From assembly GCA_017549765.1 (NCBI GenBank), contig JAFYNM010000015.1, positions 26,876 through 90,875 on the forward strand: 64,000 bases of DNA, given 5' to 3'. The notes beneath the pieces are model-generated. The model saw only the letters and a list, made by a program, of their open reading frames with translations, did no database searches and was not told the DNA's origin. This DNA comes from Bacteroidales bacterium. Lineage in GTDB: Bacteria; Bacteroidota; Bacteroidia; Bacteroidales; WCHB1-69. The stretch's first letter is position 1. Every line of letters starts with the position of its first letter. Below, one piece after another: positions 1 through 64,000 of the stretch. The position numbers were made by a program, and so were the translations under genes.

Positions 1-44
1 CCTTCGGCAGCTACAAGGTCAAGGATCTCAAGAAGTTCAACTAG
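1..44 (+). CDS. 3' end of an unidentified gene (partial)
   Basis: An open frame enters from the left edge and ends at TAG (42-44). The last residues read FGSYKVKDLKKFN. This is too short to assign a family. It ends 15 bases before the transporter start at 60 on the same strand, so the two are probably co-transcribed and the missing gene may say what the transporter carries. Confidence 0.6.
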   Translation, partial: FGSYKVKDLKKFN

Positions 45-59
45 AAAACCCTCCCTGCC

Positions 60-1664
<1,605 letters not shown>

Positions 1665-1731
1665 GGTTGGTCATTAGCCATTGGCCGTTGGCTATTAGCT
1701 AATAACTCATAACTTCTAACTTCAAACTCCT

Positions 1732-1773
1732 AACTGACAACTGATAACTGACAACTGATAACTGACAACTGAC
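1732..1773. repeat. 14-bp tandem repeat, three copies
   Basis: The unit AACTGACAACTGAT occurs at 1732-1745, 1746-1759 and 1760-1773 (last base changed). It lies between the convergent ends of the YfcC gene and the TPR gene. The flank 1670-1731 is similarly low-complexity (variants of TAACT and TAGC). Such short repeats between convergent genes are common in this phylum. No terminator hairpin is obvious here. Confidence 0.85.
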
Positions 1774-1778
1774 AACTC

Positions 1779-2627
1779 TCACCGTTGTTCGATCTGCCTT
1801 TTATATTCTTCCGCATAATGGTAGAACTTCTTGGCCATCTCATAGTTATGGCGCTGTTCGGCAGCCTTGGCAATGGAGATGTAGGACTCATAGACCCCCT
1901 CGCGGGAGACTAATATACCTCTATAGTAATCGTCGTTGCAGTAGCCACTGGGCATATTGTTGCAGAAATGTTCCAACGTCTGGAACACCTCCAACGCCTC
2001 GGCGGCACGTCCCTGCTGCACCAGCCACTGCCCCTTGTTGTACATCTGTTCATAAAGCTCCAAAGTGAAGTCCGACACCCGACGCTCCTGTTCTTCCGTC
2101 AGCACTGTCTTGGTATAGATGACATGGATGGTCTCCACCGCTTCGTCGAATTGCTCTTCCCGAAGCTGCAGCTGGGCCTTCATCAGCAAGGCATCGGCAT
2201 GGAGCGGGTTGTACTGCAAGGCTCTGTCCAAAAAATAATGGCACTGGGTGAGCGCATTATAATACAACTCTTCCGCAGCCTTCTGATAGAAAATGTCGTC
2301 CACATGATCACGCAGGTTCTTCAGCTTGACATCTTTAGCATCAGCCTTATACTTGACCCGCTGATAGGCCGCCCGCAGCTGATAGTAGTCTTTGTCGGGA
2401 CAATCGACCAGGGTCGGCAGCTGTCGATTCCGCAAATAATACAAATCCCGTTGGATGTCCTGCAAGAAGAGATAGTGCAGGGCGATCAACTCCGGGTCAT
2501 CCTCTGTCAGCTGACCGATACGCTCCTCCCAACGCGAGAGTTGTGACAACACCGCATCGCAGTCGGTCTGGGCACAAGCCGCGGCGACTGTCATCCAGCA
2601 TATCGAAACCAGCAAGAGACGCTTCAA
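1779..2627 (-). CDS. Exported TPR-like protein of unknown function
   Basis: 282 residues. The N-terminus MKRLLLVSICWMTVAAACAQ is a signal peptide; the AAAC-AQ end could act as a lipobox or as a signal peptidase I site. The rest is alpha-helical with tetratricopeptide character, for example YNPLHADALLMKAQLQLREE (about 136-155) and RAAEALEVFQTLEHFC (about 206-221). It begins 3 bases after the stop of the thioredoxin lipoprotein gene (2631), so it is the last gene of a murD-thioredoxin-TPR operon. TPR proteins usually act as scaffolds. I infer a periplasmic or envelope role but recognise no named family. Confidence 0.75.
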   Translation of the reverse strand: MKRLLLVSICWMTVAAACAQTDCDAVLSQLSRWEERIGQLTEDDPELIALHYLFLQDIQRDLYYLRNRQLPTLVDCPDKDYYQLRAAYQRVKYKADAKDVKLKNLRDHVDDIFYQKAAEELYYNALTQCHYFLDRALQYNPLHADALLMKAQLQLREEQFDEAVETIHVIYTKTVLTEEQERRVSDFTLELYEQMYNKGQWLVQQGRAAEALEVFQTLEHFCNNMPSGYCNDDYYRGILVSREGVYESYISIAKAAEQRHNYEMAKKFYHYAEEYKRQIEQR

Positions 2628-2630
2628 GGA

Positions 2631-3158
2631 CTACTGTGCTAAGAAATCTTCCAAGGCTTTGACCATCTCCTGTTCCGAAGGAGCCCCGACCATCTTCATG
2701 GGCTGGGTATCCTTCCCGAAGAAGATGAAGGTCGGCACACTCTGGATGCCGAACAGGGCGCATATCTCCTGAGCCTTGTCCACATCCACCTGATAAAAGA
2801 TCACTTTTCCTTTATACTGTTCCGACAGTTTGTGGAAAGTCGGCTTGAAGTTCATGCAGGGACGGCACCAGTTGGCATAGAAATCGACCACACATGGGGT
2901 TTGTCCTTTATAGCGGTAGCCCTGCGTGTCGTTCATTTCCAAAATCCTCTCTTTGAACTCTCTGGCCGTCAAAGAGATGACCTTGCCAGACAGATCCTCT
3001 TCCAGCATGGATTCACCTTCATCATCAGAAGTGGCGTATACATTGTTAGTGGCAGCGGCGGCAACCGGATCCGAAGGCTCCGTCGCTGGGGTGTTCTTCT
3101 GTTGGCAGGCTCCCATCATGACCGGGAACATCAAGGCCACAAAGAGTAGTTTCTTCAT
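2631..3158 (-). CDS. Thioredoxin-fold lipoprotein
   Basis: 175 residues. Signal peptide with lipobox MMGAC, so Cys18 should be lipidated and the protein anchored in the envelope. A linker of about 40 polar residues is followed by a thioredoxin domain: active site WCRPC at 97-101 inside VDFYANWCRPCMNF, and the cis-proline in QSVPTFIFFG near 142. This arrangement is known from Bacteroidetes periplasmic thiol oxidoreductases that reduce or isomerise disulfides in exported proteins. Its start overlaps the murD stop (ATGA, 3155-3158), which indicates translational coupling. Partner proteins are unknown. Confidence 0.85.
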   Translation of the reverse strand: MKKLLFVALMFPVMMGACQQKNTPATEPSDPVAAAATNNVYATSDDEGESMLEEDLSGKVISLTAREFKERILEMNDTQGYRYKGQTPCVVDFYANWCRPCMNFKPTFHKLSEQYKGKVIFYQVDVDKAQEICALFGIQSVPTFIFFGKDTQPMKMVGAPSEQEMVKALEDFLAQ

Positions 3159-4555
3159 AGGTTATGGTCTTTAGCGTATTCTACTATATATTGTTTGAAC
3201 AGGTCGCCCCGTTCCTCGAAATTCTTGAATTGGTTATAGCTGGCGGCGGCAGGCGACAGCAGCACCACCTTGTTGGGGGCGGTGTGTTCAAAGGCGAAGG
3301 CCACGATCTTGCGGTAGTCTTCCTCCAGGATATAATGTTCTGGCAAGGGCAGCGCGGTGGCCTGCCACTCGGAGAGGATGCGCTCGCCCGCGGGACCGGT
3401 AAAGGCGATGTTGCGAACGGGATTCTCACCCAAATAGTCTATCAGCCCTGTATAGTCAATACCCCGGTCAAAGCCGCCCAGGATGAGCGTATCGACCTTG
3501 CGCAGAGCCTTGACGGCGGCGATGGCAGCCTCGGGAATCGTGGAGATGCTGTCGTTGTAAAAGATGATGTCCTGATATTTGCCCACCATCTCCAAGCGGT
3601 GCGGAAGACCGCGGAACGAGGAGAGGCCTTGCAGGATTTCCTCGTGGGAGAGACCGAAATGACGCGCCACAGCCACAGCAGCCATGATGTTGAAATAGTT
3701 ATGACGCCCCGGCAGATGGGTGTGCTCCTTCAGGTCGTACTCATCCAACAGGGTGCTGCCATTGTAAAAACGGACCACATGGTCGTCGCACAAGGCATGG
3801 ATACCCGCATGGTGCTGCGTGCCGAAGATGACACGGTCTCGGTTCAGGTCGTAAGATTGTATCAGATTCGGAATCAGATAATCGTCACCATTATAGACAA
3901 AGAACTGGCGTTCCTCCTGGAAGCGGGCGATGTTGATTTTGGCAATCTGATAGTTGTTGAAGGAGTTGAAATGGTCGAGATGTTCCTGATAGATGTTGAG
4001 GAGGACGGCATAGTCAGGGGAGCGATGGATGAACTCGAGTTGGTGTGCCGACAGTTCCGCCACCACCACCGTCTGGGGGGTCATCTTTTCCACCACGTCA
4101 AAGAGCGGCACTCCGATATTGCCGGCCAGGACCGTCTCGCGACCCGCCTCGTGGAAAAGATGGTAGATGAGCGAAGAGGTGGTGCTCTTGCCCTTGGTGC
4201 CGGTCACTCCCACCACCTGGGCATGGAAAGCCTGCAGGAAAAGGTCTGTCTGGGATGAGATCTTTTCGGATTCCACCAGATAGTCGAGCTTGTTGAAACT
4301 GATGCCCGGGGATTTTAGGATAAGGTCGTAATCGTTCAGGTTCCGGTCGTAAGCTTCGCCGGTGATGAGCGTCACATTCGGGTCATCTTGGAAATCTTTC
4401 TCCTGAAGCAACTTGTCGCTTTTGTCGGCAACGGTGACAGGCATCGTGGGGAAATGACGACGCAGGAAATGATAGGAAGAGCTGCCCTCGCGGCCATAGC
4501 CGAGGATGATCACCTTTCTCCCTTCCAGTTTCTTCAAGATATAATCAGGATGCAT
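3155..4555 (-). CDS. murD: UDP-N-acetylmuramoyl-L-alanine--D-glutamate ligase (MurD)
   Basis: 466 residues, cytoplasmic Mur ligase. A Rossmann-like N-terminal domain opens with VIILGYGREGSSSYHFL (15-31). The ATP P-loop is VTGTKGKSTTSSLIYH (117-132), followed by the central domain with the LNIYQEHLDHFNSF stretch near 206-219 and the C-terminal ligase domain (from about 300, FRGLPHRLEMVG and FYNDSISTIPEA). It adds D-glutamate to UDP-MurNAc-L-Ala in peptidoglycan synthesis. The gene is not in a division/cell-wall cluster here but heads an operon with a thioredoxin lipoprotein. A diverged MurD paralogue cannot be excluded without seeing the rest of the genome. Confidence 0.85.
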   Translation of the reverse strand: MHPDYILKKLEGRKVIILGYGREGSSSYHFLRRHFPTMPVTVADKSDKLLQEKDFQDDPNVTLITGEAYDRNLNDYDLILKSPGISFNKLDYLVESEKISSQTDLFLQAFHAQVVGVTGTKGKSTTSSLIYHLFHEAGRETVLAGNIGVPLFDVVEKMTPQTVVVAELSAHQLEFIHRSPDYAVLLNIYQEHLDHFNSFNNYQIAKINIARFQEERQFFVYNGDDYLIPNLIQSYDLNRDRVIFGTQHHAGIHALCDDHVVRFYNGSTLLDEYDLKEHTHLPGRHNYFNIMAAVAVARHFGLSHEEILQGLSSFRGLPHRLEMVGKYQDIIFYNDSISTIPEAAIAAVKALRKVDTLILGGFDRGIDYTGLIDYLGENPVRNIAFTGPAGERILSEWQATALPLPEHYILEEDYRKIVAFAFEHTAPNKVVLLSPAAASYNQFKNFEERGDLFKQYIVEYAKDHNL

Positions 4556-4577
4556 ACAATATATTTATATGGCGCGG

Positions 4578-4585
4578 CAAAAATA
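4578..4585 (-). promoter_or_regulatory. Bacteroidetes -7 box for murD operon
   Basis: The minus strand reads TATTTTTG, matching the TAnnTTTG -7 consensus of the Bacteroidetes primary sigma factor. It lies 22 bases upstream of the murD ATG. No clear -33 TTTG was found. Confidence 0.6.
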
Positions 4586-4611
4586 GCAAAAATTACGGAG
4601 ACCGGCAATAA

Positions 4612-4638
4612 CAAAAAAGGAGTGCATTGCTGCACTCC
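4612..4638 (-). terminator. Rho-independent terminator of the tRNA operon
   Basis: On the minus strand an 8-bp stem GGAGTGCA / TGCACTCC (4619-4626 with 4631-4638, 4-base loop) is followed by six T residues. It lies about 50 bases downstream of tRNA-Gly, so it ends the Thr-Tyr-Gly transcript just before the murD promoter. Confidence 0.85.
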
Positions 4639-4689
4639 AAAAACAAACACAATTATGATTTAATGAAATGAATGATATGAAAAAATGGG

Positions 4690-4762
4690 AGCGGAAAACG
4701 GGGCTCGAACCCGCCACCTACAGCTTGGAAGGCTGTCGCTCTGCCAAATGAGCTACTTCCGC
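4690..4762 (-). tRNA. tRNA-Gly (anticodon TCC)
   Basis: A full cloverleaf can be drawn: acceptor GCGGAAG with TTTCCGC (one G-U pair), D arm with AGCTC, anticodon stem ACAGC/GCTGT around loop CTTCCAA, and T arm with GTTCGAGC. Last of three tRNAs in a minus-strand operon. CCA is not encoded. Confidence 0.95.
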
Positions 4763-4774
4763 ATAAAAAACAAG

Positions 4775-4856
4775 TGGGAGAGGAAGGATTCGAACCTCCG
4801 AAGGCTTAGCCAGCAGATTTACAGTCTGTCCCATTTGACCGCTCTGGAACTCTCCC
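4775..4856 (-). tRNA. tRNA-Tyr (anticodon GTA)
   Basis: Acceptor GGGAGAG/CTCTCCC, anticodon loop CTGTAAA giving GTA, a long variable arm as expected of bacterial tRNA-Tyr, and T loop GTTCGAAT. Middle gene of the operon, 12 bases from tRNA-Gly. Confidence 0.95.
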
Positions 4857-4885
4857 AACAATATTTTTTTTATGCCTATGCTGTG

Positions 4886-4958
4886 AGCCGATAGAGGGAC
4901 TTGAACCCACGACCGGCTGATTACAAATCAGCTGCTCTACCAACTGAGCTATATCGGC
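4886..4958 (-). tRNA. tRNA-Thr (anticodon TGT)
   Basis: Acceptor GCCGATA/TATCGGC, anticodon stem CTGAT/ATCAG with loop TTGTA in the centre giving TGT, and T loop GTTCAAGT. First gene of the three-tRNA operon, 36 bases from the -7 box. Confidence 0.95.
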
Positions 4959-4994
4959 ATATTTTAGTCAAAGAACTCGTGTTGTTTGCGGCTG

Positions 4995-5002
4995 CAAAAA
5001 TA
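4995..5002 (-). promoter_or_regulatory. -7 box of the tRNA-Thr-Tyr-Gly operon
   Basis: The minus strand reads TATTTTTG followed by CAGCCGC, a close match to the Bacteroidetes -7 consensus, 36 bases before the tRNA-Thr 5' end. Confidence 0.65.
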
Positions 5003-5012
5003 GACTTTTTTC

Positions 5013-5046
5013 AATATCCCGCGCCACTTATGGGGATATTTTTTTG
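5013..5046 (+). terminator. Terminator-like hairpin without an obvious gene to end
   Basis: AATATCCC (5013-5020) pairs with GGGATATT (5033-5040), and a T run follows on the plus strand. The genes to its left are on the minus strand, so it is not the end of a known plus transcript. It sits just upstream of the tRNA operon promoter and could insulate it. A second similar motif (CCGCCACTTAT, then A-rich) occurs near 5134. Confidence 0.4.
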
Positions 5047-5205
5047 AATATTTTTTCATCATTCTTATAATCAAGTAGATATGTTGAATTTTTCTCGATT
5101 AAGAAACGCTCATACTGACATTTTTTCCCTTTCCCGCCACTTATTATGGCAGAAAAAAAAGGAGAATAAAGCAGGCAACAGGTGATTTTCATCCAAACAC
5201 ATAGT
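5047..5205. other. Intergenic AT-rich stretch, no gene seen
   Basis: This is the left part of the roughly 500-base gap between tRNA-Thr and acpP. It is rich in A and T runs. The open frames in it have no signal peptide, no family match and no codon bias, and I do not support any of them. The right part of the gap holds the sigma-54-like site and the acpP promoter. Confidence 0.6.
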
Positions 5206-5221
5206 TTGGCACGACCTTTGC
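5206..5221 (+). promoter_or_regulatory. Sigma-54-type (-24/-12) promoter
   Basis: TTGGCACGACCTTTGC matches the RpoN consensus YTGGCACGrNNNTTGC at every fixed position, with the -24 GG (5208-5209) and -12 GC (5220-5221) correctly spaced. It lies 236 bases upstream of acpP on the same strand. Start of transcription would be near 5233. Whether it drives acpP with a long leader, a small RNA, or a short peptide is not decided by the sequence. Confidence 0.6.
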
Positions 5222-5424
5222 GTTGTTGCGGGATGTGTTCTCCAAACAGGCACAAAAAAACGGTATGTACGAACCTTGGGAAGAGAGAGGCAGACAGCGA
5301 AAAAAGCAGGCAGGCTATTCTGTATAACATTCTAGTTTTCAAATCAATAAAAGAAATTTCGGCTAATTGCACCCTTTTTCAGGCTCCTACAAACACAAAA
5401 AAACGAGCATATTAAAAATAATTG

Positions 5425-5432
5425 TATTTTTG
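5425..5432 (+). promoter_or_regulatory. -7 box of acpP-fabF-rnc
   Basis: TATTTTTG followed by CCGCC, 24 bases upstream of the acpP ATG. It is the housekeeping promoter of the fatty-acid operon, downstream of the sigma-54-type site. Confidence 0.7.
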
Positions 5433-5456
5433 CCGCCAAATTTAAAAACTATTATT

Positions 5457-5699
5457 ATGTCAGAAATTTTAGAAAAAGTACAATCCATCATTGCCGACAA
5501 ACTGAGTGTAAACCCAGCTGAGGTAACGCCGGAAAAAAGTTTCTCCGATGATTTAGGTGCGGATTCTTTGGACACCGCAGAATTGGTATTGGATTTTGAG
5601 AATGCTTTCGGCATCAAGATGCCGCAAGAGGAAATGGAAAACATCATCACGGTTGGTGATGCCATCAATGCCATTGAAAAATTAGTTGCTGAGAAATAA
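5457..5699 (+). CDS. acpP: Acyl carrier protein
   Basis: 80 residues, acidic, four-helix carrier of growing acyl chains in type II fatty acid synthesis. The phosphopantetheine attachment motif is GADSLD with Ser37. The start MSEILEKVQSII is the usual AcpP N-terminus, and the ATG at 5457 is 24 bases after a -7 box; a longer upstream extension in frame has no family support. fabF follows after 15 bases. Confidence 0.98.
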   Translation: MSEILEKVQSIIADKLSVNPAEVTPEKSFSDDLGADSLDTAELVLDFENAFGIKMPQEEMENIITVGDAINAIEKLVAEK

Positions 5700-5714
5700 T
5701 ACCACTGTTTCTTT

Positions 5715-6968
5715 ATGGAACTTCAACGAGTAGTTATTACCGGCATGGGGGCGATAACCCCCATCGGAAATAACGTTGATGAGTATTGGGCTGCATTACT
5801 AAAGGGTACTTTAGGCGTGGGGCCCATTACTCATTTTGATCCGGAGAAGTTCGCAACCCGTTTTGCGTGCGAAGTCAAGAACTTGAATGTGACGGACTTC
5901 ATCCCGCACAAGACTTTGTTGCGTATGGATCCTTGTGCCCAGTTCGCGATGGTCAGCACCATGGAGGCCATTGCCGACTCGGGGCTTGACTTGGAGAAGG
6001 TCAACAAGGAGCGCATCGGAGTCATCTTTGGATCCGGCATCGGGGGGTTCACCTCGATGATGGACAGTGCGATTGCCTTTGTGGACAGCGACCGCACCCC
6101 GCGTTTCAGTCCCTACCTGCTCATCAAGGTCTTGGGGGACGTGATCTCGGGCCACATCTCCCTGAAATATGGTTTCAGAGGTCCCAACTACATCACCTCG
6201 GCGGCGTGCGCCTCGGCGGCGAATGCCATCGGGGACGCGATGCATCTCATCCAGTTGGGCAAGGCGGACATCATCGTCACGGGCGGCACAGAGGCGAGCA
6301 TCAACGAGACGGCCATCGGCGGTTTCAACGCGATGCACGCCCTCTCGACGCGCAACGACGACTATCTGCATGCCTCCCGGCCCTTCGACCGCGACCGTGA
6401 CGGCTTTGTCATGGGCGAAGGCGCCGCGACGCTCATCCTGGAGCGACTGGACCACGCCCTGGCCCGCGGCGCCAAGATCTACGGCGAACTGGGCGGCGTC
6501 GGCATGACAGCCGACACCTTCCACATCACCGCCCCCGCGCCCGACGGCATCAGCGCCAGCACCTCCATGCGCCTCGCCATGCAAGACGCCAACATCAAAC
6601 CCGAAGAGGTGGACTATATCAACATGCACGGCACCTCGACCCCACAAGGCGACCTCTCCGAATGCGTCGCCATCCAGCACACCTTCGGCGAACACGCCAG
6701 CAAGCTGCTGCTCAACTCCACCAAGTCCATGACCGGCCACCTGCTCGGCGCAGGCCCCGCCATCGAGACCGTGGCCATCCTTAAGTCCATCCAGCACAAC
6801 ATCGTACACCCGACCGTGAACTTGATGCATCTCGACGAGCGCATCTCCCCGGAATGGAACTTCTGCGCCAACGGTCCTGTGCAGCGCCCCATCAACGTCG
6901 TGCTGTCCAACTCCTTCGGATTCGGAGGCCACAACGTCTCCCTCCTCTACAAACGCTATACAGCCTAG
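5715..6968 (+). CDS. fabF: Beta-ketoacyl-ACP synthase II
   Basis: 417 residues, full length. It condenses malonyl-ACP with acyl-ACP to elongate fatty acids. Thiolase-fold catalytic triad: Cys165 in TSAACASAANAIGDAM, His305 in MHGTSTPQGD, and His342 in MTGHLLGAG with Lys337 before it. The C-terminal SNSFGFGGHN signature is present. It lies between acpP and rnc on one strand, the order commonly seen in bacteria. From about 6050 onward the codons turn strongly GC-rich compared with acpP. Confidence 0.98.
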   Translation: MELQRVVITGMGAITPIGNNVDEYWAALLKGTLGVGPITHFDPEKFATRFACEVKNLNVTDFIPHKTLLRMDPCAQFAMVSTMEAIADSGLDLEKVNKERIGVIFGSGIGGFTSMMDSAIAFVDSDRTPRFSPYLLIKVLGDVISGHISLKYGFRGPNYITSAACASAANAIGDAMHLIQLGKADIIVTGGTEASINETAIGGFNAMHALSTRNDDYLHASRPFDRDRDGFVMGEGAATLILERLDHALARGAKIYGELGGVGMTADTFHITAPAPDGISASTSMRLAMQDANIKPEEVDYINMHGTSTPQGDLSECVAIQHTFGEHASKLLLNSTKSMTGHLLGAGPAIETVAILKSIQHNIVHPTVNLMHLDERISPEWNFCANGPVQRPINVVLSNSFGFGGHNVSLLYKRYTA

Positions 6969-6973
6969 AGCTT

Positions 6974-7663
6974 ATGAATCACTCCGACAAAGAAATACGG
7001 TGCTATTTCAAGAACATCTTCGGGGTGCGCATTCACAATATCGAACCATACAAGATAGCCCTCACCCATCGCTCCTCAGCCAGCAACGACAAACAGTTCC
7101 GCAAGTTCAACAACGAGCGCCTGGAATACCTTGGCGACACCGTGCTGAGCACCGTCATTGCCGACTATCTGTTCCACAAATACCCGCTGGCCAAGGAGGG
7201 GGAGCTCACCCAGCTCCGCTCCAAACTCGTCAACCGCGCCCGCCTCAACAAGCTGGCCATCAAACTCGGACTTCATGAGATGATCCGCACCGGCGCCAAC
7301 ATCTCCGGAGGCAGCATCGACGGCAACGCCCTGGAAGCCGTCATCGGCGCCATCTATCTTGACCACGGCTTCAAGAAGACCTACAAGATCCTCATCCAGC
7401 ATATCTTCCTCACCCATCTCGATATTGAAAGCATCAAAGAGGAGGAGAATGACTATAAGAGCCAAATGTTCATCTGGGCCCAGAAACACAAGAAAAAGAT
7501 CCGTTTCCAGAACGATACGGCCAACGACTCCCAGAAGCACAACTTCCACTCCCAGATCTTTATAGGCGAGGAAATGATAGCCGAAAGCGACGGCCTGTCC
7601 ATCAAACAGGCAGAGCAGCTGGCCTCTGAAAAAGCCTGGCATCTCCTGAATCCTGAGGATTGA
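6974..7663 (+). CDS. rnc: Ribonuclease III
   Basis: 229 residues. It cleaves double-stranded RNA in rRNA and mRNA processing. The endonuclease signature NNERLEYLGDTVLS (46-59) carries Glu48 and Asp55, and the second acidic patch NALEAVIGAIYLDHG has Glu121. A double-stranded RNA-binding domain follows (about 155-227, ending in AEQLASEKAWHLL). The ATG at 6974 is 5 bases after the fabF stop; a longer frame upstream would overlap fabF and is rejected. No hairpin terminator is evident before the T run after the stop. Confidence 0.97.
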   Translation: MNHSDKEIRCYFKNIFGVRIHNIEPYKIALTHRSSASNDKQFRKFNNERLEYLGDTVLSTVIADYLFHKYPLAKEGELTQLRSKLVNRARLNKLAIKLGLHEMIRTGANISGGSIDGNALEAVIGAIYLDHGFKKTYKILIQHIFLTHLDIESIKEEENDYKSQMFIWAQKHKKKIRFQNDTANDSQKHNFHSQIFIGEEMIAESDGLSIKQAEQLASEKAWHLLNPED

Positions 7664-7704
7664 TTTTTTTTTTCGACAATCATTGCATTTTCCATTTCTT
7701 TTTA

Positions 7705-7712
7705 TATTTTTG
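7705..7712 (+). promoter_or_regulatory. -7 box of the T9SS thioredoxin-fold gene
   Basis: TATTTTTG followed by CGC, 52 bases before the ATG at 7764. TTG at 7683-7685 lies about 19 bases upstream and may be a weak -33 element. Confidence 0.6.
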
Positions 7713-7763
7713 CGCTTTCATAAAAAACGCAATTACATTATTCATTTATCAATTAAAACCATT

Positions 7764-9419
7764 ATGAAAAAATTATCTCTACTCTTTTGCATGTGTGCTT
7801 TCGCCACCCTGGCTTTTGCACAGCTGCCGAACTTAAGCTACGCTCCGGCCTTCACCGGCTATGAAATCAACAAGACTGACGGTACCATCAACACCACCAC
7901 GCCCATCGTGCTTTACGACTGGACAGATGCCGGTTATCCTGTCTTCATCGATGTGTTCGCTACCTGGTGCGGTCCCTGCTGGTCATTCCACTCCGCCGGA
8001 TATTTCGAGAACCTCTATTCCCAGTATGGTCCTAACGGCTCCAACCAGCTTCGTGTTATTGGTATCGAGGGCAGCAATGGCAACTATGCATCCCTTAGCG
8101 GCACTGGCGCTGACGCAGGTGGCAACTCCACCCAAGGCAACTGGCTGAACGGTGTGGAATATCCTATCATCCCGTTAAAAATGTCCCCCAACACCACCGC
8201 TTTCGACAATGACTATTCCATCGCTTATTTTCCTACCATTTATATGGTTTCGCCTAACCGTTTGGTTTTTGAAGTCGGCCAGAAGTCCACTGCAAATCTG
8301 TATGCAGCCATCAACAACCTTACCCCTGTTGGTTTCAACGACAACCTCGCAAACAACGCATTAGCCGTTGAAGTCAACGGTTTCCACCCCCCGTACTATT
8401 GTGGTGCAACCATAAACCCGACCTTCAGACTCCAAAACTTGGGCAACGATCCTTTGACCTCTGCCAGCATCATCCTCAACTTTGACGGCCAGACCTCCAC
8501 ATTCAACTGGACCGGCAACCTCAGCAAGTGGCAAATTGAGACCGTCACCCTGCCGCAGATTTCCACCAACGATGGTGGCCAGCACTCCTACTCCGTCACC
8601 GTTGACCAGGTGAACGGCGTTGCTGATTCAGACCCTGTCTGGAACACCAAAAGCACCACCTTCAACGTGCAAGTCACTCCTGACGCATCACCCATCAATG
8701 AGGACTTCAACAGCGGCATCCCTTCAGACTGGTCCGTTGCCAACGACCTGTTGTTCGCCTATGGCCTCAGCACAACACATAGCGGCGCCGTCGTGTTTAA
8801 CGCCTACAGTTTTGACAGTGGCACTATCGACGAGCTCTATCTGCCCTACAAGAACCTCTCCAACTTCCAAACCCCTGTCCTGAAATTCGACGTGGCTTAC
8901 AGACAATACAGCACCAACTACTCCGAGAGACTTAGAGTGCTCTACTCCACTGACTGTGGTCAGAACTGGACTCCTATCTACACCAAATCCGGCCAAACCT
9001 TGGCTACGGTAACCTCCACCACTACAGCCAGCTATATGCCTACGGAGTCTCAATGGCGCACCGAACTGGTTGACCTGTCCAGCATCTCCAACAAGGAGGC
9101 TGTGATCTTGAAATTTGAATTCCGCAGCGGTTATGGCAACAATGTATGGATTGACAATGTATTTGTCGGCGACGGCACCGGCATTGTGGAGAACGAGTCT
9201 GAGTTCAAACTCTACCCGAACCCCGTCCAGAACATGCTGAACATCGAAACCGACGAGATGATCGAAAGCATCGAGATCTACAACCTGCAAGGCCAGCTGG
9301 TTCAAGTGGAGACGGGCAACGTCAACACCATCAACGTCAGCAATCTTGCTAACGGCAACTACTTCGCCCGTATCATGACGGCCAACGGCACCTTCACCCA
9401 GAGATTCACAAAAGAGTAA
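7764..9419 (+). CDS. Secreted thioredoxin-fold protein with T9SS type A sorting domain
   Basis: 551 residues. Signal peptide MKKLSLLFCMCAFATLAFAQ, then a TlpA/thioredoxin-like domain (about 25-190) with a perfect CxxC active site WCGPC at 68-72 within FIDVFATWCGPCWSF. The middle (about 200-320) is beta-rich and Ig-like; the part starting INEDFNSGIPSDWS resembles cleaved-adhesin/MAM-like lectin domains of Porphyromonas proteins. The end FKLYPNPVQNMLNIETDE...ANGNYFARI is a type A sorting domain (Por_Secre_tail). I infer export by Sec and then T9SS to the surface or medium. The start MKKLSLLF was chosen over an upstream extension because it begins the signal peptide. Monocistronic: promoter before, strong terminator after. 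Confidence 0.85.
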   Translation: MKKLSLLFCMCAFATLAFAQLPNLSYAPAFTGYEINKTDGTINTTTPIVLYDWTDAGYPVFIDVFATWCGPCWSFHSAGYFENLYSQYGPNGSNQLRVIGIEGSNGNYASLSGTGADAGGNSTQGNWLNGVEYPIIPLKMSPNTTAFDNDYSIAYFPTIYMVSPNRLVFEVGQKSTANLYAAINNLTPVGFNDNLANNALAVEVNGFHPPYYCGATINPTFRLQNLGNDPLTSASIILNFDGQTSTFNWTGNLSKWQIETVTLPQISTNDGGQHSYSVTVDQVNGVADSDPVWNTKSTTFNVQVTPDASPINEDFNSGIPSDWSVANDLLFAYGLSTTHSGAVVFNAYSFDSGTIDELYLPYKNLSNFQTPVLKFDVAYRQYSTNYSERLRVLYSTDCGQNWTPIYTKSGQTLATVTSTTTASYMPTESQWRTELVDLSSISNKEAVILKFEFRSGYGNNVWIDNVFVGDGTGIVENESEFKLYPNPVQNMLNIETDEMIESIEIYNLQGQLVQVETGNVNTINVSNLANGNYFARIMTANGTFTQRFTKE

Positions 9420-9440
9420 TCATAAATCCTTATATTCAAA

Positions 9441-9472
9441 AACGCCTCCGCAACCCGGGGGCGTTTTTTTTG
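9441..9472 (+). terminator. Strong rho-independent terminator
   Basis: A 10-bp stem AACGCCTCCG / CGGGGGCGTT (one G-U pair) with loop CAACC, followed by eight T residues. It ends the T9SS thioredoxin-fold gene 22 bases after its stop. Confidence 0.92.
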
Positions 9473-9483
9473 TCTGGGGAAAT

Positions 9484-9511
9484 AAAAAAAAACAGATGGC
9501 AAAACCATCTG
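9484..9511 (-). terminator. Terminator of tRNA-Val
   Basis: On the minus strand CAGATGG pairs with CCATCTG (7 bp, 5-base loop) and is followed by nine T residues. It lies 3 bases past the encoded CCA end of the tRNA and abuts the terminator of the opposing gene. Confidence 0.85.
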
Positions 9512-9514
9512 TCC

Positions 9515-9592
9515 TGGTGGGATGTATTGGATTCGAACCAATGACCTCTGCCGTGTGGAGGCAGCGCTCTAAACCGACTGGGCTAACATCCC
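9515..9592 (-). tRNA. tRNA-Val (anticodon CAC), atypical
   Basis: Acceptor GGGATGT/ACATCCC with discriminator A and encoded CCA; anticodon stem CTGCC/GGCAG; T stem ATTGG/CCAAT with loop TTCGAAT. The 7-base anticodon loop is TCCACAC, so positions 34-36 read CAC (Val, GUG codons). Two features are unusual: position 33 is C instead of the nearly universal U, and the D stem GCCC/GAGC has a C-A mismatch where T-A is expected. It may be a real but divergent tRNA or a decaying copy. If the loop were shifted the anticodon could read CCA, but the stem would then not pair. Confidence 0.75.
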
Positions 9593-9747
9593 TTCAAAGC
9601 GGCGGCAAAAGTACAATTTTTATCCATTCATTCGTCATCTTGAAAAGATTTTTTTATAAAATACTGATTATCAATGTAATATTTTAATTTTCGGCATAAA
9701 AAACAGATAATAATGGCGGCCGAGTCCCTTCGTAATCAAAAAAAGTG

Positions 9748-9755
9748 TATCTTTG
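9748..9755 (+). promoter_or_regulatory. -7 box of the small lipoprotein / M23 operon
   Basis: TATCTTTG followed by CAGCC, 22 bases before the ATG at 9778. Confidence 0.65.
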
Positions 9756-9777
9756 CAGCCTTACAAATCATCAAGCT

Positions 9778-10014
9778 ATGAAAAATAGAAAACGTTTCCA
9801 TATAATCGGGATTGTCTGGTGCTTTCTCCTTGTCGGACTCATGGCACCCTCCTGTACTTCCTCGCATCAGACCACCAGAAAGGCGCCGCGCTACACGCGT
9901 CAGAAGACCAAAAGTCCCCGTTGGAACGCTTCCACTTCCAGAACTACCACGTACTATATCAAGAAGCATAGCACTAAAAGAAGAAACAGTCCTAAACCTC
10001 AAAAACGTCATTAG
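9778..10014 (+). CDS. Small basic lipoprotein
   Basis: 78 residues. The N-terminus MKNRKRFHIIGIVWCFLLV leads to a lipobox-like LMAPSC (Cys near 26). The mature part is short, very basic and rich in Thr, Arg, Lys and Ser (KAPRYTRQKTKSPRW), with no recognisable domain. It begins 22 bases after a good -7 box and ends 6 bases before the M23 peptidase start, so it is probably the first gene of that operon. A basic lipoprotein could bind peptidoglycan or LPS, but that is only an inference. Confidence 0.6.
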   Translation: MKNRKRFHIIGIVWCFLLVGLMAPSCTSSHQTTRKAPRYTRQKTKSPRWNASTSRTTTYYIKKHSTKRRNSPKPQKRH

Positions 10015-10020
10015 AAAATC

Positions 10021-10974
10021 ATGCACAGAGCCTATATAAGAATTTTCACTGTACTACTAATCCTATTCACCGTCGCACAGCGTTTCGCATACAGCCAGGA
10101 AGACCACATACAGTTCAACGTCATCAACGACACCGCCCATATCGACCCCCAGATTCCCATCGACACGGCCGGTCAGAATTTTGAAGCGGACGACAAGGAT
10201 TATTATGACAACATCGACCATGGTGACGGCATGCTGTTCACCTATTTCAACTGGATGCCGGGCTTTACCCGTTACCAGACTTTCGACATCATCACGATTC
10301 ACTATCGTCATCAGGGCTCTGCCCCGCGTGACACGCTGATTCTTACGGGATACCATCATCCTGCCAACTACAAGATCACCTCCAACTACGGCTGGCGTCA
10401 TCGCCGCATGCACCGGGGTGTGGACCTTGGACTTCCTGTCGGCACGCCCATCGCGGCGGCCTTCGACGGCATGGTGCGCATCTCCAAAGGCAATAACACC
10501 GGAGGCTACGGCAACCTGGTGGTCATCCGTCACGACAACGGGCTGGAGACCTACTACGCCCACCTTTCCAAACGACTGGTCAATCCCGGCCAGATCGTCA
10601 AGGCCGGCGACATCATCGGCCTGGGCGGCAACACGGGCCGTAGCTTCGGCTCCCACCTGCACTTCGAGACCCGCTACTTGGGCAACGACATCAACCCCAA
10701 CCGACTCATCGATTTCGACAACTACACGCTGAAGCACGACACCATCTATATCTCCGGCTACACCGTCTCCAGTCCTAATCCGACCAAGACGGAGCCCAGC
10801 CAGATAGCCCAGACCCAAAAACCTGCCAGCAGCGCCGTCTATTACAGGGTCCGCAAGGGTGACAACCTTGGCAGGATCGCCCAGAAATACCATACCACGG
10901 TCTCCAAACTGAAAAAACTCAACCATCTGCGCAGCGACTTCATCCGGGAAGGACAACGGTTACGCGTCAGATAG
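10021..10974 (+). CDS. M23 (LytM) peptidase with C-terminal LysM domain
   Basis: 317 residues, exported: signal peptide ending near FAYSQ (about 26). M23 zinc endopeptidase domain (about 115-225): His131 and Asp135 in MHRGVDLG, His181 in YYAHLS, and His212 and His214 in SHLHFETRYLG, the complete set of metal and catalytic residues. A LysM peptidoglycan-binding domain closes the protein (about 274-316, YYRVRKGDNLGRIAQKYHTT). It should cut peptidoglycan cross-links in the periplasm, or regulate amidases as NlpD/EnvC proteins do when inactive; here the site is complete. The next gene starts 3 bases after its stop. Confidence 0.92.
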   Translation: MHRAYIRIFTVLLILFTVAQRFAYSQEDHIQFNVINDTAHIDPQIPIDTAGQNFEADDKDYYDNIDHGDGMLFTYFNWMPGFTRYQTFDIITIHYRHQGSAPRDTLILTGYHHPANYKITSNYGWRHRRMHRGVDLGLPVGTPIAAAFDGMVRISKGNNTGGYGNLVVIRHDNGLETYYAHLSKRLVNPGQIVKAGDIIGLGGNTGRSFGSHLHFETRYLGNDINPNRLIDFDNYTLKHDTIYISGYTVSSPNPTKTEPSQIAQTQKPASSAVYYRVRKGDNLGRIAQKYHTTVSKLKKLNHLRSDFIREGQRLRVR

Positions 10975-10977
10975 AGT

Positions 10978-13164
10978 ATGGAAACACGGTCTTTCATTGC
11001 GCTGTGTCTCTGCCTCATCATGGTCACCGCGCACTCCCAAAACACGCTTTTCGACTACGGGTTCACCCGCGCATCCCATATTGTCGTATATCAAGGTGAC
11101 GACACCTTGGCACAGCCCTGGACGGGCGGCATGAACTCCGTCTTTTTCTCCCCCATAGACCTAAATCTGGACGGTGTCAACGATCTGGTAGCCTTTGAGA
11201 AGCACGGCAACCGCATCCTCCCTTTTCTCCTGCAAAACGGGCACTATCACTATGCTCCGCAGTATGTCCACCGCTTCCCTGACCTGCACGACTGGGCCTT
11301 CTGCAAAGACTTTGACGGGGACGGACGCCACGACCTCTTCACCTATGGACTGGCAGGCATCCGCGTCTTTCGCAACACCTCTGCAGACAGCCTCTCCTTC
11401 TCGCTCGTCACCGACCAGCTGCCCGCCTGGTACTACAACGGCTATGTCAACCTGTACGCCTCCCCCAACGACTACCTGGTGGCGGACGACATCGACGGAG
11501 ACGGGCACATGGACATCCTCAATTTCTGGGTGCTGGGCAAATACGTCCATTTCTTACGAAACCACGCCACCGCACCGGGCTCCTTCGACTTACGGCTGGA
11601 GGAGAGCTGCTGGGGCCATTTTGAAGAAGCGGACGACAACAACGCGATCACTTTGTTCACCGACTGCGGCGACAAGTCGGACGACGAGCCGCAGCGACAC
11701 TCCGGCTCTTCTCTGTTGTGGCTGGATGTGGACGGCGACGGCACCCACGACCTGTTAGTCGGCGACATGGACTCCCCGCATCTCATCTTTCTGCACAATG
11801 GAGGCAGTGATTCTGACGCGCACATGGACTATCAAGACACCCTCTTCCCGTCCAATGCCCCTGTTCATCTCTACTCCATGCCTGCCCCTGCACTGGTTCA
11901 GTTGGATGGAGAGCCCCATCCTTCCTTGCTAATCTCCCCCTCCGACCCTTCTTTAACCAAATCACAGGACATACAGAGTGTATGGCGCTACGACTTCGAC
12001 ACCTTATTACAACAATACACCCTCACCCAGAAAGACTTCCTGCAAGGCGAGATGCTAGACATGGGCAGTGGCTGCCGGCCAGTCCTTTACGACTGGGACG
12101 GGGACGGGCTCCCTGACCTCTTCCTAGCCAACTATGGGCAGTTTGACAGTGCTCGAATTGTCAATGGCTTTCTCACCAGCGACTTCTCTTCTTCCATCCG
12201 CTATTACCACAATGTCGGCAGTAGCGCGCTGCCAGTCTTTCAGCTGGAGGATGATGATTTCGGACATTTACGACAGGAAGGTTACCACGCCCTGCACCCC
12301 ACCTTTGGCGACGTGGACGGCGATGGTCTGACCGACATGCTCTGCGGCAACGAGGACGGCACGCTGCTATGGATACCGCGCTTGCGTATCGATTCCGGCG
12401 AAGGCATCATCACAAGTCATTACAAGGATATCGATGTCGGGGAGTATAGCACACCCCAGCTCTTCGACTTGGACATGGACGGACGCGCCGACCTGTTGAT
12501 AGGAAACCGCCGCGGTCTTATCAGCCACTACCGAAACATCGGCATTTGTGGCATCATGGACTTTGAACGGATCACTGACACGTTAGGGCAGGTGGATGTC
12601 CGCGACTATGACCTCTCCTATTTTGGGCACAGCGTCCCCTGTTTTTACCGGGACCCGCAACGGGGCACCGTCCTGTTCTGCGGCTGTGAGCAGGGACAAG
12701 TCCGCTACTACACCCACATCGACGACAATCTGGACGGCGCCTTCACGCTGTCGGAGTTCAGTCTGGCAGAGACCATCGCCGGAGAGGCAAAAAGAATACG
12801 CGAGGGAATCCGAAGCGGAGTTGCTATTGGTCTGCTGGATGGCGACAATCTGCCAGACCTCCTCGTCGGCAACTATGCCGGCGGCGTATCCCTTTTCCTG
12901 GGCAGTGTGCCCATGCCGCACGGTTCCGGCATCACAATCCTCTCCGAAACGGATATAATCCTTTATCCAAACCCCACCTCCGGCATAGTCCACTGCACCT
13001 CCACCCTACCCCAGAACGACATCTCATCCCTGGAGCTTTATGACCTCTCCGGCCGCTGTCTGCTGCAAAGCAATCAACAGACTCTGGACCTCTCCGCCGT
13101 TGCCAACGGCCTCTATATTCTCATCGTCAACCATCAAGTCAGGGTCAAAATCATCAAGCAATAG
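10978..13164 (+). CDS. FG-GAP/VCBS repeat protein with T9SS type A sorting domain
   Basis: 728 residues. Signal peptide (ends near VTAHSQ). Repeated calcium-binding-type FG-GAP/VCBS blades carry DxDxDGxxD motifs, for example DLNLDGVNDL, DFDGDGRHDL, DIDGDGHMDIL, DVDGDGTHDLLVGD, DWDGDGLPDLF, DVDGDGLTDML and DLDMDGRADLLIG, suggesting a beta-propeller. The tail DIILYPNPTSGIVHC... and ANGLYILIVNHQ is a type A sorting domain, so it should be displayed or released by T9SS. It lies in an operon with the LysM/M23 peptidase (3-base gap) and the acyltransferase-like gene (2-base gap). Adhesion or scaffold role is inferred. Confidence 0.88.
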   Translation: METRSFIALCLCLIMVTAHSQNTLFDYGFTRASHIVVYQGDDTLAQPWTGGMNSVFFSPIDLNLDGVNDLVAFEKHGNRILPFLLQNGHYHYAPQYVHRFPDLHDWAFCKDFDGDGRHDLFTYGLAGIRVFRNTSADSLSFSLVTDQLPAWYYNGYVNLYASPNDYLVADDIDGDGHMDILNFWVLGKYVHFLRNHATAPGSFDLRLEESCWGHFEEADDNNAITLFTDCGDKSDDEPQRHSGSSLLWLDVDGDGTHDLLVGDMDSPHLIFLHNGGSDSDAHMDYQDTLFPSNAPVHLYSMPAPALVQLDGEPHPSLLISPSDPSLTKSQDIQSVWRYDFDTLLQQYTLTQKDFLQGEMLDMGSGCRPVLYDWDGDGLPDLFLANYGQFDSARIVNGFLTSDFSSSIRYYHNVGSSALPVFQLEDDDFGHLRQEGYHALHPTFGDVDGDGLTDMLCGNEDGTLLWIPRLRIDSGEGIITSHYKDIDVGEYSTPQLFDLDMDGRADLLIGNRRGLISHYRNIGICGIMDFERITDTLGQVDVRDYDLSYFGHSVPCFYRDPQRGTVLFCGCEQGQVRYYTHIDDNLDGAFTLSEFSLAETIAGEAKRIREGIRSGVAIGLLDGDNLPDLLVGNYAGGVSLFLGSVPMPHGSGITILSETDIILYPNPTSGIVHCTSTLPQNDISSLELYDLSGRCLLQSNQQTLDLSAVANGLYILIVNHQVRVKIIKQ

Positions 13165-13166
13165 TC

Positions 13167-14537
13167 ATGTCGAGTGTCTTTCATCAGTTTCAGGTTCAAG
13201 ACAAAGACCTTTTCCGGCAATATTTGCCCATGGGTGGCCGTATCTGCGATCAGTCGTTCACGAACCTCTTCTGCTGGCAAGACTTCTACCACAACCATTG
13301 GACCGTGCTGGAAGACCGTCTGGTGATACGCTGCCTCATCTACGGAGAACATCGGACGGGCTATATGATTCTCCCAGACATCCGCAGTGAACGGCTTTCC
13401 GCTTTGTTGGCGCAACTGCAGGAAGACCAGAAGGAGCCCCTCACGCTCATCAACCTGTCTGAAGAAGAGGTCGATTGGCTCCAAGCGCACTATCCCGGCC
13501 AATGGGGCATTGACCATAACCGCGATTATGACGACTATTTGTACGAGACCGCTCGTTTCCAGTCTTTCAACGGCAAGAAGCTGGCTGCCAAGCGCAACCA
13601 TGTCAACAAATTCCAAAAGACCTATGAATACTCCTACGAGCCTCTCTCTGCAAAATGGTTCGACGACTGCCTACGGCTGGATCAGGAGTGGCAAAGCATA
13701 AGGGGAGAAGATTCCCCACAGGCAGAGGCCGAAAGAACGGTCATCAAAAAAGCTTTTGACAACATGGAGGCACTGGGCATCCTCGGCGGAGTGCTCTTGT
13801 CGTCGGGCAAGCCCATCGCCTTCACTTACGGCTCTCCCCTCAACGAAGAGACCTTCTGCATCCATATTGAGAAGGCAGATACCCGTTACGAGGGTGTATA
13901 TCCGATGATGGCACAATTGTTTGCCCAGCACCTTCCCTCCCAGTACCGATATCTTGACAGAGAAGAGGATTTAGGGCTTTCGGGCCTGCGCAAATCCAAA
14001 GAGTCCTACCATCCCGTCCGAATGGAGAAAAAGCACATCGCCATCATGATGGACAAGACACAGCTAGAGATGGTGGATGTCTGGACACGTTGTTTTGAAG
14101 ACGAGCCTGCCTTCGTACACTCTTTTTTGGCACGTCACTACCTGAGAGAGAATGCTTTCCTGCACACAGAGTCGGATCGAGTCGTGGCCACTTGTTTCCT
14201 GATCGTCTGTGAAACGGAGATCGGAAGAATCGGCTACCTGTACGCCATCGCCACGTTGCCGGAGTATCGCCATAGAGGCATTGCCGAACAACTTGTACGC
14301 CAAGCCATAGAACGCTGCCGGGAACTGCATCTGTCGGCTGTGGCACTCATCCCCGCCAGCCAGCACCTCGCCGACTACTACCGCAGGATAGGCTTCTCCT
14401 CCGAGGCCGTCCCAATCCGCTTCCTGAGCAGTCTGGTCTTAGGCACCGGCAACACAGCAGAGGACAACGCCCTGCTGATGCCACTGGATCCCGCCCTTAA
14501 CATTCCCCCGATATTGCAAGCCAGGCCCATCGTATAG
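13167..14537 (+). CDS. DUF2156 (LPG synthase C-like) - GNAT fusion
   Basis: 456 residues, no signal peptide. Residues 1 to about 295 match the DUF2156 / phosphatidylglycerol lysyltransferase C-terminal fold (start VFHQFQVQDKDLFRQYLP; NKFQKTYEYSYEPLS; later YRYLDREEDLGLSGLRKSKESYHP), a double-GNAT fold that uses aminoacyl-tRNA as donor in LPG synthases. Residues about 300-430 are a second, classical GNAT domain with the acetyl-CoA loop ATLPEYRHRGIAEQLVRQAI. There are no membrane segments, unlike MprF. It is the last gene of the M23/FG-GAP operon. Acyl or aminoacyl transfer to an unknown amine is the most that can be said. Confidence 0.8.
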   Translation: MSSVFHQFQVQDKDLFRQYLPMGGRICDQSFTNLFCWQDFYHNHWTVLEDRLVIRCLIYGEHRTGYMILPDIRSERLSALLAQLQEDQKEPLTLINLSEEEVDWLQAHYPGQWGIDHNRDYDDYLYETARFQSFNGKKLAAKRNHVNKFQKTYEYSYEPLSAKWFDDCLRLDQEWQSIRGEDSPQAEAERTVIKKAFDNMEALGILGGVLLSSGKPIAFTYGSPLNEETFCIHIEKADTRYEGVYPMMAQLFAQHLPSQYRYLDREEDLGLSGLRKSKESYHPVRMEKKHIAIMMDKTQLEMVDVWTRCFEDEPAFVHSFLARHYLRENAFLHTESDRVVATCFLIVCETEIGRIGYLYAIATLPEYRHRGIAEQLVRQAIERCRELHLSAVALIPASQHLADYYRRIGFSSEAVPIRFLSSLVLGTGNTAEDNALLMPLDPALNIPPILQARPIV

Positions 14538-14660
14538 TTCGCTTAACGAAATAACCACGGAGGCTTCATTGACACCTAATAGCGACCCAGACCTGGTTGA
14601 TTCTATAGATGTAGTGGGCGATATTCCAGAGCTGATCACCTGGTGATTTCAAAAAAAATG

Positions 14661-14668
14661 TACTTTTG
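14661..14668 (+). promoter_or_regulatory. -7 box of the 14695 lipoprotein gene
   Basis: TACTTTTG followed by CCAC, 26 bases before the ATG at 14695. Confidence 0.6.
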
Positions 14669-14694
14669 CCACATCATCTTAAAAACCTATCGTA

Positions 14695-15573
14695 ATGAAA
14701 AAAAGTATCATTTTATGTCTTTGCATTGCCGTAATAGCTTTATTTTCAGCATGTAACAAAGACCACGAAGGCGTTTACAACCCTTCCAAGAAAATTCAGA
14801 AAATCTATGAAGTTGAAGATGGATTACAAGCTCTTTCCGCAGTTTGGAACTGGGACGGCGACCTGCTTACGTCCATTGACGAGTATAGTGGCATGGACTT
14901 CTTCACCACCACGTTCACCTATGACAACAAGAATCGCCTGATAGCTATGGACAATGCCGCTTCTCATAGTGAGTGCTTTTATGACGGCAACAAAATCCAG
15001 AAAATCGTTGTTACTGCCAATGGGGTTGAGGTGGGCTCTTACGAGTTCGAACATAAAGGAAGCAAAATCAGTCTGATCAAGATGAACTTCGATCTCGGCT
15101 TGGACGATTTTGATTGGAAAAAGGCAGCCATCGTCAACCCGTTGCATTTCATCATCCCCGAGGTTTGCCCTACCGTAAAATCCGCTATGGAGAAATGTTC
15201 TAAGGATGCCAAAGGAGAAGAAATCACCATGGCTATGAGCTGGAATGGCAACAATGTGAAGACCATCGAGGTAAGCTATACCGGATTCATCGGGACAGTA
15301 ACCGAGACGGTAGATCTCACCTATGACAACAAGATCAACCCGACTTATGGACAGCTTGCCCAAATGAGCACCAATGCCGTGGCCAATCTCTTTGTCAACA
15401 AAAACAACCCGCTGACCATCACCACCCGTATTAGTGGCTATGAATATGACAAGCAGACCTTCACCTACGAATACCAAGACAACTATCCCGTAAAGGTCAC
15501 ATGGACGGATGTTGAGAATCCGGGCACCGAGGATGAAGAGGTCTCGGTCACCACGAGGATTTACGAATATTAA
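14695..15573 (+). CDS. Lipoprotein with beta-rich repeats, unknown function
   Basis: 292 residues. Signal peptide with lipobox LFSAC (Cys20). The mature part has repeated short beta units resembling LxxI.EYxG, FTYDNKNRLIAMDN, CFYDGNKIQKIVV and DLTYDNKINPTYGQLA, as in DUF4595-type or YD-like Bacteroidetes lipoproteins. The ending (YEYQDNYPVKVTW) fits the same type. Surface or periplasmic location is inferred from the lipobox. Family assignment is tentative. Confidence 0.8.
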   Translation: MKKSIILCLCIAVIALFSACNKDHEGVYNPSKKIQKIYEVEDGLQALSAVWNWDGDLLTSIDEYSGMDFFTTTFTYDNKNRLIAMDNAASHSECFYDGNKIQKIVVTANGVEVGSYEFEHKGSKISLIKMNFDLGLDDFDWKKAAIVNPLHFIIPEVCPTVKSAMEKCSKDAKGEEITMAMSWNGNNVKTIEVSYTGFIGTVTETVDLTYDNKINPTYGQLAQMSTNAVANLFVNKNNPLTITTRISGYEYDKQTFTYEYQDNYPVKVTWTDVENPGTEDEEVSVTTRIYEY

Positions 15574-15603
15574 TATCGTATAGCCTTCCGGCAAAGGCAC
15601 CAG

Positions 15604-16218
15604 ATGAACACTCTAGAAGCGCCTTTCATAGGCATCAACCGCCACCGGATCGGGATTGACGGCGAGGGCGTGACCACCTTGGCAGCCTTCCACGGCTGTC
15701 CGCTGCGTTGTCGCTACTGTCTGAACCCCGGATGTTTGGATGCCGAAGCGACCGTGCGTCACTACACCCCGGAGTCGCTTTATCAAGCGTTGCTCATCGA
15801 CAATCTCTACTTTGTAGCCACCGGCGGAGGAGTCTGTTTCGGCGGGGGCGAGCCGCTGCTCCGTCCCGACTTCCTCCGCCGTTTTCACGAGCTCTGCGAA
15901 GGTCGCTGGAAGATTACGCTGGAGACATCGCTGAATGTGGCGCCAACCGTCCTGCAAAAGGTGCATCCCATTGTCAGCCACTACATCATCGACATCAAAG
16001 ATGCCAACGACGACATCTACCAGGCCTACACGGGAAAATCGAATCGTCGGGTGTGGGAGAACCTGCGCTGGCTGGCAGAGCACGCCGACCCCACAACGGT
16101 AACCATCCGCGTACCGCTGATTCCCGAGTTCAACAGCGAGAAGGATATCGAACGGAGCATGGCAAGAGTCAGAGAGTTAGGATTCACACAGATAGATCGG
16201 CTCACCTACAAGACATAG
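15604..16218 (+). CDS. Small radical-SAM protein, pyruvate formate-lyase activase-like
   Basis: 204 residues. The radical-SAM cluster motif CPLRCRYC gives CxxxCxxC with Cys32, Cys36 and Cys39; the SAM-binding GGGEPLL is at 80-86; and DIKDANDDIYQAYTGK resembles the conserved DIK segment of glycyl-radical activases. It is shorter than PflA (about 245 residues) and lacks the N-terminal ferredoxin insert of larger activases. No glycyl-radical enzyme is nearby, so its target is unknown. It begins 30 bases after the lipoprotein stop, possibly on the same transcript. Confidence 0.8.
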   Translation: MNTLEAPFIGINRHRIGIDGEGVTTLAAFHGCPLRCRYCLNPGCLDAEATVRHYTPESLYQALLIDNLYFVATGGGVCFGGGEPLLRPDFLRRFHELCEGRWKITLETSLNVAPTVLQKVHPIVSHYIIDIKDANDDIYQAYTGKSNRRVWENLRWLAEHADPTTVTIRVPLIPEFNSEKDIERSMARVRELGFTQIDRLTYKT

Positions 16219-16233
16219 TTTCCCGATTTTTTA

Positions 16234-16241
16234 TATCTTTG
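16234..16241 (+). promoter_or_regulatory. -7 box of the 16263 gene
   Basis: TATCTTTG followed by CAACTC, 21 bases before the ATG at 16263. Confidence 0.65.
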
Positions 16242-16262
16242 CAACTCAAAAATCGAACAATT

Positions 16263-16766
16263 ATGAACAGAGGAAAACGAACTTGCGAAATCTTGAAGGA
16301 GGTACGACAGCGTGTGGCGCGGGAGAACGACATCCCGCTGGAAACACGCGAATGCACGCACGAGGGCGACTGCCGAGGCACGTGCCCATACTGCGAACAC
16401 GAGGTGCGCTACCTTGAGCAGGAGCTGGCCAAACGCCGGAGTCTCGGGAAGGCCGTCACGGTGGCTGGCATCGCCGTCTCCGCCTTGATGATGAGCGGCT
16501 GCCATCATCAGCAAACTCCCGACACCGCTCCCGAAGAGAGTACATCCTCCGAAATGACCACGGAGGCTGCCACCCCGCAGGTCACAGAAGATTCAACAGA
16601 CCAAGAAGTTCCGCCTGCGCCCGGCCAATCCGAATTCCCATATCCAGACGGAGAAGTGCTACTAGGACTTTTTGAACCCATTGATGAACCTTCGGACACC
16701 ATACCAAGCGATACTTCTTCGGATTCAGAGTTGTGGGTTGAAGAGGGAGAACCTATTGAGTCATAA
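16263..16766 (+). CDS. Cys-rich N-domain, single-TM protein (Bacteroidales family)
   Basis: 167 residues. The N-terminal 60 residues carry MNRGKRTCEILKEVRQRVA followed by Cys31, Cys37, Cys41 and Cys44 (CTHEGDCRGTCPYCE), a likely metal site. A predicted membrane segment (about 63-79) ends in MMSGC, and the outer part is acidic and rich in Ser, Thr and Glu. Bacteroidales have many proteins with this N-terminal module, some ending in a TonB C-terminal domain. This one stops after an acidic tail and has no TonB domain. A broken relative with a TonB-like end lies at 28515-28944. Function unknown; a membrane signalling or energy-coupling role is only a guess from relatives. Confidence 0.75.
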   Translation: MNRGKRTCEILKEVRQRVARENDIPLETRECTHEGDCRGTCPYCEHEVRYLEQELAKRRSLGKAVTVAGIAVSALMMSGCHHQQTPDTAPEESTSSEMTTEAATPQVTEDSTDQEVPPAPGQSEFPYPDGEVLLGLFEPIDEPSDTIPSDTSSDSELWVEEGEPIES

Positions 16767-16849
16767 CTTATTGCATACCATTTTAAGGACTCTGGACAAT
16801 AATAATGTCCGCATCACCCTGCAGGCCGTCAGGTCTGCCGGGCCATTCA

Positions 16850-18268
16850 TCACCTCTCAAACCACTTCAGCAACTTCATCTTCCACTCTCCAGCCTTGCC
16901 GCTGTAGGGGTGCTCGCGCAGGGGGAGGTTGAAGCGCGTGCTGCCTTTGAGGACGGTCTGCGGGTGGGTAAACTCACGGAAGCCCCACTCGCCGTGGTAG
17001 GCGCCCATGCCGGAATGGCCCGTGCCGTTGAACGGGACGCCCTTGACCATCAGGTGGATGCACACCTCGTTGATGCAGCCGCCGCCATATTGCTGCGTCT
17101 GCATGGTGCGGTTCGCCCACTTCATATCCTTGGTGAACAGATACATCGCCAACGGATGCTCGCGCTCGGCAATCATCTCCATCAGCGTATCGACCTCCGC
17201 ATCTTCGAAGGGCACCACGGGCAGCAGCGGACAGAATAGCTCGTGCTGCACGATGTGCTCGTCTTGGTTCACCGGATAAATAATCGTAGGCGCATATTTG
17301 CAACTCTCCCTGTCGCCCACGCCGCCATAAACAATGCGGTCGCGGTACTCATCTGCCAATTTCGCACACTTGTCGTAAGCGGCCTCCGTGATGAGTTTGG
17401 GGTATTCTTCGTTCATAAGTGGATTCTCGCCGATCTGCTTCGTGAAAGCCTTCTTCAGCTCCTCCAAGAAGGGTTCCGCCACCTCTTTCGCCACTGCTAT
17501 CTGGTTGATATTGATACAGATCTGTCCGGCGTTGAGCAGTTTGAAGAAAGCGATCTTGCGGGCCGCGTCCTTGAGGTCGGCATCTTGGCGCACCACACAC
17601 CAGTTGCCGGTCTCGCCGCCCAGCTCCAATGCCACAGGCGTGAGGTTCTTGGCCGCCTCCGCCATCACGTGCTTGCCCACGGAGGGCGAGCCGGTATAGA
17701 AGATTTTGTCGAAACGTTGCGCGAGGCACAGGTCCGCCACGTCGTGACCACCATCGATGAGGGTGACGTACTCGGGCGGGAAGACCGCCGCGAAGAAGCG
17801 TTTCATCACGGCGGTGCAAGCACTTGACTTGCTGCTGGTTTTGATGACCACCGTGTTGCCGCCACACATCGCCGCCGCCACCACGCCGATGGTGAGCAGA
17901 ATGGGGAAGTTGAACGGACTGATGACCAACGACACACCGTAGGGCATCTTATAGACTTTAGTAATCATGCTCGGGAAGCACATTAGTCCGCTGAAATGGG
18001 TCTCGGGCCGCGCCCATCGCCGCAGTCCGCGGATCATCTCGTTGATTTCCACCACGATGGGGCCCACGTCGCAGAGAAAGGCCTCTGCCCTACTCCGTCC
18101 GAGGTCCGCGACCAAGGCATCTTCAAACTCGGTGGCATGTTCAATGACCGCCGCTTTCAACTTCTTGAGCTGCTCTATTCTCCATTTCACTGGAAGTGTC
18201 GCGCCCGTGCGGAAGAATTTGCGCTGGGTGGCGACGATTTCATGGATTTGTTCGTAGGTGTATGACAT
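16850..18268 (-). CDS. Aldehyde dehydrogenase (class 3-like)
   Basis: 472 residues from MSYTYEQIHEIV. It oxidises aldehydes to acids with NAD(P)+. Seen: catalytic Cys251 in NAGQICININ, general base Glu215 in ALELGG, and the oxyanion-hole Asn in SPFNFP (about 120). Short length and the C-terminal FNGTGHSGMGAYHGEWGFREFTH place it with class 3 / fatty aldehyde dehydrogenases (ALDH3-like). The ATG at 18268 is preferred to an upstream TTG, and a -7 box lies 19 bases upstream. The sequence LELGGETGNW replaces the common LELGGKSP, as happens in some group members. Convergent with the plus-strand gene ending at 16766. Confidence 0.92.
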   Translation of the reverse strand: MSYTYEQIHEIVATQRKFFRTGATLPVKWRIEQLKKLKAAVIEHATEFEDALVADLGRSRAEAFLCDVGPIVVEINEMIRGLRRWARPETHFSGLMCFPSMITKVYKMPYGVSLVISPFNFPILLTIGVVAAAMCGGNTVVIKTSSKSSACTAVMKRFFAAVFPPEYVTLIDGGHDVADLCLAQRFDKIFYTGSPSVGKHVMAEAAKNLTPVALELGGETGNWCVVRQDADLKDAARKIAFFKLLNAGQICININQIAVAKEVAEPFLEELKKAFTKQIGENPLMNEEYPKLITEAAYDKCAKLADEYRDRIVYGGVGDRESCKYAPTIIYPVNQDEHIVQHELFCPLLPVVPFEDAEVDTLMEMIAEREHPLAMYLFTKDMKWANRTMQTQQYGGGCINEVCIHLMVKGVPFNGTGHSGMGAYHGEWGFREFTHPQTVLKGSTRFNLPLREHPYSGKAGEWKMKLLKWFER

Positions 18269-18286
18269 AATAATGTAATAAGGCTG

Positions 18287-18294
18287 CAAAAATA
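18287..18294 (-). promoter_or_regulatory. -7 box of the aldehyde dehydrogenase
   Basis: The minus strand reads TATTTTTG followed by CAGCC, 19 bases before the ATG at 18268. Confidence 0.65.
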
Positions 18295-18309
18295 CGATTT
18301 TTCGACATC

Positions 18310-18714
18310 CTACACTCCCAAAATCTCCAGCATCTCCGCAGGCGTGACGACTTTTGAAGTTTTCGGGAAATGACGGATGTTTCCCGTTATTAAAAAGGCA
18401 TCGTCTTTCGACATGGCCACTTCGTAAAAAACGATGTCATCAGAATCGGGGAATGGGATATCAGCGGCCTCTCTACCCGCCCAACAACCATTATCAACAA
18501 ACAGGTCAAGCATACTCAAGACGTCTTCTTCCCGCAGGTTGAACTTGCTGCGACTGAGCACATCTTGATATTCCAATAGAATCTCGTTGTTGAACAATGG
18601 AATGAGAAGACCCTTTACCACCTGTTCTATCACTCTAACGGTAGCAGAGCCTGAATTATGTGTAATCATAGCCGACACCAAGACATTGGTGTCAAAAACG
18701 GCGTAATATTTCAT
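18310..18714 (-). CDS. PIN-domain toxin (VapC-like)
   Basis: 134 residues. PIN-fold ribonuclease of the 'putative toxin-antitoxin system toxin, PIN family' type. The first acidic residue is Asp8 in VFDTNVLVSAM; a central Glu lies in NNEILLEYQDVL; the late acidic cluster FPDSDDIVFYEVA and the end LITGNIRHFP complete the site. It overlaps the RelB-like gene by 4 bases (ATGA), which is how toxin-antitoxin operons are built. It is expected to cleave RNA when free of antitoxin. Confidence 0.85.
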   Translation of the reverse strand: MKYYAVFDTNVLVSAMITHNSGSATVRVIEQVVKGLLIPLFNNEILLEYQDVLSRSKFNLREEDVLSMLDLFVDNGCWAGREAADIPFPDSDDIVFYEVAMSKDDAFLITGNIRHFPKTSKVVTPAEMLEILGV

Positions 18715-19001
18715 TTCTTGGTTCTGGCACTGTTAATTTCATCGTTTATTTCGTCCAAACCAAGTTCAGGGGTATTTCCCTTCTCAGCCCATTCCCGCAT
18801 ATTGCAGAATGCAGCCATTCGTTCAGCAACCGTTTTCTTCTCATCGGCTCTGATTTCGAAAGGGATACACCTTCGCTGCACTACAGTTCTGGCAAACACG
18901 TTAAAGGCGGTATTCACACTCATTCCGAATTCTGAGCACAGCGCTTCAAATATGGTTTTCAATTGCGAGTCCATCCTCACAGTCATTGACACTTGCGACA
19001 T
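18711..19001 (-). CDS. RelB/DinJ-type antitoxin
   Basis: 96 residues from MSQVSMTVRMDSQLKTIFEA, a ribbon-helix-helix N-terminus typical of RelB/DinJ antitoxins (VRMD, then FGMSVNTAFNVFARTVV). The C-terminal half is charged and would wrap the toxin. Upstream of and translationally coupled to the PIN toxin. RelB-type antitoxins usually pair with RelE/YafQ-type toxins; the pairing with a PIN protein is less common but seen in Bacteroidetes. The start at 19001 was chosen over a longer frame because the RHH motif starts here and a -7 box is 26 bases upstream. Confidence 0.85.
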   Translation of the reverse strand: MSQVSMTVRMDSQLKTIFEALCSEFGMSVNTAFNVFARTVVQRRCIPFEIRADEKKTVAERMAAFCNMREWAEKGNTPELGLDEINDEINSARTKK

Positions 19002-19026
19002 TTCAATATGATTTAAATTTACGCCG

Positions 19027-19034
19027 CAAAGATA
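19027..19034 (-). promoter_or_regulatory. -7 box of the RelB/PIN operon
   Basis: The minus strand reads TATCTTTG followed by CGGCG, 26 bases before the antitoxin ATG. Confidence 0.65.
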
Positions 19035-19097
19035 TAAAATTATTTCATATTGCAATCATAACAAAAATAATTGTCCAATATTTCTCACAAATACATC

Positions 19098-19316
19098 ATG
19101 AATCCTGACGAACAGTCCTCATTTTCCCAGCTACAGGCATTAGCCGATGCCATGTCGGGTGGCGTACACGTTTCTGTATCGGAGCAAAATGGAACCATCA
19201 CATTTCCCGCTCCGCGAGGCAAAATAATTCGCAAAACACTCATCATATCCCTTTTGGGCATATTGGGGATGTGGTGGGGAATTGCCAAGGCGCGTACTGG
19301 ATCTGGAGCCTTTTGA
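19098..19316 (+). CDS. Small membrane protein, doubtful
   Basis: 72 residues from ATG 19098 (MNPDEQSSFSQLQALADAM). The N-terminal half is soluble, and one membrane segment follows (KTLIISLLGILGMWWGI). There is no family match and no clear promoter of its own. Protein-like composition and a sensible start argue for it; the short length argues against. Confidence 0.35.
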   Translation: MNPDEQSSFSQLQALADAMSGGVHVSVSEQNGTITFPAPRGKIIRKTLIISLLGILGMWWGIAKARTGSGAF

Positions 19317-19397
19317 CACAGACTATCGGACCACCGGTCGCAACGCTATCTTCGGATAATACTGACATTCCCAATTTGTGGATATTGTTTTTTTATA

Positions 19398-19405
19398 TAC
19401 CTTTG
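19398..19405 (+). promoter_or_regulatory. -7 box of the SDR gene
   Basis: TACCTTTG, 44 bases before the ATG at 19450. Confidence 0.5.
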
Positions 19406-19449
19406 TAGCACAAAAAATATCGAATGATTACTAAATTAATATACTGATT

Positions 19450-20205
19450 ATGAATAAGATTGTATTGATAACAGGTGCCACCAGCGGCATTGGTTTGGGT
19501 TGCGCACGGAAATTCGCCGAGAACGGCGACAAGTTGATTTTGACAGGTCGTAAGGAGCAGCTTTTGGAGGAAATCCGCCAAGAGTTGATAGCCAAGGGCA
19601 CGCAGGTGCTGACGCTGACGTTTGATGTGCGCGACCGCGAGGCGGCCACCCGCGCCATCGACTCGCTGCCGGAGGAGTGGAGCGAAATCGACGTGCTGGT
19701 GAACAATGCCGGCTTAGCTCTCGGACTGGAGCCCGAATATGAAGGCAGTTTCGACGACTGGGAGACCATGATCGACACCAACATCAAGGGCTTACTGACG
19801 ATGACCCGCCTCATCGTGCCGGGCATGGTGGCCCGCGACCGCGGACACATCATCAACATCGGTTCTGTGGCCGGTGATGCCGCCTACGCCAACGGCAACG
19901 TATATTGCGCCACCAAGTCTGCCGTGAAGACCCTGAGCGACGGTCTGCGCATTGATGTGGCGAACACGGCTGTGCGCGTGACGAACCTCAAGCCAGGCTT
20001 AGTGGAGACCAACTTCAGCAACACCCGTTTCCACGGCGACACCGAACGCGCCGCCAACGTCTATAAGGGCATCAAACCGCTCACCGGCGACGACATCGCC
20101 GACGTGGCCGTCTATGCCGCCAACGCCCCCGCCCACGTGCAGATCGCCGAGGTGCTCATCCTCGCCACCCACCAGGGCAGCGGAAGTGTGATTGTCAGAA
20201 AGTGA
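19450..20205 (+). CDS. Short-chain dehydrogenase, YdfG-like
   Basis: 251 residues, cytoplasmic Rossmann-fold oxidoreductase. Cofactor motif TGATSGIGLG (8-17), structural NNAG (about 88), catalytic Ser in NIGSVAGD, and Tyr/Lys in VYCATKSAVK. The pattern, with TGRKEQLLEE after beta-2 and PGLVETNFSNTRF near the C-terminus, is that of YdfG, an NADP-dependent 3-hydroxy acid / malonic-semialdehyde-type reductase. Convergent with the alcohol dehydrogenase gene, 3 bases apart. Confidence 0.9.
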   Translation: MNKIVLITGATSGIGLGCARKFAENGDKLILTGRKEQLLEEIRQELIAKGTQVLTLTFDVRDREAATRAIDSLPEEWSEIDVLVNNAGLALGLEPEYEGSFDDWETMIDTNIKGLLTMTRLIVPGMVARDRGHIINIGSVAGDAAYANGNVYCATKSAVKTLSDGLRIDVANTAVRVTNLKPGLVETNFSNTRFHGDTERAANVYKGIKPLTGDDIADVAVYAANAPAHVQIAEVLILATHQGSGSVIVRK

Positions 20206-20208
20206 CGA

Positions 20209-21411
20209 TCAACGGCTAACTGCTTCCAGCACCTTCTCGATGTCTTCGTTGCTGAAGGTCATCGGGGCGGAGTAGTTGATGGAGTCGGCGGCTATCATGT
20301 GGGTAAGTTCCTCGTAATCTTCCCGCTTCACGGGCGATTCCAAGTTGTCCAATCCACAGACAGCAATCAACTCTTCCACAGCCTGCAGGAAGCGCTCTGC
20401 AGCTTCGCGATCATCGGTGTGCACATCCGCCAGGCCGCAGTAGCGTGCCATCAACGCATATTTTCGCTGGCATGCTTCCATTTGATACCGCAACACCGGC
20501 AACATCATCAACGTGATGGCTTGTCCGTGCGGGACATGGTACTTGGCCCCGATGCTGTGGGCAAAGGCGTGCACATAGCCAGCCAGCTGCGTGTTGATGG
20601 CGTTGCCGCCGTACATGGCCGCGCGGCACATCGCCAGGCGCGACTCGATGTTCTCCGGTTCGCGCATCACCACGGGCAAATGCTGCAGAATCAGCTTCAC
20701 CCCTTCCAGGGAACAGTATGCATCTTCCACATCGACCAGCACATCACCGATCGTACCCTCCACCACATGGCTAAGGGCATCCATACCACAGGCTGCGGTC
20801 ACGAGCTGCGGGGCGTGGATGGTGAGCTCGCTGTCGAGGATCACATGCGTCACGTCCAGCCCGACCAATACGGTGGAACCCTTCGTGCCGTGCGCGTTGG
20901 TCACGACGGCGCCCACGGTCACCTCCGCACCCGTACCTGCCGTCGAGGGCACCGTGATCATCGGTACTGTTTTGCCCGGCACCACCAGGAACTTGCGCAA
21001 CAGGGTCTTGGTTTTGAGATGGGGCATCTTCACGCCGGCAGAGATCATCTTGCTGGTGTCCATCACCGAGCCTCCTCCGAGGGCGATCACGCACTCGGCC
21101 TGGCACTCCACCGCGATTTTGCGACCTTCGTCAATCAGCGCAATGTTCGGTTCAGAGTTGATGTCGGCGAAGAGGGTGTACCCTACCCCAGCCTCTTCCA
21201 ACGACTGCACCATCTTCTGCTCATAACCGAGCTCATGCAATGTCTTGTCGGTCACCAACAGGACCTGCTTGTATCCGCGCTCCCGGCAGATCTCGCCAAT
21301 CTTCGCCCGCGCGCCGTGGCCCTCCACGACCTGCGGTTCCGGCAACGGCACCTTATGAATCACCCTGCCTGGGAGCTTATGTATCTGTTTTCTAATACGA
21401 TATGTATTCAT
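20209..21411 (-). CDS. Iron-containing alcohol dehydrogenase
   Basis: 400 residues from MNTYRIRKQIHKLPG. Group III, Fe-dependent NAD(P) alcohol dehydrogenase. NAD-binding GGGSVMDTSK and the metal ligands in CGMDALSHVVEG (Asp, His), HAFAHSIGAKYHVPHG (two His) are all present. Substrate unknown; primary alcohols or lactaldehyde are usual. The ATG at 21411 is preferred to an upstream start, and a -7 box (21430-21437) lies just before it. Together with the aldehyde dehydrogenase and SDR nearby it forms a patch of alcohol/aldehyde redox genes. Confidence 0.92.
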   Translation of the reverse strand: MNTYRIRKQIHKLPGRVIHKVPLPEPQVVEGHGARAKIGEICRERGYKQVLLVTDKTLHELGYEQKMVQSLEEAGVGYTLFADINSEPNIALIDEGRKIAVECQAECVIALGGGSVMDTSKMISAGVKMPHLKTKTLLRKFLVVPGKTVPMITVPSTAGTGAEVTVGAVVTNAHGTKGSTVLVGLDVTHVILDSELTIHAPQLVTAACGMDALSHVVEGTIGDVLVDVEDAYCSLEGVKLILQHLPVVMREPENIESRLAMCRAAMYGGNAINTQLAGYVHAFAHSIGAKYHVPHGQAITLMMLPVLRYQMEACQRKYALMARYCGLADVHTDDREAAERFLQAVEELIAVCGLDNLESPVKREDYEELTHMIAADSINYSAPMTFSNEDIEKVLEAVSR

Positions 21412-21429
21412 AATACAATTATTGAAGCG

Positions 21430-21437
21430 CAAAGATA
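21430..21437 (-). promoter_or_regulatory. -7 box of the iron alcohol dehydrogenase
   Basis: The minus strand reads TATCTTTG followed by CGC, 18 bases before the ATG at 21411. Confidence 0.65.
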
Positions 21438-21540
21438 GCATTTTTACACATTCAAGACTCTCTTTCTTGGAAGAGCATAGCTTCCAATTTTAGCTTTCAG
21501 TAATATTTTTTCATCACTATCCTCATATCAAATAATTTTG

Positions 21541-21548
21541 TATTTTTG
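21541..21548 (+). promoter_or_regulatory. -7 box of the AAA/DUF234 gene
   Basis: TATTTTTG followed by CATC, 46 bases before the ATG at 21595. Confidence 0.6.
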
Positions 21549-21594
21549 CATCTTAAAATGTAAACACAAATTAATATAAATCACTATTAACATT

Positions 21595-22908
21595 ATGAAG
21601 TTCTATGACAGGGAAATAGAAATAAATATTCTGAAAGAAAATGAGTTACAGTCTAGAAAAAGTGCAGTTTTTACGGTGCTGATGGGACGTAGGAGAGTGG
21701 GAAAAACAACGCTAATTACAACTGCATTGAAAGATTATGACTATGCCTACCTCTTCGTTTCAAAAGACAGCGAAGCCGTATTGTGCCAAAAGTTTCAGCA
21801 GACACTGGAGGAGCAGTTGGGCATCCACGTGTACGGCACTCTCAGCCACTTTCGAGACTTGTTCGAGGTCATTATGAAGGAGTCATTGAATCGTCATTTC
21901 ACCATCATTTTCGACGAGTTCCAAACACTATACAAGGTAAACCCGGCCATTTTCAGCGAGATACAGGATCTTTGGGACCGGTATCACCGCGACTCACACC
22001 TATACCTTATCACCTCCGGCAGCATCCAGTCATTGATGAAGCGCATCTTTGAGAACGAAAATGAGCCCCTGTATGGGCGTCCCACCTCGAAATTGACACT
22101 GCAACCTTTTTCCATCGGAGTTATCAAGAAGATATTCGGCGATCATTGTCCCGACTACAAAAATGAGGATCTGCTCTGCCTTTACATGATTACTGGCGGT
22201 GTAGCCAAATATGTAGAATTGCTGATGGATGCGGGCTGCTACTCGAAAGAGAAAATGCTCAATTACGTATGTCGTCAAGACTCCTATTTTCTGACTGAAG
22301 GACGCGACCTCATGAATCAGGAGTTCAGTGACGAAAGTGCCACGTATTTTTCTATTCTGCAATTAATAGCTGGTGGCATGACCAAACGCTCCGAGATCGA
22401 CGGTGCTATGCAGAAGGATATGGGTGTTTATTTGCAGAATTTGGAGAAAAACTATCTGATGATAAGCCGATTAAAGCCATTGCTTGCCAAACCCAACAGC
22501 AAAGTGACAGCTTATGAGATATCTGACCAATTTTTGAGATTTTGGTTTCGTTTCGTGTGGCCCTACCAGTCGCTCGTCGAGCGCAGACAACTGGCGTTAC
22601 TGCGGCAGAACATAGGACAACACTATGAGCAATTTACCGGCAGAACTCTGGAACAATATTTTCAGGCGCAGGCGTTGGAAACGGGTCGATACTCACAGGT
22701 TGGCAGTTGGTGGGACCGCAAAGGAGAAAATGAAATCGACATGTTAGCGCTCAACGAATTTGATCACACTGGTATGGTAGCCGAAGTCAAACGCAATCCC
22801 CGCAAAATCAGCCTTGCAGAACTGCAGACGAAAGTTGATTCTTTGCCTGCCAAAACCTTTGGAGAGTACACTTTTTCTCTCTGTGGCCTTTCGATAGAAG
22901 ACATGTAG
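21595..22908 (+). CDS. AAA ATPase of the archaeal-type/DUF234 family
   Basis: 437 residues. MKFYDREIEI is the typical start. Walker A GRRRVGKTTL at 31-40, Walker B with FTIIFDEFQ near 100. The C-terminal part (about 300-430) matches DUF234, a PD-(D/E)XK-like nuclease fold: GENEIDMLALNEFDHTGMVAEVKRNPRKI carries the acidic residue and the later E-x-K. The combination is widespread in mobile or variable regions of Bacteroidetes and archaea, with suspected roles in DNA transactions or defence, but the function is not established. It stands alone between a redox patch and a broken DUF1294 gene. Confidence 0.85.
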   Translation: MKFYDREIEINILKENELQSRKSAVFTVLMGRRRVGKTTLITTALKDYDYAYLFVSKDSEAVLCQKFQQTLEEQLGIHVYGTLSHFRDLFEVIMKESLNRHFTIIFDEFQTLYKVNPAIFSEIQDLWDRYHRDSHLYLITSGSIQSLMKRIFENENEPLYGRPTSKLTLQPFSIGVIKKIFGDHCPDYKNEDLLCLYMITGGVAKYVELLMDAGCYSKEKMLNYVCRQDSYFLTEGRDLMNQEFSDESATYFSILQLIAGGMTKRSEIDGAMQKDMGVYLQNLEKNYLMISRLKPLLAKPNSKVTAYEISDQFLRFWFRFVWPYQSLVERRQLALLRQNIGQHYEQFTGRTLEQYFQAQALETGRYSQVGSWWDRKGENEIDMLALNEFDHTGMVAEVKRNPRKISLAELQTKVDSLPAKTFGEYTFSLCGLSIEDM

Positions 22909-22928
22909 TTATATATATTTTTCGAGTG

Positions 22929-23034
22929 ATGTGTAATATTTCCTTCCCCCTCTCTATCCTCTACCTCATCACCATTAACATCATCACGTTTTTCCTCTAC
23001 GGCATCGACAAGTGGAAGGCAAAGCGGTCAATCG
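22929..23034 (+). pseudogene. Truncated DUF1294 membrane protein
   Basis: MCNISFPLSILYLITINIIT followed by FFLYGIDKWKAKR matches the N-terminus of DUF1294 proteins, small multi-pass membrane proteins of about 80-120 residues. Homology stops after KAKR; the expected continuation (RIPE..LL..LGG.LG) is absent. The sequence then runs straight into the 3' end of the opposite-strand AraC gene, whose stop is at 23040-23042. The gene has been cut by a rearrangement. Confidence 0.7.
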
Positions 23035-23039
23035 GCTCC

Positions 23040-23924
23040 CTACCCCAACATCCTCCTGTACTCCATCGGCGACATGCCGGTTTTGCGTTTGAAAAAGACC
23101 CCAAAAAGACTGGGTGAGGAAAAACTCAGCGCATTGCTGATCTGCTGGATGGACTTGTTCTCGTCATATAGCATATAAATGGCCTCCTTCAAAAGGATTT
23201 CGTCAATCCATTTTCTCGGAGGCTTTTGCGTGACCCGCTTGACAATGTTGCTCAAATACTTCTCCGAAATACGCAACTGGGAAGCATAAAAGCCGATGGA
23301 ATGTTGCTTGGAGGCGTATATTTTGGTTAACCGAACAAACTCCCCGCAGATGTAGTCACTCCGCGACTGCTTCTTATGAGGTCGGGAATCCATTTCCTTT
23401 TGCTCAAAAAGATGGAGAAAGTAGAGGAAGAAAGATTGTAACACACTGTAAATCAATTGGTCATTTCTGTAATTTGAAGAAAGATGCGCAAGATGGTAAA
23501 TCAGATCCAAATAAGATAGAAACACCTGCCTCTCTGCTTCCGACAATTCCAAAAAGGGCTTTTTCGTGACCGAATCCCGCAACTCATGGCTCGTGATGAT
23601 TTGCAGCTTTTTGAAAAGATTCTCCGACACGGCCACAAGGCACCCCCTTATCGCAGTTCTCGCAGAGCTTTGCGAAAATTCCCAAACGGTGTTCGGTGAG
23701 GCGAACCACAACATGGGAGAACGCAAAACCTGTTTCTTGAGATTGATCTGATACTCGGCATCCCCTTCCGTCAGCAGAATCAATCCGTATTGCTGGCAAT
23801 TCACGAACTTCGGCAACTCGGCGTTGTCCTGCACGTTCCGGCTCACCAACAGGTCCTGCCCGTACCACACTTTGTCGTCACAATTCTCGTGGTCATACAG
23901 CTCAACAGGGATCTTTTTCATCAT
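23040..23924 (-). CDS. AraC-family transcriptional regulator
   Basis: 294 residues. The N-terminal cupin-like sensing half (about 1-180) is followed by a two-helix-turn-helix AraC DNA-binding domain (about 195-294): ASQLRISEKYLSNIVKRV and the second helix pair ending in FGVFFKRKTGMSPMEYRRM. It is divergent from the GH53-like gene, with the two starts about 110 bases apart, so control of that gene by a sugar ligand is plausible. Confidence 0.92.
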   Translation of the reverse strand: MMKKIPVELYDHENCDDKVWYGQDLLVSRNVQDNAELPKFVNCQQYGLILLTEGDAEYQINLKKQVLRSPMLWFASPNTVWEFSQSSARTAIRGCLVAVSENLFKKLQIITSHELRDSVTKKPFLELSEAERQVFLSYLDLIYHLAHLSSNYRNDQLIYSVLQSFFLYFLHLFEQKEMDSRPHKKQSRSDYICGEFVRLTKIYASKQHSIGFYASQLRISEKYLSNIVKRVTQKPPRKWIDEILLKEAIYMLYDENKSIQQISNALSFSSPSLFGVFFKRKTGMSPMEYRRMLG

Positions 23925-23950
23925 TCACAAAATTATGGGCAAATGTACAT

Positions 23951-23958
23951 TATTTTTG
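23951..23958 (+). promoter_or_regulatory. -7 box of the GH53-like gene
   Basis: TATTTTTG in the AraC/GH53 divergent region. The ATG at 23979 and the ATG at 24033 both lie downstream. Confidence 0.55.
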
Positions 23959-23986
23959 AATACGCGCGGTCAACAGGGATGGCCGC

Positions 23987-24016
23987 TGTAGAGACGTTTT
24001 ATGAAACGTCTCTACA
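23987..24016. repeat. 30-bp palindrome, GTAGAGACG family, copy 1
   Basis: Arm TGTAGAGACGTTT, centre TATG, and the exact reverse complement of the arm. It shares the outer GTAGAGACG...CGTCTCTAC with the palindrome at 29438-29464. It lies within the 5' region of the GH53-like gene and is open in that frame. Confidence 0.9.
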
Positions 24017-24032
24017 GACCGTTTCGCACGAC

Positions 24033-25394
24033 ATGTTCAACATCGGTGACCAGATGCAATATGTGGGTTACGCCACCATCGACGGCACCGAGATGGAGAC
24101 AGCGTTCATCCTGGAGGCCTTGAACGCTTCAAAGATCATTCCGCTGCAAGTCGCGAGAATATATACGGGGAGCACCAAATCTTCCCCCAAAGAGGATTCC
24201 GAGCCTTTCCGCGTAGCGCTTTCGCTGAGTCCCTTCTCGCTCAACCAATTCGAAAAGGGCTACTCCTTCATGGTTGGTGACAAGTCCGCATCTACTCCTG
24301 AAGAGTTGCAGAACATCTACCGCGAGCTCGGCTCCACAGAAATGTACACGAGAATAGCCACGAAACGCCACGTGACCGACGAGGATGTCGTGGACGGGGT
24401 AGCCGATGAAAATGCCAACGTCCACACGTTCGACCAGGGAATCCGCTTGTGCCAGATTGCGGCGGAGTTGGGCATTCCCATCAATCCGGAAATCATGTGC
24501 GCCTACACCTACATGGACATGGACAAGCAGCAGGCACCGCGCTTCGATGAATATCCCGAGTTCAACTACTTGATGAACGGCAAAAGATGGGAGGAGCTGA
24601 CCCTTGACGAAATCTGTACGGTGTTGGAAGCATACGGCACTTTCGTGGGCGAGGCGATCCTCAGCACCGGCTGCACCGTCAACAACTGGAACCTCGGCAA
24701 CGAGGCCAATTTCGGTTTCGCCGGCATCAGCATGGGACTGGAAACCGCCGTGGATCCCAAATTAGCAAAGGCGGGAACCCTCAAAAAGTACACTGCTCCG
24801 GTGTTTGCACGCGGATGGCTCAAGAAGCATGTATGGCAGCACAACGCCAAAGCATACGCTGCCGTGAAATCGGGAATCTTACAAGCATACGCCAACTTGG
24901 GCATCGATGCCTCCAATGTGAAATTTTCGACCCATGTCGCCACCGTGGTCTTCCCGGCTGGATGCACCGCAAAGTTCTTCAATTTCATGAAAGACAACGG
25001 CTACGAGATGGAGACCGCCGGCATCAGCTACTACCCCAGTGCCCCGTCCATGGCACTGAGCAAGAAGGGGCTCCTGAAGAAAACCGTTAAGAAAATCAAC
25101 AAAAAGTGCGGTCTGAAGGTTTTCATCGGCGAGTTCTCCTACCCGTCAGGCAAGATGGACGGACCTTTCGCCGGGTGGAACAAGAAGGTAAAAGGCTACA
25201 AACACGACCAACAAGGACAGGCCAACATCTACGCCGACGTGGTGAATTGGGGCAAGGCCAACGGCATGGCGGGCATCCGCTACTGGGCACCGGACTACGA
25301 AGGCTGGTATGCGATGTCGATGTTCGAGTTTGTCAACAAGAAAGGCACGGCGAAGAGCATTCTGCTGAACCACAAGGAACTTATAGAACGGTAG
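24033..25394 (+). CDS. GH53-like glycoside hydrolase (endo-galactanase type)
   Basis: 453 residues from MFNIGDQMQYVGYA. A TIM-barrel glycosidase of clan GH-A resembling GH53 arabinogalactan endo-beta-1,4-galactanase: acid/base Glu224 in NWNLGNEANFGF at the end of beta-4, nucleophile Glu367 in VFIGEFSYPSGKMDG at the end of beta-7, and aromatic beta-8 IRYWAPDYEGW. No signal peptide is visible. The frame is open further upstream (ATG 23979), but that stretch is the palindromic repeat, so the original 5' end may have been replaced. Divergent AraC regulator upstream. Substrate unproven; cytoplasmic unless an export signal is missed. Confidence 0.75.
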   Translation: MFNIGDQMQYVGYATIDGTEMETAFILEALNASKIIPLQVARIYTGSTKSSPKEDSEPFRVALSLSPFSLNQFEKGYSFMVGDKSASTPEELQNIYRELGSTEMYTRIATKRHVTDEDVVDGVADENANVHTFDQGIRLCQIAAELGIPINPEIMCAYTYMDMDKQQAPRFDEYPEFNYLMNGKRWEELTLDEICTVLEAYGTFVGEAILSTGCTVNNWNLGNEANFGFAGISMGLETAVDPKLAKAGTLKKYTAPVFARGWLKKHVWQHNAKAYAAVKSGILQAYANLGIDASNVKFSTHVATVVFPAGCTAKFFNFMKDNGYEMETAGISYYPSAPSMALSKKGLLKKTVKKINKKCGLKVFIGEFSYPSGKMDGPFAGWNKKVKGYKHDQQGQANIYADVVNWGKANGMAGIRYWAPDYEGWYAMSMFEFVNKKGTAKSILLNHKELIER

Positions 25395-25399
25395 TCCTG

Positions 25400-25640
25400 C
25401 AGGGACAGAACCTCGTTCGAGGTTCCATATCTGTAGAAATCGGCCGCAACGGATTTCCCCACAACCCCGGAGGGGTTGCATACGTTCGCGGTCGATGAAT
25501 CCCCTAACGAGGATGTTTTCTTGCAGCAAGACGGCCTGCGGGCAAACGGTGATTCGACCGCAAAGGAGCCCCCCAAAAAATTAACAGTTAATTGTAAAAA
25601 AATGCTCTGTAAAAAATATTTTATTATTTTGACCATTCGT
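25400..25640. repeat. Structured intergenic repeat element
   Basis: Between the GH53-like gene and the DUF5618 gene. It contains short inverted repeats: CCTGCAGG (25397-25404, overlapping the start), GAACCTCGTTCGAGGTTC, and AACCCCGGAGGGGTT near 25463-25477, plus GC-rich low-complexity sequence unlike the AT-rich promoter that follows. No gene is supported. It looks like a REP-type intergenic element. Confidence 0.5.
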
Positions 25641-25653
25641 ATCAAAAAAATCG

Positions 25654-25661
25654 TATTTTTG
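25654..25661 (+). promoter_or_regulatory. -7 box of the DUF5618 gene
   Basis: TATTTTTG with TTTG at 25628-25631 about 22 bases upstream as a possible -33 element; 23 bases before the ATG. Confidence 0.65.
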
Positions 25662-25684
25662 CGGCGTTGAATTTTAATGAAGAT

Positions 25685-26086
25685 ATGGAGAAAAAAGATC
25701 CCATTGAAGAAGCCCGAAGATATGTGACCAACGCGGAAGAGGTCATCAAGAAAGCAAAGTATGACCCGGAACTGAAAAGCTACACCGACAGCAAGTATGT
25801 GAAGATGGCCGGAAACACGCTGTGGAACGGGTGCCTGATTGCTCTTGACGCAGTATTGCATGTGCGTAAGGGAAAGGGCCGTCCGTCCATAGAGAAATAC
25901 AAAGAAGCAGCGGGCAAGCGTGACCGCAAGCTACTTAATTCTGTAAACATAGGCTATGACACCATGCATTTGTTCATGGGCTACGATGGCAGCAAGGACA
26001 AAAGGGTCTGTGATGCCGGCTTTGCCAACGCCAACGACATCATCAACCACTGCGCCAAGCTGATGCCCGCGCCGGTGTGCGTGTGA
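25685..26086 (+). CDS. DUF5618 family protein
   Basis: 133 residues. MEKKDPIEEARRYVTNAEEV, KYVKMAGNTLWNGCLIALDA and LFMGYDGSKDKRV match DUF5618, a small helical Bacteroidetes family seen near DNA-binding or toxin-like genes, with no established function. It resembles HEPN-like helical proteins in length and layout but lacks an obvious RxxxxH motif. Own promoter; monocistronic. Confidence 0.8.
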   Translation: MEKKDPIEEARRYVTNAEEVIKKAKYDPELKSYTDSKYVKMAGNTLWNGCLIALDAVLHVRKGKGRPSIEKYKEAAGKRDRKLLNSVNIGYDTMHLFMGYDGSKDKRVCDAGFANANDIINHCAKLMPAPVCV

Positions 26087-26167
26087 CGGTGTGCGGTTTA
26101 CGGTTTACGAGGTGGCTAAGGGGTGCTGCGCCCTTTTCAGTTAGCAGTTAGTAGTTGTGTTAAACCA

Positions 26168-27157
26168 CTACTTCGCAAACCAATGAATGGCGAACATAAC
26201 CCCTATGATAACTAGCACGAGCAGCGAGGCCATAATCACAAAGGCGGCGACGGATTTCAAGGCTGTACGCCACCAGCTAAAGCCGCTCATCTGTTTGAGC
26301 GGAATCAAGGTAAGGAAAATAGCGTATGAGGAAAGCTTTGAGAGACAGAAGAAATCGAACACAATACTGTAGATGGTGTACATGTTGGTGGTGTAGAGCA
26401 GTGCGATGAAGAACTCAGAATAGTGCATATCCGGAATATTCGGAGAGTGCCGGAAGAAAAGATAGAGGAATCCCGATACAATCATCAGAACGAACAGCAT
26501 GTTTATACTTGGGAACCGTTTCTCGAAGCGTTCCAACTCACTGAAAATAGTATGAAATATGGCTTTGGTACGATCTGAAACCTTTACTGGCTCACCATTT
26601 ATTTCCAGATCATCCATGTCTGCCGCAATCGATTCTTCAGCCGTCATCTCCTCATCCGAATTTTGGGCGGTGGATACGGTCATCGTTTCGTCATAGGTGC
26701 GTACTCCTTTGATATTCAATCCATGAGTCACGAGGGTGGAGATGGCAAAGAGCAGAAAGAACATCTTGAAAGGGGCGAAATAAGACACTCTCATTCCCCG
26801 AAGATAGTCAAGAATCAGATAACCGGGACGCAGCAGGAGGTCGCGCATGGTGCGAAACATGCCGCGCTCGCCCATACCGTAGGCATCCGCGAAATTCTCC
26901 GCCGCCACTTTCATCGAGAACCGGTCGGTCGTGGCCGCCTGTCCGCAGCGAGGACAGAAGTTGCCGGTGTAGTGGTCGTGGCAGTTCTGGCACTCGTGCT
27001 CCTCCTGGATCATCGGGGCAACCTCACGGGGCTGCTCCCGCCACGCCTTGAAACGGTCAAGTTTCTCCCGGCAGAATTTGATGCAAGAGGAGAAAATGTG
27101 CACCAGCCAGGCCTTGAATTTACGGAGTTTTTCCTTGATGTGCAGAGACTTTTTCAT
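26168..27157 (-). CDS. DUF3667 membrane protein with zinc ribbon
   Basis: 329 residues. A basic, helical N-terminal 45 residues precede a zinc ribbon ECQNCHDHYTGNFCPRCGQ (about 54-72). Then the DUF3667 core with LLLRPGYLILDYLRGMRVSY and YFAPFKMFFLLFAIS, and about four membrane segments toward the C-terminus (FALERFE-flanked region to IIGVMFAIHWFAK). Inner-membrane protein of unknown function, common in Bacteroidetes. The last gene end is 80 bases from the convergent DUF5618 gene. Confidence 0.85.
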   Translation of the reverse strand: MKKSLHIKEKLRKFKAWLVHIFSSCIKFCREKLDRFKAWREQPREVAPMIQEEHECQNCHDHYTGNFCPRCGQAATTDRFSMKVAAENFADAYGMGERGMFRTMRDLLLRPGYLILDYLRGMRVSYFAPFKMFFLLFAISTLVTHGLNIKGVRTYDETMTVSTAQNSDEEMTAEESIAADMDDLEINGEPVKVSDRTKAIFHTIFSELERFEKRFPSINMLFVLMIVSGFLYLFFRHSPNIPDMHYSEFFIALLYTTNMYTIYSIVFDFFCLSKLSSYAIFLTLIPLKQMSGFSWWRTALKSVAAFVIMASLLVLVIIGVMFAIHWFAK

Positions 27158-27174
27158 ACTTTTTCTTCAATCAA

Positions 27175-28350
27175 TTAATACAACAATCCAAAAGTCCATA
27201 ACGGAATGGTTTGACCAAATCCATATTCAATGTCATCTTTAACCACATAGCTGTTTGGAACATCCTTGATTTGTTTTCTTTGCTTCCCTCTGCCACCCAC
27301 CTCGAAAGTGTATTCTCCAATTACAAAGTCCGACACTTTGGAGGCAATCACGTCGCAGACCTCCCGTGTTTGGTTGTAGAAGAACGTCTCGCGAATATTG
27401 CCGATTTCGGCTTCGTTGTTTCCAAGAAGAGACATCAGATTGGTATTGTCCACGAATACTTTCTCCACCTTGCCCAAGCTCCGCAGCCCGCCAGTCTCGT
27501 CTCGAAGTTGGCCAACCATACCGGCACGTTCCATATACAAAAGATAATCGGGCAGCACATTGCGGCTCACCCCCAAAGCATTGGCTATACTTGAATAATC
27601 GGGCTTGAACGGCGCACTTTGTGCCACAATCGCCATCAATCGGCGCAGTTTCCTGCCTGTAGCCACCGACATGGAGGCAAACTGCGGTATATCCGACTCC
27701 AATGTTTGAACCACAATCTGATCCAATCTTGACAGAAAAGCGCCCTCTTTGCTAAATGGATAATATCCATCATGCAGATATTGCCGAAAAAGCGGCAGTG
27801 GATGTGGTAAGATTTTATCATCCACATTGTTAGCTATAACATCTTCAAGAGAATAGATCGGAAATTGTAATCCGTGGAACATTTCCAAATACTCTCGAAA
27901 GGAAAGTCCTTGCATAGAATACATCACGGCTCTACGGCTCAAATCGGCTTGTCCCTTGAGCAGATCCAACACGGACGAGCCTGTGAACATCACCTGAAGC
28001 GAAGGATGACCATCGTATATCTCTTTCAGTTCGCTCGACCAGTTCTGATATTTGTGTATTTCGTCAATGTACAGATGGGTTCCGCCCTCCTTGACGAATT
28101 CAGCGGCAACTTCCACCAGTGTGTGTTGCGCGAAGTAACTGCGGTCAGCAGAGATGTACAATGCCTTCTGACTGTTTTGGTTTTGCAAAATATGCTGAAG
28201 CACAAGGGTGGATTTCCCGACTCCTCGCGGACCGACCAACCCCACCATTCGCAAAGACCAATCTATGGCTGAATACTTATACCGTACAAAGTCCATACTG
28301 ACAAGTCTCAGTTGCTCAAGCATATAATCCGCAAGAACTGTATCTATCAT
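27175..28350 (-). CDS. AAA_14/DUF4143 ATPase
   Basis: 391 residues from MIDTVLADYML. Walker A GPRGVGKSTL (about 40-49), Walker B-like LYIDEIHKYQNW (about 92-103), sensor-like TGSSVLDLLKG. The C-terminal DUF4143 region carries a winged-helix (YSSIANALGVSRNVLPDYL) and a PD-(D/E)XK-like end with FVIGEYTFEVGGRGKQRKQI. It belongs to the same broad group as the 21595 gene but a different subfamily. Function of these ATPases is unclear (DNA-related or toxin-like roles have been suggested). Two identical inverted repeats just upstream of its promoter suggest specific regulation. Downstream gene on the same strand starts 17 bases after its stop. Confidence 0.88.
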   Translation of the reverse strand: MIDTVLADYMLEQLRLVSMDFVRYKYSAIDWSLRMVGLVGPRGVGKSTLVLQHILQNQNSQKALYISADRSYFAQHTLVEVAAEFVKEGGTHLYIDEIHKYQNWSSELKEIYDGHPSLQVMFTGSSVLDLLKGQADLSRRAVMYSMQGLSFREYLEMFHGLQFPIYSLEDVIANNVDDKILPHPLPLFRQYLHDGYYPFSKEGAFLSRLDQIVVQTLESDIPQFASMSVATGRKLRRLMAIVAQSAPFKPDYSSIANALGVSRNVLPDYLLYMERAGMVGQLRDETGGLRSLGKVEKVFVDNTNLMSLLGNNEAEIGNIRETFFYNQTREVCDVIASKVSDFVIGEYTFEVGGRGKQRKQIKDVPNSYVVKDDIEYGFGQTIPLWTFGLLY

Positions 28351-28377
28351 AATCAAACAATCTATTATTACCGCCTG

Positions 28378-28385
28378 CAAAAATA
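28378..28385 (-). promoter_or_regulatory. -7 box of the AAA_14 gene
   Basis: The minus strand reads TATTTTTG followed by CAGG, 27 bases before the ATG at 28350. Confidence 0.65.
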
Positions 28386-28401
28386 CAAAAATATTTTATA
28401 C

Positions 28402-28451
28402 GCACTAAAAAAAGTGCAGTTTTATGCAAAAATTGCACTAAAAAAAGTGCA
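28402..28451. promoter_or_regulatory. Two identical inverted repeats (candidate operators)
   Basis: The core GCACTAAAAAAAGTGCA occurs at 28402-28418 and again at 28435-28451 (extended to TGCAC...GTGCA in the second). Each is an inverted repeat of GCACT/AGTGC around A7, with starts 33 bases apart (about three helical turns). They sit just upstream of the -7 box of the AAA_14 gene and also upstream of the promoter at 28485, so a repressor or activator could act on either side. Confidence 0.7.
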
Positions 28452-28484
28452 CGATGATTTTGTGGCTTGTTAATCATTTTTTAT

Positions 28485-28492
28485 TATTTTTG
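28485..28492 (+). promoter_or_regulatory. -7 box of the broken TonB-domain gene
   Basis: TATTTTTG followed by CCCC, 22 bases before the ATG at 28515; TTTG at 28459-28462 could be its -33 element. Confidence 0.6.
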
Positions 28493-28514
28493 CCCCGTAA
28501 TAATCACTGAAACA

Positions 28515-28944
28515 ATGAATCCCGGCAAGAACAGATGCAAATACTTAAAGGAGGTGCGGCAGAAAATCGCCGATGAGAACGGCATTCCCTTGCAGCAGCG
28601 CGAGAGGTCAAAGGGATGGTACTGGATCAGCAGAGAGCATGGCAAGATTCCCAGCCATGTATGGTTCTCCTGCAGATTGGCTGAAACAGCGGCTACGTGA
28701 TTACAACTCGTACATGGCCAATGAGTTGCCTGACGATGTCAAAATCATCCTTTTTGTTAATGATGATGGTTCTGTTTCGGATGTGTGGCTGAACAACATG
28801 CCCACCGGTTCCGAGCAGGACTTGGCTTTCCAGAACGAAGTCCGCCGGCAAGTGATGACGATGCCCTTGTGGAAGCCCGCCAACCTCAATGGAGAACCCG
28901 TCGGCACGTTCTACACCATTTCGATAAAGGAACTGAGGCCGTAG
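28515..28944 (+). pseudogene. Broken gene: Cys-module N-terminus and TonB C-terminal domain out of frame
   Basis: From ATG 28515 the frame reads MNPGKNRCKYLKEVRQKIAD, a close relative of the 16263 protein, but stops at 28700. The +1 frame carries, from about 28650, WLKQRLRDYNSYMANELPDD and then LFVNDDGSVSDVWL and MPLWKPANLNGEPVGTFY, which fits a TonB C-terminal domain and stops at 28944. The Cys-rich middle and membrane segment present in 16263 are missing, so an internal deletion with a frameshift is the simplest reading. The promoter is intact. Confidence 0.75.
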
Positions 28945-28976
28945 GAGTGATCTCTAAGACCTATGCCGTAGTATTG

Positions 28977-29201
28977 TCACTTTCCAAACAGATCAGCATG
29001 TGTGCCTGTATTCAGTAAATACAGCAAGCATTTTCTGTCAATTATTCGATAAATCAGCAACCAGTCCGCTTGGATGTGGCACTCTCTGACTCCTCTCAGC
29101 TTGCCTGTCAAACTATACTCTTTATATTTGGTAACTATATTCAAAATGGGACACACTTCCCTTTCGCGGCGGCACGGCTCGTGCCTCTTGGCAGATGTCA
29201 C
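28977..29201 (-). pseudogene. YafQ-like toxin fragment
   Basis: 74 codons from a GTG. The C-terminal two thirds match YafQ/RelE-family mRNA interferases: SLTGKLRGVRECHIQADWLL then NTGTHADLFGK. His, Asp and Trp of the HxxxDW core and the final His are present. The N-terminal part is shortened and scrambled, and the usual D-H-x-L just before LTG is replaced by KEYSL, so one catalytic His is missing. No antitoxin gene is next to it. Probably an inactive remnant. Confidence 0.7.
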
Positions 29202-29437
29202 ACGCGCCGGCTTTCATGTCGGCTTGATCTTTTGTAACTTTTCTATCAAGAGAAAAGTTAAGGAAACATCTTGAAAACTGGTATGTGTCTTGCGAAGAAG
29301 CACAATGCCATCAACCAACAAAAAACCTTTGCTTACAACACTCTTGGTGCCATCATGTATATAGTTACCTTTTTTTCTGAATGGAATAGAAAACAGAACG
29401 GGGCCGCCGCATCGCGACAGCCCCGTGTTTTGTGTCC
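29202..29437. other. Intergenic, no gene supported
   Basis: Between the YafQ remnant and the thrS-side palindrome. Open frames here are short and match nothing. An antitoxin for YafQ would be expected at this place on the minus strand, but I do not see a ribbon-helix-helix start. Confidence 0.5.
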
Positions 29438-29464
29438 GTAGAGACGGTATCATACCGTCTCTAC
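29438..29464. repeat. 27-bp perfect palindrome, GTAGAGACG family, copy 2
   Basis: Arm GTAGAGACGGTAT, one central base, and the exact reverse complement of the arm. It lies 4 bases after the thrS stop but has no T run on the minus strand, so it is not a standard terminator. It shares its outer 9 bases with the palindrome at 23987. Confidence 0.9.
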
Positions 29465-29468
29465 AATA

Positions 29469-31406
29469 TTAATTCTCCAATTCCGCCTTGATGGCCTCAT
29501 TGATGAGGGTGACAAAGCCGTCAAGCGGCATGGTGCCGGCGTCGATGTTGCCGTGTTTGCGCACAGAGACGGTACCGTCGGCCTCTTCCTTCTCGCCCAC
29601 GATGACCATATAGGGCACCTTGGCGGTTTCGGCGTCGCGGATCTTACGGCCGGTCTTCTCGCTGCGCTCGTCGATGTAGCAGCGGATGTCCTGCTCGTCC
29701 AACGCGGCCTGCACCTTGCGGGCGTAGTCCATATACTTCTCGCTGATGGGCAGGATGACGACCTGATCGGAGGTGAGCCACAAAGGGAAGTTGCCGCCGG
29801 TGTGCTCCAGCAACACGGCCACGAAACGCTCCATGGATCCGAACGGGGCGCGGTGGATCATCACCGGACGCTTCTTCTGACCGTCGGCATCGGTGTATTC
29901 CAGACCGAAACGCTCGGGCAGGTTGTAATCGACTTGGACCGTACCCAACTGCCACTCGCGGCCGATGGCATCCTTCACCATGAAGTCGAGCTTCGGACCG
30001 TAGAAGGCGGCTTCGCCCTCCACCTCGATGGTGTTCAGGCCCTTCTCGGCAGCAGCCTCGATGATGGCACGCTGAGCCTTCTCCCAGTTTTCGTCGGTAC
30101 CGATGTACTTCTCTTTGTTGTTCGGGTCGCGCAGGGAGACCTGTGCCTTGTAGTTCTCGAACTTCAATGTCTTGAAGATGTAGAGGATGATGTCGATGAC
30201 CTTGCAGAACTCCTCCTTGATCTGGTCGGAAGTACAATACAAGTGGGCATCGTCCTGCGTAAAGCCACGGACTCTCGTCAGGCCGTGCAACTCACCGCTC
30301 TGCTCGTAACGATAGACGGTGCCGAATTCCGCCAGACGGAGGGGCAGCTCTTTGTAGGAGCGCGGACGGGCGGCGTAGATCTGGCAGTGGTGCGGGCAGT
30401 TCATCGGTTTGAGGAAGAACTCCTCGCCCTCTTGCGGCGTGGTGATCGGGCGGAAAGAGTCCGCACCGTATTTGGCATAGTGACCAGAGGTCTTATAAAG
30501 GTTCACATTACCGATATGCGGAGTGATAACCTGCTGGTATCCGTACTTTTTCTGCACTTTGCGGAGGAACTGTTCCAGGCGGTCGCGCAGGGCGGCACCC
30601 TTGGGCAGCCACAACGGCAGACCTTGTCCCACGAGCGGAGAGAAGGTGAACAACTCCATCTCACGACCCAGTTTGCGGTGGTCGCGCTTGGCAGCCTCTT
30701 CGAGGAGGGCCAGATATTCGTCGAGTTCTTTCTTCTTCGGGAAGGTGACGGCGTAGATACGGGTCAGCTGTTTGCGCTTCTCGTCGCCGCGCCAGTAGGC
30801 ACCAGCCGTCTTGAGCAGCTTGATGGCCTTGATGGCGGAGGTGTCGTGCAAGTGCGGGCCGCGGCAGAGGTCGGTGAAGGGACCGCTCTCGTAGAAGGAG
30901 ATCTGTCCGTCTTCCAGACCGTCGATGAGCTCCAGCTTGTACTCGTCACCCTTCTTGGTGAAATAGTCGAGGGCCTCGGCTTTGGGCACCTCGCGGCGCA
31001 CGAACTGGATCTTCTGGGAGGCTAACTCCTTCATCTTCTCCTCGATTTTCGGGAAATCGTCGGAAGAGATGCTGTAGTCCATAAAGTCGATGTCATAATA
31101 GAAGCCGGTCTCGATGTGCGGTCCGATGCCGAATTTCACGCCCGGGTAGAGCGACTCGATGGCGGCGGCCATCAAGTGGGCGGAGCTGTGCCAGAAGGTG
31201 TCCTTACCTTCGCGGTCGTTCCAGGTATAGAGCGTGAGGGTGGCATCCTCATTGATGGGTTTGTCGAGTTCGACAAGCTGGTCGTTCACTTTGGCCACGA
31301 GCACGTTACGGGCCAAACCTTCGCTAATGGCAAGCGCCACCTGATAAGGGGTGGAGCCTTTTTCCATTTGTTTAATAGAGCCGTCAGGCAGTGTGATATT
31401 GATCAT
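29469..31406 (-). CDS. thrS: Threonyl-tRNA synthetase
   Basis: 645 residues, full length. TGS domain at the N-terminus ([17 protein letters not shown]), editing domain with [10 protein letters not shown] (HxxxH type), class II core with [16 protein letters not shown] and motif 3, and the C-terminal anticodon-binding domain ([18 protein letters not shown]). It charges tRNA-Thr. A -7 box is upstream (31442-31449). Confidence 0.98.
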
Positions 31407-31441
31407 ATCGTATCAGATTTAATTTTTCTAAAAAGGGGGTG

Positions 31442-31449
31442 CAAAGATA
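31442..31449 (-). promoter_or_regulatory. -7 box of thrS
   Basis: The minus strand reads TATCTTTG followed by CACCC, 35 bases before the thrS ATG. Confidence 0.65.
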
Positions 31450-31483
31450 CACATTTTTTGCAGACAAAACCTCACCCTTCACT

Positions 31484-32131
31484 TCAGAATGTAATAAGGT
31501 TGTCATTCTTCGAGGAGTCAAGCGAGAAGCTGTTATCAGGAGTAGCACGCACCACCAGCAGGCCTTTATTGTGCGCATACTTGTCTGAACTCCGGTTGTA
31601 TTTGATGGCTGCGATAGCCAGGAAGATCGCCTTGTCGGCATATTCCGGCCACACTTCCTTAAAACGCCTCATCTTGGTGATGAAGTGGTCGATGTCGCTT
31701 TTGTTGCAGGCGGTCTTGATTTCCATCGCAATGGCTGTTGTACCGTCCACCATAAATTGGTCAATCTCCATCTCCACGTTTGAGTTCTTGTCATGTTTTT
31801 TCAGGTTTGTAAAATAGCGGTTCACCTTAAAGCCGGCTTTCTTGAAGATTCTTAACGCCTCGGGTTCCATCAATCCTTCGGTGAGATTACCAATGGTAGA
31901 AGAAAACCGGTCAGATAGTTCCTTGAACTTCCTATCGTTCCTTTTCATCTGCTCATCAGTCCTTTTCATCTGTTCATCGGTCCTTTTCATCTGCTCATCA
32001 GTCTTTTTCATCTGCTCAGATGTCTCCTTCACAATGCGTTCTGTTTCTTTAATCTGGTCCGACACTGCAAGGACGATATTCTTCAACTCGGTCCAGCTCA
32101 AGTCTTGCGGTTGAATGTTGTTTGTTGTCAT
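31484..32131 (-). CDS. Coiled-coil PD-(D/E)XK nuclease-like protein (DUF3782 type)
   Basis: 215 residues. A long helical N-terminus contains heptad repeats of TDEQMKR (about 40-62), a coiled coil. The C-terminal PD-(D/E)XK domain has VEMEIDQFMVDGTTAIAMEIKT, with Asp and the E-x-K (EIK) of the nuclease core. Proteins of this plan are frequent in Bacteroidetes and cyanobacteria and vary in heptad number; their targets are unknown. The heptads are encoded by a tandem 21-bp DNA repeat. Own promoter at 32204. Confidence 0.8.
   Translation of the reverse strand: MTTNNIQPQDLSWTELKNIVLAVSDQIKETERIVKETSEQMKKTDEQMKRTDEQMKRTDEQMKRNDRKFKELSDRFSSTIGNLTEGLMEPEALRIFKKAGFKVNRYFTNLKKHDKNSNVEMEIDQFMVDGTTAIAMEIKTACNKSDIDHFITKMRRFKEVWPEYADKAIFLAIAAIKYNRSSDKYAHNKGLLVVRATPDNSFSLDSSKNDNLITF
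31939..32010. repeat. 21-bp tandem repeat inside the coiled coil
   Basis: The plus strand repeats CCTTTTCATCTGCTCATCAGT (with C/T and A/G changes) about three and a half times. It encodes the TDEQMKR heptads on the minus strand. Copy-number change would stay in frame. Confidence 0.85.
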
Positions 32132-32203
32132 AGATTTTTTTATTAATAATTCATTTTAGATAGTTGAATACAGTGGTTAAAAACAGATGCTGTATTAACG
32201 CCG

Positions 32204-32211
32204 CAAAGATA
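32204..32211 (-). promoter_or_regulatory. -7 box of the coiled-coil nuclease gene
   Basis: The minus strand reads TATCTTTG followed by CGGCG, 73 bases before the ATG at 32131. Confidence 0.6.
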
Positions 32212-32294
32212 AAACAAATTTTAATACAAAAAATATAATTTTAACAAAAACATTACTTTTACACTTAGTTGTAAATTATGAATAGTAATTGTAT

Positions 32295-33512
32295 TTACGG
32301 CAGATACAGATTCGAATCCCCGTAACTCAAAAAGCGATAGTCGTTGTCCAGGGCGTGTTGGTAGATGCGTTTCCACTCGTCTCCGAGCAGGGCGGAGATA
32401 AGGAGCAGCAGCGTGCTCTTGGGCTGGTGGAAGTTGGTGACGAGACCTTGCACCACCTGCAGCGGATAGCCCGGCAAGATGATGAGGCAGGTAGCCGCGT
32501 GCAGCATGTCTGTGTCTTGTTGCTCGAGGTAGTCCAAAATCGCCTGCAGGGAGGTTTCCAACGGGACCGTGCGCAGTTCCAGGTCCTCGTACATCTCCCA
32601 TTGCTGCACGTTGAGCGGGTCGGGGCGTCCGAGGGTCAACTTGGCACCGATGATGAAGAGCGACTCCAGCGTGCGCGTCACGGTGGTGCCCACGGCGATG
32701 CGGCGGCGCGACAGCAGGCTGAGCAAGGACTCGATGCGCTGGCGGGAGAGGACAATCTTCTCCTCGTGCATGAAGTGCCCGCCGATGGTCTCGCTGCTCA
32801 CGGGCTTGAAGGTGCCCGCGCCCACGTGGAGGGTCACATTCTCGGTGGCTATCCCCTTGGCTTTCAGCGCTTTCAATACAGCGGGGGTAAAGTGCAGTCC
32901 CGCCGTGGGCGCGGCCACGGAACCGTCGTATTTGGCATAGACCGTCTGGTAGCGTTGCTCATCGGTGGCCTCCGCCTCCCGTTTGATATAGGGTGGCAAC
33001 GGAATCTTGCCGTAGTGCTCGATCCATTCGGCGAAGCTGACGGACACATCGTCCCATTCAAACGTCACCGGGAAGGTGCCTTCCATGTTCTCGCCGCGAG
33101 TGGCCGTCACGCGGACAGCACGTCCGTTGACGGGCACATCGATAAAGAGCGGGTGTTTCCACTTCTTGGCATTGCCCACCATGCATTTCCACGTCACCTG
33201 GCCCGTCAGGGTGAAGGCCACCGCCGGGTCGTTGGTCGGGGCCAGAGGCTCCAGACAGAAAATCTCGATGGCCGCGCCCGTGGTGTTGTGCACGAGCAGT
33301 CGGGCATGGATAACCTTGGAGTCGTTGAAAATCAAGAGGTCATCGGGCGACAGGAAGTCGGGCAGCCGGTCGAAACGGCTGTCGGTGATCTGTCCGTGCG
33401 CATAGACCAGCAGCTTGGAGTGGTCGCGCTGTGCCGCCGGATAGAAGGCGATGCGTTCCTCAGGCAGCGGGTAGTCGTAATCGTCAATATGGAGGTTCTG
33501 TTCTTTCAGCAT
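32295..33512 (-). CDS. queA: S-adenosylmethionine:tRNA ribosyltransferase-isomerase (QueA)
   Basis: 405 residues from MLKEQNLHIDDYDYPLPEER. It transfers the ribose of SAM to preQ1 in tRNA, giving epoxyqueuosine. Family blocks seen: LPEERIAFYPAAQRDHSKLL, DLLIFNDSKVIHARLL, GKIPLPPYIKRE, YQTVYAKYDGSVAAPTAGLHF and ETIGGHFMHEE. QueG, which acts next, is encoded at 56504-58411. A -7 box (33521-33528) is 9 bases from the ATG, so the leader is very short. Confidence 0.96.
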   Translation of the reverse strand: MLKEQNLHIDDYDYPLPEERIAFYPAAQRDHSKLLVYAHGQITDSRFDRLPDFLSPDDLLIFNDSKVIHARLLVHNTTGAAIEIFCLEPLAPTNDPAVAFTLTGQVTWKCMVGNAKKWKHPLFIDVPVNGRAVRVTATRGENMEGTFPVTFEWDDVSVSFAEWIEHYGKIPLPPYIKREAEATDEQRYQTVYAKYDGSVAAPTAGLHFTPAVLKALKAKGIATENVTLHVGAGTFKPVSSETIGGHFMHEEKIVLSRQRIESLLSLLSRRRIAVGTTVTRTLESLFIIGAKLTLGRPDPLNVQQWEMYEDLELRTVPLETSLQAILDYLEQQDTDMLHAATCLIILPGYPLQVVQGLVTNFHQPKSTLLLLISALLGDEWKRIYQHALDNDYRFLSYGDSNLYLP

Positions 33513-33520
33513 AACGGGCG

Positions 33521-33528
33521 CAAAAATA
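33521..33528 (-). promoter_or_regulatory. -7 box of queA
   Basis: The minus strand reads TATTTTTG followed by CGCCCG, 8 bases before the ATG at 33512; a leaderless or nearly leaderless mRNA is implied. Confidence 0.6.
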
Positions 33529-33639
33529 CGAAAAAGATAGGACAGCACGACAGGCATTTTGTCGCCATCATATTTTTATCCTTAATTATCAGAACATTAT
33601 AAAAAACAAGAAGATACAACTTTCATTCTAAAAAAAGTG

Positions 33640-33647
33640 TATTTTTG
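33640..33647 (+). promoter_or_regulatory. -7 box of the tRNA-Pro/tRNA-Arg operon
   Basis: TATTTTTG followed by CCGCC, 15 bases before the tRNA-Pro 5' end. Confidence 0.65.
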
Positions 33648-33662
33648 CCGCCGGATTCGTGA

Positions 33663-33740
33663 CGGGATATAGCGTAGTCCGGTTATCGCGCCTGCTTTGG
33701 GAGCAGGAGGTCGCAAGTTCGAATCTTGCTATCCCGACCA
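33663..33740 (+). tRNA. tRNA-Pro (anticodon TGG)
   Basis: Acceptor CGGGATA/TATCCCG, anticodon stem CCTGC/GCAGG with loop TTTGGGA giving TGG, T loop GTTCGAAT, encoded CCA end. Confidence 0.95.
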
Positions 33741-33744
33741 AGGA

Positions 33745-33818
33745 GGTTCCGTAGCTCAACTGGATAGAGCAGCTGCCTTCTAAGCAGCAGGTTCCGCGTT
33801 CGAGTCGCGGCGGAATCA
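33745..33818 (+). tRNA. tRNA-Arg (anticodon TCT)
   Basis: Acceptor GGTTCCG/CGGAATC (one G-T pair), anticodon stem GCTGC/GCAGC with loop CTTCTAA giving TCT, T loop GTTCGAGT. Four bases after tRNA-Pro; CCA not encoded. Confidence 0.95.
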
Positions 33819-33828
33819 CACTGAAAAC

Positions 33829-33866
33829 AAGTGCTTACGGCAATCGCTGTAAGCACTTTCTCTTTT
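33829..33866 (+). terminator. Terminator of the tRNA-Pro/Arg operon
   Basis: A 10-bp stem AAGTGCTTAC / GTAAGCACTT (33829-33838 with 33849-33858) with a 10-base loop, followed by TCTCTTTT. Confidence 0.88.
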
Positions 33867-33912
33867 ATGGAGAACTAACAGTGAACTCATGATTCAAGCT
33901 TTAATAACATGT

Positions 33913-33938
33913 GTTCGTTATCTTGGCTGTCGTTATTA
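33913..33938 (+). repeat. Fragment duplicated from the 40632 gene
   Basis: The stretch around TTCGTTATCTTGGCTGTCGT repeats, with one change over about 25 bases, the sequence at 40651-40675 that encodes FVILAVVI of the small membrane protein there. Here it is outside any gene and is probably a remnant of a related gene. Confidence 0.7.
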
Positions 33939-33954
33939 TTCTGCTAAAAAATCC

Positions 33955-33962
33955 TATCTTTG
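33955..33962 (+). promoter_or_regulatory. Island-type promoter block (copy 1)
   Basis: AAAAAATCCTATCTTTGCGG: the -7 box TATCTTTG is followed by CGGCATAT. It is 49 bases before the 34012 ATG. First of the repeated blocks of the 34-41 kb island. Confidence 0.65.
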
Positions 33963-34011
33963 CGGCATATAATCTGCCACTACATCTGACTATGCCCAAA
34001 CACCGCCAAAG

Positions 34012-34677
34012 ATGAAATCAAACGAAAAAAACAACTGTTTGTACAAGAGCAATTTGCCTATCTCACAATGTTTTTTGGGCACAGTATTGGCAATAGGACT
34101 AAGTATGCCAGCATTATATCTTTCGGCAAACCCAATTTCCTCATACTTTTTGACAGTAGCGATATTGTCAATTATTGGATGGTCGTTTTTTTTGAGGAAA
34201 AGTTTCTTTTATCAAGACCACATGGTCATCACTTACCCTCTACGTTTTTTCAAACGACAAATCAGAATCCAATATGAGGATATTGAAGCTTTTATATTCT
34301 ATGAAAGGAATCTTGAAGGAGAGTTTCTATCCATTATCACTAAAGAAGAAGAGAGTGTTTTAAAAAAACTGTATATCAAATTTCTTTGTTCTTCCATGGT
34401 CAGCTCTCGAGACTGGCACAAAAGAATGCGTTTCTTCTATTTATTGAAATTTTTGAAGTCGGAAGGCTATTGGATAAAGATAATTGACAGGTCGTATGGT
34501 TTCACTACTCTTGAGAAGCGTGTTGAATTGGCGTTCGGATCCGGCAATTCCGACTACGTGAGAAAATCACCTTCCGAAAGACGAAAAAAAAGGAGGAGAG
34601 ACACCATAATAACTATTATCGTGCTTTTGGTAGGACTATTGTTAGGTGTACTATTAAACAAAATAATGTGGCCATAG
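34012..34677 (+). CDS. Membrane protein of unknown function
   Basis: 221 residues. Two membrane segments near the N-terminus (about 20-40 and 45-60), a cytoplasmic-like beta/alpha middle (VITYPLRFFKRQIRIQYEDI, reminiscent of bacterial PH-like domains), a very basic stretch SERRKKRRRDTI, and a C-terminal membrane segment. No family recognised. First protein-coding gene of the island after the tRNA pair; AT-rich codon use unlike the flanking core genes. Confidence 0.7.
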   Translation: MKSNEKNNCLYKSNLPISQCFLGTVLAIGLSMPALYLSANPISSYFLTVAILSIIGWSFFLRKSFFYQDHMVITYPLRFFKRQIRIQYEDIEAFIFYERNLEGEFLSIITKEEESVLKKLYIKFLCSSMVSSRDWHKRMRFFYLLKFLKSEGYWIKIIDRSYGFTTLEKRVELAFGSGNSDYVRKSPSERRKKRRRDTIITIIVLLVGLLLGVLLNKIMWP

Positions 34678-34698
34678 TGCTCCCAACCCGAAAAATCC

Positions 34699-34706
34699 TA
34701 TCTTCG
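34699..34706 (+). promoter_or_regulatory. Island-type promoter block (copy 2)
   Basis: AACCCGAAAAATCCTATCTT then CGCGGCATGAAA; the -7 box is TATCTTCG. The ATG at 34711 opens only a ten-codon frame that overlaps the start of the 34730 lipoprotein gene. Confidence 0.7.
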
Positions 34707-34729
34707 CGGCATGAAATTTCTACATTCTT

Positions 34730-35422
34730 ATGAATATTAAGCCAACATCCTTGATCCTGTTATTCTTCTCATTGCTTTTTATGACCAGTTGCCATAAAAA
34801 GCAACAGGAGAATCAACAATCAGATCTCGAAATAATGCTGTCTAACCTGGTGGAGGAGAGATATGCCCATTGCAACCAATTGTCGAAAAGCAATGAAAAA
34901 ATGAGCAGGTGCGAATATGCAGATGAGATGATGGAGAAATGCAACCAATTGATCGCCAGCCAAGAGCCATATCGGGAGAAATACAAAGGACTCCGTTCCC
35001 TAATGAAAGAGTACGATATTCATTGGCCGTATGGTATTAACGGGACGGAAATGGATTCAGTTAATTTTGCTTTGATGGTCAGGGTGGTGCAGCTATGCGC
35101 TTTGAATTATGAAATCGAGTCGTTTTACCAATCGCATTATCAAGTAGAATTACTTGGTATCGAATATGCCGGTGAGTTTTATGACAAAAAGGGAAATCGA
35201 GTTGTCCGACTGCTTCCAAATTTTATCAGTCAGAATCCAGATTGCAATCCAATCTATTATGTGAATGGCGAGAAATTGTCCACGGATGGCACATACTGGT
35301 ACTACACGCCACACAATTCCGACACAATCATCTCGTGTGACTTTGATGTAATGAGATGGGGACAACCATTTCACGGAAATTGTGGCACAAAAATGTCGTT
35401 CAAAGTAAAAAGTGAAAAATGA
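34730..35422 (+). CDS. Lipoprotein of unknown function
   Basis: 230 residues. Signal peptide with lipobox FMTSC (Cys21). Helical N-terminal half with Cys-containing loops (SRCEYADEMMEKCNQL), and a beta-rich end (GKFHGNCGTKMSF-like). No family recognised. It begins 24 bases after an island promoter block. The leading mini-frame ATG at 34711 overlaps it by reading frame, possibly coupling translation. Confidence 0.7.
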   Translation: MNIKPTSLILLFFSLLFMTSCHKKQQENQQSDLEIMLSNLVEERYAHCNQLSKSNEKMSRCEYADEMMEKCNQLIASQEPYREKYKGLRSLMKEYDIHWPYGINGTEMDSVNFALMVRVVQLCALNYEIESFYQSHYQVELLGIEYAGEFYDKKGNRVVRLLPNFISQNPDCNPIYYVNGEKLSTDGTYWYYTPHNSDTIISCDFDVMRWGQPFHGNCGTKMSFKVKSEK

Positions 35423-35521
35423 GAACGCGCCGCACAACATTTTTCCGAAAATGTGATATTGAATTATGTAACTACTTAAGAGAAAGATGGATAAGTGTTC
35501 AACATTCTTAATTAAAGAGAG

Positions 35522-36127
35522 ATGAATCGAGCCCCCAAAATTATCGTCCTGTCTTTATTGCTCGCGATTGGTGCCACAGGCTTAACCTATGTGGCAATCA
35601 TGGCTTACATACACCATGACGTGTTCGGGAAAAGTCCGTCGTATGAGGAAACACGACAAAATTTCATCAAAAATGAGTCCTATTTTCAGAAAGCGGCAGA
35701 CTGCTTTCTTGAAATTGCCAACTACTGCTTATCGGATTCAACACAGGGCACTCTTCTTTTCAGCATTCAGGAATCGGGTGACGAGTTTTTGTTTCGTTTG
35801 TTCTTTTCTACGGAAAACGAGACCGAGCTTGTATTTCCGATAAGAAATTCAGACATTGAAATAAGCCAAGACCAGAAGAAGATATTAGAATCCAGGGGGA
35901 TTGATTATAAAATGGTACAAACACTCTACTCAAATTTGAAAAAAACAAGCTGTCGCGCAATTACAAAATGCGAGGGCAACCCAGACGTTTTGTTTTACAT
36001 GACATTTAAGATTTTGGATTATTGTGCAATTGATTACCTCTTTTACCCCCATTCTATCGATGAGGATTCAATACGTCCTATTTCCAATTCTCCGCTCGGT
36101 CAGCGGGTCGCTATCTCTGTAAAATAA
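35522..36127 (+). CDS. Exported or membrane-anchored protein of unknown function
   Basis: 201 residues. One N-terminal membrane segment (IIVLSLLLAIGATGLTYVAI) acts as anchor or uncleaved signal. The rest is soluble and mixed alpha/beta with a few Cys (TSCRAITKCEGN). No family recognised. No promoter box of the island type precedes it; it may be read from the upstream lipoprotein promoter across a 99-base gap. Confidence 0.65.
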   Translation: MNRAPKIIVLSLLLAIGATGLTYVAIMAYIHHDVFGKSPSYEETRQNFIKNESYFQKAADCFLEIANYCLSDSTQGTLLFSIQESGDEFLFRLFFSTENETELVFPIRNSDIEISQDQKKILESRGIDYKMVQTLYSNLKKTSCRAITKCEGNPDVLFYMTFKILDYCAIDYLFYPHSIDEDSIRPISNSPLGQRVAISVK

Positions 36128-36178
36128 TTAGTGTTGTCCATAATTGTCCAAGTTGTTTTCCTAACCCGAAAAAAATCC

Positions 36179-36186
36179 TATCTTCG
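36179..36186 (+). promoter_or_regulatory. Island-type promoter block (copy 3)
   Basis: CCTAACCCGAAAAAAATCCT then ATCTTCGCGGCATGAAA; the -7 box TATCTTCG ends 4 bases before the ATG at 36191. Nearly identical to copy 2 over more than 30 bases. Confidence 0.75.
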
Positions 36187-36190
36187 CGGC

Positions 36191-36895
36191 ATGAAACCTA
36201 TCGTCACATATCAGTTTATCATTCTTGTTGTTGTCCTGTTATTGACACAGCTACGTTGTACGACATCTTCCTCCTCCAAATCGTTTTCAGACAGTGAGAA
36301 AACGTTGACTGAGGACACAAACCAGGCGATGATGGACGCTGTTTTGTCCGAGAAGTTGCAACAACATTGCAGTTTATGGCTTAATTCATGGGAAAGAGGA
36401 CTGAAAACTGACAGTTTTGCGCTCGTTCGTAGTTTCACATCACCCCTATCCACCGATTGGGAAGAATTTGACGTTTCGGATAAAAATTTCTCTGATTATC
36501 GCGACAAGATATATTACGCACCAAACGGTTCTTACGCCTTGGACTTGTATTCGTATAATCTCATCTTAAACAAGAAAGGTGCTAAAATCTATGCGGTAGT
36601 AGATGCTGACATCCAAATATATCTTATAGACATTCCTCATCGTCAAAGACGCCCTGTCCTCTTTCTCGGACCTTCCTCAAGCATAGACGATGGCTTTTGG
36701 CTCTCCGACAGCACCGTGGTTTTGGTAGGATGGGAAAGGTGTTTTGATTGTCCTGAAGAAGCATACAGACCTGACGTGCTCAAAGTAAACGTTTTTACCG
36801 GCGAGACTGTTGAATACCAGTATAATGCGGCTTTCCCTCATTATAACAGTGGTTTTTTAAAACAAAAGTTCCCCGAAATCATTTTTGATGATTAA
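36191..36895 (+). CDS. Lipoprotein of unknown function
   Basis: 234 residues from MKPIVTYQFIILVVVLLLTQ. A signal peptide ends at LRC (Cys23), then a Ser/Thr linker. The mature domain has beta-propeller-like or WD-like features (APNGSYALDLYSYNLIL; WLSDSTVVLVGWERCFDCPE). No family recognised. The ATG follows the -7 box by only 4 bases, so the message is probably leaderless; the next in-frame Met (MMDA, about 47) would remove the signal peptide. Confidence 0.7.
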   Translation: MKPIVTYQFIILVVVLLLTQLRCTTSSSSKSFSDSEKTLTEDTNQAMMDAVLSEKLQQHCSLWLNSWERGLKTDSFALVRSFTSPLSTDWEEFDVSDKNFSDYRDKIYYAPNGSYALDLYSYNLILNKKGAKIYAVVDADIQIYLIDIPHRQRRPVLFLGPSSSIDDGFWLSDSTVVLVGWERCFDCPEEAYRPDVLKVNVFTGETVEYQYNAAFPHYNSGFLKQKFPEIIFDD

Positions 36896-36901
36896 AAATC
36901 C

Positions 36902-37009
36902 TTACAGGCGCGCCAAGAAACTCTCATCCACGTACAATTCCGGCAAATGTTGCCAGCTGTTTATGAAGAAGAACAAGTTTCGTGTCTTCTTGTTGTTTTT
37001 GCTGTGATA
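36902..37009 (-). pseudogene. Short C-terminal gene fragment
   Basis: Between two minus-strand stops, about 36 codons end in INSWQHLPELYVDESFLARL. It reads like the C-terminus of a protein whose front half is gone. It lies just downstream of the AbiEii-like toxin. Family unknown. Confidence 0.3.
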
Positions 37010-37036
37010 AAGTTAATAGATGTTCTCCATAAATCT

Positions 37037-38101
37037 TTACTGTATCGCCTGTATCTCGTTAAAATAGAAGAATGCCTCTGGATGGGTTTTCTTCAATTTG
37101 TTGAGTTTGGTCGGTATGGGATGTTGGAGTACCTGGACTGCCAAATCGTCTAACATTTCGGGACTGTAGTGTCGAATCTCATCAACCCCTTTCTCAATAA
37201 GTTTGCATAGGTAGGCGACTTTTGATGCATTCACAATGGCAGAGTCAAGTGTGTACTTGTCGCCAATTATGAAGTTGCCGATGCAACTGATGCCATCTTG
37301 CAAAAGCCTGTATTCATCAGTGTTTTGTATGCCTCTCATACAAATGCAAAGAGCTGTCTGATAAATATCGTCGAGTACTTGTAGGATGTTGTCGGAATTC
37401 AGATGGCGATACTGAAGCTCTATCGCGGCAAACTTCGAAAAGGTTGTTCTGGTGATGTTCAGATTCTCGGTTATGTCGAATAAGGATGCCACATCGAACA
37501 GTTGTTTGATGATTTCCATCGAACAGTTTCTCTCGCCTTTGAAGAACGGAATACCAGTGGTATGCGGTGCAAAGGCGGTCAGTTTGTCACCTAACAAATC
37601 CTCGTGACTTGGCAGATTGACCATGATTGTCGGTTCGTCCGTAACAAGTAAAGGACTTTTTATGGGAAGAGATACGATCTTCGAATAGTGTGTCTCCTCG
37701 AAAAGCACATCCAAAAGGATTTTGTCTTGTCCGCCGTTACCCGGATAGCTCACTTCATAATAGAACTTGGCATGTTGTTTCGGAACATCCTTGCGAGATA
37801 TGCGCTCAACAAGTTCCACCTTGCCAAAACCATATTCCTCTGCATACATGCCAAGATAGTCCTCAATCAAAGTGCCGGGAGGACAAATGATGTCAATATC
37901 GATAGACAGACGCTTGCTGGTGTTCAGGTGCAGCATCAGTGAGCTACCGCCTTTGAAAAGGAAAGGACAGCCTGAACGTGCCAATGCTTCAAGAAGCGAG
38001 AAAGCACGGATGGTCTTCTCGACCAAGGCAATGTCATGAACGCCCAAATGACGACTGGCTTCTGTAATCCATTCGAGGGATCTACTGGTTGGATTGATCA
38101 T
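37037..38101 (-). CDS. AbiEii/AbiGii-type nucleotidyltransferase toxin
   Basis: 354 residues. Nucleotidyltransferase of the AbiEii/AbiGii toxin family: FLFKGGSSLMLHL with GGSS at 51-54, and the metal-binding acidic pair in RLSIDIDIICP (Asp68, Asp70). Later DEPTIMVNLPSHEDLLGDKL and the helical C-terminal part fit the family. Type IV toxin-antitoxin systems of this kind block growth, in part by modifying tRNA 3' ends, and can give phage resistance. It overlaps the upstream partner gene by 20 bases. Confidence 0.9.
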   Translation of the reverse strand: MINPTSRSLEWITEASRHLGVHDIALVEKTIRAFSLLEALARSGCPFLFKGGSSLMLHLNTSKRLSIDIDIICPPGTLIEDYLGMYAEEYGFGKVELVERISRKDVPKQHAKFYYEVSYPGNGGQDKILLDVLFEETHYSKIVSLPIKSPLLVTDEPTIMVNLPSHEDLLGDKLTAFAPHTTGIPFFKGERNCSMEIIKQLFDVASLFDITENLNITRTTFSKFAAIELQYRHLNSDNILQVLDDIYQTALCICMRGIQNTDEYRLLQDGISCIGNFIIGDKYTLDSAIVNASKVAYLCKLIEKGVDEIRHYSPEMLDDLAVQVLQHPIPTKLNKLKKTHPEAFFYFNEIQAIQ

Positions 38102-38825
38102 GTTCTATGGTTTTAAAAATTTGTTCTACCTGATTTCTACGATTGCGACGCGAAGCATAGCGCATCAGCTTGCTTCTGTTCACACGATTCCTCTCTAATG
38201 CAAATTCATAGATAATGTAAATTTCCGAGCCTCTGGCAAAAGAGAGTTCATTGTCGCCTACGGCATCCACAAGGATTTTCTCAATGCGAGGCACAACGCA
38301 GCCGTCCACTTCCGTCAATGGCGACTGTCCTATCAATTGGCGCACCACGATAGCATCCGTTCCGGTCAGATACCGCTCACATTCTTGAGCAGAAGGGGCG
38401 AGGAGGATGTTTCGACCCAAATTCATGTTCTGCAAAGTATGGAAAATGGTTTCCATACCATCTTTCTCAACATCCACAAAGGTATATCCCACGTTGGGAA
38501 CATGAAGCATAAACGATGAAAGCACCTTTGGACTCCAAATGCACATATCAAGGAAAGGGAACTGTTTCTTCAGCTTTTGATAGATGCTTCTTTCCGTTTC
38601 GGAAAGCGACAACACAAATTCGGGCAGGCAGTCTTTCGCCAACTGGTACTCGCCACGTTTTTTGCGAACGAGCATTCCTGAGGCTATGAGACGGCTTAAT
38701 TGCAAGTCCACAGCCCTTTTTTTGATTGCGGGGTGCTTGCTCGCTACGTCTCGAAGAAGGTCTTTCCGTTGGAACCTCCCTCCCTGAGTAACTGCATAAT
38801 TCAATATGGTCTCGCTTGTATTCAT
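38082..38825 (-). CDS. AbiEi-like antitoxin (DUF6577 type)
   Basis: 247 residues from MNTSETILNYAVTQGG. The N-terminal winged helix (GGRFQRKDLLRDVASKHPAI; DLQLSRLIASGMLVRKKRGEY) is typical of AbiEi antitoxins that repress their own operon. The C-terminal half resembles the DUF6577 / AbiEi core. It precedes and overlaps the AbiEii-like toxin. The ATG at 38825 is 17 bases after a -7 box; an upstream start is not needed. Confidence 0.85.
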   Translation of the reverse strand: MNTSETILNYAVTQGGRFQRKDLLRDVASKHPAIKKRAVDLQLSRLIASGMLVRKKRGEYQLAKDCLPEFVLSLSETERSIYQKLKKQFPFLDMCIWSPKVLSSFMLHVPNVGYTFVDVEKDGMETIFHTLQNMNLGRNILLAPSAQECERYLTGTDAIVVRQLIGQSPLTEVDGCVVPRIEKILVDAVGDNELSFARGSEIYIIYEFALERNRVNRSKLMRYASRRNRRNQVEQIFKTIEHDQSNQ

Positions 38826-38841
38826 ATAAAATATTTCGCGG

Positions 38842-38849
38842 CAAAAATA
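38842..38849 (-). promoter_or_regulatory. -7 box of the AbiE operon
   Basis: The minus strand reads TATTTTTG followed by CCGCG, 16 bases before the ATG at 38825. The region 38855-38885 has A/T runs with TTTTTGTCAAAAA-like symmetry that may hold the AbiEi operator. Confidence 0.6.
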
Positions 38850-39012
38850 CATCATTTTTGTCAAAAAACAAAAATTTTTGACAAAAAGTTGTGATAATTT
38901 ATTTCGACATGTTAAAAACGACTTTACACATCATTGCAATCGTTTGATTTACAATGTGTTGAAAAAAATATCCTGGTACGTCCATCCATATGCTGCGTGA
39001 TCCGTGACGACA

Positions 39013-39684
39013 TTAGTACGTTTCGATATACTGTAAGACCTGGGGCCAGTCGCACGTCAGATCAGGAGGAAAAACAAAGAACTGTTGGATGGTGTCATGG
39101 CGGGATTCCACCACATAACAGTACTTTTCACCCGAGTAGCAGTAGTAACTGCCTTTTTTTAAGGCCGCCTTGTTTTTGATGCTGCTAATAGGATCCCCTA
39201 CGTGAAAAGGGGCAACGGAGAGGGCAAACAGGCTGTCTTTGACGTGAATCATCCTGATTTTATGCGTAGTGTCTGAACTTTTCCATGACTTGTTCTTACG
39301 ATAAGAGACTACGATGTCCGCGACATTTGAAGTACGACCCGAACGATGATCCAACACCGTATAAAAGCCGTACAACAAGTTTTTACTGCTGTCGTCATCG
39401 AAAATGGCGGGCCGGTTGCATCTGCCGGACGTTGTCCACGCTTCATCATAATAGGCCCACAAGCTGTCAATAGGCAGCACGTAGGGCAAGTTTGCTTGGC
39501 TCTTGCTTTGACGATTGATGTCCGTTCCGATCAAAGATTTCTCTTCTGATACGGTGTCAGCCATTATTGGGTTAACCGCTTGTTTGTTAGAGCGTTCACA
39601 GGAGACAAGCAACATAAGCGACATGCTGCAGAACAACATACCAAGTACAAAGCATACACGATCAGTCTTATTGGACATTTGCAT
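39013..39684 (-). CDS. Lipoprotein of unknown function
   Basis: 223 residues from ATG 39684 (MQMSNKTDRVCFVLGMLFCS). Lipobox LLVSC (about Cys27). Ser/Lys-rich linker, then a domain with GSYYCYSGEKYCYVVESRHD near the end. No family recognised. The start upstream would be TTG and is not needed; an island-type promoter block in minus orientation lies 27 bases upstream. Confidence 0.7.
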   Translation of the reverse strand: MQMSNKTDRVCFVLGMLFCSMSLMLLVSCERSNKQAVNPIMADTVSEEKSLIGTDINRQSKSQANLPYVLPIDSLWAYYDEAWTTSGRCNRPAIFDDDSSKNLLYGFYTVLDHRSGRTSNVADIVVSYRKNKSWKSSDTTHKIRMIHVKDSLFALSVAPFHVGDPISSIKNKAALKKGSYYCYSGEKYCYVVESRHDTIQQFFVFPPDLTCDWPQVLQYIETY

Positions 39685-39711
39685 TATCAAGTTTTTTAGA
39701 ATTTTGTGCCG

Positions 39712-39719
39712 CGAAGATA
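39712..39719 (-). promoter_or_regulatory. Island-type promoter block (minus-strand copy)
   Basis: On the minus strand AAAAAATCCTATCTTCGCGG then CACAAAA; the -7 box is TATCTTCG. Same block as on the plus strand at 34699, 36179, 39939 and 40962. Confidence 0.7.
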
Positions 39720-39734
39720 GGATTTTTTACTTAC

Positions 39735-39885
39735 GGGGGCTGCTGTCGCGATTATTTCAAGGGGGGAGCCTGGTAGTGGCGTGCCTCTGGCACGCAGCCT
39801 CGCACGCGCGCCGCAGCCCCACACTGAGAAACTGCGTTGCTTAGTATGGGGTTATTAAGATTGCGTGCACACTGCACGCCCGGTG
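39735..39885. repeat. GC-rich compound palindromic element
   Basis: Hairpins GCGTGCC/GGCACGC (39779-39795) and GCGTGC/GCACGC (39863-39879), plus a longer-range pair GGGGCTGC (about 39736) with GCAGCCCC (39813-39820). The GC content contrasts sharply with the AT-rich island around it. No coding frame is supported. It looks like a REP-type or miniature non-coding element. Confidence 0.65.
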
Positions 39886-39938
39886 CCCCAGTTCTCGTTA
39901 AAAAAACACCCCTTTGTCTTCCAAAATCGAAATAATTG

Positions 39939-39946
39939 TATCTTCG
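39939..39946 (+). promoter_or_regulatory. Island-type promoter block (copy 4)
   Basis: TTGTATCTTCGCGGCATGAAA; the -7 box TATCTTCG ends 4 bases before the ATG at 39951, as in copy 3. Confidence 0.75.
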
Positions 39947-39950
39947 CGGC

Positions 39951-40616
39951 ATGAAACTTACCGCCACATACCCGCTTCTTAGCCCTCGTTCCAACATAAG
40001 GATATTAGTTATTGGCTTGTTGCTCCCATTGACAATTGTTCTGAGTGGCTGTAAAAAAGATGCCATTTCGAACAACCTGACAGGTCTTTGGACAGTAGTG
40101 AAGATCAGGATTGACGGGGACCCCTGTGCCTATTATGATTTCAAAGCCCCCTCGTTGGAGTTTTATGACAATAAAACACTCCTGTTGATGGAAGTGGATC
40201 CTGAATCGATGATAAGACATAATAACGATTGCGCCTCCCCTTGGAAAGTGGTTATACGCGATGGCCTCTCGTATTTGGAAGTGCAAGAAAGCGAAGGAAC
40301 GCTTTCCGGATTATATCGCCTCCAATTTGTTTATGATTCTGTCGAATCCCGTCTGTTCTTGGAGCTCTCGTCGGACAAGTTGTACTTGCTGGCGTGCCAT
40401 TTTGACACGGACAACATAGGGGCTCCTCCCTCTCATAATTCATCGTCTAATCACGGTATAGGACTGCTGGAGCCAGAGTATCAGGAACCCGTGTTTCAGG
40501 TAACACGACCTGAAGAACGCCAGACTCTCTTACGCAAAGTCCCTTATCTGCTCAAAATAACACACGGGCGTTTCGCAACCTTCGGACATAATCCTTTCGA
40601 CAAGTGTGAAAAATAA
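39951..40616 (+). CDS. Lipoprotein of unknown function
   Basis: 221 residues from MKLTATYPLLSPRSNIR. Signal peptide with lipobox VLSGC (Cys34). The mature part begins LTGLWTVVKIRIDGDPC and continues with beta strands (LEFYDNKTLLLMEVD; YRLQFVYDSVESRLFLELS), a lipocalin-like plan seen in Bacteroidetes lipoproteins. The ATG lies 4 bases after the -7 box, so the message may be leaderless. Unknown function. Confidence 0.7.
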   Translation: MKLTATYPLLSPRSNIRILVIGLLLPLTIVLSGCKKDAISNNLTGLWTVVKIRIDGDPCAYYDFKAPSLEFYDNKTLLLMEVDPESMIRHNNDCASPWKVVIRDGLSYLEVQESEGTLSGLYRLQFVYDSVESRLFLELSSDKLYLLACHFDTDNIGAPPSHNSSSNHGIGLLEPEYQEPVFQVTRPEERQTLLRKVPYLLKITHGRFATFGHNPFDKCEK

Positions 40617-40631
40617 TCCTATACAACAAAA

Positions 40632-40943
40632 ATGAATGCTATTATAAGTTGGTTCGTCATCTTGGCTGTCGTTATTTTGCAATTAGACAGTTTGTTAGTG
40701 TGTTATAAAGTGACGGATTTGATGCAAAACGAAAATGCAGAGTTATACAAACACTACAAAGGCCCATATAGTTTGTTCAAGAAAAAGCATCTTGTGCAGA
40801 ATTCCTTCTGGTTTACCAAAAAAGATCGTGACAAACTCTCTCCCGAATGCAAAAGACTTTTTTTACGACAACGAATAGACATGATAGGTTCTGTTCTTTG
40901 CGTTGTTCTTTGGATCATATTCATCTTGGCAATTAACTTCTAA
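40632..40943 (+). CDS. Small two-TM membrane protein
   Basis: 103 residues. Membrane segments at about 4-24 (IISWFVILAVVILQLDSLLV) and 83-102 (MIGSVLCVVLWIIFILAINF) flank a basic soluble loop (KKKHLVQNSFWFTKKDRDKL). It starts 15 bases after the lipoprotein stop and is probably co-transcribed. A 25-base piece of its 5' region is duplicated at 33913. Family unknown. Confidence 0.6.
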   Translation: MNAIISWFVILAVVILQLDSLLVCYKVTDLMQNENAELYKHYKGPYSLFKKKHLVQNSFWFTKKDRDKLSPECKRLFLRQRIDMIGSVLCVVLWIIFILAINF

Positions 40944-40961
40944 AAGTCTAATGAAAAATCC

Positions 40962-40969
40962 TATCTTCG
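40962..40969 (+). promoter_or_regulatory. Island-type promoter block (orphan copy)
   Basis: AAAAATCCTATCTTCGCACC: the block is conserved but no gene starts right after it. It marks the right edge of the island; the C10 protease gene has its own box at 41049. Confidence 0.6.
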
Positions 40970-41048
40970 CACCATACTCCCCCACGCACCCTTCCCCATT
41001 TCCCCGTTTCGACACAAGGAGGGATACCTAACACATTGTTTTTTTAAT

Positions 41049-41056
41049 TATTTTTG
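41049..41056 (+). promoter_or_regulatory. -7 box of the C10 protease gene
   Basis: TATTTTTG followed by CGGC, 39 bases before the ATG at 41096. Confidence 0.65.
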
Positions 41057-41095
41057 CGGCTTCACAATAATTGATCATCCTAATTCCGACAAACG

Positions 41096-43180
41096 ATGCA
41101 AATATCTACCTTCAAGAAGAATATCTTTCTCCTGTCCGTTCTGTTTTCCACCGTCATCATGCCTTTGCAGGCGCAGCAGGTCTCCCTGTCCCAGGCGCGG
41201 CAGATGGCCGACCGCCATTTCCAGACGCAGCAGGAGCAAACCGTCCGTTGTGCTGACATCGTCACCGACGGCACCGACACCTTGCTGTACATCTTCAACT
41301 CCGAGCGTTCCTTCGTGGTCATCGCCGGCGACCATCGGGTGGTGCCCGTCCTGGCGTGCAGCGACCATCAGCTGTACAATCGTGAAGATATCAGTGCTCC
41401 GGCGCAGATGTGGATAGACAGCTACGCCGCGCAGATAAGAGAACTGAAGAAGCATGTCTCCCGTAACAGCCAGGCGCACCCGGCGTGGACGCAATGGCTC
41501 TCCCGAGGCATGCGCGACGACGCAGTCGTAAAACCGATGATGATGTCACACTGGGGGCAGGAGACCTTCTACAACTACTACTGTCCGCGCGACTATGCCG
41601 GCGACAACAACCGGGTCGTCACCGGCTGCGTGGCCACCGCCATGGCGCAGCTGCTCTATTACTTCCGCTTCCCGGAGAGCGGTGTCGGCAGCTACTCCTA
41701 CACAGACGAGAATTATGGTGTGCAGTCGGCGGACTACGCCAACGCCACCTATAACTACGAGGCCATGTGCGACGATCCCGTCAGCATCAACACAGAGATC
41801 TCCAAGCTCATCTACCACCTCGGCGTGGGCGTGGACATGCACTATGGCGTCAACGGCTCCGGCATGAACAACCACAGCGCCGCCTATGTGCTGCGCACCT
41901 ATTTCAAATACGATCCCGCCACCGAGTACCTCTTCCGCGACTCCACGGATGTCAACTGGGACAGCGTCATCGTGGCGCATCTGGAGCGCAACATCCCGAT
42001 GTACTATGCCGGCTGGGCAGACCATGAGTGGATCAGCGGCCATGCCTTCATCTGCGATGGCTACAAGATCCAGGACAGCTGCTACTACTTCCACTTCAAC
42101 TTCGGATGGGACGGCTCCGCAGACGGCTACTTCTACACCGACAACCTGCACCCTGGCAGCAGCAACTTCAACCTCGCCCAAGAGCTGATCGTCAACTGCT
42201 ACCCCGACACCGCACTGTACCTCTACCCTGCCCCGACCCCACTGACGGGCAACAAGGTGCTGACCACCACCGCAGGCTCCTTCACTGACGGAACCAGACC
42301 CTACGAGCCCTATCGCAACAATATGGACTACACCTGGACCATCCAGCCTGCCGAGTCAGGCTACACCTCCATCACTGTGAACACACGCTACGACCTGGCC
42401 GACGGCGACACCTTGCTCATCTCCAGTGACAACAACACCATTGCTCCTCTGGTACTCACCAACGACAGCACCCAAATGACTGTTTCGTGGGACTGCACGG
42501 AGATCACCTGCCGCTTTATCTCCCATCAAAGCAATCTGGAGCACAAAGGATTCCATATCAACTACTCCTGCAGCATCCCGACCTACTGTCCTGCCACGTA
42601 CACCTACACCGCCGCATCGGGCGTGATCAGCGACGGCAGCGATGCCGAGCCCTACCACAACTTGACCACCTGCAAGCAGCGCATCATGCTCAACGCCAGC
42701 TATAACGCCGTCGTCCTCCACATCACAGATTTCGACTTAGAAGAGGGGCATGACTTCCTGCGCATCTTCAAGACATCATACAGCGATGCCAACCTGCTCA
42801 CCACCCTCACGGGCACCATTGCCGACACCACCCTCGTCATCGACAACCGCCGTGTTAACCTGCTCTTTGAGACAGACGAGCAGAACACCGCCGGCGGCTA
42901 CACCTTGGAATACTTCGGCGGCCATGTCGGCGTAAGCGACTTCGAGCAAACGGCGCTGCAGCTATGGCCGAATCCAGCATCCACCACCCTCTCTCTCTCC
43001 TGCGAAGAGCCCATCCAAGAGGTCGTCATCTACGACATGCAGGGACGGACGGTCTCCATCCAGACCGGCCAAGACCTGGAGATGACCATACCCGTACAGC
43101 AACTGCAGTCGGGCATGTACTCCATCTCCGTGCGGACACAAAACACCATTCATCAACGAAAATTCATCAAACAACAATAA
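41096..43180 (+). CDS. C10 (streptopain/PrtT-like) cysteine protease with T9SS type A sorting domain
   Basis: 694 residues. Signal peptide ending at PLQAQ (about 27); a propeptide with the Spi/streptopain inhibitor-like fold (about 28-125); peptidase C10 domain with catalytic Cys178 in VVTGCVATAMAQLLYYF and His316 in WISGHAFICDGY, then HFNFGWDGSADGYF. Two CUB-like beta domains follow (about 390-615, TWTIQPAESGYTSITVN and HITDFDLEEGHDFLRIF). The end LQLWPNPASTTLSLS...SGMYSISVRT is a type A sorting domain. A secreted protease, similar in plan to Porphyromonas PrtT. The metallopeptidase gene follows after 4 bases. Confidence 0.92.
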   Translation: MQISTFKKNIFLLSVLFSTVIMPLQAQQVSLSQARQMADRHFQTQQEQTVRCADIVTDGTDTLLYIFNSERSFVVIAGDHRVVPVLACSDHQLYNREDISAPAQMWIDSYAAQIRELKKHVSRNSQAHPAWTQWLSRGMRDDAVVKPMMMSHWGQETFYNYYCPRDYAGDNNRVVTGCVATAMAQLLYYFRFPESGVGSYSYTDENYGVQSADYANATYNYEAMCDDPVSINTEISKLIYHLGVGVDMHYGVNGSGMNNHSAAYVLRTYFKYDPATEYLFRDSTDVNWDSVIVAHLERNIPMYYAGWADHEWISGHAFICDGYKIQDSCYYFHFNFGWDGSADGYFYTDNLHPGSSNFNLAQELIVNCYPDTALYLYPAPTPLTGNKVLTTTAGSFTDGTRPYEPYRNNMDYTWTIQPAESGYTSITVNTRYDLADGDTLLISSDNNTIAPLVLTNDSTQMTVSWDCTEITCRFISHQSNLEHKGFHINYSCSIPTYCPATYTYTAASGVISDGSDAEPYHNLTTCKQRIMLNASYNAVVLHITDFDLEEGHDFLRIFKTSYSDANLLTTLTGTIADTTLVIDNRRVNLLFETDEQNTAGGYTLEYFGGHVGVSDFEQTALQLWPNPASTTLSLSCEEPIQEVVIYDMQGRTVSIQTGQDLEMTIPVQQLQSGMYSISVRTQNTIHQRKFIKQQ

Positions 43181-43184
43181 TCTT

Positions 43185-45209
43185 ATGAGACACATCACCC
43201 TCCTGACCATCATCATGCTCACCTTTACCGACCTTTTTGCTGGAGACTTCATCTCAAAAGCATCGCAAGACAACGTCATCTACACGTTAAAATCCAAATC
43301 CACCCTCTCGCCCTCCATCATCGAGCGGGGCGTGCGGCAGGCGGCAGCCTTTTGGACGGCTTCGGACGGCAGTCAGAAAGAGTTCGAGCAGTTCTGCATC
43401 AGCCACTATTGCCCGGACATGGAGACCAAGGTGGCGCTTTTTGACCGTCTCTGCACCGACTTTGAGATCATCTTCGGACACAATCATCGTGTAGCCATCG
43501 ACTTGCAGCGGCCAGAACAGGTGACCGGCTACAAGTCCACCATGGTGGATGAATTGTTCAGTGCCTACGATGGAATGGCCCATTTTGAAGAGGATATGTT
43601 TGCCAACAAGCTGGCCTTCATCGTCATCCTCAACTTCCCGCACTTCACCTTGGCGGAGAAGCAGCGCAGCGGCATGCAGTGGTCGGAGTTAGAGTGGGGC
43701 TTCGTGCGACTCGGCGACATCTTCACCTCACGCGTGCCCGCAGACAAAGCGCAGCGACTGGCCAGCGTGACTGCCTCGGCGAACTCCTTCATCGACAACT
43801 ACAATATCGACCTCGTGCAGGTGGGCAGCTTCACCAACCAGTTCCACTGGACCACCTCCACCCCGCTGATCACCCACTGGGGCCTGCGCGACGAGCTGAA
43901 GGCTGCCTACGGCGATCCTGTCAACGGCACCGCCAAACAGGAGGTCATCTATGACGTGATGAAACGCATCATCCAATGCCAGGTGCCCCAAGTAGTGGTC
44001 AAAAACGATGTGGACTACCAATGGTATCCCTCCACCAACCAGGTGATGATGAACGGCATCGAACTTCATCCCATCAAGTCAGAGAAGAACACCCGCTACC
44101 AGATGCTGCTCGACTTCTTCCATGCCGAGCAGGATTTAGACCCTTACTATCAGGGCTTCACCAACTTCATCGACCGCAAATTCGAGGGCGAATATGAAAT
44201 CTCCGTCAAGGAGACCGAAGCACTCTTTGAGTCCTTGCTCGGCAGTCCGGTCGTCAAGCAGGTGGCACAGTGCATCTCCAAGCGGTTAGGGCGCAAGCTG
44301 CAGGCCTTTGACATCTGGTACGACGGTTTCAAGCCGCGCAGCAGTATGAATGCCGCCAAGCTCGACGAGATGGTGCAGAAGAAATACCCGACCAAAGAAG
44401 CTTTTGAAGCAGATCTGCCCTTCATCCTGCAGAAATTAGGTTTTGCCAAAGAGAAGGCGGAATTCATCTGCCAGCACGTCACCGTGGATCCCTCCGTGGG
44501 CGCCGGCCACGCCATCGAGTCCAAGATGCATGGAGACAATGCCATGTTGCGCACGCGTATCGGCGCTGACGGCATGGACTACAAAGGCTACAACATCGGC
44601 GTACACGAGTTCGGCCACAATGTGGAGCAGAGCATCTCATTGTATGACGTGCCCAACTACTTCCTCGCCGGGGTTCCAAACACAGCCTTCACCGAGGCAC
44701 TGGCCTTCGTCTTCCAAGACAAAGACCTGGAACTTCTGGGACTCAACGAAAACAACGCCCAGGCTGACGCGCTCAAGGCCCTCGACCTCTTCTGGAACTG
44801 TTTTGAGATCATGGGCGTATCGTTGGTGGACATGAGAGTATGGCAATGGCTCTACGCCAACCCGTCTGCCACCGCAGAACAGCTGCAGGAGGCCGTCATC
44901 CGCATCGCCAAAGAGGTGTGGAACACCTACTACGCCCCCGTTTTTAAAGTCAAGGACGAGCCCATCTTGGCTGTCTATTCCCACACCGTCATCGACCCGT
45001 TATACTTGCCCGCCTACCCCATCGGCCATATCATCGACTATCAGTTGGAAGAGTACCTCAAGGGCAAAACGCTCGGACAGGAGGTGCCGCGCCTATACAA
45101 GCTTGGACGTTTGACACCTAACGTCTGGATGAAGAAAGCACTCAACACCGACCTCTCCGCACAACCGTTGATTTCCAGGGCCGAACAGGCATTGAAGGAG
45201 ATAAAATAG
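43185..45209 (+). CDS. Exported M3-like zinc metallopeptidase
   Basis: 674 residues. Short signal peptide (MRHITLLTIIMLTFTDLFAG). The zinc motif is HEFGH at 474-478 (YNIGVHEFGHNVEQ) with a third ligand Glu504 in TAFTEALAF 26 residues on, the spacing of gluzincins such as thimet-type M3 oligopeptidases. The FDIWYDGFKPRSSMNAAKL stretch before it is also M3-like. No T9SS tail, so it should stay in the periplasm. I do not recognise a named subfamily. It lies 4 bases after the C10 protease, suggesting that the two enzymes act in turn on proteins and then peptides. Confidence 0.75.
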   Translation: MRHITLLTIIMLTFTDLFAGDFISKASQDNVIYTLKSKSTLSPSIIERGVRQAAAFWTASDGSQKEFEQFCISHYCPDMETKVALFDRLCTDFEIIFGHNHRVAIDLQRPEQVTGYKSTMVDELFSAYDGMAHFEEDMFANKLAFIVILNFPHFTLAEKQRSGMQWSELEWGFVRLGDIFTSRVPADKAQRLASVTASANSFIDNYNIDLVQVGSFTNQFHWTTSTPLITHWGLRDELKAAYGDPVNGTAKQEVIYDVMKRIIQCQVPQVVVKNDVDYQWYPSTNQVMMNGIELHPIKSEKNTRYQMLLDFFHAEQDLDPYYQGFTNFIDRKFEGEYEISVKETEALFESLLGSPVVKQVAQCISKRLGRKLQAFDIWYDGFKPRSSMNAAKLDEMVQKKYPTKEAFEADLPFILQKLGFAKEKAEFICQHVTVDPSVGAGHAIESKMHGDNAMLRTRIGADGMDYKGYNIGVHEFGHNVEQSISLYDVPNYFLAGVPNTAFTEALAFVFQDKDLELLGLNENNAQADALKALDLFWNCFEIMGVSLVDMRVWQWLYANPSATAEQLQEAVIRIAKEVWNTYYAPVFKVKDEPILAVYSHTVIDPLYLPAYPIGHIIDYQLEEYLKGKTLGQEVPRLYKLGRLTPNVWMKKALNTDLSAQPLISRAEQALKEIK

Positions 45210-45296
45210 ACCTCTTCGGGCTCGAAAGAACCCGCACCTGACCATAAGAAAGATTCTGATCAGCCCTGTTGCCTCTGGGCTTGGGAAGATGTGTCC

Positions 45297-45920
45297 TTAG
45301 TATTTGATGCTAAGACGGACGCCCGCAAAATGATACAGCTGTTTTTTCACGCTGTTGGTTGTATAGGCGGAGTTGTCGGGCTCTCCATCCACTGGGATGG
45401 TATAGCGGATGTCTGTGTATTGGTTTTTATAACAGGCTGCTATCTGCATAACGACATGGTCGCGAATGCGGATGCGAATGCCTAATCCTGTCTCGCCAGT
45501 AGGTCCCGAGCAGGTACCATGCACCACACGGTCCATCACCTCCGGCTTGGAGCTGACATACCACTTGAAAGCATAACCGCCATTCAGGTAGAAAATCGGG
45601 GCAATCTTAGTCTCCATCATATTGACATTGAGGCTGAGACAGATAGGGATGAAGGCGGTGTGGCGCCAAAAATCAAATCCTGCTGTCAAGCCCATGAAGA
45701 AATAGTTATTGAACTGATAGCCAAGAAATTGGTTGACAGAGATGTTGAAGTTCTTATTCTGGATGGTCTTGGGTTCCAGCACGATCTTGCCCACTCCAGT
45801 GGCATAGCCCACGGAGGTCATATAGACAAAGCCTCGTTCTTGTTTGTGGTAGGCGCTTTGTGCTTGGGCCGAAAAGGAGACCAAGGCGATGCAGAGTATG
45901 GAAAGCAGAATCTTTTTCAT
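45297..45920 (-). CDS. Predicted outer-membrane beta-barrel protein
   Basis: 207 residues. Signal peptide MKKILLSILCIALVSFSAQAQ, then alternating beta strands (FVYMTSVGYATGVGKIV; YFFMGLTAGFDFWRH; IRIRIRDHVVMQIAACY) and a C-terminal strand ending in Tyr (FAGVRLSIKY), the usual signature for BAM-dependent insertion. About eight strands are expected. It follows recN with 6 bases between and may be read with it. Confidence 0.75.
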   Translation of the reverse strand: MKKILLSILCIALVSFSAQAQSAYHKQERGFVYMTSVGYATGVGKIVLEPKTIQNKNFNISVNQFLGYQFNNYFFMGLTAGFDFWRHTAFIPICLSLNVNMMETKIAPIFYLNGGYAFKWYVSSKPEVMDRVVHGTCSGPTGETGLGIRIRIRDHVVMQIAACYKNQYTDIRYTIPVDGEPDNSAYTTNSVKKQLYHFAGVRLSIKY

Positions 45921-45926
45921 AGTATA

Positions 45927-47603
45927 TCAGGATTTTGATTGTCTTAAAGAATGTATCAATTCGCGGGCGGTGGCGGTAGCGGAAGGGGTTATCTGCTCAC
46001 CGCTGAGCATGACGGCGATGGCGTGCTCGCGTTCCGCCTCGTCCAAAGTTCTAATATTCGTCACTGTGTCGGCACCTTGCGTCTCCTTGTAAACGAGGAA
46101 ATGCTGACGTCCGGAGGCGGCAATCTGCGGCAGATGGGTGATAGCGATCACCTGATGACGGCGGGAGAGCTCCGACATCACCGAGGCCACCTTGAGGGCC
46201 GTCTCGCCTGAGATGCCCGTATCTATCTCATCAAAGATAATGGTCGGCAACACCACGGAGTCGGTGATAATAGACTTCAGCGAGAGCATCAGTCGCGACA
46301 TCTCACCGCCGGAGGCCACCTTCGCCATATCGGTCACAGGAACGCCCTTGTTGGCGGAGAACAGAAATGTCACCTGGTCGATTCCCTCCGCAGAAGGCGC
46401 ATCCGACTGGGTCAACTCTATCTCGAAAGCGCTGTGGGGCATCCCCAAGGTCACCAATCGGCTCAACATCTCCTTACGCAAGGTGGGGATGACCTTCTCG
46501 CGCGTCTGCGAAAGCGCTCTCGCCAGCTTCATCAACTGACCATAGAGTTGCTGACGCGACTGATCCAGTTGGCGCAGCTGCTCTTGATGGTCACCGTAGT
46601 TGGCCAGTTCAGACTCCAGACGTTCTTTCAGAGCCAGGAGGCCGTCCACATCTTCGACTTGGTATTTGTGTTGCAATGTATTGAGCTGGTCGAGGCGCTC
46701 GTTGAGACGCTCCAGCTCATGTGGATTGACCTCCACCCCACTCTCTTTGAGGCTGATGTCGTAGGCGATATCCTCCACCTCCACGCTGGCGGCATGCAGA
46801 CGTTGTTGCAACTCCTGAAAGTCGGGGCCGATATCCGACAGGGCATCCAACTCTTGCTGAACCGATTTCAGCAGTTGTATCACCGCATATTGTTCCTGTT
46901 CCGAGAGCGTGTAGGACGCGCGGTAGAGACGGCTTTTAATATCTTCGGCATTACTCAGGATGCGGACCTGCTGTTCCAGCTCTTCCTGCTCTCCAGACTG
47001 AAGTTGCGCCTTCTCCAGCTCTTGCACGGTATATTGGCGAAACTCTTGTTGCAAAGCCTGTTCGGCGCACTGCTGCTGCAGGGCGCGATACTGCTGTTCA
47101 GCTTGACGCCACGCCCCCAACGTCTGATGATATTGGGTGCGCAGATCGGCATTCTGGGCATATTGGTCCAACATGCGAAGCCGGAACAAAGGATCGCCCA
47201 ACAGCAGGGACTGATGTTGCGAATGGATATCTATCAACCTGGAAGAGAGATCTTTCAGCACATTCAGGTTGACTGGGGTGTCGTTGACAAAAGCCCGGGA
47301 GCGACTATGCTCGTTAATCTCGCGACGGATGGTCGTGAGATCCAGATAGTCCAGGTCGTTATCTTCGAAGAAAGGCTCCAAGGCAAGACCCTGCAGGTCG
47401 AACTGGGCCTCCACGACACATTTTTTCTGTTTGTCGTATAAAACCTCTGTGTCGGCACGGTTACCCAGAAGAAGAGCCAACGCTCCCATCAGAATCGACT
47501 TGCCGGCACCTGTCTCGCCCGTGATCACCGTCAATCCCTCCTCAAAGGTGATGTCGAGGGACCGAATCAGCGCATAATTGGATATTTGGAGCGAGCGGAG
47601 CAT
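45927..47603 (-). CDS. recN: DNA repair protein RecN
   Basis: 558 residues. SMC-like ATPase of double-strand-break repair. Walker A in VITGETGAGKSILMGAL (28-44), a long central coiled coil, then KVASGGEMSRLMLSLKSI (signature) and IIFDEIDTGISGETALKVA (Walker B). Second-to-last in the conserved Bacteroidetes cluster bamD-rpoZ-coaBC-DUF4835-recN. Confidence 0.97.
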   Translation of the reverse strand: MLRSLQISNYALIRSLDITFEEGLTVITGETGAGKSILMGALALLLGNRADTEVLYDKQKKCVVEAQFDLQGLALEPFFEDNDLDYLDLTTIRREINEHSRSRAFVNDTPVNLNVLKDLSSRLIDIHSQHQSLLLGDPLFRLRMLDQYAQNADLRTQYHQTLGAWRQAEQQYRALQQQCAEQALQQEFRQYTVQELEKAQLQSGEQEELEQQVRILSNAEDIKSRLYRASYTLSEQEQYAVIQLLKSVQQELDALSDIGPDFQELQQRLHAASVEVEDIAYDISLKESGVEVNPHELERLNERLDQLNTLQHKYQVEDVDGLLALKERLESELANYGDHQEQLRQLDQSRQQLYGQLMKLARALSQTREKVIPTLRKEMLSRLVTLGMPHSAFEIELTQSDAPSAEGIDQVTFLFSANKGVPVTDMAKVASGGEMSRLMLSLKSIITDSVVLPTIIFDEIDTGISGETALKVASVMSELSRRHQVIAITHLPQIAASGRQHFLVYKETQGADTVTNIRTLDEAEREHAIAVMLSGEQITPSATATARELIHSLRQSKS

Positions 47604-47609
47604 ATCAGA

Positions 47610-48524
47610 CTACCTTGTAGCGTTGATGGCGTCGTAACGGGAAGAGTTGGACGGGTCAATCTGCTTCATGATGTTGACCACCTGGGTCTTCTCGCTGGGC
47701 AGGCCATCTTTGAAAATGTTGATGATCTCATCGGCTTTGGCGGCACAGATGATCTTGATCATGGCAAGGCCCGACTTCTGGGCGTTGACCTGTTGGAGCA
47801 GACGCAGACTCTCCAAGATGACAGCACGTCCGGCGTCCGGGGTCTCGCTCATCACATCCAAGCCCAAACGATGGTATTGATAGTAGAAATCGTGGATCTT
47901 GCTATAGGTGCTGTTGGTCAAGTTCTCCATGATCCAATAGCGATTGCTCTGACCACTCTCACCCACATTCCAGCCCTGTTCGGTAGAAGACTGGCAGAGG
48001 TTCACAATCGACTGACACTTATTTAGATAGGGAGCACCTCCGTTCAAGGAAAAAGAGTCAAACTCCACCGCCAGGAAAAGGTTCAGATAGTAGGCAATCA
48101 AAGAGGTGAACTGGTTCAGGTTCATATTGTCCGCATATTCCAGCGGGTCCCCCTCCGCATAGGTAAACTGGATCTTCTTGTCCTGGAAGTTCATCAACGT
48201 GGTCTTGTAGCTGGTCTTATAGACGGGGCGTTGCAACACGATCGTCATAGTCCCTTTCATCACATCGCCGGAGACCTCCGTCAAGTTGATCTGCAGGGCA
48301 CATTCAATACGCTCATTGGTCTTGAGGTTGTATTGGCACCATTTGCGTTCTTGAATGAAGGAATAGAGTTTTTGCTGCAAGTCGCGGTAGCGTTGCTGAT
48401 TGGTGCTGCTGCTGATCTGGTTGGCATTCACAGACACCGAGCACTGGAAGTCCTGTGCCTGGAGCAGCATACCGCCCAACAGGAACAGGCAGAGCACCCA
48501 TAATCTTTTCATTATCATCATCAT
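47610..48524 (-). CDS. DUF4835 exported protein
   Basis: 304 residues. Signal peptide (MKRLWVLCLFLLGGMLLQAQ after three upstream ATGs), then DFQCSVSVNANQISSSTNQQ, FIQERKW and YAEGDPLEYADNMNLNQFTS, diagnostic of DUF4835, an envelope protein almost always found between coaBC and recN in Bacteroidetes. Its first ATG (48524) overlaps the coaBC stop (ATGA), which supports that start; ATG 48512 is an alternative. Periplasmic function unknown. Confidence 0.92.
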   Translation of the reverse strand: MMMIMKRLWVLCLFLLGGMLLQAQDFQCSVSVNANQISSSTNQQRYRDLQQKLYSFIQERKWCQYNLKTNERIECALQINLTEVSGDVMKGTMTIVLQRPVYKTSYKTTLMNFQDKKIQFTYAEGDPLEYADNMNLNQFTSLIAYYLNLFLAVEFDSFSLNGGAPYLNKCQSIVNLCQSSTEQGWNVGESGQSNRYWIMENLTNSTYSKIHDFYYQYHRLGLDVMSETPDAGRAVILESLRLLQQVNAQKSGLAMIKIICAAKADEIINIFKDGLPSEKTQVVNIMKQIDPSNSSRYDAINATR

Positions 48525-49729
48525 TGTTGTTTTGTCAAGTTACAGACTACATTCAAAATGTCGCGGGCAATGTCGGCCTTGCTCTTCAGCTCACTCTCAA
48601 AAGTCTGCTCATCCTTAGTGATCATACAGACCTTGTTGGTAGGTGTTCCGAAGCCGGCGCCCTTGTCGCGCAATGAATTCAAAACGATCATATCGGCATT
48701 TTTATTATGTAGCTTTTTCAGTGCGTTTTCGCGTTCATGTTCTGTCTCAAGGGCGAAGCCGACGAGGATCTGGTCGTCGCGTTTCACCTTGCCGATAGAG
48801 GCCAGGATATCTTTCGTCTTGGTCAGCTGGAGTTGCAATTCGTCGTCGGTCTTCTTGATCTTCTCGGGGGCGGGCGCGGCAGGTGTGTAGTCGGCCACGG
48901 CGGCGGCCATGATCATGACATCCTGATTTTCCTGGACGAGCATACACTGTTGGTACATCTCCCCAGCCGTCTCGACATCCACGCGATGGATGTGGGCGTT
49001 TTGGGTCTGGAGATGAGTAGGACCCGTGATCAGCGTCACTTCGGCGCCCATGTCGGCGGCGGCCTCGGCGAGGGCAAAACCCATCAGACCGGAGGACCGG
49101 TTGCCCACAAAGCGCACAGGGTCAATCGGCTCATAGGTAGGACCCGCCGTGATCATAACCTTTTTCCCGGACAGGCATTTCGGGCCCTGGAGGTATTGTA
49201 CGACATCCTCATAGATCTCTTCCGGCTCCTCCATCCGGCCCTTCCCTGAAGTGCCACATGCCAGAAAGCCGTCGTTGGGCGAGATGATGAGGCATCCTTT
49301 CTCGCGCAGCAACGTGATGTTCAGCTGCACAGAAGGCTCGGCGTACATGTTGTCATTCATGGCAGGCGCTATGAAGACAGGCTTGCTGCAGGCCAGCAGG
49401 ATGGTGGAGAGCAGGTCATCGGCAATGCCATGGGCATACTTGCCGATAATGTTGGCCGTGGCCGGCGCCACCACCATCGCATCCGCCCAGTCCACCAAGG
49501 CGATATGCTGCACATCGTAAGGCTCGTCGTGATCAAAAAGATCCACATACAAGGGATTCTGCGAGAGAGTCTCCACCGTCGTCTTGGTGACAAACTCCAT
49601 CGCATGGCGCGTGGCGACCACCTTGACCTCGTAACCGTTCTTCTTGAAAAGCCGGATCAAGGTCATCGTCTTGTAGGCCGCAATGCCCCCAGTTATACCG
49701 ATCAGTATATGTCCCCGTGAAGTGTCCAT
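48521..49729 (-). CDS. coaBC: Phosphopantothenoylcysteine decarboxylase / synthase
   Basis: 402 residues. Bifunctional enzyme of coenzyme A synthesis. N-terminal flavin decarboxylase (CoaC): ILIGITGGIAAYKTMTLIR, APAMNDNMYAEPSVQ. C-terminal synthetase (CoaB): KVMITAGPTYEPIDPVRFVG, the SGLMGFALAEAAADMGAEVTL block and VGFALETEHERENAL. Overlaps DUF4835 by 4 bases; rpoZ ends 3 bases upstream. Confidence 0.97.
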   Translation of the reverse strand: MDTSRGHILIGITGGIAAYKTMTLIRLFKKNGYEVKVVATRHAMEFVTKTTVETLSQNPLYVDLFDHDEPYDVQHIALVDWADAMVVAPATANIIGKYAHGIADDLLSTILLACSKPVFIAPAMNDNMYAEPSVQLNITLLREKGCLIISPNDGFLACGTSGKGRMEEPEEIYEDVVQYLQGPKCLSGKKVMITAGPTYEPIDPVRFVGNRSSGLMGFALAEAAADMGAEVTLITGPTHLQTQNAHIHRVDVETAGEMYQQCMLVQENQDVMIMAAAVADYTPAAPAPEKIKKTDDELQLQLTKTKDILASIGKVKRDDQILVGFALETEHERENALKKLHNKNADMIVLNSLRDKGAGFGTPTNKVCMITKDEQTFESELKSKADIARDILNVVCNLTKQQ

Positions 49730-49732
49730 CGG

Positions 49733-50065
49733 TTACTCTTCGTCTGTCGTGTCCTTGAAATAGACCTGACCATTCTCGAACTCATACATGGCCAGCTGTG
49801 TGGGCTTCGGCATCTGCTCGTAGAAACGGGAGAGTTCTATCTGCTCGCGGTTTTCATAGACCTCCTCCAAAGAATCACTCTTCGTGGCATACTGATGAGA
49901 GCTCTCCTGAAACTCCTGCTTCAGATCAGCTGCAATCTGGTCGGCACGTTTCGACATGACCACGATACTCTTGTAGAAGTTGTGCGTATCCTTGTCAAAC
50001 TGTCTCAGATCTTTGGTTTTGGCGAAACAGTCAATGTTTTTCTTCTTATAATCAATAGCTTTCAT
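49733..50065 (-). CDS. rpoZ: RNA polymerase omega subunit, Bacteroidetes type
   Basis: 110 residues. The Bacteroidetes omega family signature is seen in YKSIVVMSKRADQIAADLKQ and EEVYENREQIELSRFYEQMP, then KPTQLAMYEFENGQVYF. It stabilises the RNA polymerase core. It sits, as usual in the phylum, between bamD and coaBC, 8 bases after bamD. Confidence 0.88.
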   Translation of the reverse strand: MKAIDYKKKNIDCFAKTKDLRQFDKDTHNFYKSIVVMSKRADQIAADLKQEFQESSHQYATKSDSLEEVYENREQIELSRFYEQMPKPTQLAMYEFENGQVYFKDTTDEE

Positions 50066-50073
50066 AAAATGTA

Positions 50074-50985
50074 TTAATTAGATTTTGATTTTATTTTTTC
50101 CAATTGTTTGGTCACCTCCTGGGCGATCTTGCTCGTCTCTTTGTAATAATTGGAGTTCGGAAACTCCAGTTCCATCTTGCGGCAGGCATCCAGACAGGCT
50201 TTGTAACGTTCTTCCTGCTTGCGCTCCACACTCTTGCGGGCATACTCGTAGTTGTTGAGCACCAAGTAATAGATGGCTTCCGGCATCAACGGCGAATAAG
50301 AGTACTCGACAAAGAAGTTCTTGGCCGCCACCTGACAGGCTTCGAAATGGTCGGTGTTGTAATAGAGCTTCATGGCCTCCAAATCCTTGCGTGCCAGCTT
50401 GAGTCTCAGCTCATCCAACATCCTGTTGCAATCTTCAATGTGGGGATTGTCTGGATAGGCCTGCACAAACGCCTTGATCTGCTCAATGGCATATTCCGTG
50501 TTAGACTGGTCCAGATAGTAGTCGGGAGAAGTCTCATAAATGGCGGAGATACAATAGTAGAAGGCCTCGGCCGTTCTTTCGCTGTTGGGATATCGACGCA
50601 CATAGTCGCGGAAATGGAAGGCCGCCATCGTATAGTCTTTGTTCATGTAATACGAATGGGCGAATAAAAACAAGATGGTGTCGGCGCGAGTCGTGCCCAA
50701 GGAGATGGGATACAGCTCTTCAAAGAGACTGGCGGCGGAGAGGTACTGCTGCTTCTCATAAAAACGCATGGCCTTGGCATAGTTCTGCTCAAAGGTCTCA
50801 AAGGTCACCTTCTTAGACAACTTTTCCTGGGCCCTGTACTCTCGTTTGACTTTACGCAACGAGTCCTTCTTGCCGGGCACTTGTTCATACAACACCTTCA
50901 ACGGCGCCAAAGACTCCGCGGAATAGGCGCACGAAACAGACGCCATCAGTATGATTATCAATATCTTAACGCTATTCTTAACCAT
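50074..50985 (-). CDS. bamD: Outer-membrane assembly lipoprotein BamD
   Basis: 303 residues from MVKNSVKILIIILMASVSC. TPR-containing BamD: RFYEKQQYLSAASLFEELYP, YYMNKDYTMAAFHFRDYVRR and YPDNPHIEDCNRMLDELRLKL match its TPR units. It works with BamA to insert outer-membrane proteins. The lipobox SVSC is weaker than consensus. The ATG at 50985 is preferred to a longer frame because the signal peptide starts here and a -7 box (51002-51009) is 16 bases upstream. Confidence 0.92.
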   Translation of the reverse strand: MVKNSVKILIIILMASVSCAYSAESLAPLKVLYEQVPGKKDSLRKVKREYRAQEKLSKKVTFETFEQNYAKAMRFYEKQQYLSAASLFEELYPISLGTTRADTILFLFAHSYYMNKDYTMAAFHFRDYVRRYPNSERTAEAFYYCISAIYETSPDYYLDQSNTEYAIEQIKAFVQAYPDNPHIEDCNRMLDELRLKLARKDLEAMKLYYNTDHFEACQVAAKNFFVEYSYSPLMPEAIYYLVLNNYEYARKSVERKQEERYKACLDACRKMELEFPNSNYYKETSKIAQEVTKQLEKIKSKSN

Positions 50986-51001
50986 AATACATACAAAGTG
51001 G

Positions 51002-51009
51002 CAAAGATA
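51002..51009 (-). promoter_or_regulatory. -7 box of bamD-rpoZ-coaBC-DUF4835-recN
   Basis: The minus strand reads TATCTTTG followed by CCAC, 16 bases before the bamD ATG, just past the end of the nuclease gene. Confidence 0.65.
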
Positions 51010-51020
51010 TAAAAATTTTG

Positions 51021-53861
51021 CTAACGGCGACAAAGGTTCTTGAAATCGCAATATGAACATTTATGCTCGTCCGTTGTCTGGCAGAAAACCCCATCCGGAT
51101 CGAAGATTCTGGCTATCATCTCCTGGAACGAGGTCTCAAACTGCGTCATCACGACATCGTCAAAATGGTGTTGCCCTTGGTCATAAATCATGGTGAACAG
51201 TCCACTGGAATTCCTATTCTTCAGACACTCTTTCGTGCTGATGATTCCGCAGACAGGATCGGAGATACCTCGGCTACGCTCTTCGGCAATGAGTCCACCA
51301 GCTGCATGCTTGCACAGGACAGCATACACGAACAGCTGCAGCAACTTGTCGTAATCGGGCTTTTGGAAGACCTTGGCCACATCTTCGGGCTTTATCCGAA
51401 GTTTCTTCTCATCCACAGAACCTGTTTTGTAATCCAGAATCATCAGATGACTCCCTTTCTTTTGCAGCCGGTCGATAGTGCCGTTCAGATAGATGAAGCC
51501 ACTCGGGGAGGCCGTGCCACACGGATATTTACAAGAGACAGATTCTTCTAGCGAGAGAAGCGTCACATCTCCATCTTCAAACTCCTTCGGAGCTCTCTCC
51601 AGATAGGCTTTCACATGTTTTTTAACCATCTCTGTCAACAGCAGATAGCGACCGGTCTCCAAGTCTTTTTCCCCGACCATCGTTTCCTCGAGAATAGCCG
51701 GGATGATCCATTTGCAGTCCTGCTCAGTCTCATCGCTGGACAACTTCTGAAGAAAAACGTATGCCGATTTTTGGTTCTTAGCCTCTTGGAAAACTTGCTG
51801 GAAGACCTTGTGGACTATCGTTCCTATAGAATTGAAAGCCAACACATTGTCTTCTTCACCGCGAAGCTTGCAAATATGTTTCAAGTAAAACTTCAACGGG
51901 CATCTGACATAATCCGACAGGGAGGTGGCCGAAAATGAATAGTCCGACAGTTTGCTAATGATTTGATCGTTATTATGCACCGCTATGGGACGCATATTGC
52001 TTTGGATCGTCGGACTGACAGTCAGTTTCTGGATCACGATATTGTCAAGGCCCCGCTTAGTCTTCTCGAACTCCAGCTGGGAGATGAAGCGGCTCGGCTC
52101 GGCCAAGGAGTGCTGACTGGAGGTGTTGTACAGCAGGGTGACATGTTCCGCCCGCTGCAACAGACGGAAGAAATGGTATGCCGTAATTTTATCTTTATAG
52201 ATATAGTTGGGAAAAATCGCAGCATCGTATTTATAGTCAAACGGAAGCAATGAGTTGTACTGCACCGGCCTCGGGAGTACCCTTTCATTGGCACCCAGCA
52301 TGATCACATTTTTGAAATCCAGCGCACGCGTTTCCAAGAGACCCATCACCTGCAGTCCCTTCGTCGCATCCCCCTCCAACGGCATGGTGACAGCCTCTAT
52401 CTGTTTCAGTATCAAGTTCCGGAGCACTGGGAAAGAGACCGCATCACCATCCACTGAATGCAAGAAATCAGACACCTTCTGCAACGTCTCTATCGACATG
52501 GAGACAGAAGGGTAATAGGAAGACTTGGAAGACAACGAATCCCGCAGACTGACCAGATACTGCACCATTGCGGCAAGCATCCCACATGTCTGTCCGGTGA
52601 AAGAGGGCAGCACAGAGGACAAGTCTGCTGTATCAGGTCCGAAATAGACATTCGGCTGTTGCAGAAGGCGCTTCCAATCCTTCATCATCGCACATTTGGC
52701 ATCATCTGGCAACGTGCATTGCAACAATGGATTATCCAGCACTCTCTCCAGCACGGGATGGAACCAAGGGATCGGACGATCGGGATGGTCCTGAACCTGC
52801 ACATAGCCATACTGATACAGGTCCAACAAATCATAGATCAGCTGATAGGTGCGGGTCTGCGTGAAGGAGACACCCATGGTCACATTGGCAGCGGAAGTGT
52901 CAAAGGCTTTCGCGAAAGGCAGCAACATAGACTCATCAGCCAACACCACAACCGTTTGGTCCAGTTCTTCCTTGTCCAGCTTTTGGAGACAATCTACCGC
53001 ATAGAATACCTGGTTGATCTGTCCCATCGCGCCAACCACCTCCACTTTTTTGTCTATCGTCTCATACTCGGTTCCTTTAAAGTGCAGATTTTGAGTGTTC
53101 AAGGAGAGCGTGGTGCAGACCTCCTTCAAAAAATAGGAGGTTGAGAACAACGGCTCCTGATCAAAATCGCAGTAGAACGGGTCGAAGTCGAAATAGAAAT
53201 GGGTGTTGAACGTATCTTTCAGATGCTTCACTATCTGTTGCTCCGAGATACTGAGCACATACAGGCCGGCGAAGACAATGTTCTTGCACTGGAGCGCCTG
53301 GGCATATTGGGCTATATTCTCCGCACAATCGCGGTACAGCAAGCCGGGATAGGCCGTCCTTTTCTGCAACAACAACCTGTTGAAGTCCACATAAAGCTCT
53401 TCCAACAGCTGGTAAAACTGGATGGTGGACTGTTGTCCTTTGGAAATGTCCTCTTGCCCAATACGGAATTCAAAGTTCTTGCTTTGAGCCACATCTCTCA
53501 AGATATGGCCCACCTGTTGCATCTGCATCTCCATATCGGAGAGATCCTTGATGAACGTGTCTGCCCAGCGCATGAAATCGTCCAACTTATCCTCCCGCAT
53601 GACTTTAGGGCTATAGACCTCGTAGAGAGCACCCAACAATTCCAGGGGTTCCGCCTTGCGCAATGGCGACAGGAACTCCAGGAAATTCTCGATGGAGAGA
53701 ATCTCGGGCAGAAAGAGCGGTTTGGGCAGCTCTTCACGTTGTTGGAGCTCCCGCAACAGCATTTTACGGGCACGCTGGTTAGGCAGCACGATGATGGTAT
53801 CGGGATTGATCAACTTATGGCTGATGCATTCGTCCACAAGTTTGGAGAGAAAGGTTGACAT
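51021..53861 (-). CDS. AddB-like PD-(D/E)XK nuclease/helicase-type protein
   Basis: 946 residues. An inactivated-helicase-like N-terminal region (TIIVLPNQRARKMLLRELQQ) as in AddB, then a C-terminal nuclease of the PD-(D/E)XK type with DYVRCPLKFYLKHIC, MILDYKTGS and the end CSYCDFKNLC. The Cys in VRCP with the three Cys at the end are the four ligands of an AddB-type iron-sulfur cluster. It should act in recombinational repair with an AddA-type UvrD helicase, which is not in this window. The gene stands between bamD and lepA. Confidence 0.88.
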   Translation of the reverse strand: MSTFLSKLVDECISHKLINPDTIIVLPNQRARKMLLRELQQREELPKPLFLPEILSIENFLEFLSPLRKAEPLELLGALYEVYSPKVMREDKLDDFMRWADTFIKDLSDMEMQMQQVGHILRDVAQSKNFEFRIGQEDISKGQQSTIQFYQLLEELYVDFNRLLLQKRTAYPGLLYRDCAENIAQYAQALQCKNIVFAGLYVLSISEQQIVKHLKDTFNTHFYFDFDPFYCDFDQEPLFSTSYFLKEVCTTLSLNTQNLHFKGTEYETIDKKVEVVGAMGQINQVFYAVDCLQKLDKEELDQTVVVLADESMLLPFAKAFDTSAANVTMGVSFTQTRTYQLIYDLLDLYQYGYVQVQDHPDRPIPWFHPVLERVLDNPLLQCTLPDDAKCAMMKDWKRLLQQPNVYFGPDTADLSSVLPSFTGQTCGMLAAMVQYLVSLRDSLSSKSSYYPSVSMSIETLQKVSDFLHSVDGDAVSFPVLRNLILKQIEAVTMPLEGDATKGLQVMGLLETRALDFKNVIMLGANERVLPRPVQYNSLLPFDYKYDAAIFPNYIYKDKITAYHFFRLLQRAEHVTLLYNTSSQHSLAEPSRFISQLEFEKTKRGLDNIVIQKLTVSPTIQSNMRPIAVHNNDQIISKLSDYSFSATSLSDYVRCPLKFYLKHICKLRGEEDNVLAFNSIGTIVHKVFQQVFQEAKNQKSAYVFLQKLSSDETEQDCKWIIPAILEETMVGEKDLETGRYLLLTEMVKKHVKAYLERAPKEFEDGDVTLLSLEESVSCKYPCGTASPSGFIYLNGTIDRLQKKGSHLMILDYKTGSVDEKKLRIKPEDVAKVFQKPDYDKLLQLFVYAVLCKHAAGGLIAEERSRGISDPVCGIISTKECLKNRNSSGLFTMIYDQGQHHFDDVVMTQFETSFQEMIARIFDPDGVFCQTTDEHKCSYCDFKNLCRR

Positions 53862-53875
53862 GGCTTATAGTGGGT

Positions 53876-55663
<1,788 letters not shown>

Positions 55664-55670
55664 AAGGCGG

Positions 55671-55678
55671 CAAAGATA
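55671..55678 (-). promoter_or_regulatory. -7 box of lepA
   Basis: The minus strand reads TATCTTTG followed by CCGCC, 7 bases before the ATG at 55663; a very short leader is implied. Confidence 0.6.
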
Positions 55679-55694
55679 CAATTTTTATGCGAAA

Positions 55695-56360
55695 TCAGGC
55701 GCCTGCCAACACGATGACGAACTCGCCCTTGACCTCCTGTTGGGAAAAGTGTTCCACGGCCTCGTGGATGGTGCCCCGGAAGGTGAACTCATAGATCTTG
55801 GTCAGCTCTTTGGAGATGGCGATCTGGCGGTCGGGACCGATGATCTCCTCCATCTTGGCGAGGGACTTGACGAGACGGTGGGGCGACTCGTAGAAGATGA
55901 CGGTCTCTTCCATTTCGGCGAAGCGTTTCAGGAGGGTCTCCTTGCCCTTCTTGTGGGGCAGGAAGCCGTAGAAGTAGAAGCTGCTGCACGGGAGTCCCGA
56001 CTGCACGAGAGCGGGGATGAGGGCTGTGGCGCCGGGGAGGCACTCGACGGGGATCTCCTGGCGCACGCACTCGCGGATGAGCAGGAAGCCCGGGTCGGAG
56101 ATGCCCGGCGTGCCCGCATCGCTGACCAGCGCCACCGACTCGGCATCGCGGATCTGCTGCACATAGCCATCCACCTGCACATGTTCGTTGAAGATGTGGT
56201 AGGCCAGACAACGTTTGTCAATCTGATAGTGCTGCAGCAGATGCTTGGTGGTGCGGGTGTCCTCGGCGAGGATGAAATCGACACTCTTGAGCACGTTGAG
56301 GGCTCGCAGGGTGATGTCTTCCAGATTGCCGATGGGGGTTGGGACGATATAGAGTTTCAT
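55695..56360 (-). CDS. rsmI: 16S rRNA (cytidine1402-2'-O)-methyltransferase RsmI
   Basis: 221 residues from MKLYIVPTPIGNLEDITLRA. SAM-dependent tetrapyrrole-methylase fold: LYIVPTPIGNLEDIT, ILAEDTRTT, VALVSDAGTPGISDPGF and FYGFLPHKKGKE are all RsmI blocks. Shorter than E. coli RsmI because it lacks the C-terminal helical part, as usual in Bacteroidetes. A longer frame upstream overlaps the tRNA-Leu region and is rejected. Confidence 0.95.
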   Translation of the reverse strand: MKLYIVPTPIGNLEDITLRALNVLKSVDFILAEDTRTTKHLLQHYQIDKRCLAYHIFNEHVQVDGYVQQIRDAESVALVSDAGTPGISDPGFLLIRECVRQEIPVECLPGATALIPALVQSGLPCSSFYFYGFLPHKKGKETLLKRFAEMEETVIFYESPHRLVKSLAKMEEIIGPDRQIAISKELTKIYEFTFRGTIHEAVEHFSQQEVKGEFVIVLAGA

Positions 56361-56412
56361 GTCAGCGGTATTAACAATAAAAAAGAGGAAGGCTGTTGAA
56401 GACCTTCCTCGT

Positions 56413-56498
56413 TGGTGCCCAGAACAAGAGTCGAACTTGCACATCCGTTCGGATACTACACCCTGAATGTAGCGCGTCTACCATTCCGCCACCTGGGC
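56413..56498 (-). tRNA. tRNA-Leu (anticodon CAG)
   Basis: Acceptor GCCCAGG/TCTGGGC (one G-T pair), anticodon stem CTACA/TGTAG with loop TTCAGGG giving CAG, a long class II variable arm, T loop TTCGACTC, encoded CCA. Between rsmI and the queG-kdsD fusion. Confidence 0.95.
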
Positions 56499-56503
56499 AT
56501 TTT

Positions 56504-58411
56504 TCAATAGAGACCTTCTCTGATGAGATCGTGGATGTGAATCACCCCCAGGTATCTATTGTCAGCATCGACCACGAAAAGGTTGGTGATACTGTTGGTA
56601 TTCATATAGTTGACGGCGTCTGCCGCCAAGGTCTCTTCGTGTATGGTCTTGGGTGATTTTGTCATCACCTCTTTGGCGGTCAGGTGCGCGTAGTCCGCAG
56701 ACTTCTGCAGCATTCTTCGCAAGTCACCGTCCGTGATAGCCCCCACAATCCGATCGTCTTCCAACACGGCTGTCACGCCCAAACACTTGCCGGAGATTTC
56801 GAGGATAACCTCTTGGATAGAAGCATCCGGGGCAACAGCGGGTCTTTCGTTGAACTTGTAGAGATCCTTCACCTTCATGGTCAGGCGTTTGCCGAGTGCG
56901 CCGCCGGGGTGCAGCTTGGCGAAGTCCTGCGGGGTAAAGCCCCTCTCCACGATGAGTGCCGTCGCCAGCGCGTCGCCCATGGCCAACTGAGCGGTGGAAC
57001 TCGTGGTCGGTGCCAGGTTGTTGGGCGTGGCCTCCTTCAGGACGCTGCAGTTCAGCACGTGGTCGGCCGACTGCGCCAGGAAGGAGTTCATATTGCCCAC
57101 CATGGCAATCATCTTGTTCCCATTCTGTTTCAGGAATGGGGTCAACAGGGTTATCTCCGGCGTGTTGCCGCTCTTGGAGATGCAGAGCAGAACGTCGTCG
57201 GGCTGAATGATGCCCAGATCGCCGTGTACCGCATCGGCCGCGTGCATGAAGACTGCCGGTGTGCCGGTAGAGTTGAGTGTCGCCACTATCTTCTGCCCTA
57301 TGATGGCACTTTTCCCGATACCCGTTACAATCAGCCGGCCCTTGGAGTTCAAGATGAGCTTGACGCTCTCCTCAAAGTCCTGGTCCAAGTATTGAATCAA
57401 TCTCTCTACAGCCTCCGCCTCCTCTTTCAATACCCGCCCGGCGCATTGTAATATGTTGCTTTTCTCCGTCGTCAATATTTCAAAGTTGCGAGATTTCTCT
57501 CTCTTTATTTCAATAGCGTGATAGAATCTTGAATAGGTCCTCCGCGCTATTGCAGTGTCTCCAAAGTAAGACTTGAACTCCTCTTTCGTCAGGTTTTCAA
57601 AGTCCCGATTTTGGAGGCGCAAAAATACAGAAGTTTTTGACATCTTCAACACCTGCTGAAGATTTTTTTTGTTGCGGGGGCATTTTTCCTGACAGATGTC
57701 GCAGCCAAAGAGCAGCGGACTATCCTCTAACACACTATCATCCACCATCTTATTCTCCACAGTCTGATAGGCAAAACACTTCCGAGCATCGACCCTATAC
57801 GGGGTGTCCAGCGCATGTGCGGGACAGCTTCTGACGCAGATGTCACAGTCGCCGCAGTCGGAGATTTTGGCGGAATCGTAAGCGTCAACCCGCGCAGTGG
57901 TCAGCAAAATGCCGAGGACGAAGAAGGAGCCCGACTCGTTGTGGATGAGTCCGTTTTTGCCATAGCACCCCACCCCGCTCTGCACGGCCCACTGCTTCTC
58001 GGAGATGCGGGAGCTGTCCACGGTGATGCGGCACTGCGCACCAGGGCATTCCTGCTCCACGAATTCGGCCAACGGCTGCAGCTGTCGCTTCACCGCCTGA
58101 TGGTAGTCCTCCACCCATGTGTAGCGGGCGGTACGGTAGCGGTCGCTGACAGGCTGTGCATCCGTCAGGTAGCTCCATGTCACCACAATGACACTTCGAC
58201 AGCCCTCCAAGAGGGATTCAGGATTGAAACGCTGGTCGATTTCCCGCTCCAGAAAATGCATGTCTGCCTGATAGCCATCCGACAAAGCTTCTTCAAAAAG
58301 CACCTGTTGCTCACACAGCGCGTGGGCGGGCGCGATGCCGCACTGCATGAAGCCCAACTCCAGGGCTTTGGCTTTGACCTGAGCAGCACTCAACAGAGCA
58401 TCTTCCATCAT
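56504..58411 (-). CDS. QueG-KdsD fusion: epoxyqueuosine reductase + arabinose-5-phosphate isomerase
   Basis: 635 residues, one uninterrupted frame. Residues 1 to about 312: QueG, with Asp132 in ITVDSSRI, two 4Fe-4S motifs CGDCDICVRSC (186-196) and CDICQEKC (237-244), and the usual end EEFKSYFGDTAIARRTYSRF. Residues about 318-635: KdsD/KpsF, a SIS domain (RLIVTGIGKSAIIGQKI, AADAVHGDLG, ISKSGNTPEI) plus two CBS domains (from about 515). A linker near IEIKREKSRNFEIL joins them. QueG completes queuosine; KdsD makes arabinose-5-P for Kdo of LPS. Both halves look complete. An internal TTG near 57476 might allow separate KdsD translation. It overlaps DUF4292 by 4 bases. Confidence 0.88.
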   Translation of the reverse strand: MMEDALLSAAQVKAKALELGFMQCGIAPAHALCEQQVLFEEALSDGYQADMHFLEREIDQRFNPESLLEGCRSVIVVTWSYLTDAQPVSDRYRTARYTWVEDYHQAVKRQLQPLAEFVEQECPGAQCRITVDSSRISEKQWAVQSGVGCYGKNGLIHNESGSFFVLGILLTTARVDAYDSAKISDCGDCDICVRSCPAHALDTPYRVDARKCFAYQTVENKMVDDSVLEDSPLLFGCDICQEKCPRNKKNLQQVLKMSKTSVFLRLQNRDFENLTKEEFKSYFGDTAIARRTYSRFYHAIEIKREKSRNFEILTTEKSNILQCAGRVLKEEAEAVERLIQYLDQDFEESVKLILNSKGRLIVTGIGKSAIIGQKIVATLNSTGTPAVFMHAADAVHGDLGIIQPDDVLLCISKSGNTPEITLLTPFLKQNGNKMIAMVGNMNSFLAQSADHVLNCSVLKEATPNNLAPTTSSTAQLAMGDALATALIVERGFTPQDFAKLHPGGALGKRLTMKVKDLYKFNERPAVAPDASIQEVILEISGKCLGVTAVLEDDRIVGAITDGDLRRMLQKSADYAHLTAKEVMTKSPKTIHEETLAADAVNYMNTNSITNLFVVDADNRYLGVIHIHDLIREGLY

Positions 58412-59145
58412 GGCATCTTGATCTCTTTGAACTTGTCGGGAATACGGATGGAGGTGGGACCCGGCACGTCCAGACGCACCAGCTTCATCACGGCATCTAT
58501 CTCTATCAGATGATTCAGGTCACGCAGCACCAGCTCTGTGAAGAACGACTGCGTGGAATCGAGCGCCACATACTCTTTTGGCTCCGCCTCCAGACCCTTA
58601 AAGCGCAGAGCGGCTTCATTCTCGGGCGTCATATTGCCGTTAAAAACCGACTGTATCAAATCAAAATCGATGGGGAGGCCCGTCAGCCTGCGGAACGGCT
58701 CGTAAGTGCCTCGATAGTATTCGTATTTTAATTTGTTGACATAGATGATGCTGTCGGGGGTGCAGACCACGCGGATGAACTCGATGCCGGACGCGTGGAG
58801 ATTCAGGTAGAGGATGCTATCGACTCTGTTGACCATATAGAAGTTGCAGGTACGGGTGCCTTCGGGATCGGTCACATCGGCCTTGCCACGATAGGTAAGC
58901 CACTGATAGCCCTTTGCCACGGGTGGCAGCGTGTCCGTCATCGCCAAAGCACTGTCAGAGATCGAGACCTCCGACACGGCAGAAGTTCCCACAGTGGTCA
59001 TTCCCACAATAGTATCCGCAGGAGAGATATCCTCGAAGTATGCGACGCCGTTATCGGGGCTTGCACTGACCACCTTGCGACTATGGACACAACCGGTCAT
59101 CCACAACGCCAGCAAGAGAAGCCCCGCAATCTTAAGCCATTTCAT
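58408..59145 (-). CDS. DUF4292 lipoprotein
   Basis: 245 residues. Signal peptide with lipobox WMTGC (Cys19). The core KGYQWLTYRGKADVTDPEGT and DSILYLNLHASGIEFIRVVC matches DUF4292, a LolB-like half-barrel lipoprotein family of Bacteroidetes. An additional acidic linker (residues 25-75) precedes the domain. Its start abuts the stop of the T9SS type B gene (59146) and its stop overlaps the fusion gene (ATGA), so all three form one operon. Confidence 0.85.
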   Translation of the reverse strand: MKWLKIAGLLLLALWMTGCVHSRKVVSASPDNGVAYFEDISPADTIVGMTTVGTSAVSEVSISDSALAMTDTLPPVAKGYQWLTYRGKADVTDPEGTRTCNFYMVNRVDSILYLNLHASGIEFIRVVCTPDSIIYVNKLKYEYYRGTYEPFRRLTGLPIDFDLIQSVFNGNMTPENEAALRFKGLEAEPKEYVALDSTQSFFTELVLRDLNHLIEIDAVMKLVRLDVPGPTSIRIPDKFKEIKMP

Positions 59146-62001
59146 CTACTTGATGAGCGTGATGGTGCCGTTGTACTCCTTCGGGTCACCATTCAACGTG
59201 TTGAAGATGATATAGTAAACATACACATCCGACGGCAGGCGTCTGCCCGTCTTGTCACGGCCATCCCAGTAATCATAAGGATTGTTGGTCTGGAAGAGCA
59301 CATTGCCGTGACGGTCGTAAATCAGCATCTTATAGTTGTCAGGATCCACACCCTGTCCTTGCGGTGCCCAGGTCTCGTTCACACCGTCGCCATTCGGGGA
59401 GAAAGAGTTGGGGATGTAAAAGAAATAGGGCACCGTCACCTGCACGCGCGACTTGACGGAATCGACGCAGCCGTTGCTGTCGATGGCCGTCAGCGTTATG
59501 GCGTAGTAGCCTGGACGGGTATAGTCATGGGTCGGGTCGGTGACATTCTCCACGACATTGTCCAACGAAGAGATGTCGCCGAAATTCCAGATCAGGTGAT
59601 TGCCTGCAGCGGTAAGACTGTTGCAATAGACCGTGCCGACGCCGTTCTCGACATAGATGTCGGTCGGGTTGGCGATAAAGGCAGGCACCGGCAGCGGCAC
59701 CACCGTAACGGTGAAGGTGTCCGTTGTCACGCAGCCGCCCTCCATGGTGGCGCTCACCACGTAATCGGTCGTGGCCGTTGGGGAGACCGTGATGGTCGGG
59801 CCGACCTCGCCAGTACTCCATAGCATACCCTGGTTGTCAGGATGCGTGGCTGTGAGCGTGGAGGAGTAGCCTATGCAGATCGTGTCCTTGGTGGCCGTGA
59901 TCTCCGGGAATGCCAGCTCTGTGACATCAACGGTGGTAGAGGCATAATTCCGGCAACCGTTGTTGAAGGTCACCGTCACTTGATAGGTGGAGGTGATCTC
60001 CGGCTCCACACCACAAGACTGTGTCGTGTCGCCCGTGCTCCACTGATAGTGTTCGGGGGTAATACCATAATAGCTGTTGTCAGCCGTGACATTCAAGAGA
60101 ACGTGATCATTGGGGCAGATGTTGCCCATGGCTGTGTTGGTAGCCACCACCGGGGGAATAGAGACGTGTACCACGACCGTGTCTTTCAGGTCGAACACGT
60201 CGCCGCCGGCGTTGGTATAGTGATAGACGGCGATATATTGGGTGGTCACGGTAGGACTGACCACTTGGCGGAAGTTGCGTCCGACAATGCTGTCAGGATG
60301 GACAGAATTCTTATACCAGGTGATAGTGCCATCGGGATCCAGCGGCGTGATGGGAGTGAAGCGCCATGCCTCAGAAGGGGAGGCAGGGGTTTCCAGCACT
60401 TCCCAGCCAGTCATTCCACGCCCATTGGGAATCAAGATCTGCGAGGATGTCGTGTTCTGCAAGCCTATAATACCCTCATGGTTAGATGTATTGGTAGAAG
60501 CACAGCACTTTCTGTACTTCACATAGACATCGATAATGTTGGTACCCTCATAAATCACCATTTGGTAGGTGTTATACCATTGGTTGCCTTGGGAGTACTT
60601 GCCGTAAAGTCCCACCCGGTCGTAGTTGAAGACGAAGGCACGGCAGGGCGCGGTTCCTTGCACACCGACACGGATATCGCCTCCCGACAGATAATGGCCG
60701 GGGTAGATGTCTTCGTACACACCATAGATACAGTTAGCGTAATGATACGGCACTGCAGAATATGGCGGGGAGGTTGGCGGGGCGGAATAAGAGTATTGGC
60801 AATAGGTGGAGCTCGGCTGCGTCATGGAAATCAAGCCATTGGCACCGGGCCACACGCGGTCATAGATATTGCCAAAGAAAGCAAAGTGGAATGGCAACGA
60901 AGTACCACTCATATTGATCCAGTCATCATCCACAGAGGCCCCCAAGCTGTTGCCGATAGAGTACGGGAAAATCTGACTGGAATACGGGATGGAAGTCACC
61001 GTATAGTCGTAGGAGTATGGTCCCGTAGCCACCACATTGGCTTTCAAGATGGTGACAGGCTGGTCACAGTCAAACTCGATGTAGGAGACAGAGGTGTCTG
61101 CGGCAGTGATGTCGATACTCGGACACGCAGAGCCTTCAGGCGTCTCGAAGAGTTCGGAGATACATGTCACATCGGCAGCCCAGCCGGCCTTGTTCTGGTC
61201 ACCGGAAGCAGCCACATATTCGATAGTGATGGTGGATCCGCTGGAGATAATCATCGGCGGACGGTTTTGCGTGGAGGCATTCAAGGTGCTGGTGCAGAAC
61301 TGACCGATCAACCGCTTGTTGTTGTCATAATACTGTCCGTCGTAGATCTTCATGAGACCGTTCACGGAGAACTGGGTGAAGGTCATCTGGATATGAGAAC
61401 CCACCGGAGAGGAAAACTCACACCATGAGGTGCCGCTGGTGGACTGCATATTGCCATTGGGACCGCCCTCGTCATAGAACTTGGCATTACAGGTCAGATA
61501 GGTCATACCATACGACATCAGACAGTTCTGAGGGTTGGTGATATAGGCATAAACCTGGGCTATCCAGCCTTCGCTCAACTCGGCATAGTCGTTCACATCG
61601 TCAGAGTGAAAGACGAAAGTAAGGGAACGTCCGGAGGCAAGGATCTCACCGGGATCGTTCACTGAGTTGTATGCACCTATCAAGGTGGCATTCACATCCT
61701 CCCCGTCGAAGACAAAGAGGGTGTCGTGAACACCCATGCTGAACAGTTCGAAGTTGATATAAAGCTGTGTGCCATTGACATTGGTCTTCAGTTTCATCGT
61801 ATCGCGGATACCTGTGGCAAAATAGCCCTGCGGATGGGCATTGTCACCTTGATGTACAGCTGTGCCGCCAGGATCGTAAAAATACTTCGGATCCTCCCCA
61901 ATCTGGGTATAAGCCGCTGATGAACCCATGATGATATAGTTCTGCGCCACCAGGCCCATGAAAGGCATCAGCAGAAGCATGAAGACGAATATCTTTTTCA
62001 T
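59146..62001 (-). CDS. Large secreted protein with CUB and PKD domains and T9SS type B sorting domain
   Basis: 951 residues from MKKIFVFMLLLMPFMGLVAQ. A CUB-like domain follows the signal peptide (about 20-160), a second near 165-290, then a beta-rich middle (Ig/PKD type, including VSPTVTTQYIAVYHYTNAGG and a PKD motif HLIWNFGDISS near 820). The C-terminus, FIPNSFSPNGDGVNETW ... GRRLPSDVYVYYI ... ITLIK, is the gliding-motility-associated CHU_C type B sorting domain. Sec then T9SS export to the surface is inferred. The ATG at 62001 was chosen for the signal peptide. Partner of DUF4292 in the operon. Confidence 0.85.
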   Translation of the reverse strand: MKKIFVFMLLLMPFMGLVAQNYIIMGSSAAYTQIGEDPKYFYDPGGTAVHQGDNAHPQGYFATGIRDTMKLKTNVNGTQLYINFELFSMGVHDTLFVFDGEDVNATLIGAYNSVNDPGEILASGRSLTFVFHSDDVNDYAELSEGWIAQVYAYITNPQNCLMSYGMTYLTCNAKFYDEGGPNGNMQSTSGTSWCEFSSPVGSHIQMTFTQFSVNGLMKIYDGQYYDNNKRLIGQFCTSTLNASTQNRPPMIISSGSTITIEYVAASGDQNKAGWAADVTCISELFETPEGSACPSIDITAADTSVSYIEFDCDQPVTILKANVVATGPYSYDYTVTSIPYSSQIFPYSIGNSLGASVDDDWINMSGTSLPFHFAFFGNIYDRVWPGANGLISMTQPSSTYCQYSYSAPPTSPPYSAVPYHYANCIYGVYEDIYPGHYLSGGDIRVGVQGTAPCRAFVFNYDRVGLYGKYSQGNQWYNTYQMVIYEGTNIIDVYVKYRKCCASTNTSNHEGIIGLQNTTSSQILIPNGRGMTGWEVLETPASPSEAWRFTPITPLDPDGTITWYKNSVHPDSIVGRNFRQVVSPTVTTQYIAVYHYTNAGGDVFDLKDTVVVHVSIPPVVATNTAMGNICPNDHVLLNVTADNSYYGITPEHYQWSTGDTTQSCGVEPEITSTYQVTVTFNNGCRNYASTTVDVTELAFPEITATKDTICIGYSSTLTATHPDNQGMLWSTGEVGPTITVSPTATTDYVVSATMEGGCVTTDTFTVTVVPLPVPAFIANPTDIYVENGVGTVYCNSLTAAGNHLIWNFGDISSLDNVVENVTDPTHDYTRPGYYAITLTAIDSNGCVDSVKSRVQVTVPYFFYIPNSFSPNGDGVNETWAPQGQGVDPDNYKMLIYDRHGNVLFQTNNPYDYWDGRDKTGRRLPSDVYVYYIIFNTLNGDPKEYNGTITLIK

Positions 62002-62088
62002 ATCGCGAATTTTCAAAACTTTATTAAGACGAATAATATCCTATTTTATTGCATTATAAACGTAAAAAACCTACAAAATCTTGGACCA

Positions 62089-63243
62089 TCAAGTCAACCG
62101 CTCCTCTTTTTTCTTTCCTTGTCCATCAAAAAAGCCCACCACCACCGAGGCTGCCTTGTCGGAGGCAGATCCATCTCCAAGCTGCTGACACAAGGAATGA
62201 TAATCATCCTTCATCCGTTGGATATTATCTGCATCTTCCGTGATTTTATAGAGTTCCTCTTTCAGGTGCCGCGTGTCGAAATCGTGCTGGATCAGCTCTT
62301 TGACAATGGGCTTGTCGGCGATCAGATTCGGCAGGGAGATGAAGTGGATGCCTTTGATGAGTTGCTTGGCGATGATATAGGAGACCTCGCTGCCGGCGTA
62401 GCAGACCACCTGGGGCACGCCGAAGAGGGCTGTCTCCAGGGTGGCTGTCCCCGACGTGACAATCGCGGCTTTGGCATTGGCTAGCAAGGGATAGACGGAG
62501 CCCGTGACACGCGTGACGGGCGTGTCGCCGATCATGCGGTCGTACAACTCCTTGGGCTGCCAGCTGACCGTAGAGACCACAAACTGATATTGCGGGAACA
62601 GCGGCACCATCTTCAGCATCTGCGGCAACAAGGCCATGATCTCCTGTCGCCGGCTGCCGGGCAACAGGGCAATGATCTCGCGTTCGTCCAGACGGTTGTC
62701 GGTCCTGAAATCCCTGAGTTCTTCGCTCTCCCGCACCTCGTGGGTGATGGCGTCCAAGAGCGGATGGCCCACATAGTGGACCTGCATCCCGTTTTTGGCA
62801 TAGAACGCCTCCTCAAAAGGCAGGATGACCATCATCTCATCCACATGCTTCTTGATGGTGCGGATGCGGCCCTTCTTCCAGGCCCAGATCTGCGGTGAGA
62901 TATAGTAGAAGACCGGTATCTGATGCTCCTTGGCAAATTTTGCGACACGCAGGTTGAAGCCGGGGTAATCGACCAGAATCAGCGCATCGGGCTTGTATTG
63001 GAGGATATCCTCTTTGCAGAAACGAAGCAGTCCCAAGATAGTCTTGAGGTGCACGAAGACCTCCCAGAAGCCCATGAAGGAGATATCCTTGTAGTGCTTC
63101 ACGGAAGTGCCGCCCTCGGCAGACATCAGGTCGCCACCCCAGAAGCGGAACTCCGCCTGGGGGTCGCGACGGCGCAGCGCCTTCATCAGGTTGGAGGCGT
63201 GCAGGTCGCCGGAGGCCTCGCCAGCAATGAGGTAGTAGCGCAT
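62089..63243 (-). CDS. lpxB: Lipid-A-disaccharide synthase
   Basis: 384 residues. MRYYLIAGEASGDLHASNLM and FWGGDLMSAEGG at the N-terminus, KPDALILVDYPGFNLRVAKF, YYISPQIWAWKKGRIRTIKK and the later LPGSRRQEI and SGTATLETALFGVPQVVCYA are LpxB blocks. GT19 glycosyltransferase of lipid A synthesis at the inner membrane. It starts 1 base after the yqeY stop. Confidence 0.97.
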   Translation of the reverse strand: MRYYLIAGEASGDLHASNLMKALRRRDPQAEFRFWGGDLMSAEGGTSVKHYKDISFMGFWEVFVHLKTILGLLRFCKEDILQYKPDALILVDYPGFNLRVAKFAKEHQIPVFYYISPQIWAWKKGRIRTIKKHVDEMMVILPFEEAFYAKNGMQVHYVGHPLLDAITHEVRESEELRDFRTDNRLDEREIIALLPGSRRQEIMALLPQMLKMVPLFPQYQFVVSTVSWQPKELYDRMIGDTPVTRVTGSVYPLLANAKAAIVTSGTATLETALFGVPQVVCYAGSEVSYIIAKQLIKGIHFISLPNLIADKPIVKELIQHDFDTRHLKEELYKITEDADNIQRMKDDYHSLCQQLGDGSASDKAASVVVGFFDGQGKKKEERLT

Positions 63244-63244
63244 G

Positions 63245-63700
63245 TTATTGCTGGGAGAGCAAGCGTTTCACCATATCGGAGACCACCTTGTTGTCGGCCT
63301 TGCCAGCGAAGGTCTTGGTGGCCATGCCCATCACCTTGCCCATGTCCTTCATAGAGGTGCTGCCGGTGTCGGCAATGATCTGCCGGACCGTCTTCTCCAC
63401 CTCCTCTTCGGACAGCATCTGCGGCAGGTAGGTCTGGATGATCTCCAGCTGGAATTGCTCCTCCTCGTAGAGGTCTTGGCGGTTCTGCTGCTGATACATC
63501 TCGGCAGAGTCCTGACGTTGTTTCACCAGCTGTTTGAGGATCTTGATCTCGGCTTCCTCGTTGAGGTCCGTGCCCCCACCCTTCTGGGTCTTGGCCAGCA
63601 AGATGGCTGATTTCACAGCGCGCAGGGCGTTCAGCTTCTGCGACTCGCGGGCCAGCATGGCGGCCTTGATATCATCGTTAATGCGTTGTTCTAAGGTCAT
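63245..63700 (-). CDS. GatB/YqeY domain protein
   Basis: 151 residues. TLEQRINDDIKAAMLARESQ, LNALRAVKSAILLAKTQKGG and the C-terminal helical part (MKDMGKVMGMATKTFAGKAD) match YqeY, a family related to the tail of GatB that binds tRNA; its function is not settled. Promoter at 63726. Commonly next to envelope or fatty-acid genes. Confidence 0.93.
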   Translation of the reverse strand: MTLEQRINDDIKAAMLARESQKLNALRAVKSAILLAKTQKGGGTDLNEEAEIKILKQLVKQRQDSAEMYQQQNRQDLYEEEQFQLEIIQTYLPQMLSEEEVEKTVRQIIADTGSTSMKDMGKVMGMATKTFAGKADNKVVSDMVKRLLSQQ

Positions 63701-63725
63701 AATACTTCTATTTTATAACAGCCTG

Positions 63726-63733
63726 CAAAAATA
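63726..63733 (-). promoter_or_regulatory. -7 box of yqeY-lpxB
   Basis: The minus strand reads TATTTTTG followed by CAGGC, 25 bases before the yqeY ATG. Confidence 0.65.
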
Positions 63734-63787
63734 CACAAAATTTCGGAATTCTTCATTTAGAGAATCCAGAAAAGAGGGGCTCGGATT

Positions 63788-63807
63788 CCCCGCACTTCCG
63801 TGCGGGG
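63788..63807. repeat. Hairpin CCCCGCAC-TTCC-GTGCGGGG
   Basis: Perfect 8-bp inverted repeat with a 4-base loop. Its layout resembles the hairpin at 63968-63987. Confidence 0.9.
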
Positions 63808-63853
63808 CAATTCATCCTTTCCAAATAGGGCAACGCACCCTTATCGGGCGGAG

Positions 63854-63923
63854 CTATTCCTTCTTCGCGAGCGGGGTAATTCCTTCTTTTCGGACCGGGG
63901 CTATTCCTTCTTCGCGGTCGGGG
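63854..63923. repeat. 23-24-bp tandem repeat, three copies
   Basis: Units 63854-63876, 63877-63900 and 63901-63923 share (C/T)(T/A)ATTCCTTCTT, then (T/C)TCGGACC or CGCG(A/G) and CGGGG. A weaker copy precedes them (ATTCATCCTTTCC near 63811). The right-hand end of the window (63734-64000) is repeat-rich and no gene is supported. Confidence 0.75.
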
Positions 63924-63967
63924 TTATTCGGAACGTTTCGTGCCCAAACGGAGGCCTCCCTCCGTCA

Positions 63968-63987
63968 CCCCACACGGCAGTGTGGGG
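63968..63987. repeat. Hairpin CCCCACAC-GGCA-GTGTGGGG
   Basis: Perfect 8-bp inverted repeat with a 4-base loop, a variant of the hairpin at 63788. Both flank the 23-24-bp tandem repeats. Confidence 0.9.
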
Positions 63988-64000
63988 CCCTCCCCCTCCC

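Follow-up and report, generated by a model that had tools for sequence, protein, structure and literature searches.

A QueG-KdsD fusion in one genus of Bacteroidales, with three apparent origins by stop-codon loss and a promoter-like box kept inside queG

The window, a stretch of 64,000 nucleotides of a Bacteroidales contig, carries on its minus strand, at positions 56504-58411, a single uninterrupted frame of 635 codons that reads through a QueG and a KdsD protein. QueG is a tRNA modification enzyme and KdsD an enzyme on the way to an outer-membrane sugar, their functions being unrelated, and we know of no metabolic link between the two. The fused gene and its neighbours are the following (genomes are referred to below by our own numbers, that of the window being G000).

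56413..56498, minus strand: tRNA-Leu (CAG), 5 nt beyond the end of the fused ORF (Rfam)
56504..58411, minus strand: fused ORF QueG-KdsD, 635 aa (ORF, Pfam and NCBIfam)
56507..57475, minus strand: KdsD half if made from an internal TTG, residues 313-635, 323 aa, SIS plus two CBS domains (putative separate initiation)
57482..58411, minus strand: QueG half, residues 1-310, DUF1730 plus double 4Fe-4S (Pfam, NCBIfam, alignment to solved chains)
58408..59145, minus strand: gene for a LolB1-like outer-membrane lipoprotein insertase, directly upstream of the fused ORF (neighbour annotation)
59146..62016, minus strand: T9SS type B sorting-domain protein (neighbour annotation)
62089..63243, minus strand: lpxB, lipid-A-disaccharide synthase (neighbour annotation)

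The Pfam matches in the 635-aa protein are QueG_DUF1730, a double 4Fe-4S domain, SIS and two CBS stretches, and no further domain beyond those of QueG and KdsD was matched in Pfam or NCBIfam. The N-terminal half has the domain content of QueG and scores 222.5 bits against the TIGR00276 family (cut-off 200), covering profile positions 1-317 of 337. Asp132 pairs with the Asp of the D-T-G motif in two solved QueG chains (5d6s and 5d08), with which the cysteine-rich FeS motifs also align; we take this Asp to be catalytic and the aligned cysteines to be the ligands of the two 4Fe-4S clusters. The window protein differs from the solved chains in that the alignment ends near residue 287, to be followed by a KpsF-type isomerase, and in that residues 132-134 read D-S-S in place of D-T-G.

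The isomerase occupies residues 317 to 635, approximately, and is of the KpsF/GutQ type with SIS and CBS domains. It resembles the known KdsD/KpsF/GutQ proteins (2xhz, 3k2v, 4o9k) and exceeds the cut-off of the TIGR00393 subfamily (313.9 bits against 203.7). Unlike in those proteins, neither a stop nor an ATG separates the isomerase from QueG, and the scores fall below the E. coli-type equivalog cut-offs, with 314.9 bits against 505 for KdsD (NF008141) and 276.1 bits against 481 for GutQ (NF008581). The probable identity as an arabinose-5-phosphate isomerase therefore comes from the subfamily match and the presence of kdsA in the genome. These results bear out what the earlier note had read from the letters of the window, namely an in-frame fusion of two complete-looking enzymes with Asp132 and both FeS motifs in the QueG half and a SIS and two CBS domains in the isomerase half.

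Among 40 genomes of the genus, queG and kdsD form a fused open frame in 23 and are adjacent but separate in 13, the adjacent kdsD is lost in one, and three give no match. The 23 fused loci comprise six in the clade of the window (clade A), G024, and 16 in a further clade (clade C), and include G003, where the N-terminus is cut by the contig end. Five of the 13 separate pairs are in frame with one stop between the genes, two are in frame with two stops, and six lie in different frames. The junction is open in the same way in six of six clade A genomes. Five named Bacteroidales metagenome-assembled genomes (MAGs), whose proteins are 90-97% identical to that of the window, show the full frame; the titles of four RGIG MAGs name water-buffalo rumen, yak omasum and sheep rumen as sources, and the title of the fifth (RUI581) gives no source. 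Being open in these five MAGs and in 23 of the 40 genus genomes, the frame is neither a chance event nor a local assembly error. The earlier note had reckoned with a private accident or an assembly error, should all relatives in the clade have separate genes; this did not occur, and both states coexist in the genus. G018, which is 94% complete, lacks any QueG-KdsD match and its close RpoB relatives G019, G028 and G035 carry both genes; its absence is possibly an assembly gap.

In the family (f1, 104 genomes), queG and kdsD are adjacent without fusion in G067, G071, G119, G120 and G121. G071 had appeared as a fourth fusion from an open frame value of 675 aa and was ruled out, as its DNA has a TGA and a TAG between the genes. 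Outside the family, none of the matches listed for 393 genomes of the order covers both halves, and among the matches listed for a phylum set of 296 genomes only that of G000 does, where both lists favour stronger scores and distant fusions reported as two separate matches could be missed. G678, with KdsD in a 598-aa frame, was rejected as a fusion, there being no QueG match in the 4 kb around it. No description of a QueG-KdsD fusion was found among open-licence papers, judged by title or the start of the abstract; passages of one such paper (PMC11130926) treat fusions of a transporter with Tgt.

A careful RpoB tree requires three changes between the fused and the separate state. It holds 30 genomes, 27 of them with a known state (G008, G018 and G030 have no state to count), and includes 9 of the 16 clade C genomes, with G014 left out for its partial RpoB. 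The AU test on this tree rejects the union of clade A with clade C (p 0.0011), of G024 with clade C (3e-6), and of clade A with G024 (7e-6). A tree of QueG and KdsD together, built from 40 loci (35 of the genus and 5 outgroup) with the junction columns omitted and the truncated G003 dropped, likewise needs three changes and rejects all three unions, which speaks against the transfer of one fused gene. At the junction, the separate loci G033 and G034 read TAG TAT CTT TGA GGT ATG and 11 of the 16 clade C genomes read GAG CAT CTT TGT AGA ATG; the other five vary and have no stop. G024 has TAT at the position of the TAA in G016 and G029. From trees and junctions, the fusion evidently arose three times by stop-codon loss within one genus. 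In the gene tree, clade C and the separate loci G033 and G034 meet in an unresolved fork, and the genes of these two could have been split again; in the RpoB tree, G033 is the sister of the clade C genomes.

The ATG of the fused ORF at 58411 overlaps the stop of the upstream lolB-like gene, and beyond the tRNA-Leu the window continues with rsmI and then lepA. In the genus, lolB precedes queG in all neighbour-searched loci that hold queG. Further upstream, the loci of clade A, that of G024 and, among the separate ones, those of G004, G015, G016, G019, G022, G023, G027, G028, G029, G032 and G035 carry lpxB and/or the T9SS substrate gene; neither gave a match in the available upstream stretch of G012, G021 and G026 (clade C), G025, G033 and G034. 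Two genomes from other genera of the family, G064 and G090, have no QueG match, and in both kdsD directly follows lolB, suggesting that kdsD belongs with the envelope genes and that queG is the odd neighbour. The run of lpxB, T9SS substrate gene and lolB in the window thus explains the pairing without signalling. Behind kdsD, tRNA-Leu(CAG) is present in 20 of the 23 other genus genomes checked, mostly within about 10 nt and at about 110 nt in G004, the contig ending too soon for a tRNA in the remaining three (G016, G033 and G034). No tRNA was found behind kdsD in the fetched stretches of G067, G119, G120 and G121, and the tRNA-Leu(CAG) may have arrived later, under the putative promoter of kdsD.

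Both halves have low pN/pS ratios, of 0.109 for QueG and 0.084 for KdsD in clade A and of 0.214 and 0.131 in clade C (15 of the 16 genomes, the truncated G003 being dropped from the clade C statistics). Purifying selection evidently acts on both halves. The median synonymous divergence among the same 15 clade C genomes is 1.31 for QueG and 0.92 for KdsD.

No second copy of either half was found in G000 at E<=0.001. The genome contains tgt and two QueA-family proteins, one on another contig and one in the window at 32295-33557 (minus strand), about 23 kb from the fusion, where the earlier note had rightly placed a queA. The window copy of 420 aa is longer than the copy at contig 28:73103-74173 (open frame of 368 aa). 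The kdsA gene scores above cut-off in 33 of the 40 genus genomes, G000 included. A queH gene was found in none of the 40, and is present in 8 of 9 and 13 of 13 genomes of two sister genera (g34 and g38) that have no QueG match. In family f1, QueG and QueH are nearly mutually exclusive, with both present in G121, and G064 and G065 have Tgt with neither QueG nor QueH seen. The fused gene would be the sole candidate found for both steps in G000, and both of its halves are presumably active.

Around the junction and upstream of the operon, the window has five smaller features.

57473..57475, minus strand: internal TTG, candidate start codon of a separate KdsD, in a stretch without synonymous change among six genomes
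57473..57505, minus strand: junction, site of the queG stop codon or codons in separate relatives, open in the clade of the window (aligned junction DNA)
57620..57627, minus strand: TATTTTTG, predicted Bacteroidota -7 box within queG, ahead of the internal TTG by about 145 nt (aligned junctions)
57647..57649, minus strand: TTG ahead of the -7 box at a spacing of 19 nt, possible -33 element (seen in all six loci of clade A and variable in the others)
63726..63733, minus strand: TATTTTTG box upstream of the gene preceding lpxB, candidate promoter of the long operon (putative role)

The box inside queG, at 57627-57620, matches the sigma-ABfr -7 consensus TAnnTTTG, which is given for Bacteroides in a passage of PMC7366714. 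At the -33 position, where the consensus is TTTG, the six clade A loci have TTG at 19-nt spacing, and the element is variable and weak outside clade A. TATTTTTG is invariant in 36 of 36 adjacent loci of the genus, 152-167 nt ahead of the conserved KdsD core (residue 317), and is found in four of the five adjacent outgroup loci, being missing in the widely spaced pair of G071. At the aligned place it occurs in none of 20 control queG genes without kdsD behind them, in whose genomes a kdsD match lies elsewhere (17) or none is listed (G046, G097 and G126). The Fisher test for 40 of 41 against 0 of 20 gives 3e-15, which is not a clean probability because the rows are related, and the controls are more diverged than the loci compared with them. 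In three of the 20 controls, a TAnnTTTG is found at another place within the final 260 nt, and in one of these it is TATTTTTG 14 nt before the end of the gene. In three of the 20, the box residues are likewise Phe-Leu, encoded by TTT CTG, TTC CTT and TTT CTC and never by TTT TTG.

The codons around the box are unusually fixed: over the 36 loci, six of 228 amino-acid-invariant columns are also codon-invariant, all at QueG residues 249-283 and including the box codons TTT TTG, and in KdsD the count is 0 of 146. Of the 42 TAnnTTTG sites in the window, 26 are followed within 100 nt by the start of an ORF or tRNA on the same strand, compared with 10.3% of random positions, so the motif is promoter-like in this genome. 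The box inside queG thus appears to be a promoter. It is akin to the sigma-ABfr promoters of Bacteroides in its -7 motif, and internal starts are known there, with passages of PMC7366714 giving 21% of the mapped transcription starts of B. thetaiotaomicron as internal to genes. This putative promoter differs in lying inside a fused ORF whose codons it constrains.

The old kdsD start is kept in frame in the fused genes, as TTG in six of six clade A genomes and as ATG in 15 of 15 full-length clade C genomes analysed. Among 20-codon windows of the ORF, the two non-overlapping ones with the least synonymous change are, in each of the two clades, the old start region and the box region, with values of 0.00 and 0.03 (mean 0.41) in clade A and of 0.13 and 0.28 (mean 0.55) in clade C. 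The window at the start begins 11 codons before the old start in clade A and 22 before it in clade C, and the window at the box begins 58-59 codons before it. Downstream of the old start, clade C shows no special conservation. According to a passage of PMC6847099, Bacteroidota initiate without Shine-Dalgarno sites and prefer an A at -3 and weak structure. An A is present at -3 of the old start in clades A and C, and the predicted accessibility of the internal start ranges from the 71st to the 100th percentile in clade A and from the 11th to the 93rd in clade C. Rfam finds a tRNA and no other known RNA element in 55600-59200, and a conserved leader structure has no support in clade A, where one of 49 predicted pairs shows a two-sided change. 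The proposed separate production of the C-terminal part of a long ORF resembles genes-within-genes whose C-terminal domains are translated separately, such as those of the Rpn proteins (PMC10327210). In contrast to the Rpn case, the inner product here is a metabolic enzyme, encoded in relatives by a gene of its own, and a promoter-like box lies in the ORF.

We consider it likely, at a probability of roughly 0.65, that an internal promoter and start codon still give a separate KdsD, with the fused protein as an additional product of read-through. On this reading of the sequences, queG and kdsD would have been neighbours on one strand, and loss of the intervening stop would have joined their frames. 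The kdsD gene probably keeps a sigma-ABfr-type promoter in the 3' end of queG together with its old start (TTG in the window, ATG in clade C). From the internal transcript, which would be able to run on into the tRNA-Leu, a free KdsD of about 323 aa is presumably made, and the upstream promoter would yield a 70-kDa QueG-KdsD read-through product. The fusion would be tolerated, since the KdsD supply would be independent of it and QueG would tolerate a C-terminal partner, and it might be mildly useful. The suggestion of the earlier note that the two genes may simply share a promoter then holds as half of the story, the other half being the conserved promoter-like box and the old start codon that kdsD retains inside queG. 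In a bolder and unlikely version, free KdsD and QueG-KdsD would co-assemble into mixed isomerase tetramers carrying a few QueG arms, at a ratio set by the internal and the operon promoters; the locus would have been repeatedly selected, and three lineages would have converged on tethering a tRNA-modifying enzyme to one of the Kdo pathway.

The box and leader could instead serve only the downstream tRNA-Leu, the fused polypeptide then being the only source of both enzymes. The tRNA begins 5 nt after the ORF and is widespread behind kdsD in the genus, and in G025, where kdsD is gone, the box is kept and tRNA-Leu(CAG) lies right behind queG, indicating that the tRNA may account for part of the role of the box in the genus. 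G025 has a 48%-identical kdsD on another contig (contig 26), adjoining kdsA; on contig 66 of G032, a second partial KdsD match overlaps a second KdsA match. However, G067, G119, G120 and G121 have the box too, with no tRNA found in the stretches fetched, so the outgroup box does not need one, and a promoter for the tRNA by itself gives no account of the retained old start or of the scarce synonymous change at and just before it. We regard this alternative as improbable. A degrading gene or an assembly artefact is very improbable indeed: the named relatives are themselves metagenome-assembled, but all six clade A genomes agree at the junction, the four RGIG MAGs with the full frame come from different animals or samples and the fifth is an RUI MAG, and the low pN/pS of both halves speaks against decay.

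Selected functional coupling, in which queuosine synthesis is tethered to Kdo supply or a redox or translation signal is passed on, would fit the three independent origins and the persistence of the fusion in 16 clade C genomes despite the synonymous divergence given above. Against it, the linker has little amino-acid similarity between clades, the fused protein contains no additional matched domain, and 13 relatives in the genus keep the genes separate; the linker is short and constrained at the DNA level. The locus can be explained by proximity, a shared frame and an independent start of kdsD, and we think coupling somewhat more doubtful still than a box serving the tRNA alone. The earlier note had proposed that LPS supply might be tied to a signal from the FeS clusters or from translation, and nothing we found points to such a signal.

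With a separately expressed kdsD as the preferred reading, the box would be a promoter that limits codon choice in the enzyme gene around it. The genus shows the stages from two genes to one, from overlapping genes in different frames through pairs in the same frame with one or two stops to open fusions. Three apparently independent fusions together with a conserved internal promoter-like box amount to a naturally replicated experiment on the reasons for gene fusion. They also carry a warning that a fusion need not imply a functional linkage, as the "Rosetta stone" inference would here pair queuosine with Kdo.
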